This document shows, one piece after another, positions 1 through 25,702 of a DNA stretch of 25,702 bases. Position 1 is the first letter of the stretch, and every line of letters starts with the position of its first letter. A model generated the notes under the pieces. That model was not told where the DNA came from and did no database searches. It saw nothing but the letters and a program-made list of their open reading frames with translations. The DNA comes from a virus: positions 1 through 25,702 of IMG/VR virus record IMGVR_UViG_3300030328_003242; one strand, 5' to 3'. The translations under genes and the position numbers were made by a program.

Positions 1-3000
1 TCGCTAGTAATATTGTTTGGACTTTACCTAGTGCTGATGGAAGTTCTGGTCAAGTTTTACAAACTGCAGGTAATGGAACTTTAAGTTGGACAACAGTAGA
101 TCTAACTGCATTAAATGCAAGTAATCTAACATCTGGAACCATACCAGATGCTCGTTTTCCTGCGACATTACCTACTGTTAGTGGTGTAAATTTAACAGCA
201 TTAAATGCAAATAATTTAGGTTCAGGAACCATACCAGATGCCAGATTCCCAGCAACACTTCCAGCAGCAAGTGGTGCCAACTTAACAGCATTAAACGCAA
301 CTAATCTTTCTTCTGGAACAGTTGGAACAGCAAGACTTGGTTCTGGTACAGCTTCAAGTTCTACCTTCTTAAGAGGTGATGGTAGTTGGGCTGGTGCTGG
401 AGTTACTTCTGATGCTCAATATAATACTGTTGCTGGAACTAATGCTGGAGATAGTTTTAGTGGTACGAGTGCAGAAAAGAATACCTTATTCGGATATGAC
501 GCTGGTACTGCAATAACTACTGGAGACGAAAATTCCTTTTTTGGTAATAGTGTTGGAAAAGTAACAACTGGTTCTCAAAATTGTGGTTTTGGAAATAACG
601 CTCTTTTAGCTAATACATCGGCTAATCATAATACTGCTATTGGTAATTGGTCTTTATCATCAAATACAACTGGAGTAGATAATGTTGCAGTAGGATTTGA
701 AGCTCTTGCTTATGGCATTACTACTGGAAATTATGTTACTTCTGTTGGAACTGAATCTGGTTGGCGTAGTACAGGTTCTAACAGTGCATTTTTTGGATAT
801 AGAGCTGGATATGGTGCATCAGGTGCAAGTGGTAATAACAATGTTGCAATAGGAAATAATACGCTTAAGCAATTTACTACAGGTAATGAAAATGTAGTTA
901 TTGGTTATCAAGCAGGTTTCTCTATTACTACGAGTTTCAAAAACGTAGCAGTTGGAAATTATGCATTAGATACAAATACTACTGGAAATTTCAGTACTGC
1001 AGTAGGACATCAATCTTGTACAGATGTAACAACAGGTATCCACAATACAGGATTTGGATATCGTTCTTTATACTCAGTAACAACAGGTCAATATAATACT
1101 GCAATAGGTGGTCTATGTGCAGATGATTTAGAAACTGGAAGTAATAATACAATAATAGGATATGGTGCTAATGCTAGTGCAGTTGATGTAAGTAATGAAG
1201 TAACAATAGGTGATACAAATATAACCAAGTTCCGTATTCCAGGTCTTAACTTCTCGATTAAAGATAGTACAGCAACAAACGACTACGTTTTAACAGTCGA
1301 TGCAAATGGTGATGCAGGTTGGGAGGCAATTAGTGCAGGTCCAGGTACAGGTCAACAATACGTCACTTTAGAAACTAGTAATAGTCCTAGTAATACTGGA
1401 GTTAATACCTTTGCTGGTTATAACGCTGGAAATGCTCTTACTTCAGCAGATCACACAACACTTTTTGGTTATCAGGCTGGAGCTGCTATTACAACTATTG
1501 GTAATAACTGTTTCTTTGGAAGTGGTGCTGGTCAAGCTACAACTACAGGCGGAGATAATTGTGGTTTTGGACAAGCAACTCTTCAAACTAGTACAACTGG
1601 AGCAAATAACGTAGCCGTAGGAAGAGAGGCTTTAAAAGCTTTAACAACAGGTACGTATAATATTGCACTTGGTCATAGAACAGCAGATACTTTAACCACT
1701 GGTACAAAGAACGTATTTTTAGGTAAAGATGTAGCAGGGCTTAATGCTGTTACTGGTAGTTATAACATAGGGATTGGTAATCATGCGTGTCATTCAGTAA
1801 GTAGCGGTGAGGCAAATGTAGCTATTGGAGCTGATGCGTTATTATCCAATACGACAGGAAATTATAATACTGCGATAGGCATGGATGCCTTAAGAACAAG
1901 TACAACAGTAGCCAGCAATACCGCAATTGGAAACCAAGCTTTAAAAGCAAACACAACAGGTCTTCTTAATGTTGCTGTTGGTAAAGATTCTTTACTAGTA
2001 AATACTACAGGATGGGGACATGTCTCTGTTGGCATGAATTCTTTAAAAGCAAATACAACCGCAAATGCTAATACAGGTGTTGGTTATTACTCATTAGGAA
2101 CCAATACAACTGGAACAAACAATACTGCTATTGGATACAATGCTATGGCATTGAATACAACAGGTGGTTATTGTGTTGCAATAGGTCATTCAGCTGTAAA
2201 TTATAATTCAACAGCTTCCTATAATATAGGTGTTGGAGCAGAAACTCTGTTACAGAGCACAACGGGAGCGAGTAATATAGCAATTGGTTATCAATCTTTA
2301 TATACAAATACTACAGGTCATAGTCACGTTGCAGTAGGTCATAAGGCATTATATAGCAATGTTGCTGCTGAAAAATGTGTTGCTATAGGATTTGAAGCTT
2401 CATATGCACAGACAGGAAATAATGTAGATGAAAACGTTGCTGTTGGTTATTACGCATTAAGAACAAATACAGGTGGTAATGTCAATACTGCAGTTGGAAG
2501 TCATGCTTTATATGGCCTAACAACAGGTGCTAGCAATACTGCCATTGGAGCTAGTGCAGCAAAAGTAAATACAACAGGACATAATAATGCTTCTTTTGGT
2601 TCTTATTCACTATATGCAAACACAACAGGTGCTTATTTAACTGCTATTGGTAGAAGTGCTTTGATGGCAAATACAACAGCAGATAGCAATACAGCAGTTG
2701 GTTATGACGCTTTATATTCAAACACTACAGGTGCTATTAATACTGCTGTTGGTAGAGACTCTTTAAGAGCAAATACTACTGGAGGAGGAAATAGTGCTTT
2801 AGGTTATTATTCATTAGCAACAAATACAACAGGTGAAAAAAATGTAGGTATTGGATATAACGCTCTTGGTCTAAACACAACAGGTGGTTATAGTGTTGCA
2901 GTTGGTCATTCAGCTTTAATGGCTCAGACTAATGGCGGTCAAAGTGTAGCTATTGGATACGAAGCAGGTAAAACAATAACTAGTGGTAGTCAAATTACAG

Positions 3001-6000
3001 CTATTGGTCATAACGCTTTAAAAGTTTGCACTGCAAGCCATAATACTGCTGTAGGATTTAGTGCTGGTCTTGCTGTAACTTCTGGTAGTGGAAATGTTCT
3101 GATAGGACGTAGCGCAGGTAATGATATAACAACAGGTAGTAATAATATCGTTCTTGGACTAGATAGTGATTCTAGTTCAGCAACAGTATCTAACGAAATA
3201 ACTTTAGGTAACGCAAATATCACCAAGTTTAGAATCCCTGGAATTAACTTCTCAATTAAAGACAGTACGGCTACTAACGACTATGTTCTTACAGTTGATG
3301 CAAATGGTGACGCTGGATGGGAGGCCATTTCAGCAGGTCCAGGTACAGGTGAAATTTATGTAAAACTAGAAACTGCTGCTGGTGCGGCTGCTAATAATGG
3401 AAGCAATACTATTGCAGGTTATGAGTCAGGTCTTGCTATATCAGATGGATCAGATAATACTTTTTATGGTCAAAGAACTGGTAAAGCTGTAACTACTGGA
3501 GATTATAATGTTGCCGTTGGTTCGGAAGCTTTAGAAGCTTGTACAACAGGTGGCTATAACACGTCTCTTGGTGCCAAAACTTTAGAAAATCTTACAACAG
3601 GATCTGAAAATACTGCCGTTGGTTATGGAGCTCTCCAATGGGCAACCACAGGATACGGCACCGTTGCAATTGGAAAAAATGCAGGTGCTAATACAACATA
3701 CACAGGAGGACAAAATGTCTTAGTTGGTGTTAATGCTGGGCTTGGTCTTACTTCTGGAGGTGAAAGTGTTTTTCTTGGCTATGGAGCTGGAAAAGCTTTT
3801 ACTACAGGTAGTAGCAGTGTTTGTATCGGACGTAATGCAGGTGAAAAGATAACAACTGCTGCTGGGAATATTGTTATGGGTTGGAATGCTGCAGAAACAT
3901 TAACAACTGGTGGTGGTAATGTCATTTCAGGTTATGGAGCTTTTATAGCTGCAACAACAGCAGCATATAATACCGCTATAGGTGGAAGTGTAGCAACAAG
4001 TATTACGACAGGTCAACAGAATACAATACTCGGATCTGGTACGGCTACTAATTTAACTACAGGAAGTAATAACACTATTATTGGACGTAGTGCTCAACCA
4101 AGTTCTGCAACAGTATCTAATGAAATAACTTTAGGTAATAATTCAGTTACTAAATTTAGAGTTCCAAATCTTAATTTTGTAATTAAAAGTTCTACCGCTA
4201 CTGAAGACTATGTTCTAACCGTTGATGCTAACGGAGAAGCTGGTTGGGAAGCTGCTGGTGGTACGTCTACTGGTGAGACTTATGTAAACCTTAAAGATGG
4301 TTCTGGTAATGCTTCTAATAGTGGAACCAATACTTATGCAGGTTATCAGGCGGGTGCTGCTTTAGCTAGTGGTAGTAATGAAAACACTTTCTATGGTAAA
4401 TCAGCAGGTAAAGCAGTTACAACAGGAGACGATAATATCGCAGTAGGATGTAGTGCTTTAGAACGTGTTACGACTGGATCAAAGCATGTTGCTATCGGAA
4501 AATTTGCTTTAGAAACTGCTACAACAGTTGATGAGCTAACTGCAGTAGGCTATGAAGCTTTAAAAGAAAATTCATCAGGTACAAATAATACTGCTGTTGG
4601 TTATACTGCTGGTAAAGAAATTACAACAGGAACGAATAATACTTTATTAGGAGATCAAGCTGGTAAACAGATTACAACAGGAGAATATAATTGCATAATA
4701 GGAAGTGAAGCTGGTGATGAAATTACAACTGCTATCAATACCGTTGCTCTTGGTCTTGCTGCATTAAGTGCTTGCACTACGGGTGGTAACAATGTTGCAA
4801 TAGGTCGTAGTGCTTTACGCTTTCTTACTACGGGAGCCGATAACACTGCTGTTGGAGCTTTTGCTTTAAACGCTAATACAGCAACAGGTAATACAGCGTT
4901 TGGATCGGATGCGTTAAGAGCTAACACTAGTGGATCTGCAAATTTAGCTTGTGGTCAAAATACCTTAAAAGTTAATACAACGGGAGCTAGTCTTACGGCT
5001 GTAGGAAGTGGAGCTTTAACAGCAAATACAACTGCCGAAAAAAACACAGCATTAGGTATATCGGCTGGTGCGGCGATGACCACTGGAGGCTTTAACACAG
5101 CCATAGGTGCATGGGCCGTAGATAATTGCACAACTGGTACTTACAACAGTGGTGTTGGAATATGGGCTCTAAGGGCTGTCACAACAGGGAATTACAATAC
5201 AGCACTAGGCGGTAGGGCTGGTAATACTATGACTACTGGTAATTATAATGTACTTTTAGGTTATCAAGCTGGAGACGCTATAACGACAGCTTCTGAATGT
5301 ATTTTCATAGGTAGAGATTCAGGCGGTGGAGTAACGACTGGTGACTACAACATTGCTATCGGTCCAGAATCCATGATGGGTGCTGTCACTGGAACGCATA
5401 ACGTAGTTGTAGGAAGAGACGGTTTACGTGCCATCACTTCAGGTAATTACAACATTGCACTTGGTAGTGACACAAATAGGGTAAATACAACTGGTAGTAA
5501 TAACATATCTATTGGATATAGGGCATTATTTAGCAACACAACTAGCGATAACGTAGCGGTTGGGCATAAAGCTTTAGACGCAACTACTAGTGGAGCTAAA
5601 AATACTGCGCTTGGTAGTGAGGCTGGTAAAACACAATCAACTGGACAAGACAATACATATATTGGTTATAAAGCTGGTCATGTATCAACAGCTGATGACA
5701 ATACGTTTGTTGGTAAAGAATCTGGTCTTACAAATACAACAGGTGCAAGAAATACATTTATTGGTAAAGATGCTGGCTATGCAAATACTACGGGATCCGA
5801 CAATACTATTTTAGGTTTTGATGCAGGTGATGCAATAACTACAGGTGGACAAAACGTCTGTATAGGTAATAGTGCAGGTTCTACTTTTACAACAGTTAGT
5901 CACTGTGTATATATTGGAAAAGATTGTGGTCAAAATGCAACAGGTAATGGTAACACTGCAGTTGGATTAGATGCTGCAAGAGGAATAACTGGAGTAAGTA

Positions 6001-6473
6001 ATACTTGTCTAGGCAGAGGTGCAGGTGAAGATCTTACAAGTGGAGCAAATAATACTATTATTGGAGCTTTTGCAGAAGCAAGTTCAGCAAGTGTTGATAA
6101 CGAAGTAACTTTAGGTGATAGCTCAATAGCAACCTTACGTTGTCAAGTAACAAGTATTACTGCACTATCTGATAGACGAGATAAAACTGACATCAATACA
6201 TTAGATTTAGGATTAAATTTTGTTGATGCTCTTAAGCCAGTTAAATTTAAGTGGAATTCTAGAGAAGGCATACTAAGAGATGGTACTTACGAAGCAGGTT
6301 TTATTGCCCAAGATTTCCAAGAAGTACAGAAAGACAATGATGCAGATTACCTTAATTTAGTTTTAGAATCGAATCCAGAGAAACTTGAGGCAGCTCCTGG
6401 AAAACTAATTCCAATCCTTGTAAAAGCAATACAGGAATTATCAGCTAAAGTAAAAGCTCTCGAATCTGCATAA
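1..6473 (+). CDS. Giant repeat-rich tail fibre/adhesin with C-terminal S74 chaperone (5' truncated)
   Basis: The frame that starts with the codon at base 3 is open from the window edge to the TAA at 6471-6473, giving at least 2156 residues. The ATG at 1881 is internal and not the start. In order the protein shows: about 30-residue tandem units (LTALNASNL...GTIPDARFPATLP) at 102-347; a phage-fibre motif FLRGDGSW near 365-390; four blocks of 17-residue repeats of the form NTTGxxNTAIGYxALxx; and a final 101 residues beginning SDRRDK that match the S74 intramolecular chaperone. Established knowledge: S74 domains help fold trimeric fibres and cut themselves off with a Ser-Lys pair. The AIG-type repeats recall trimeric YadA-like heads. 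Inference: a trimeric host-recognition fibre at the tail tip. The true N-terminus, which would attach to the virion, lies upstream of this window. Confidence 0.9.
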   Translation, partial: ASNIVWTLPSADGSSGQVLQTAGNGTLSWTTVDLTALNASNLTSGTIPDARFPATLPTVSGVNLTALNANNLGSGTIPDARFPATLPAASGANLTALNATNLSSGTVGTARLGSGTASSSTFLRGDGSWAGAGVTSDAQYNTVAGTNAGDSFSGTSAEKNTLFGYDAGTAITTGDENSFFGNSVGKVTTGSQNCGFGNNALLANTSANHNTAIGNWSLSSNTTGVDNVAVGFEALAYGITTGNYVTSVGTESGWRSTGSNSAFFGYRAGYGASGASGNNNVAIGNNTLKQFTTGNENVVIGYQAGFSITTSFKNVAVGNYALDTNTTGNFSTAVGHQSCTDVTTGIHNTGFGYRSLYSVTTGQYNTAIGGLCADDLETGSNNTIIGYGANASAVDVSNEVTIGDTNITKFRIPGLNFSIKDSTATNDYVLTVDANGDAGWEAISAGPGTGQQYVTLETSNSPSNTGVNTFAGYNAGNALTSADHTTLFGYQAGAAITTIGNNCFFGSGAGQATTTGGDNCGFGQATLQTSTTGANNVAVGREALKALTTGTYNIALGHRTADTLTTGTKNVFLGKDVAGLNAVTGSYNIGIGNHACHSVSSGEANVAIGADALLSNTTGNYNTAIGMDALRTSTTVASNTAIGNQALKANTTGLLNVAVGKDSLLVNTTGWGHVSVGMNSLKANTTANANTGVGYYSLGTNTTGTNNTAIGYNAMALNTTGGYCVAIGHSAVNYNSTASYNIGVGAETLLQSTTGASNIAIGYQSLYTNTTGHSHVAVGHKALYSNVAAEKCVAIGFEASYAQTGNNVDENVAVGYYALRTNTGGNVNTAVGSHALYGLTTGASNTAIGASAAKVNTTGHNNASFGSYSLYANTTGAYLTAIGRSALMANTTADSNTAVGYDALYSNTTGAINTAVGRDSLRANTTGGGNSALGYYSLATNTTGEKNVGIGYNALGLNTTGGYSVAVGHSALMAQTNGGQSVAIGYEAGKTITSGSQITAIGHNALKVCTASHNTAVGFSAGLAVTSGSGNVLIGRSAGNDITTGSNNIVLGLDSDSSSATVSNEITLGNANITKFRIPGINFSIKDSTATNDYVLTVDANGDAGWEAISAGPGTGEIYVKLETAAGAAANNGSNTIAGYESGLAISDGSDNTFYGQRTGKAVTTGDYNVAVGSEALEACTTGGYNTSLGAKTLENLTTGSENTAVGYGALQWATTGYGTVAIGKNAGANTTYTGGQNVLVGVNAGLGLTSGGESVFLGYGAGKAFTTGSSSVCIGRNAGEKITTAAGNIVMGWNAAETLTTGGGNVISGYGAFIAATTAAYNTAIGGSVATSITTGQQNTILGSGTATNLTTGSNNTIIGRSAQPSSATVSNEITLGNNSVTKFRVPNLNFVIKSSTATEDYVLTVDANGEAGWEAAGGTSTGETYVNLKDGSGNASNSGTNTYAGYQAGAALASGSNENTFYGKSAGKAVTTGDDNIAVGCSALERVTTGSKHVAIGKFALETATTVDELTAVGYEALKENSSGTNNTAVGYTAGKEITTGTNNTLLGDQAGKQITTGEYNCIIGSEAGDEITTAINTVALGLAALSACTTGGNNVAIGRSALRFLTTGADNTAVGAFALNANTATGNTAFGSDALRANTSGSANLACGQNTLKVNTTGASLTAVGSGALTANTTAEKNTALGISAGAAMTTGGFNTAIGAWAVDNCTTGTYNSGVGIWALRAVTTGNYNTALGGRAGNTMTTGNYNVLLGYQAGDAITTASECIFIGRDSGGGVTTGDYNIAIGPESMMGAVTGTHNVVVGRDGLRAITSGNYNIALGSDTNRVNTTGSNNISIGYRALFSNTTSDNVAVGHKALDATTSGAKNTALGSEAGKTQSTGQDNTYIGYKAGHVSTADDNTFVGKESGLTNTTGARNTFIGKDAGYANTTGSDNTILGFDAGDAITTGGQNVCIGNSAGSTFTTVSHCVYIGKDCGQNATGNGNTAVGLDAARGITGVSNTCLGRGAGEDLTSGANNTIIGAFAEASSASVDNEVTLGDSSIATLRCQVTSITALSDRRDKTDINTLDLGLNFVDALKPVKFKWNSREGILRDGTYEAGFIAQDFQEVQKDNDADYLNLVLESNPEKLEAAPGKLIPILVKAIQELSAKVKALESA
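102..347 (+). repeat. Tandem 30-residue (90-base) fibre repeats
   Basis: Two full units at 102-191 and 192-281 and a diverged third from 282 each begin LTALNA(S/N/T)NL and continue SGT(I/V). The first two share PDARFPATLP. Repeats of this kind are common in tail-fibre shafts of marine phages. They precede the RGDGSW motif and the AIG repeats, and more copies may lie left of the window. Confidence 0.85.
1191..1352 (+). repeat. Fibre linker module, copy 1
   Basis: This is a 54-residue segment starting SNEVTIGDTNITKF, then an RIPGLNF core, a DYVLTVDANG core, and ending GPGTG. It closes the first repeat block. By eye it differs from copy 2 at about five residues, although many codons differ synonymously. 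Confidence 0.88.
3189..3350 (+). repeat. Fibre linker module, copy 2
   Basis: This is a 54-residue segment starting SNEITLGNANITKF and ending GPGTG, the same length as copy 1. It closes the second, long repeat block and opens the third. Confidence 0.88.
4116..4274 (+). repeat. Fibre linker module, copy 3
   Basis: This is a 53-residue, more diverged copy starting SNEITLGNNSVTKF. It keeps DYVLTVDANG and GWEA but ends GGTSTG. It separates the third and fourth repeat blocks. Confidence 0.85.
6096..6143 (+). repeat. Fibre linker module, partial copy 4
   Basis: Only the first part of the linker is present (DNEVTLGDSSIATLR). It then runs into the segment just before the S74 domain, so the linker head here serves as the junction to the chaperone. 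Confidence 0.7.
6168..6470 (+). other. S74 intramolecular chaperone/autoprotease domain of the fibre
   Basis: The domain starts at Ser (6168-6170) in SDRRDK, with Lys five residues on (6183-6185), then LKPVKFKW and GFIAQDFQEV, and ends in a short helical tail (AIQELSAKVKALESA). This spacing matches the Ser-Lys pair known from endosialidase-type fibres, where cleavage occurs just before the Ser. Predicted cleavage is therefore between Leu and Ser at base 6168, releasing a 101-residue C-terminal piece. Confidence 0.88.
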
Positions 6474-6516
6474 AGATTATTTGTGGTTAATATAGGAAAG
6501 TATATAGGTTTTTATT

Positions 6517-6768
6517 ATGCAGAAAATAATTAATGTACTTTCTGTTGCGTCTTTCGTTATATCTGCTTCCGTTGTTGGGAGTGCTGTATATGTATATGCG
6601 AATAAGGATGCATTAATTGATTCAGTTAAAGAAAAAATTATGGGTCAAGTTGGTGCAATTGCTGGTGATGCAATTAAAGATATGATGCCTACTACATCAT
6701 TACCTAATATGACTGGTCCTGTAGCACCAAGAAGTACTAGAAGTGGATTAGGAGTACCTCAGTTCTAA
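6517..6768 (+). CDS. Small membrane-anchored phage protein (83 aa)
   Basis: The protein has one predicted membrane segment at residues 5-28 (INVLSVASFVISASVVGSAVYVY) followed by a short charged helix and a Pro/Ser/Thr-rich tail. Its stop shares one base with the start of the next gene (TAATG), which suggests translational coupling. It begins 43 bases after the fibre gene on the same strand. From memory, similar short proteins accompany tail-fibre genes in T4-like cyanophages. The function is unknown; a role in the virion or in the host membrane is equally possible. No good ribosome-binding site is visible. Confidence 0.78.
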   Translation: MQKIINVLSVASFVISASVVGSAVYVYANKDALIDSVKEKIMGQVGAIAGDAIKDMMPTTSLPNMTGPVAPRSTRSGLGVPQF

Positions 6769-7535
6769 TGGTAGAAATACCAGAAATTGGTATTTATGAT
6801 ATTGGAATAAGAACAACTGAGATACCAGACTACGATTTAAATTTAAAGCAAAATATTCCTAGAACTCCTCCTGTAACTTTAAGTATTGGATCTCCAATTA
6901 TCGAGTTACCTGGATGTGTTGAATATAACCCTGGCAATAAAAAATCAAATCAATTAGTTGATGATGATCCAAGAGGGAATCGAGTGCTGTGTGATGGTAC
7001 TGTTCCTAGTTATAACCCAATGAATTATGAACCAGAACAATTAATACTTACTAAACCAGCTCAAGTACCAATGGTACCTTTAGACAACAACGATATAGTT
7101 GAACCTAATACAAAAGTACCCCCTACACCTCCTCCTAAAATTATTTGTCCCCCAATTGACGCTCCTATAGTCGGTTCTAAAGTTGAAGGCAATAAAAAGA
7201 TAAGTGGATATGAAGTACAAGATGGTCGATGTATAACTCTCTACGAAGAAATTCCTATTGTTGAACAAGTTATAGAAGCATTACCTACAGCTGGAGCAGT
7301 TACAGCAACAGCATCTATTGCTCTTGTGGCAACGACATCGGCAGTCCTAGCAAAGCCGCTGGCTGATTTGATTTTGAAGGCGATAAAGCCTTTGATAAAA
7401 ACTGCGATAAAGAAAATCCAGAAGTTGCTTGGGAAGAATCCAGAGAAGTTGAATCGTTCTCAGATTGTGGCAAATCAGTATCGTCAGAAGAAGGATTTAC
7501 CTCCTTTGAAGAAGAAGAAGAAGGCGAAGAAATAG
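6768..7535 (+). CDS. Pro/Lys-rich cyanophage virion-type protein (255 aa)
   Basis: The N-terminal half has an EIGIYDIGIRT opening, ELPGCVEYNP and LVDDDPRGNRVLCDG segments and several Pro runs (PPTPPP near 118-123). A hydrophobic Ala/Thr/Val stretch at about 173-195 is followed by a strongly basic tail ending in Lys-rich sequence. The pattern resembles, from memory, a conserved virion protein of T4-like cyanophages; I name no precise function. It is coupled to the preceding gene by TAATG. The last 73 or so codons overlap the convergent gene on the other strand, and within that stretch Lys codons switch from mostly AAA to mostly AAG, as if the wobble base were constrained. Confidence 0.85.
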   Translation: MVEIPEIGIYDIGIRTTEIPDYDLNLKQNIPRTPPVTLSIGSPIIELPGCVEYNPGNKKSNQLVDDDPRGNRVLCDGTVPSYNPMNYEPEQLILTKPAQVPMVPLDNNDIVEPNTKVPPTPPPKIICPPIDAPIVGSKVEGNKKISGYEVQDGRCITLYEEIPIVEQVIEALPTAGAVTATASIALVATTSAVLAKPLADLILKAIKPLIKTAIKKIQKLLGKNPEKLNRSQIVANQYRQKKDLPPLKKKKKAKK

Positions 7536-8283
7536 TATGTTGATGCTGCGGTATAACTCCATGGGGGTTAGTAACAACAATATCCTCGCAAATCTTGAAA
7601 GAGGAGCTGGAAGGATGGAAGGATACTCCAAGTCTTTTTTGCTCAGCACAATGTTTAAGTCTTGCAAATTCAAAGTCTAATCGTTTATTTGCTAATAGTT
7701 GTTGAGTTAATTGTGTTTGTGTAGATGCAGCTCTTAGACATCCTTCATGATGTCGTTTATCTAATGGTATTGATATGGTTGCACTAAGACCTAGTGATAG
7801 ATTGTTGTTTGCTTTTTGTCCTGTTCTTGTTGGGACATAATATAAAATGTTCCCTGGATTATTTAAATTTCCATCATCATCTGTTGTCATGTCATAGACA
7901 GGTGAATCATATGAACTTTCATAAGGATCTTTCCAAGAATTACTTCCTGTTACGAAGGGAGTGATGTTCAAGGTTGGTCCTTGACATGAAACTCCATTCC
8001 CATAAGTATTAGTTATATATGGACCTTGCAAAACTTGAATAGCTTGATTCGTTACAGATCCAGACGAATTTGCAACAGGAGCAGCAGATGCACTAACACC
8101 ACCAACGCTTTCTGCACGTACTGATTGAGGTAATAGTGATACTGCATTCAGTAGAACCAATAAAATATATTTTACTGACTGAATGTTGAAACCGTATCTG
8201 TCACTGAATTTATTTCTGTTTCTCTCGTTATTACGGTATGAGATTTCAGTCCTGGTTGGCTTAGTGATGAAGTGAATTGCCAT
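7315..8283 (-). CDS. Exported cyanophage virion-type protein (up to 322 aa)
   Basis: The visible core has a signal peptide (VKYILLVLLNAVSLLPQSVRA, hydrophobic about 39-52, likely cut after Ala57), then SGSVTNQAIQVLQGPYITNT, a Cys-containing middle, NNLSLGLSATISIPLD, and a C-terminal Ser-rich tail. From memory this matches a widespread T4-like cyanophage structural protein. The start is uncertain. The only in-frame ATG (8283) would overlap the upstream gene by 112 bases and put 35 odd residues before the signal peptide. A non-ATG start near 8184 (ATT), just before the upstream stop, would place the signal peptide at the N-terminus. The 3' 221 bases are antisense to the + strand gene ending at 7535. 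Confidence 0.82.
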   Translation of the reverse strand: MAIHFITKPTRTEISYRNNERNRNKFSDRYGFNIQSVKYILLVLLNAVSLLPQSVRAESVGGVSASAAPVANSSGSVTNQAIQVLQGPYITNTYGNGVSCQGPTLNITPFVTGSNSWKDPYESSYDSPVYDMTTDDDGNLNNPGNILYYVPTRTGQKANNNLSLGLSATISIPLDKRHHEGCLRAASTQTQLTQQLLANKRLDFEFARLKHCAEQKRLGVSFHPSSSSFKICEDIVVTNPHGVIPQHQHTISSPSSSSSKEVNPSSDDTDLPQSENDSTSLDSSQATSGFSLSQFLSKALSPSKSNQPAALLGLPMSLPQEQ

Positions 8284-8597
8284 GGCTGACTTGTATCTTT
8301 AATCGTAAAATTCGGCATATTGGTAGCATCTAATCCAGTCCATGTTGATACCACTCCATTCACTGTATTAGAATTTGAGACTGCTGCAGGTAATAAACTA
8401 TCAGCATCTGTAGTTATATTATTCCCAGTCAAGGTCATTTGCCAACCAGATTGATATTCAATAACCGAAATTGTTTCTGATACTTTACTAGTAGTCTCAG
8501 TATGGGATGTCATCGAACCACTTTGAAAATTTGGCGTGACAGGAACAGCAGAAGTAGGGATTGGTATTAATAATAAAAGCAGTAAAAGCCGCTTCAT
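8172..8597 (-). CDS. Exported cyanophage virion-type protein (141 aa)
   Basis: A textbook signal peptide (MKRLLLLLLLIPIPTSA, cut after about residue 17) is followed by a Ser/Thr-rich beta-type protein ending TVSTFSQ. It contains repeated ITRETE/SVTDT-like polar segments and no Cys. From memory it resembles short exported structural proteins found beside tail-fibre genes in T4-like cyanophages. Its ATG overlaps the preceding gene's stop by 4 bases (8594-8597), and its own stop lies inside the next gene's possible start region, so the four genes 9378 to 7315 read as one translationally coupled unit. Confidence 0.8.
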   Translation of the reverse strand: MKRLLLLLLLIPIPTSAVPVTPNFQSGSMTSHTETTSKVSETISVIEYQSGWQMTLTGNNITTDADSLLPAAVSNSNTVNGVVSTWTGLDATNMPNFTIKDTSQPWQFTSSLSQPGLKSHTVITRETEINSVTDTVSTFSQ

Positions 8598-8860
8598 AAT
8601 TGATTAAACCAATCCTCATAAGGACCTTGGCTTCTATCCCATTTCATTGTTCCTTTATAGTTTTTCATTGAATCTTCTGCTTCATATTTACCAAAATCTA
8701 TAATGTCGTATAACAAAGTCACAGTACCAGGAGTAAAATCTCCTTTTTGTAATCTGTCATAAACTTGTCTACTCGTAATCTGATTAGACATTAATTGATT
8801 TCTGATTTTGTTATAAACCTTCTCATCATTAGCAGTCGGTTGTGGTGGTAAATTAGCCAT
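8594..8860 (-). CDS. Small cyanophage protein (88 aa), unknown function
   Basis: This is a soluble, helical, charged protein (MANLPPQPTANDEKVYNKIR...) ending in GPYEDWFNQL. It has no signal peptide, unlike its three neighbours. It starts 2 bases after the upstream stop and overlaps the next start by 4 bases, so it sits within the exported-protein operon. Inference only: an assembly or chaperone role for the flanking virion proteins would fit its position. I do not recognise a domain. Confidence 0.75.
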   Translation of the reverse strand: MANLPPQPTANDEKVYNKIRNQLMSNQITSRQVYDRLQKGDFTPGTVTLLYDIIDFGKYEAEDSMKNYKGTMKWDRSQGPYEDWFNQL

Positions 8861-8862
8861 AA

Positions 8863-9378
8863 TTATTTGACGGTTATTTCACTTACAAATTGACCCACCG
8901 CTGAAGTGTTCGCACCTCCTGCGGTTAAGGTCATAATTCCCGAACTAACAATAGTACCTGCGAGGGTACCTTTCACACCACCCGCTTGCGTAGTGGTATT
9001 ACCAAAAGCTGGCATGTCTACAACTAGACCATCCGCACTAACATCTACTCCTGCACCTATCGTATTTACTGCGTCCCCTTGGGTCCAAGATTCTGAAAAA
9101 CTAAATGCACTTCCTGCTGTGTTTATGTCATAAGTACCAAGGTCTTGAGCAGCAGCTGCTGTAGCTGTGGCAGCAGTCATGGTACCGAAGTGACCACTAT
9201 TAGAAGTATCAACTTTAATATTTGATCCTGAAACTGCATATGTACTTCCGATTCGTTCAGAATTTGTACTTGCACCACCTACAGTCAAGGATGTACTAGT
9301 GGATAGACGGTGAATAAGATCTGCACGTACTGAAAGTGGACTAAATATTAATATTAAAAAGGAAATTAACTTCCACAT
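8863..9378 (-). CDS. Exported Ala/Thr/Gly-rich cyanophage virion-type protein (171 aa)
   Basis: The signal peptide MWKLISFLILIFSPLSVRA ends at about Ala19. The mature part is low-complexity beta-type sequence rich in Ala, Thr, Ser and Gly (TSTSLTVGGAS, GTMTAATATAAAA, VVSSGIMTLTAG), without Cys. Genes of this type neighbour the 141- and 322-residue proteins in T4-like cyanophages as I remember them. It is the first gene of the four-gene unit running to 7315. The 50 bases upstream (9379-9428) are AT-rich with no clear promoter or ribosome-binding site. Confidence 0.8.
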   Translation of the reverse strand: MWKLISFLILIFSPLSVRADLIHRLSTSTSLTVGGASTNSERIGSTYAVSGSNIKVDTSNSGHFGTMTAATATAAAAQDLGTYDINTAGSAFSFSESWTQGDAVNTIGAGVDVSADGLVVDMPAFGNTTTQAGGVKGTLAGTIVSSGIMTLTAGGANTSAVGQFVSEITVK

Positions 9379-9428
9379 TTTAATTATTTACATTACTTAA
9401 TTAAAGTCTATCATCCGTAAATTAATTC

Positions 9429-9758
9429 TTATTTTAAAGGAGGATTGAAATCTTGAGCTTTAGCTAAACCTTTAGGATTAAAATCATAATTTATAGTTAA
9501 TTCAGTTTTTGGATTTATCCTTTTATGAGCACGTAAAAAATAACCATTTTCAGAAGATAAATAATGTAAATGGCAATTTGGATCATATGAATGATTAACA
9601 AAACCCATTGGTCCTAATGATCTACCTGTTTTATCAAATTGAAATTTATTATTTTTATTATATAAATTAGCAACAGGTAAAATTTCTAATGGATTAAGTA
9701 TTTTTTTAGTAAATAATCCTAATCCTTGTATATCAGAATTTGTTATATAAAAATCCAT
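9429..9758 (-). CDS. Minimal SET-domain protein (putative lysine methyltransferase, 109 aa)
   Basis: Nearly the whole protein is a SET core: GLGLF at 12-16 (cofactor-side motif), FVNHSYDPNC at 53-62 (the N-H-S motif with the pseudoknot PNC), and ELTINYDF at 86-93 with the conserved Tyr91. There is no visible post-SET Cys cluster. SET proteins use S-adenosylmethionine to methylate lysines; small viral SET enzymes of about 110-120 residues are known from algal viruses. In a phage the target could be a host ribosomal or DNA-binding protein or a virion protein, which the sequence does not show. It stands alone between the exported-protein unit and small phage genes. Confidence 0.85.
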   Translation of the reverse strand: MDFYITNSDIQGLGLFTKKILNPLEILPVANLYNKNNKFQFDKTGRSLGPMGFVNHSYDPNCHLHYLSSENGYFLRAHKRINPKTELTINYDFNPKGLAKAQDFNPPLK

Positions 9759-9766
9759 TTTATAAT

Positions 9767-9931
9767 TTAGTCTTTCACTAAAATATAATCTATTGCATTT
9801 GGATGATCATGTAAATATGTATTACTTTCTAATATAGAATCTTTAGCTTCCCATGAATTTAGTGCATCAGCATATGTATCTTGATGTTTATGTTGACCAT
9901 CAAAATAACCAATCGTATAGTGTTTAATCAT
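9767..9931 (-). CDS. Small cyanophage protein (54 aa)
   Basis: The translation reads MIKHYTIGYFDGQHKHQDTY at the start and ends AIDYILVKD. It is a short alpha/beta protein rich in His and Asp (HKHQD, LHDHPN). From memory, similar short proteins occur in T4-like cyanophages. It lies 8 bases upstream of the SET gene on the same strand. The function is unknown; the His/Asp content could bind metal, but the motif is too short to claim this. Confidence 0.65.
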   Translation of the reverse strand: MIKHYTIGYFDGQHKHQDTYADALNSWEAKDSILESNTYLHDHPNAIDYILVKD

Positions 9932-9964
9932 TTAAACAAAGATATACCTTGTTAACAATAACAA

Positions 9965-10105
9965 CTACATCCGTCTTATTTTTTTAATTATTGTCTTTCC
10001 ACGATGTAATGCTCTACGAAGCATATTTTCTTTTTTAACAAAATCTAATGTTATATCTTTTTTAGAATGATACTGCCAATTAGGAATATAAAGTGGACTG
10101 TTCAT
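9965..10105 (-). CDS. Small basic phage protein (46 aa)
   Basis: The translation begins MNSPLYIPNWQYHSKKDITL and ends in a basic helix (RRALHRGKTIIKKIRRM). The start is firmly supported by a perfect TAAGGAGG ribosome-binding site 7 bases upstream, the best in the window. The cationic C-terminus would suit nucleic-acid or membrane contact. No family is recognised. Confidence 0.7.
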   Translation of the reverse strand: MNSPLYIPNWQYHSKKDITLDFVKKENMLRRALHRGKTIIKKIRRM

Positions 10106-10112
10106 AAGCAAA

Positions 10113-10120
10113 CCTCCTTA
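10113..10120 (-). promoter_or_regulatory. Strong Shine-Dalgarno site for the 46-aa gene
   Basis: On the minus strand the sequence reads TAAGGAGG, with 7 bases between it and the ATG at 10105. This is unusual here because most genes in the window have no recognisable Shine-Dalgarno sequence. It suggests high expression of the 46-residue protein. Confidence 0.8.
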
Positions 10121-10139
10121 GTTATTTTCCTTCTTAATT

Positions 10140-10598
10140 TTACATCTGGTACTTAGTTTCTTTACTAGGTGTTTCTGCCTTAATTACTAAAGGAGCTTGC
10201 TCAATTCTTATAGTTTGTACAGCAGAATTAGCAGCAGCTCTTGTTATCATTTCTTCCATATCTTTCTTACTTACTTGTCCATTTTCGCCATTCATTTTCA
10301 TAGTTCCATCGCCTTTTTTACTCGCTGTCTGAATGCCAAATCCAGCCAAAACGCCCGTGAACACTGAAGCTATGAATGTTGGATCAATTTTCTGGGATGG
10401 TATTCCTGGGATAGAAACGTAATTTAATGTCAAAATTCCCCCAGACCAAATCAACACTCCAAGGCGTACAAATGTACTAATGATTGCAGCTTGTTCTTCT
10501 TGGTCTGGGAGTATTGCATCTTTTACTTTTTCAAGTACATTTTTTTTCTTATCTTCTTTCTTTTCCTCTAGGATTTCCGCATCTTTCTGTTCTTCCAT
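10140..10598 (-). CDS. Two-segment membrane protein (152 aa), cyanophage type
   Basis: A highly charged N-terminus (EEKKEDKKKN) is followed by two hydrophobic segments at about 40-60 (FVRLGVLIWSGGILTLNYV) and 74-91 (FIASVFTGVLAGFGIQTA), separated by PGIPSQKIDP. A polar C-terminal tail follows. The layout (short, two membrane segments, charged ends) is compatible with a holin but does not prove it. From memory a similar protein is conserved in T4-like cyanophages. It is divergent from the small gene at 10634, with 35 bases between the starts that must hold both promoters. Confidence 0.78.
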   Translation of the reverse strand: MEEQKDAEILEEKKEDKKKNVLEKVKDAILPDQEEQAAIISTFVRLGVLIWSGGILTLNYVSIPGIPSQKIDPTFIASVFTGVLAGFGIQTASKKGDGTMKMNGENGQVSKKDMEEMITRAAANSAVQTIRIEQAPLVIKAETPSKETKYQM

Positions 10599-10633
10599 TT
10601 TAATAATTAACTTCTATTGATTAGTATAAGATT

Positions 10634-10789
10634 ATGACACTTACTCGAAACAAAGAAATAACTGTTAACGTGTGCTATGAAGTACATGGACATAGAGAAT
10701 GCATCACACTAAATAAGCATGATGCATTTAATTTACGCAATTACGTTAATAAAGAAAAAGGAGCAGTTTGGTGGTTTACTGCTATTTAG
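10634..10789 (+). CDS. Small + strand phage protein (51 aa)
   Basis: The translation begins MTLTRNKEITVNVCYEVHGH and ends KGAVWWFTAI. It probably forms a small beta-sheet with His-rich turns. It is the only + strand gene between 7535 and 13488 and faces the 57-residue gene, overlapping its 3' end by 8 bases. No family recognised; support comes from the clean frame, the ATG start and the snug fit between its neighbours. Confidence 0.6.
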   Translation: MTLTRNKEITVNVCYEVHGHRECITLNKHDAFNLRNYVNKEKGAVWWFTAI

Positions 10790-10955
10790 CTTGCTTAGCT
10801 CCAGGAAATAAACCATTTTTAATAAACACAACTGCTTTATCATCAACAGTATTATCAGTTGAATCAGCAAGCTTAGTTAATAAATCAATAATCAATTGCT
10901 TGACTTGAGGAGTATTAACAAATTTAAAAAGCAATGGACGAATGAGAGCAATCAT
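10782..10955 (-). CDS. Small cyanophage protein (57 aa), helical
   Basis: The translation begins MIALIRPLLFKFVNTPQVKQ and contains NTVDDKAVVFIKNGLF. It resembles, from memory, a short conserved protein of marine T4-like cyanophages. The N-terminal helix is amphipathic and could associate with membrane. A T4-type late promoter sequence (TATAAATA) lies 15 bases upstream of its ATG, which suggests late transcription and so a virion or lysis role. This last step is inference. Confidence 0.72.
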   Translation of the reverse strand: MIALIRPLLFKFVNTPQVKQLIIDLLTKLADSTDNTVDDKAVVFIKNGLFPGAKQAK

Positions 10956-10970
10956 TTGATTGTTTAAGAC

Positions 10971-10978
10971 TATTTATA
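10971..10978 (-). promoter_or_regulatory. T4-type late promoter TATAAATA
   Basis: The minus strand reads ATATAAATAG, matching the octamer TATAAATA recognised in T4-like phages by the phage sigma factor gp55. It lies 15 bases from the ATG of the 57-residue gene, in the 25-base gap after the preceding stop. By eye it is the only well-placed copy in the window. Confidence 0.5.
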
Positions 10979-10980
10979 TT

Positions 10981-11214
10981 TTACTCAGCCCTATAAAAAA
11001 AGAAAGACTTATGCTCGTCCGATATAACCCATTCTTTATCTTCATGTTTTTGAAACCATTTTTTCCAAATACTAAATTGTTTATCTGATAAATATGATTC
11101 ACAACGTAAAGTAATTGAATCTCCTTTAGGAATTTCTTTCATCCAATCTCTTACTTTTCTTATTGCTATAGCTTGTGTTCTAGGGCCAAATTTACCTGTC
11201 AAAGATATATCCAT
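10981..11214 (-). CDS. Unknown phage protein (77 aa)
   Basis: I take Met66 of the open frame as the start (MDISLTGKFGPRTQAIAIRK), because the upstream part lies out of frame over the preceding gene and reads like noise. The protein is a compact alpha/beta domain with Trp-rich helices (RKVRDWMKEI, FSIWKKWFQKHEDKEW). It overlaps the previous gene by 23 bases, the usual spacing here. No family recognised. Confidence 0.65.
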   Translation of the reverse strand: MDISLTGKFGPRTQAIAIRKVRDWMKEIPKGDSITLRCESYLSDKQFSIWKKWFQKHEDKEWVISDEHKSFFFYRAE

Positions 11215-11419
11215 CTGGTGGGTTCTTTTGTTGTTTTTTCTCATCATCCAATCGTTGATCTGACGCATACTTTTTCCTACTGCCATACTTGCGAGCCATA
11301 TCACGCCGTCTTTTGTAAACATCCATGGGATCAATCTCACTTTCAAAATATATCCCCCTGTAAGACGAGTTATTACTCTCTTCTGGTTTCTTGTTATCCT
11401 GGATGTCATTATTTGTCAT
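11192..11419 (-). CDS. Small charged phage protein (75 aa)
   Basis: The protein reads MTNNDIQDNKKPEESNNSSY..., with a strongly charged, probably disordered N-terminus and a basic middle (YKRRRDMARKYGSRKK). The chosen ATG at 11419 shares a base with the stop of the upstream gene (TAATG), favouring it over the TTG two codons earlier. Composition suggests nucleic-acid contact, without a recognised domain. Confidence 0.65.
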   Translation of the reverse strand: MTNNDIQDNKKPEESNNSSYRGIYFESEIDPMDVYKRRRDMARKYGSRKKYASDQRLDDEKKQQKNPPDGYIFDR

Positions 11420-11574
11420 TAGCAATCATATAATTTACATTGTTGTAAATAAGGAATTTTTTCACATTCCTCTTTAAATCTAGCTGTTAAATTTATATTT
11501 GGAACATCAGCATGATTTCTTTTCCATGCATAATAATGTTCGTCAAGAATTTCTGTATATAAATTTGAATCCAT
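11419..11574 (-). CDS. Small phage protein (51 aa)
   Basis: The translation begins MDSNLYTEILDEHYYAWKRN and ends YLQQCKLYDC. It starts 5 bases after the 240-residue gene's stop and ends in a TAATG overlap with the next start, so it belongs to the same minus-strand operon. It is acidic at the N-terminus and has three Cys near the end. No family recognised. Confidence 0.62.
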   Translation of the reverse strand: MDSNLYTEILDEHYYAWKRNHADVPNINLTARFKEECEKIPYLQQCKLYDC

Positions 11575-11578
11575 TTTT

Positions 11579-12301
11579 TTATGGCGTAGTAGTTAAACTA
11601 ACAAGAATTTCTGGAAACTTCTCATAATTTTGTCGTTCTCTTACCCATGCTGATTTCCATTCAGATAATGAATGGTCATGACTGTCTGCTCCTGAATAAG
11701 TTTCAGGAGTTTCAAGTAAAATATTATCTTCAATTCCAACAGTTTCAAATAATAAACGATCAAAATTTTCTGTAACTAATACAGGTTTTAAATCAGCAAC
11801 TTCAACAACTATTCCAAGTTCATAATCAAAAGGAGTATTTAATGTACTAGATACACAAATTAAATATTCTCCTATATCTAATGGATAATATCTTGAATCA
11901 CCTTTATCTAAACGTTCTGAATCATATTGATTATATAGTTCAGAGTCTGTTGCCATAATGTGGCCTGTATAAGGATGATAAACTTTTCCATCATCTGTAG
12001 TTTCTAAACTATCTGCTGTAAAAATACCTCTTCCAGATATAGGATTTCTATTCATATCATATGCAGAAACAGTAAACCATTTCTCCCATCCTCCTGCTTT
12101 AACTGTAATTATCCAAGCAGAAGTATTTAATTTAATTTTAAACCAATGATTAAGAGTTCCTCCTCCATATCCTCCTATACCAGGTTCATGTTTTCCTCCT
12201 AATTTACCTTTCAAATAACGAATTGAAGTTTCATCAAATGCACCAACTAATAAAGGATCTTTTGCAGTTCTCTGACGCTGTGTAATTTGGTTGCGAGCCA
12301 T
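11579..12301 (-). CDS. Cyanophage virion-type protein (240 aa)
   Basis: The protein begins MARNQITQRQRTAKDPLLVG, has a Gly-rich segment GIGGYGGGTLNHWF, a beta-rich middle with HIMATDSELYNQYDSERLDKG, and a C-terminal motif DSHDHSLSEWKSAW. I recognise the combination, from memory, as a conserved structural protein of T4-like cyanophages; the exact position in the virion is unknown to me. There is no signal peptide. It is followed closely by small genes in the same orientation and preceded by the two endonuclease-like genes, which look like later arrivals. Confidence 0.82.
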   Translation of the reverse strand: MARNQITQRQRTAKDPLLVGAFDETSIRYLKGKLGGKHEPGIGGYGGGTLNHWFKIKLNTSAWIITVKAGGWEKWFTVSAYDMNRNPISGRGIFTADSLETTDDGKVYHPYTGHIMATDSELYNQYDSERLDKGDSRYYPLDIGEYLICVSSTLNTPFDYELGIVVEVADLKPVLVTENFDRLLFETVGIEDNILLETPETYSGADSHDHSLSEWKSAWVRERQNYEKFPEILVSLTTTP

Positions 12302-12317
12302 TATATTGAAACATTAT

Positions 12318-12980
12318 CTATCCTTCATCATAATCGGGCGTATCTTTAACAGATAATGGATGTTCAATGGTCTTACTATATTTCTCTTCAATAATTTCTT
12401 GTTCTCTGTTTAATATTTTTGCTTTACTTATTCGCATTAATTTATCGGCTTCAAATCTAGTACAAAACGGTTGAATTTTTTTAGGATAAAATCTTTTGTT
12501 AAATATTGAAATCATATGTAAAGGATTAAGACACCATGGATTAGAACATAATCTAGTTACAAATATATTTCCTATATCACCCCATGCACAATTGTAAATA
12601 ACTTTATGTGCTGTAGTATTTTCTGATTTCTGAGAACTATATTGTGAACGGTAAGAAGGAAAACAAACTCTATGAGGAACTCGTTTCCCTGGAAGATTAG
12701 CTTCCCAACATTCATTAAAATCTTTGATATTGATATTAGCCCATAAACGTTGATATTTAGTTTTATAATCTGTATGCAAATAATTAATATCAAAACCACA
12801 AATATTAGATTCTATTTTCTTTACACAGTAATAACACCAATGATGTTTAATATCTCGAATATTATGTCCATGACAACAAGTAAAACCTTTATAGTATCCT
12901 TTTTCTTTTAGTTTTTTATCATCTAATTCATCAATATCTTTAACGTATCTAAAATCAATGGGGTCAGAATTTAACATCAT
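12318..12980 (-). CDS. Zinc-binding HNH/homing-endonuclease-like protein (220 aa)
   Basis: The protein has two predicted metal sites: Cys35/Cys36/His37/His39 with Cys49-x2-Cys52, and a C-terminal LCSNPWCLNPLH (Cys145, Cys150, His155). The second resembles the zinc-binding loop of I-PpoI-type (His-Cys box) homing endonucleases. The basic segment RVCFPSYRSQ precedes it. The likely role is a free-standing endonuclease that promotes its own spread or cuts competitor DNA. The start shares a base with the stop of the 102-residue gene (TAATG), so the two are coupled. A gene-regulatory zinc protein is the alternative. Confidence 0.72.
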   Translation of the reverse strand: MMLNSDPIDFRYVKDIDELDDKKLKEKGYYKGFTCCHGHNIRDIKHHWCYYCVKKIESNICGFDINYLHTDYKTKYQRLWANINIKDFNECWEANLPGKRVPHRVCFPSYRSQYSSQKSENTTAHKVIYNCAWGDIGNIFVTRLCSNPWCLNPLHMISIFNKRFYPKKIQPFCTRFEADKLMRISKAKILNREQEIIEEKYSKTIEHPLSVKDTPDYDEG

Positions 12981-13288
12981 TAATAACGAATAGGTTTTAA
13001 TTCTAATCTGTTGTCTTTTGTTTTATTTAAATGATTATGTTTTATACAGCAATTATCAGGAGAATAAGCTGTTCTCAAATAATATACAATTCTATGAACC
13101 ATATAACTTTCATTATCAATTGAAACAAAATAATATCCATTAGTTTTATTTTTGGTACCTACAGAATCACCTATTTTATATTTACCTTTGTTAATAGCCC
13201 ATGCTAATCCAGTTGGATACTTATCGGATAGTTTAAATAATTCCTCTAAATGCCATAAAGGAGGCATCTTTTTGTAGTTGTGAGGCAT
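12980..13288 (-). CDS. HNH-like endonuclease, possibly degenerate (102 aa)
   Basis: The motif VHRIVYYL at 64-71 followed by CIKHNHLNKTKDNRLEL at 81-97 matches the phage HNH layout (HR at the start, H..N..DNR later). The usual central DHxN is altered to HNH, so activity is uncertain. The N-terminal part (GTKNKTNGYYFVSI) is the short beta-sheet region commonly found before HNH domains in phages. It is the first gene of the minus-strand operon that begins inside the palindromic region at 13300-13441. Confidence 0.68.
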   Translation of the reverse strand: MPHNYKKMPPLWHLEELFKLSDKYPTGLAWAINKGKYKIGDSVGTKNKTNGYYFVSIDNESYMVHRIVYYLRTAYSPDNCCIKHNHLNKTKDNRLELKPIRY

Positions 13289-13299
13289 TGAAGTGACAT

Positions 13300-13441
13300 A
13301 AAAACATAGAATAGTATAGAAATTTCTTATGTCTAGAGATAAATTACATTTTTATTCTAAGTTTTTTAGTCTCATAAGACTCAGAATAGAAGTGTAATTT
13401 AAACTACGCATAAGAAAAAAATACCCTATTCTGTGTTTTTG
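13300..13441. repeat. 142-base imperfect palindrome between divergent genes
   Basis: The arms are 13300-13362 and 13381-13441, and the centre is a perfect small stem AGTCT-cata-AGACT at 13369-13382. Aligning the left arm to the reverse complement of the right arm, 25 of the first 32 bases match, and the rest aligns with one single-base gap, including AAATTACA and CATAAG on both sides. Both arms therefore present the same element outward (CATAAG...CTATTCT(A/G)TGTTTTT) toward the genes starting at 13288 (-) and 13488 (+). It could be a duplicated divergent promoter with operators, a structured RNA or a replication/terminal hairpin. Confidence 0.85.
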
Positions 13442-13487
13442 CTGCAAACATACCTGAAATAAAATAAAGGAAAGTAAAAACATATAA

Positions 13488-14522
13488 ATGTTTAATTACA
13501 GACCTCAATGGTTAGATGCTGCTAAAAGAGCACAAGCTGCTAAAACACTTGGTCATCAACCTATTAATTCAACTAAATATTTAACTACAGTAGGAAAAGG
13601 AGTTCAAGGTACTGTTTATGAAGGAACTCCAGGAAATGTTGTTAAATTTATGAAAGGTAAAGATAAAGAACAAATATTAAGAGAAGCTGATGTTCAATCT
13701 TTAGCATATGAATTAGGTATAGCACCTCCAGTTCATGCTGTTTATACCAACCCTAGTAAGAGAAAACCTAGTGTAAATATGAAAGCTGAAGGAATTAATC
13801 AGTTATACGATGGACAAATAGTTATGGAAGATTTGCGTAATAACTATATGCCTTTAACGGAACATTTAGGATCTACAAGTACTAATCTTTTTGACATGAC
13901 TAATGATCCAAATTCTATAAAATATAGAGCTTATAAATTAGCAGAAGCTCAACAAATGGCTAAATTAAATCAAGCAGGTTATAAAGTAAATGATCGTCAT
14001 TCAGGAAATGTTTTAATTCATAGAAAAACAAAAAAACCAATACAACTTGATTTTGGATATACTAGAAAACTAGATAGATCTGACAAGATAGATCAAATTG
14101 CAAATGAAGTTAAAGATGGAATGTATCAAGCAGGGTTAATAGATGAAGGTATTATTTTAAAAGAATCAGTTTTTGATTTAATGAGTAGAGGACAGATTGA
14201 TGACGCAGAAGATGTTGCTTTACAAGGTTTAGCAATGTTAAATAAAATTGAACAACCATTAAAAGAATATGCTCCTACTTTATTAAAAGAAAGTGAAACA
14301 TTAAATCCTAATTATTTTGGAACAGGAGCTAGAGGTCTTAATAAATGGATAAAAGGTTCAGGAACATTAGACCAAACAGTAGGAGCTTCTACTATAGAAA
14401 ATCAGTGGAATGCTTATAATACGGTTAAAGAACATATGAATAAAAAACAAGCAGGATTATCACAAGCACCTTCTTGGTGGAATAAATTAATTGACGATAG
14501 ATTTGATGAGATGGGCCTTTAA
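13488..14522 (+). CDS. Protein-kinase-fold protein with intact catalytic residues (344 aa)
   Basis: All core kinase motifs are in order: Gly-rich loop VGKGVQGTVYEG at 35-46, Lys53 in VVKFMK, a helix-C Glu (E66 in READVQ), a hinge-like IVMEDL at 111-116, a catalytic loop NDRHSGN with Asp169 and Asn174 five residues apart, and DFG at 188-190. The short connector and DRHSGN form recall RIO/ABC1/lipopolysaccharide-kinase relatives rather than classical Ser/Thr kinases. The C-terminal 150 residues are helical without a recognised domain. It is transcribed opposite to both flanking operons from its own short region holding a large palindrome, so it looks like an autonomous insertion. The substrate is unknown: a protein, a sugar or a small molecule is possible. 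Confidence 0.82.
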   Translation: MFNYRPQWLDAAKRAQAAKTLGHQPINSTKYLTTVGKGVQGTVYEGTPGNVVKFMKGKDKEQILREADVQSLAYELGIAPPVHAVYTNPSKRKPSVNMKAEGINQLYDGQIVMEDLRNNYMPLTEHLGSTSTNLFDMTNDPNSIKYRAYKLAEAQQMAKLNQAGYKVNDRHSGNVLIHRKTKKPIQLDFGYTRKLDRSDKIDQIANEVKDGMYQAGLIDEGIILKESVFDLMSRGQIDDAEDVALQGLAMLNKIEQPLKEYAPTLLKESETLNPNYFGTGARGLNKWIKGSGTLDQTVGASTIENQWNAYNTVKEHMNKKQAGLSQAPSWWNKLIDDRFDEMGL

Positions 14523-14529
14523 AATTTAT

Positions 14530-14883
14530 TTATTTTAATTCAACTCTTCCATAATCATCTTCTATACGTACAATATCCTTTTCAGAAATTTTATCCCCGA
14601 ATTGGACTTCTATAAGAACTAAGTCTGTTTTATCTGCTTTAATTCGGTGAGTTCCTTTAACAGGGATATGAATACATTTACCAGTTCTAGCTATTTGCCA
14701 TATACCATTAGCAAAAACTTCTCCTTCTCCTGATGCAATAATCCAAGTTTCACTTCTATGGTTGTGATACTGAAGACTAAGCTGTTCTCCTTTTTTTACA
14801 TTAATAATTTTAGCTAAGTAACCAGGACCTTGAAACAAAGCTTGCCACCATCCCCAAGGTCGAAAAGTAATCTTTCTAAGCAT
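14530..14883 (-). CDS. Mannose-6-phosphate isomerase type II cupin domain (117 aa)
   Basis: The sequence follows the family closely: FRPWGWW at 7-13, SLQYHNHRSETW (metal-binding His pair and Glu), IASGEGEV, a Gly-x-H core near IPVKGTHRI, LIEVQFGD, and DIVRIEDDYGR at the end. This cupin is usually the C-terminal part of mannose-1-phosphate guanylyltransferase fusions; here it stands alone. The expected reaction is mannose-6-phosphate/fructose-6-phosphate interconversion with a bound metal, in the cytoplasm. Its start overlaps the glycosyltransferase stop by 8 bases, so they are one unit, consistent with supplying sugar for modifying surface glycans or virion proteins. Confidence 0.85.
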   Translation of the reverse strand: MLRKITFRPWGWWQALFQGPGYLAKIINVKKGEQLSLQYHNHRSETWIIASGEGEVFANGIWQIARTGKCIHIPVKGTHRIKADKTDLVLIEVQFGDKISEKDIVRIEDDYGRVELK

Positions 14884-16147
14884 TACCTATTTTCCTTTTT
14901 TTTCTTACTATTTTCTTTTTAGCTTTAGGTTTAGATATAGGTTTTTTCTTAAGAGAATGATCAACACCTTTTAAAGTATCTTGAAATACACCAGTAAATT
15001 GAAGACCAATTCTTTCCCATTCAAATTGTTTTTCTAATGCTCGTTGATAGCATAATTCTGCAGTAGCTTCTAATTTTTCTCTATTAGTATATAAGTCATT
15101 TAAGATTTCTACTAAATGCTTGGTTGATGGACAAGGCATTTCACGTCCATAATTAGTATCAGTATCAATATGATCACATTTAATTAAACGAGCATAACCT
15201 TCAAAGATCTCTTTACAAGAAGTATGCCCTGGAACTACTTGAGCTACTTTACAAGCTGCATGTTCAAAGTTAACTAATCCCCATCCTTCACCTTTACATG
15301 TATTAAGTCCTACATCAGCAGCATTGTAAATAGTATTTAAAGTTTCAACTTCTACATTTGGTGGACCTTCGACATCAGCTGTAAGAATAATTCTATTATT
15401 AGGATCAAGTTTATTTCGTTTCATTTCTCGATCAAATAGGTTCATAATGTCCCAACCTTGATCTTTCTTACCCATATGTAAATACAATTGAGCATTAGGC
15501 TTATCAACAGCAAATTGAGCAAATGCAGCAATAGTTATATCAATACGTTTTCTAAATTGATTACGATTACCATTGAATACTATAAAAGCATTTTCATCTA
15601 TACCTAATTCTTTTCTGGCTTCTTTTTTATCTATTGGATAGAATTGCCCTGGAGTAACTCCATGTGGAATAACAGCAATAGGTTTAGTAACTCCACCACT
15701 AATAAATTCTTTGGCACCGAATTGAGTATAAGAAATAATTCCATCCCAATCATTGGAAGTGTCTGATAAACATCCAGTCCATCCATAAGAATCCATAGGT
15801 GCATAACCAATGAATTTAAATTTTTTATCTTTATGAAAATCTTTTATTTGTTTATATTGTTCATTAATAATCCACATGTCATTAATACTAAAGATAAGAT
15901 CAGGAGCTTCTATTCTCACTATTTCTCTTATTCTTTGTTCACCAAAAGGAGCAGTTTGAAATCTATTAGAAGAAGGATACATTGTATATTTCTTCTGTAA
16001 AGGAGTTGGATCTCCCCACCAGTTATTACCAAGGACAGAGATTTTAAAATGTTTTGCTAGAAAAGGAAGAACATTTTCAGTTACTCTAGAGAAACCTGTT
16101 TTAGCAACAATATCTCCACACCATAAAAGTTTTGGTTTTTTTGGCAT
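14876..16147 (-). CDS. GT4-type glycosyltransferase (423 aa)
   Basis: The GT-B layout has an N-terminal Rossmann half (KLLWCGDIVAKTGFSRVTENV), a linker with VIPHGVTPGQF at 159-169, and a donor-binding half with GNRNQFRKRID at 193-203 and GEGWGLVNFE at 286-295. The latter is the family's E-x7-E nucleotide-sugar motif (Glu287, Glu295). The last 40 residues are strongly Lys/Arg-rich and lie beyond the normal domain. Likely role: transfer of a sugar to a surface glycan, DNA or virion protein. Its operon partner is the PMI cupin. The 57 bases upstream (16148-16204) are AT-rich with no clear promoter on this strand. Confidence 0.87.
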   Translation of the reverse strand: MPKKPKLLWCGDIVAKTGFSRVTENVLPFLAKHFKISVLGNNWWGDPTPLQKKYTMYPSSNRFQTAPFGEQRIREIVRIEAPDLIFSINDMWIINEQYKQIKDFHKDKKFKFIGYAPMDSYGWTGCLSDTSNDWDGIISYTQFGAKEFISGGVTKPIAVIPHGVTPGQFYPIDKKEARKELGIDENAFIVFNGNRNQFRKRIDITIAAFAQFAVDKPNAQLYLHMGKKDQGWDIMNLFDREMKRNKLDPNNRIILTADVEGPPNVEVETLNTIYNAADVGLNTCKGEGWGLVNFEHAACKVAQVVPGHTSCKEIFEGYARLIKCDHIDTDTNYGREMPCPSTKHLVEILNDLYTNREKLEATAELCYQRALEKQFEWERIGLQFTGVFQDTLKGVDHSLKKKPISKPKAKKKIVRKKRKIGNA

Positions 16148-16204
16148 TATTTTTATATTTCTTTTCTAAATATACACAATTTCTGTATAAATAGTTATAG
16201 ATAG

Positions 16205-18802
16205 TTAATCTTCTGCTTGTTCTACTTTCATTTCTTTTTTATCAATTATGTCACCATATTCAGCTCTCCATTTTTCTTTATTTAATCCAACCTCAATGAT
16301 AGAAGGATATTCAACATACTTTTGATCAGCTGCACGACATGAAATATTTTTAACTCTCATTCCTCTACGATCTTTAAATTTATAAACATTTAAACGTAAT
16401 TGATGAACACAAACATCCATTAATAAAGTTTCAAATCTACTACGTCCCAGAATGTTACTGTTAGAAGCTTTTGAAAATTCACAATAACTTGCATAAAGCC
16501 ATTTATCCCATGAAATATAAACATTAGTTGAACCTGGTTGAGAACTTTTAGCTAATCCAACAGAAGCAGAACTACCTGGATCAAAAATTAAACAATGATC
16601 CATCCAATCCATAATTTGATTTGATTTAAGAATTTGTTCTCGATGATGTTTAGCAAAGAAGGAAACTTTTTTATTCGTTTCCATTAAATATTCACGCATA
16701 TCCAATTCATCCATATCCAACAACCAATTAACTAATCCTGGAAGCAAAGAAGCGAAATCACCAAAAGGTGTTCCGCTATCGTCCATATCAATTAAGGTGC
16801 GTTGTTCAGCTGCACTACCAGTGAAAGGTCTATCAAAAGGAATAGTAAGACGACGACGTGCAAGCCCAGATGTAGGATCTGTCGTTTGTATTGGTTCATT
16901 TGCAGTTATCATTACCAACCCATTAAATTTAAACGGCTTTAATGAACCAGCTTGAAATTTACGTTCATTTCGAATTAAATCACGACCAGTAATTGCTTTT
17001 AATACTGATACTGAACCACCGTATCTTTCAACATCATTGAATAAAAGTAATTTCTTTTTATATAAATTTGCAGTTTCAAATCTACTTTTTTCCAGATGAT
17101 CTAATTGAGAAATAATGGCATTCGTATCACCAACTAATGCATGTGCAAGGTTGGAATAAGTAGACTTACCTGATTTACCTGGACCAACAATTTCAACGAA
17201 CTTTTGTATATCTGAATGACTTAATAGAACAGCACGTAACCATGCTCTAAGGACTTGTACTCTTCCCCAACTATCATCTTGTACGTGTTTTAACCATTTG
17301 ATAATTGGCTCACATGTAGCTTGATTATCGTATTCATAAGGAAGTTGTTGGGTCATATACATTTCTTTATCAAATGGAATTAATTCTCTACTTTCAATAT
17401 CTAAAATTCCATTTGTAAAAAGTAAATGATTTTTACCTTCATACCAATCATCATGTATTAATGTAATTCTTAATTGTTCTAAAACATCATTAACTAAATT
17501 CATACTGTAACCATTAGGTAACAGTTGATCTTTTAACATTTCAAGTCTATTTTTTATTTCACCTTTAGTTTCTGTATCTGATAAAGCAGACCATAAACCT
17601 TTTGAACGATAATTATAATTAAAGAAACAACCTTGTGCTTGACTGTATTTTAAACAATCATCATAAGATTGAATTAATACATTAGTAATAATATCTGAAG
17701 AAGGATTACGAGGTTTTTGTTCTCGTCCCTTATTTATTGGTGTTGAAAGTTTTTTTTCATTACGTACAACTTTCGGCTTATTCTTTGTAGGGGTTGAATG
17801 AAAATCGTTAAACATTTGATCTAATTCTGCGAATGTTTTTTCGTCAATTTCTTTATTGATTGCTTTATGTTCTTGAGAAGGTTTCCACCCATATTCTTTT
17901 GCATGGTGAATTAAAGAGCCAAGAGTACGTGCTCCACCCTTGTCAAAAGTTTTCCAACGTTTATTACATTCACCAGCTTTATATTTAGAAGATTGCTTAG
18001 ACCATTCGTCCCAATCATCAAGAAGCGAATCGTCCAACGAATGAAGCGACTGACCAATAGTAATCCAAATGTCGTAGTCAGCACACGCTTCTGCAGGCAA
18101 AGCCCACATAGCTTCAGTAGCGAGTTGAATGTCTCTTTCGAGAGAGGCTTCAGCATTTACAGCAAAGGTCGGGCCTATTATTCTAGTCGTTTCTTTTGCT
18201 GGTACCCCTTGTTTAATATTTTTATTAATAATGCAATTTAATATCCACTCAGGTAATTCAGGTAATTCAGAACACCATTCAAATCCTTCATTAACAGCTG
18301 TGTAATATCCATTGGTATCAGGGTGTAAACCCATTAAGACACCTTGGTGTTTTTGCCATAATATTTCTAATTTTTCTTTATCCGTTTCTGCATGCCAGGT
18401 ATATTTGTTACGTATAAAATGTTTATGTTTTTCTCTATCTAAACGATAAAGTTTTCTTTCTCTACCATCTTTACCACTAAGAATAGTTAATGTTTTTGGT
18501 AAAGCATTTTCTATTTCAGTATCTGCTAAGTCTTGAATAAGATCATAAACACTAGGACCGTCAACATCAACCCATACCAACCCATAAGGGAGATTAAAAA
18601 CTGGACCTGATAGAAGCCCGATGGCTTTGCATTGCCCTGTAAGGATTTCAGTTTCAATTTCATGAACACTACATGGTTTGTTTTGCCATCCAGAGATATA
18701 AGGATCTTTATTAGATCCTAAAGGAGTAAGAGGCCATTCTTTAGAAATAAAGTCAAGTCGGATTTCTCCAGGTTTTAAAGATTTGTAATTTGTTTTTGTC
18801 AT
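16205..18802 (-). CDS. Primase-polymerase/SF3 helicase, plasmid-phage type (865 aa)
   Basis: Domains in order: an N-terminal Prim-Pol (AEP) region with WPLTPLG at 23-29, the metal-binding DVD at 79-81 and the GLHPDTNGYY segment at 158-167; a PriCT-2-like domain at about 225-307 (IWITIGQSLHSL, GARTLGSLIHHA); a D5-type N-terminal region at about 370-520; and an SF3 helicase with Walker A GPGKSGKST at 540-548, Walker B LLLFND at 585-590, sensor MITANEP at 631-637 and Arg-rich ARRRLTIPF at 648-656. It should prime and unwind DNA at the replication origin. The Prim-Pol part resembles cyanobacterial plasmid-type primases from memory. It would replace gp41/gp61 if this is a T4-like phage, which is unexpected. 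Confidence 0.9.
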   Translation of the reverse strand: MTKTNYKSLKPGEIRLDFISKEWPLTPLGSNKDPYISGWQNKPCSVHEIETEILTGQCKAIGLLSGPVFNLPYGLVWVDVDGPSVYDLIQDLADTEIENALPKTLTILSGKDGRERKLYRLDREKHKHFIRNKYTWHAETDKEKLEILWQKHQGVLMGLHPDTNGYYTAVNEGFEWCSELPELPEWILNCIINKNIKQGVPAKETTRIIGPTFAVNAEASLERDIQLATEAMWALPAEACADYDIWITIGQSLHSLDDSLLDDWDEWSKQSSKYKAGECNKRWKTFDKGGARTLGSLIHHAKEYGWKPSQEHKAINKEIDEKTFAELDQMFNDFHSTPTKNKPKVVRNEKKLSTPINKGREQKPRNPSSDIITNVLIQSYDDCLKYSQAQGCFFNYNYRSKGLWSALSDTETKGEIKNRLEMLKDQLLPNGYSMNLVNDVLEQLRITLIHDDWYEGKNHLLFTNGILDIESRELIPFDKEMYMTQQLPYEYDNQATCEPIIKWLKHVQDDSWGRVQVLRAWLRAVLLSHSDIQKFVEIVGPGKSGKSTYSNLAHALVGDTNAIISQLDHLEKSRFETANLYKKKLLLFNDVERYGGSVSVLKAITGRDLIRNERKFQAGSLKPFKFNGLVMITANEPIQTTDPTSGLARRRLTIPFDRPFTGSAAEQRTLIDMDDSGTPFGDFASLLPGLVNWLLDMDELDMREYLMETNKKVSFFAKHHREQILKSNQIMDWMDHCLIFDPGSSASVGLAKSSQPGSTNVYISWDKWLYASYCEFSKASNSNILGRSRFETLLMDVCVHQLRLNVYKFKDRRGMRVKNISCRAADQKYVEYPSIIEVGLNKEKWRAEYGDIIDKKEMKVEQAED

Positions 18803-18984
18803 TAGTGTTGAGTGTTCTCGATAACCACATTAAATTTTTTATGTGGGAATACTTCTTCTCTTAATAGCGTAAAGGCATGATAATGCATGTGTGTCGGCAA
18901 ATGAAAACAATCCCCGTCAACCGCACTTTCCATACGAGTTTTAAGGGTATTTATCCACTCGCCAACGGAAACATTTATTTCCAT
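18802..18984 (-). CDS. Small gene coupled to the primase-helicase (60 aa)
   Basis: The protein reads MEINVSVGEWINTLKTRMES..., with a His-rich middle (CFHLPTHMHYHAF). Its stop overlaps the primase-helicase ATG by one base (TAATG). No domain is recognised. Inference: it may act with the replicase or control its translation. The His/Cys cluster could bind metal but is too short to assign. Confidence 0.6.
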   Translation of the reverse strand: MEINVSVGEWINTLKTRMESAVDGDCFHLPTHMHYHAFTLLREEVFPHKKFNVVIENTQH

Positions 18985-19020
18985 TGGAAGCTATTTTTAT
19001 GTGTTCTATTATCCTAGTGC

Positions 19021-19043
19021 GAATAATCTGAAATGAATTATTC
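19021..19043. other. Small AT-rich hairpin in the nuclease-primase gap
   Basis: GAATAAT at 19021-19027 pairs perfectly with ATTATTC at 19037-19043 across a 9-base loop. It lies in the 79-base gap between the nuclease stop and the 60-residue gene start. It could slow transcription between the two units, but the stem is AT-only apart from one G-C pair and no T-run typical of a terminator follows closely. Confidence 0.25.
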
Positions 19044-19063
19044 AAAATATTAAGCTTAAATTT

Positions 19064-19915
19064 TTAAATTGAATCAGCATCATAAACATTACAATTGTCT
19101 ATTTGTTTATAATATTCTTCTACAATTTTTAACCAATCAACATGTAATTTATCTAAAAATCTTCTAGATATTTTAAATACTTGTGTACGTAAAGGCGTTG
19201 ATACTAGTATGGCAGCTTGATCAACTTTAACGTCTAAAGTTTGTTGTATAGCAAGGTCATAGGCTGCGAGTTGTTTACAGGTTTTTTTAAATTTCATATA
19301 ACCACCTAAAAGATCTCTCCATTCTTGTGAACCTTTTTCATATTCTTTAGGCCATTTACGACTATAGGGTTTAACGCTTGTTTTCAAATCTGCAAGAGTT
19401 AATTTATTTTCAACGAAACCAATGATGTCAGGAGCACCAGCCCAAGCTCGTCCTTCTTCGTCAGCACCCCAAACACGAGCTACTTCATCAGCACCCATTG
19501 TAAAATTAAAAGATTCTAAGACAGGAGATTCTGCCCAAAGTACTTCTCCAAATTGATCAAGTATTTTTGGCATACCTGCCCAGAACTCAGCATAATCTTC
19601 AGATATTTCTGGATCCTTTTCACCTTTTAAATATTGTTCCATTCCATAATGTATTGCTGTACCTCGTTCAGCTGCTTTTTCTTTTACCCCTGGATTGGCT
19701 TTAGACCACATTTCTAATTTCTTTTTATTTTGCTCAGATGCAGTTTCAGAAATTATGGTTGTTACTGAAGGAGCTGGTCCAGTAAATAAAGGTGTTGTGT
19801 AATGGCGTTTACCGTTAAGCGTTATACGTGCAGCAGTTTTATTAATATCTTTCATTACATCATCATTTATGATCTCTTTCTTTTCTTTACTCTCAAGGAT
19901 ATTAGTGTCTTTCAT
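19064..19915 (-). CDS. RecB/Cas4-like PD-(D/E)XK exonuclease (283 aa)
   Basis: The motif order of the superfamily is complete: GTAIHYGMEQYL with His89, an acidic pocket residue (Glu129 in WAES), Asp163 in GAPDIIGF, D-x-K at 176-178 in ADLKTS, and QLAAYDLA at 215-222. No 4Fe-4S Cys cluster is visible, which favours a RecB-like phage exonuclease over Cas4. Role: DNA end processing for recombination, replication or host-DNA breakdown. It lies just upstream of the primase operon in the same orientation. Met21 (MKDINKTAARI) is an alternative start, as the first 20 residues are charged filler. Confidence 0.85.
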   Translation of the reverse strand: MKDTNILESKEKKEIINDDVMKDINKTAARITLNGKRHYTTPLFTGPAPSVTTIISETASEQNKKKLEMWSKANPGVKEKAAERGTAIHYGMEQYLKGEKDPEISEDYAEFWAGMPKILDQFGEVLWAESPVLESFNFTMGADEVARVWGADEEGRAWAGAPDIIGFVENKLTLADLKTSVKPYSRKWPKEYEKGSQEWRDLLGGYMKFKKTCKQLAAYDLAIQQTLDVKVDQAAILVSTPLRTQVFKISRRFLDKLHVDWLKIVEEYYKQIDNCNVYDADSI

Positions 19916-19926
19916 TTGAAAAGTAT

Positions 19927-19956
19927 GTATTACATTTAAGTTATCTGCTCTGTCAA
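19927..19956 (-). promoter_or_regulatory. Putative sigma70-type promoter for the nuclease gene
   Basis: The minus strand carries a perfect TTGACA at 19956-19951, followed by an 18-base spacer and a weak TAATAC. It is 12 bases from the nuclease ATG. The -35 match is exact but the -10 is poor, so this is a candidate only. Confidence 0.35.
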
Positions 19957-19981
19957 GTCTAGTAGAAAAATTATATTTTAT

Positions 19982-20009
19982 CTGACAAATTAGTTAAATA
20001 AGTTATATT
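19982..20009 (+). promoter_or_regulatory. Putative sigma70-type promoter for the methyltransferase gene
   Basis: CTGACA at 19982-19987 and TATATT at 20004-20009 are separated by 16 bases. A GAGG element follows at 20014-20017, somewhat far from the ATG at 20033. With the candidate on the other strand it would make 19916-20032 a divergent promoter region. Confidence 0.35.
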
Positions 20010-20032
20010 CAAAGAGGTAATCAGAAAACAAA

Positions 20033-20620
20033 ATGACTTTTTGGAATGAATATTTTAATGAGATATCTGAAAGTTTAGGAGGAAGAACTGATAGTTTTAG
20101 AAAAATTTTTGAATATTTAGATGACCTTAAAGATAAAGAAATCTTCATTGTAGAAACAGGCTGCTACAGGGAAGAGGACAATTATCGAGGTGATGGTTGC
20201 TCTACATTATTATTTGATAATTATGTAAAGCATCGAGGAGGAAATGTTATTTCAATTGATATTAGTAATGAAGCATGTAAACTTGCTAGTGAAAACACTA
20301 GTAATCGTGTTGAAGTTATCTGTGGTGATTCAGTAGAAGAACTTGGGTATTTAGAAGGGAAAGTAGATTTACTTTACTTAGATTCATTTAACATTACAGA
20401 TTGGGGAAATGATTGGGAATCATCTGCACATCATTTAAAAGAATTATTTGCAGCTAAAAATATTATTAAACCAGGTACTTTAATTGTTGTTGATGATAAC
20501 TTAAGAGCTGCAGATGGCAGACTACTAGGGAAAGGTCGTCTTATTGGAGAATTAATGGATGCATTAGATTTTAAACCTTATATAGATGAATATCAAATAG
20601 CATGGATATGGAAAGAATAA
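20033..20620 (+). CDS. SAM-dependent methyltransferase-like protein (195 aa)
   Basis: A class I Rossmann layout is visible: motif I region IVETGCYREEDNYRGDGCST at 39-58, an acidic strand end NVISIDIS (Asp76) expected to bind the cofactor ribose, CGDSVEEL at 97-104, VDLLYLDSFN at 111-120, and KPGTLIVVDDN at 146-156. The VDDN form matches small-molecule or glycan methyltransferases of the Methyltransf_24 type. Substrate unknown. It is on the + strand between two minus-strand operons, next to an HNH gene, and so resembles an inserted cargo unit. Confidence 0.8.
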   Translation: MTFWNEYFNEISESLGGRTDSFRKIFEYLDDLKDKEIFIVETGCYREEDNYRGDGCSTLLFDNYVKHRGGNVISIDISNEACKLASENTSNRVEVICGDSVEELGYLEGKVDLLYLDSFNITDWGNDWESSAHHLKELFAAKNIIKPGTLIVVDDNLRAADGRLLGKGRLIGELMDALDFKPYIDEYQIAWIWKE

Positions 20621-20635
20621 TACTTTATAAATATT

Positions 20636-20902
20636 ATGAGTTGGCAAACTAGTAAAAAACGAATACGTAAAAACAGACAAAAATTAATAACGCATAAAAA
20701 GACATTATGCTGTAAAGCTTGTGGCTTAGATGATTATCGTGTTTTAGAATTCCATCATCTTGGAGATAAAGAGAATAGTATTTCTCGTATGGTAGGTGTA
20801 GGTTATAGTTGGAAAAATATTGTAAAGGAAATGAGTAAATGTATTCCTTTATGTAGCAATTGTCATCGTATTGAACATTGGCAAGAAGTAGAATCAGATT
20901 GA
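20636..20902 (+). CDS. HNH endonuclease (88 aa)
   Basis: The full small HNH pattern is present: CKACG (Cys26, Cys29), LEFHHLG (His40/His41), and CIPLCSNCHRIEHW with Cys73, Cys76, His77 and His81. The basic N-terminus (KKRIRKNRQK) would contact DNA. It starts 15 bases after the methyltransferase, on the same strand. Likely a free-standing homing-type or packaging-associated nuclease. Its 3' end overlaps a zinc-ribbon gene on the opposite strand by 40 bases. Confidence 0.85.
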   Translation: MSWQTSKKRIRKNRQKLITHKKTLCCKACGLDDYRVLEFHHLGDKENSISRMVGVGYSWKNIVKEMSKCIPLCSNCHRIEHWQEVESD

Positions 20903-21039
20903 TTTATTGGATGATAAACTTCTACAGCAGCATTACAGTTTCGACAATCTAAGAAAGTAATCATGTTATAAAGTTCATGTTCTGGAATATCAATATTACT
21001 ACTGATATGAAGAACAGAATTACATAGATAACAATTCAT
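20863..21039 (-). CDS. Small zinc-ribbon protein (58 aa)
   Basis: The translation starts MNCYLCNSVLHISSNIDIPE and carries two Cys pairs (CYLC and CRNC) about 28 residues apart, followed by AAVEVYHP, a typical zinc-ribbon layout. Its ATG overlaps the upstream stop (ATGA at 21036-21039). From memory, similar short zinc-ribbon proteins occur in T4-like cyanophages. The last 13 codons lie antisense to the HNH gene, so the C-terminus may be of little functional weight. Confidence 0.65.
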   Translation of the reverse strand: MNCYLCNSVLHISSNIDIPEHELYNMITFLDCRNCNAAVEVYHPINQSDSTSCQCSIR

Positions 21040-21458
21040 GTAGCTATAGCAGCTTGATGTGGTGAATCTGCTTGTCCTATAGACATTGTGCCATTTTTAG
21101 GTTCTTTTAATTCTTCAACACATGCATCTTCACATTCTTGATCATCAATATCACACTCAGCAGAACAGTTTAAATATTCATCTACTGGATCAGGAGCAGG
21201 TCGAGGATCAAGTTTGATTTCTCCACGTTCTACTTTTTGTATAAATTCTATACGCTCAAACCACATATCTCTTTGTGCTATACCTGCCTCATTTAAACAA
21301 AAGTCTTGCCATAATCCAGTAAAAAGACCATACATTGGATGATCAGGATTATCTCTTCCTGCACATTTATACATATGGTTTTGAAAAAAGACTCTACGAT
21401 TATTTTCTTCTCTCCATTCAGGAGTTCCGAATTCATCTTTTTTGTTTTTCATTTTCAT
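21036..21458 (-). CDS. Acidic unknown phage protein (140 aa)
   Basis: I use the Met at 21458 (MKMKNKKDEFGTPEWREE), since the longer frame runs back through the preceding gene; Met at 21452 is equally possible. The N-terminal half is charged and aromatic (RRVFFQNHMYKCAG, LWQDFCLNEAG). The C-terminal half is acidic with a Cys cluster (CSAECDIDDQECEDAC, four Cys) that might bind metal. It overlaps neighbours by 26 and 4 bases. No family recognised. Confidence 0.7.
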   Translation of the reverse strand: MKMKNKKDEFGTPEWREENNRRVFFQNHMYKCAGRDNPDHPMYGLFTGLWQDFCLNEAGIAQRDMWFERIEFIQKVERGEIKLDPRPAPDPVDEYLNCSAECDIDDQECEDACVEELKEPKNGTMSIGQADSPHQAAIAT

Positions 21459-21642
21459 CAATAGATATAAGAGAAGTATAGGCGTTTTTAACACCAGGAT
21501 TTATATCAAATAAAACTTCATACAATTCAGATTCAATATGTTTAATAAATTCTTCTTTATTTTTACCTTTAAAAGGATTGTAATCAACATCTAAATCAAC
21601 TGAAAAGCTTAAAGTTAAGCGAGGAATAGGAACAGGTTCCAT
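21433..21642 (-). CDS. Small unknown phage protein (69 aa)
   Basis: The translation reads MEPVPIPRLTLSFSVDLDVD..., with an N-terminal beta strand followed by a helix (NKEEFIKHIESELYEVLFDI) and a polar tail. It overlaps the next gene by 26 bases in a different frame. No family recognised. The alpha/beta layout and operon position are the only support. Confidence 0.65.
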   Translation of the reverse strand: MEPVPIPRLTLSFSVDLDVDYNPFKGKNKEEFIKHIESELYEVLFDINPGVKNAYTSLISIDENEKQKR

Positions 21643-21687
21643 CTAATTTGTTAAGGATATATTTACGATAGCAGCCTTTAATGTTTA

Positions 21688-21954
21688 TTAAGTATCAATC
21701 ATTTTTTCTAAATTGTGAACTTGATTTTGTCTATAAAAAGCTAAACGTTCTTGGATTAAATTGTAATAATTTATAGCACCATCTACCATTTCTTGTGCTT
21801 CCATACTTCCTGCTAAATTTTCATTAGCAAGCATTGCAGCAGTTAAAACAGTAACACCCCATTCAATTTTGCTGCCAATTAATGCTTCTAGAGGAGTTCC
21901 TTCTTGGGTAAAGCCAGCAAGTAATGCATATAAATTAGCTGAATCTTTCTCCAT
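21688..21954 (-). CDS. Small helical phage protein (88 aa)
   Basis: The protein is probably all-helical (NLYALLAGFTQ, IEWGVTVLTAAMLANENLAG, INYYNLIQERLAFYRQNQ). The middle helix is hydrophobic enough to be membrane-associated, but this is uncertain. The ATG is supported by an AGAGGAG site just upstream. No family recognised. Confidence 0.68.
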   Translation of the reverse strand: MEKDSANLYALLAGFTQEGTPLEALIGSKIEWGVTVLTAAMLANENLAGSMEAQEMVDGAINYYNLIQERLAFYRQNQVHNLEKMIDT

Positions 21955-21957
21955 GAA

Positions 21958-21963
21958 CTCCTC
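21958..21963 (-). promoter_or_regulatory. Shine-Dalgarno site for the 88-aa gene
   Basis: The minus strand reads GAGGAG immediately before TTC-ATG. Spacing is short, but the match is among the best in a window where most starts lack such a site. Confidence 0.55.
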
Positions 21964-21990
21964 TATTATTTTCTTTATTCTATATGAAAT

Positions 21991-22332
21991 TTATTTTTGA
22001 AGCTTCTTTTTCTCTTTTACTTTCTTTTGGTTAATATCAGATTCTTTTTGCATCCAATACCAATAACAACAACGAGCATTATGATGATACCTTTTACTTT
22101 TTAAGTATCTAACTTGATTAGCACGAGTATCAGCTATTAAATCTTCTACTGGTCTATCATCAGCATCTAAGTATTCCTTTAATTCCAATTCCATAGTTTT
22201 AAGCTGAAGATCAAAATCTTGTTCATTATGCTGATGACAGCACATGTAAAGATGAGCTTCTTCTACATCAATTGGAGCTGGCAGACTCTCGAAGAAACTG
22301 TTTTGTATGTTGGGATGTCTCCACGTCCACAT
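21991..22332 (-). CDS. Unknown phage protein with His/Cys-rich helix (113 aa)
   Basis: I take Met at 22332 (MWTWRHPNIQNSFFESLPAP) because the longer frame overlaps the upstream gene for over 200 bases and reads as noise there. Features: VEEAHLYMCCHQH, LIADTRANQVRYLKSKRYHHNARCCYWYW and a Lys-rich tail ending KEKKKLQK. The His/Cys content could bind metal, though no known spacing fits. It overlaps the Gp157-like gene by 65 bases. No family recognised. Confidence 0.65.
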   Translation of the reverse strand: MWTWRHPNIQNSFFESLPAPIDVEEAHLYMCCHQHNEQDFDLQLKTMELELKEYLDADDRPVEDLIADTRANQVRYLKSKRYHHNARCCYWYWMQKESDINQKKVKEKKKLQK

Positions 22333-23005
22333 TGGGACAGATTGTTCTTCTAGTGATTTTATAGTTTTGGATGACTTTAATTCCGTTGGGGAGTCCATTG
22401 TTTTTGTAAGCATTGATGACTGCATCTTCATTAAGAATAAATTCTGATGTTGTTTTAGGTGTAGATGTTTTAGAAAGTATTTCACCTTCTATAGAAGTTA
22501 TCACAGTTTCTTCTGTAATAGTGATTTCTTTTTTAATCCAGAATTTGACTTTATCTATAGAAGAAAATTCAGAAATATCTTTTAAAGCAACTACAGTTAA
22601 TCCATAATTTTGTCCTGAAGTAATAGGAGTAATTCTAAATTGAAAATGCTTACCACTGATAACATCGTGTTCTTTCCCCTCTGGAAGCATCCTTCTAATT
22701 TCACGCAAAGAAGTTTTTAAATCTTTAACAACATTTTCAGAATGTTTTCTAGATTTAGTTAGTTCTTTTATTGTCTCTTTATAGTATTCAGTACTACGTT
22801 CCCATTCTTTTAATTCAAGAAATAATTCATCGAACTTTAAAGAACGTTGATTAGAAATAGCAACAAAATCTGCAATTACAACTTCTTTCTGTTCATTATC
22901 TAAAAGAGGAATACTTCTAGATAAGGATTCATGTTGTTTAATAATTTCCCAGAAAGCCATAGTTTCTGGTTCCTGTTTAAGGACGGAGGATTTGATTTGA
23001 TTCAT
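22268..23005 (-). CDS. Siphovirus Gp157-like coiled-coil protein (245 aa)
   Basis: After an N-terminal helix (MAFWEIIKQHESLSR, with Met16 a good alternative start) there is a long charged coiled coil at about 57-107 ending MLPEG, then SGKHFQFRITP. That is the helix-then-beta-strand transition typical of Gp157-family proteins. The C-terminal third ends in VIQNYKITRR and a polar tail. The family is found in replication modules of temperate siphoviruses and was reported in Streptococcus thermophilus phages as affecting phage resistance. Here it lies within reach of the primase and nuclease. Assignment is by shape and motif only. Confidence 0.6.
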   Translation of the reverse strand: MNQIKSSVLKQEPETMAFWEIIKQHESLSRSIPLLDNEQKEVVIADFVAISNQRSLKFDELFLELKEWERSTEYYKETIKELTKSRKHSENVVKDLKTSLREIRRMLPEGKEHDVISGKHFQFRITPITSGQNYGLTVVALKDISEFSSIDKVKFWIKKEITITEETVITSIEGEILSKTSTPKTTSEFILNEDAVINAYKNNGLPNGIKVIQNYKITRRTICPNVDVETSQHTKQFLRESASSN

Positions 23006-23062
23006 TGAGATTAGGTTAAATTGAAGTCAGTTTATATCGTCATAACTTAAAGGACGATGTTT

Positions 23063-23266
23063 TTAAATTTTAAAGTATTTATCAATCACTTCTAATTGAT
23101 CTTCATAATGTGCAATCTTATCTAATTCAATTTCGATTGCTGCAATAAGATCAGAATGTTCTCCAATACCTACAGATGAATGTAAATAAATTTCAACATT
23201 TGCTTTATGCTTTTCGATATGTCCTTTAGCGTGGTTTTCTAAACCTTCAAGTAATACTTTTCTCAT
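23063..23266 (-). CDS. Conserved small cyanophage protein (67 aa)
   Basis: A helical protein with MRKVLLEGLENHAKGHIEKH and VGIGEHSDLIAAIEIELDKI, ending DKYFKI. From memory, a very similar short protein is widespread in T4-like cyanophages of marine picocyanobacteria, which supports the host assignment. The His-x3-His-x3-His spacing in HAKGHIEKH might bind metal. It overlaps the upstream 301-residue gene by 20 bases. Confidence 0.75.
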   Translation of the reverse strand: MRKVLLEGLENHAKGHIEKHKANVEIYLHSSVGIGEHSDLIAAIEIELDKIAHYEDQLEVIDKYFKI

Positions 23267-24152
23267 GGAACTTAGATTTTAATTTAGGAAATAGAGAACC
23301 TTCATAAGGAAGGAATCCATTTTCTATCATTTTATCTAAATAATCCCAAGCTTCAAATTGTGTTAATGGTTTATATTTTTTCCAGTTGTCTCCATACATA
23401 CCATTTCTAGTCCACCAGATTTGAAATGTTCCTTTTCCATAATTGTAAATAGGTGGAGTATAAAACCATAAAGCTATATTCATTGGATTTTTTCCATCAA
23501 GTTCATTTCTTAAATCAGTTCTTCTTTTTTGAAAGATTTTAAATTTGTCATACCAATGTAAATGTTTACAATTGGGTTCATATTCTTCATAAAATTCTTC
23601 TTTAAACTCATTTAAATGTCTTACTTGTTTTTGAAAAGCTTGGCAAGAACAAGATTCTCCAGGAACAATCACATGTCCTAATGATTCTTTTATATCAGGA
23701 ATAATATTTTCTTCTGGATCATCATCATTCATATTTTCTAAAAAACATTTTACATTTTCTAAGCTTTTTAAATTGTTTAAAGAGTCAATCCATAACCGTT
23801 GCATTTTAGATTCAGGTGCTTTATGAGAATCTTTATATGCATAATGCCAACCTTTTAATAAGGCATAAGTATTGTTTTTAAAACTTAAAGGAATGGGACC
23901 ACGATAATTAGGACCAAGATAAGAGAAATAAGAAACTTCTCTACCAATAAATTTTAAATAATTAAATTTAATTTTTTCAGCTGAGTATTTTTCTTCTGAT
24001 CCATCTAATCTTTTTACTACGCAATTTTCTCCAACACGATAGATATTAGAGACACTACCAAATACAAAATCAGGATAGGCTCTACCAATCATTGATTCTG
24101 TATAGATGATTTTTTGAGCTTCATTAAGCTCTGAATAGATTTCTTTTGTCAT
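23247..24152 (-). CDS. SWIM zinc-finger-type protein (301 aa)
   Basis: The key feature is CSCQAF at 168-173 followed 25 residues later by CKH at 195-197, giving the C-x-C...C-x-H pattern of SWIM zinc fingers, which bind DNA or proteins. The N-terminal third (VGENCVVKRLDG, NYLKFIGREVSYFSY) and the Trp/Tyr-rich C-terminal part (WFYTPPIYNYGKGTFQIWWT) are unassigned. The insertion between the two metal pairs is longer than in typical SWIM domains. Genes just downstream are small conserved cyanophage proteins. A DNA-binding accessory role is inference. Confidence 0.65.
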   Translation of the reverse strand: MTKEIYSELNEAQKIIYTESMIGRAYPDFVFGSVSNIYRVGENCVVKRLDGSEEKYSAEKIKFNYLKFIGREVSYFSYLGPNYRGPIPLSFKNNTYALLKGWHYAYKDSHKAPESKMQRLWIDSLNNLKSLENVKCFLENMNDDDPEENIIPDIKESLGHVIVPGESCSCQAFQKQVRHLNEFKEEFYEEYEPNCKHLHWYDKFKIFQKRRTDLRNELDGKNPMNIALWFYTPPIYNYGKGTFQIWWTRNGMYGDNWKKYKPLTQFEAWDYLDKMIENGFLPYEGSLFPKLKSKFHEKSIT

Positions 24153-24197
24153 TTAATTTAAAATTGAGTTAATGTTAGGTAAGAATACAAGATTCTT

Positions 24198-24347
24198 GTG
24201 GCCCAAATCAAAGCACGTTGGTACTATATCTTTTGGGCAATAATGACGGCTGCTGTTGTTAGCGGTCAGTTATATGTAGGCACTAGTTATAATGCCATGT
24301 CAAAAAGCATTGAAAAATTAATTGATAGTGCGATTATTTTTAAATAA
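24198..24347 (+). CDS. Small membrane protein with GTG start (49 aa)
   Basis: Starting at GTG the protein has a basic N-terminus (KARWYY), one membrane segment (YYIFWAIMTAAVVSGQLYV), and a polar helical tail (SKSIEKLIDSAIIFK). From memory, short KARWYY-type membrane proteins occur in T4-like cyanophages. An in-frame stop at 24180-24182 limits the start to GTG or an upstream ATT. It faces the 59-residue gene, overlapping it by 8 bases. No good ribosome-binding site is visible. Confidence 0.6.
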   Translation: MAQIKARWYYIFWAIMTAAVVSGQLYVGTSYNAMSKSIEKLIDSAIIFK

Positions 24348-24355
24348 ATAAATCG
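24331..24355. terminator. Possible weak bidirectional terminator
   Basis: CGATTATTT and AAATAAATCG form an imperfect AT-rich inverted repeat exactly where two convergent genes end (24347 on + and 24340 on -). A and T runs flank it on both sides. The stem has only two G-C pairs, so activity is uncertain. Confidence 0.3.
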
Positions 24356-24519
24356 TATTCTTCATTTCTTTTTTGAGCTTTTTGTCTAGATTTTTTATAA
24401 AGTTTTTTACCAACTTTAAAAGTTGCAAAACTAGCTAGGGCAGCCCAGGTGATAGGATTACCAGCAGCAGTGAATACACCAGCACCCATTAAAGTTAAAG
24501 GACCGAACTTATTTAACAT
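24340..24519 (-). CDS. Small membrane-associated protein (59 aa)
   Basis: I start at the Met at 24519 (MLNKFGPLTLMGAGVFTAAG), since the longer frame would run under the divergent gene at 24567. The hydrophobic first half (GPLTLMGAGVFTAAGNPITWAALASF) is followed by a basic tail (KVGKKLYKKSRQKAQKRNEE). It may be a small inner-membrane protein. No family recognised. Confidence 0.58.
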   Translation of the reverse strand: MLNKFGPLTLMGAGVFTAAGNPITWAALASFATFKVGKKLYKKSRQKAQKRNEEYDLFI

Positions 24520-24566
24520 GATTGAATCATTGGATGCATGTAGAATAGATAAAGAAAAAGAATCAA

Positions 24567-24794
24567 ATGGAAAAAAAATCTTCTGGAAATTTAGAATATT
24601 TAGAATATAAAATTCCATTAGAAGATCAATTTGTATTTGAAAAATTTAAAAGAAGTATTGATAACTGTGAAGATAAAGCTGCTTTAAAACAAGTAGCTAC
24701 TTATCTTGCACAATTAGCAACACAACGTAATGTCATTATAAAAGGACTAATTAGCGAACTAGTTAGCCCAGATAAAATAATACTTAAATCATAA
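24567..24794 (+). CDS. Small helical cyanophage protein (75 aa)
   Basis: The protein reads MEKKSSGNLEYLEYKIPLED... and is largely helical (FVFEKFKRSIDNCEDKAALK, YLAQLATQRNVIIKGLI). From memory, short proteins with an FEKFKRSIDNC-like core are conserved in marine T4-like cyanophages. It is divergent from the 59-residue gene, with 47 bases between starts, and its stop overlaps the DUF5895-like gene's stop by 6 bases. Confidence 0.65.
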   Translation: MEKKSSGNLEYLEYKIPLEDQFVFEKFKRSIDNCEDKAALKQVATYLAQLATQRNVIIKGLISELVSPDKIILKS

Positions 24795-25702
24795 AGCTGC
24801 GTCTTCTCCAGTATCTTCTGCACCTTCTGGTAAAGCTGCTACTGTTTTAGGCATTAGAGCTGGAACTCCATCAGCAATACCATAACGACCTTCAAGTTTT
24901 TTAGCTTCACCTTGACTATGTTTGTTAATGTAATCAGCTAAGACTTCTGATTGCATTTGTTCCCAAGTATGTTCTCTATTTTCTACAGGGATTGAGAACT
25001 CAAACATAGATTCTTTAGCTTTTTCAACTGTGGAATAGTCAGGCTTTTCATAATCTTTTATCGCACAAATACTTATAGTGTTTTTACCTTTTTGAACTTT
25101 AAAGCTTGTAACTTCTAAGTTAGGTTTAAAAACAAAAGTGGATCTTGTACGATCATCGAATTTCATATTTCCTTTTAATTCCAAACCAGTGCTATAACAC
25201 TTGTTCATATGTTTATAGAACTCTTTTAACATTTCACCAAGATCTTTACTAGCCATTCCTTTAATAGTTAATACTATAGGAATTTCATGAGCTGGACGAT
25301 TATCTTTCGTCAAAATATTAACTAGATATTTAGTTCTAGCTGAATACTGACGTTTTGATTTTTTACCATCATCATGTTCTTGTCTATCAATTTCAAATGC
25401 TTTATTTACATTTGGCATTGAAAGATCACCAACGATAATATTCATTGGTTTACCATTTCTACCTATTATCGAATCATCAACAACTAAAATTTCAGAAGTG
25501 TGAATAATTTGAATTTTTGGTTTAGTAAAAGCATGGACATTCTCTACATTTCCTTCTGAGAAACGATGAGTAGTATTCCAAATAACTGAATCTTTTTCAA
25601 AGTCTTTTTCAGTTGCAGTCCACTTACATGTTTTCCAATACTCTTCTTTAATAGCCCAATAAGCTTGTTGAGTATTATGTAAAGGTTGAATTGTTGCAAA
25701 GT
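24789..25702 (-). CDS. Partial protein resembling cyanobacterial DUF5895 (at least 303 aa)
   Basis: The frame stays open from the stop at 24789 to the window edge, so the gene extends beyond 25702; the Met at 25445 is internal. Visible segments: CKWTATEKDFEKDS and THRFSEGNVEN near the left of the protein, then IQIIHTSEILVVDD, ARTKYLVNILTKDNRP, IPIVLTIKGMASKDLGEMLKEF, FVFKPNLEV and an acidic C-terminus (PEGAEDTGEDAAL). From memory the order and wording match DUF5895 proteins of cyanobacterial plasmids and mobile elements, whose function is not known to me. The acidic tail recalls single-strand DNA-binding proteins. With the Prim-Pol helicase it would extend a plasmid-like replication module. 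Confidence 0.6.
   Translation of the reverse strand, partial: FATIQPLHNTQQAYWAIKEEYWKTCKWTATEKDFEKDSVIWNTTHRFSEGNVENVHAFTKPKIQIIHTSEILVVDDSIIGRNGKPMNIIVGDLSMPNVNKAFEIDRQEHDDGKKSKRQYSARTKYLVNILTKDNRPAHEIPIVLTIKGMASKDLGEMLKEFYKHMNKCYSTGLELKGNMKFDDRTRSTFVFKPNLEVTSFKVQKGKNTISICAIKDYEKPDYSTVEKAKESMFEFSIPVENREHTWEQMQSEVLADYINKHSQGEAKKLEGRYGIADGVPALMPKTVAALPEGAEDTGEDAAL

Follow-up and report, generated by a model that had tools for sequence, protein, structure and literature searches.

The window analysed here, which covers bases 1-25702 of a virus record 57,074 bases long, carries a plus-strand gene (13488-14522, ATG to TAA) for a 344-residue protein, P0001, that is probably an active, atypical minimal protein kinase of an S-EIV1-lineage cyanophage, an accessory enzyme that would phosphorylate one or a few host proteins for the purposes of takeover or counter-defence. 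The parts of this reading differ in strength: catalytic activity, predicted from the sequence, is highly likely, a protein substrate is quite likely, and a role in takeover or counter-defence is somewhat favoured over other roles. In the proposed mechanism, ATP would be held by the Gly-rich loop, K53 and E66, and phosphotransfer would be carried out by D169, N174 and D188. Phosphorylation of one or few host proteins during infection would in turn redirect host metabolism or disarm a host defence.

The 344-residue ORF had been proposed in an earlier, sequence-only reading of this DNA, and is borne out by the sequence and its translation, the opposite strand of 13488-14522 being full of stop codons. 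Every active-site element named in that reading lies where it was placed, namely the Gly-rich loop V35-G46, VGKGVQGTVYEG (13590-13625), the beta3 ATP-binding lysine K53 (13644-13646), the alphaC glutamate E66 (13683-13685), the DRHxxN-type catalytic loop D169-R-H-S-G-N174 (13992-14009) and the metal-binding DFG of residues 188-190 (14049-14057), all on the plus strand. The kinase core extends from approximately residue 30 to 262, and the remaining residues, 263-344 (14274-14519, plus strand), form a fast-diverging tail that is mostly confined to P0001 and its close relative L001. The gene had also been described as running against both neighbouring operons, which is correct because the genes on each side, 12980-13288 and 14530-14883, are on the minus strand.

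Searches with P0001 alone return nothing above cut-off in Pfam, NCBIfam, PADLOC or the PDB, including no Pkinase (PF00069) match in Pfam, and no convincing tblastn match among the INPHARED phages. Below the cut-offs, partial matches to Pfam PI3_PI4_kinase (PF00454; 17.1 bits against a cut-off of 27.1, and 26 residues only) and ABC1/UbiB (PF03109; 14.9 bits against 22.9) fall on the catalytic loop, and PHROG_18305 ('kinase') is matched weakly (E 4.1e-5). A single-protein search of IMG/VR finds one close relative, L001, with 79% identity by BLAST and 85% over aligned residues. A degenerate DNA pattern, DRHxGN-x12-LDFG, identified 11 IMG/VR stretches, all 11 of which encode relatives by blastp, and a profile built from the pattern-scan relatives identified 38 loci in IMG/VR. 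The resulting alignment, A4, comprises 33 distinct sequences, the family thus having at least that many members. Two pattern scans of bacterial genome contigs found no relative, these patterns reaching only moderately close relatives.

The motif match is beyond chance because the residues are kept throughout the 33-member alignment, although identity to P0001 is 31-37% for most members. Among the 31 sequences extending over G36, G38, K53 and E66, none of these four residues varies, and D169, R170, N174, D188 and G190 are invariant in all 33, as are M113, D115, N119, Q156, T181 and P184. Homologues lacking Lys53, Asp169 and Asp188 had been named in advance as evidence against a kinase; the homologue search proposed at the same time recovered a family in which all three are retained in every covering sequence. 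H171 is more variable, being present in 26 of the 33 members and replaced by K, R or N in the others. Two residues before the catalytic Asp, the position of the His in HRD, all 33 members have L or V, and the HRD motif of Hanks-type kinases is thus absent. An NDRHSGN-type loop is unusual among Hanks kinases, and DRHxxN is normal for kinases of the PI3K/PIKK type. The description of the loop as atypical consequently holds against Hanks kinases, but not against the PI3K/PIKK type or the kinase's own family, where it is typical. P0001 and L001 form a deep separate branch, the position of which relative to other members is poorly supported. Elsewhere in the family, seven members (L028, L029, L030, L032, L033, L037 and L045) have the loop DRKADN instead of DRHxGN, with the catalytic Asp and Asn retained, and two (L054, 3210-4733, and L055, 4236-5663) have N-terminal extensions of ~250 residues.

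P0001 almost certainly has a kinase fold, as judged from an AlphaFold2 model built on the A4 alignment (33 sequences), which supersedes an earlier model from 2 sequences with a pLDDT of 40. The mean pLDDT is 79.8, with values above 90 for 175 residues that make up most of the core, and low confidence in the tail beyond approximately residue 270. The model runs from a beta-strand N-lobe, in which K53 lies in strand 50-58 and E66 in helix 60-75, through a hinge and a helix at 144-162 to the catalytic loop, the DFG and three helices only. The predicted C-lobe is therefore cut down, with 6 residues from the DFG to the next helix and no room for an activation segment or APE. A Foldseek search of the PDB with this model matches kinases at a probability of 1.00; there are 778 chains at E <= 0.001, and the best 50 of these are all kinases or kinase-containing entries. 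TM-scores by query length are low, at 0.26-0.39 among the matches listed, as expected because of the short C-lobe and unstructured tail. The top viral fold match is a kinase of Synechococcus phage S-CBWM1, and kinases of cyanophage S-TIM5 are also among the best. Model and fold search thus agree on a bilobal kinase fold, the absence of which had been put forward as grounds for abandoning the idea. P0001 accordingly shows the features of a protein-kinase-like fold (two lobes, Gly loop, beta3 Lys, alphaC Glu, catalytic Asp and Asn, metal-binding Asp), and lacks those of the Hanks type (PF00069), that is, HRD and a full C-lobe with activation segment and APE.

The short C-lobe, with three helices and without an activation segment, is also what would be seen if P0001 were a kinase of small molecules or lipids, with a metabolite, sugar or lipid as its substrate and a likeness to aminoglycoside phosphotransferases or PI3K. 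The DRHxxN loop as found in PI3/PI4 kinases and the weak partial PI3_PI4_kinase and ABC1 matches point the same way, yet this alternative is unlikely: the profile links of the family to phage kinases, including the protein kinase T7 gp0.7, exceed those to any small-molecule family. The A4 profile detects kinases in the S-CBWM1 genome (E 4.0e-10 and 2.1e-8) and in that of S-TIM5 (E 1.8e-7), and finds no kinase in S-EIV1 (complete, 79 kb) or T7. In profile-profile comparison the family matches the S-CBWM1 kinases with Prob 97.6 and E 2.8e-12, and hhalign aligns it with the T7 gp0.7 group over 125 columns (Prob 91.6, E 8e-7). PHROG_18305 matches T7 gp0.7 at 8.6e-23, S-CBWM1 at 1.2e-13 and the window's kinase family weakly, at ~1e-5. 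Because of these profile, profile-profile and PHROG_18305 results, the family is placed, by sequence comparison, as a distant member of a loose group of small phage kinases, probably outside the T7 family proper; on the same footing, the S-CBWM1 kinases are closest to it among phage proteins, with T7 gp0.7 more distant. The earlier statement that P0001 belongs to no known phage kinase family is correct in that no curated family matches above cut-off, but needs qualifying in light of the weak links to PHROG_18305, the S-CBWM1 kinases and T7 gp0.7. The family is genuine and previously unnamed, and of a known kind, the phage-encoded atypical kinase.

The setting of the gene in the window bears on the same alternative, since the neighbours include sugar-handling genes, a glycosyltransferase gene and a cupin/mannose-6-phosphate isomerase C-terminal-like gene (14530-14883, minus strand; PF01050, E 6.6e-25). 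The order glycosyltransferase, cupin, 102-aa gene (12980-13288, minus strand, no family match) and HNH-like gene is common to 13 contigs, only one of which, L072 (the contig of L001), shares the kinase with the window. Compared with the 12 kinase-less contigs, the kinase lies in an inserted segment at approximately 13447-14541 that alters the 3' end of the cupin gene. The cupin C-terminus is VQ(K/E)N(P/L/T)E or EQENTE in all 12 and is encoded in the outer arm of a hairpin; in both kinase carriers it is VELK, with a new tail ELK-stop. The old 3' end, intact as the cupin C-terminus in relatives, survives as a 21-nt remnant, TGCAGCAAAAACACAGAATAG (13426-13446, minus strand), beside the hairpin. 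Because the cupin tails differ and the remnant of the old tail adjoins the hairpin, the comparison of these sequences suggests that the ~1.1-kb kinase segment is derived and entered the cupin 3' end recently, in reverse orientation, at a site of gene turnover. The sugar genes are thus older than the insertion, and the kinase is absent beside them in most relatives, which argues against a sugar or other small molecule as substrate. The A4 profile, which detected the kinase in positive contigs, found none elsewhere in ten of the kinase-less contigs, two of which are 69 and 85 kb long. The kinase is an optional accessory gene at this locus, and non-essential because most relatives lack it there. 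A promoter scan gave fewer sites than in shuffled sequences and carries little information.

The hairpin itself (13300-13440) is 140 nt long, with paired arms of 37 nt and 26 nt, and lies between the cupin and 102-aa genes, adjoining the insertion. Its RNA folding energy is -56.5 kcal/mol (z = -9.1), and eight contigs retain it, 6 of its 46 pairs showing compensatory changes; its support comes mainly from conservation because the covariation energy term is ~0. Rfam gave only chance-level matches at the hairpin. In seven of the 13 syntenic contigs the hairpin alone separates the cupin and 102-aa genes. A 254-aa glycosyltransferase-like gene, with a weak Anp1 match, occupies the hairpin apex in the five others without a kinase (L077, 2433-3346; L080, 3840-4751; L082, L083 and L084), and by blastn the ~70-bp arms lie on either side of it as inverted repeats. 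Together, hairpin and 254-aa gene possibly represent a cassette or landing site. An association of the kinase with the hairpin was considered and rejected, as L005 (on contig L074) and six other contigs have the hairpin without the kinase. A broader picture, in which the kinases form a rapidly evolving family of effectors for takeover or counter-defence across the S-EIV1 lineage and the cargo site here is built around the hairpin as a landing pad or mobile-cassette footprint, is rather unlikely as a whole.

Where the terminase can be tested, the kinase-bearing phages appear by sequence to be of the S-EIV1 cyanophage lineage: the terminase of the window's record shares 81% identity with its Synechococcus phage S-EIV1 counterpart, and those of six kinase-bearing contigs are 54-87% identical to it. 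In three shorter kinase-bearing contigs a terminase was not found. In one survey (G238, PMC5332604) the lineage is reported to make up 3.3% of marine cyanophage content. In a clade labelled marine from its gene content, rather than from the records, the kinase gene is in most cases preceded by DNA polymerase A genes, often with a PF24653 cyanophage outer-membrane-protein gene as well, and is convergent with small genes, among them spanin-like, near-threshold NblA-like, HNH and integrase-like ones; no sugar-related neighbour occurs among the annotated marine gene clusters, a further point against the small-molecule alternative. In the L020-L022 clade, which by terminase is closest to the window's phage, the kinase gene is at a different position, near a virion-protein gene and exonuclease and methyltransferase genes that are also in the window. 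Several other genes of these phages deserve mention. NblA-like small genes (phycobilisome degradation), just below the Pfam cut-off, are found in S-EIV1-lineage contigs (L040, 6445-6783; G005, G006, G018, G002 and G003). A SET-domain gene in the window (9429-9758, minus strand; PF00856, E 1.4e-10) adds another protein-modifying enzyme of eukaryotic type to the kinase in these phages, and a further SET-domain gene lies near the kinase in related contigs (L050, 7419-7823). The window also encodes a 1530-aa tail-spike or structural protein with many TTGxxNTAxG-type repeats (1881-6473).

As an accessory gene that stands alone, in reverse orientation and at a variable site, the kinase gene is in a frequent place for toxin or superinfection-exclusion genes, and the sequence-only reading had offered, as an alternative to host takeover, that it is the toxin component of an exclusion unit directed against phages. 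A kinase that stops the infected host or competing phages is nonetheless improbable. P0001 has no PADLOC match, the gene stands alone as an insertion with no candidate antitoxin or partner gene beside it, the two pattern scans, which reach only moderately close relatives, give no relative in bacterial genomes, and the marine clade, although it has an integrase-like gene, contains no member shown as a prophage. A HipA-type toxin was also considered and set aside, there being no HipA match to P0001 in Pfam at E <= 10.

In the comparison of the window with L001, omega for the kinase is 0.63 in the core, 0.70 in the tail and 0.73 overall (one pair, without a significance test), and is 0.04-0.14 in six neighbouring genes for the same pair. 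dS in the kinase core is 0.08 versus 0.16-0.47 in the neighbours. The combination of high omega and low dS would be explained by a recent exchange together with rapid amino-acid change, or by relaxed constraint, and it could be relaxed constraint rather than conflict that the high omega reflects. The core omega of this one close pair would also suit a degenerate enzyme or pseudokinase serving as a scaffold or ATP sensor, as would the disrupted members of two other contigs, L035 (4851-5684), whose Gly loop is interrupted by an in-frame stop, and L020 (4851-5708), with a frameshift near the core start, each either a pseudogene or a sequencing error. Such a function is very improbable for P0001, however, as the ATP-binding and catalytic residues are all invariant across a large divergence.

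Phage protein kinases have been studied chiefly in T7-like enterobacterial phages. If it is an active protein kinase, as favoured here, the family offers a way to test whether cyanobacteria are subject to takeover or counter-defence by phosphorylation, because it sits in the S-EIV1 cyanophage lineage with a fully conserved active site. A natural presence/absence comparison is at hand, with the window and L001 carrying the kinase, L005 lacking it, and the DNA otherwise syntenic. Phosphorylation of host proteins by P0001 is plausible by likeness to T7 gp0.7, JSS1_004 and other cyanophage kinases. By way of analogy, serine phosphorylation by the T7 kinase stimulates RNase III (PMC4858673), and the JSS1_004 kinase domain phosphorylates, and thereby inactivates, DndFGH (PMC12345140).

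Among known systems, PI3K/PIKK kinases (PF00454) share with P0001 the catalytic segment DRHxxN ... DFG, but no part of that domain outside the 26 matched residues is recognised in P0001. In polyvalent-protein kinases, most of the C-terminal subdomain has been lost with the active-site residues kept (Iyer et al. 2017, PMC5512222), a loss paralleled by the three helices that follow the DFG in the confident core of P0001. Those kinases have an insert between a conserved His and the Asp, whereas the P0001 family is without that His, and P0001 is a stand-alone cyanophage protein. T7 gp0.7 and JSS1_004 resemble P0001 in having a phage kinase domain with GxG, VIK, DxHxGN-[IV]-M and D. T7 gp0.7, however, has DP where P0001 has DFG, and its C-terminal host-transcription shutoff region gives no alignment to P0001 beyond the kinase domain. 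The gene for gp0.7 directly precedes the phage RNA polymerase, whereas that for P0001 lies between the cupin gene and a hairpin that is next to HNH-type genes. The S-CBWM1 kinases (APH-like and RIO-like by fold-library name) and those of S-TIM5 are, like P0001, small and cyanophage-encoded, with a Gly loop, Lys, G-x-x-P after alphaC and a loop with D and N. They belong to other phage lineages, their loops are of the H-x-D-L/F-x-x-x-N type in contrast to DRHxxN, and P0001 lacks the N-terminal KGKSCG Cys motif of the S-CBWM1 proteins.
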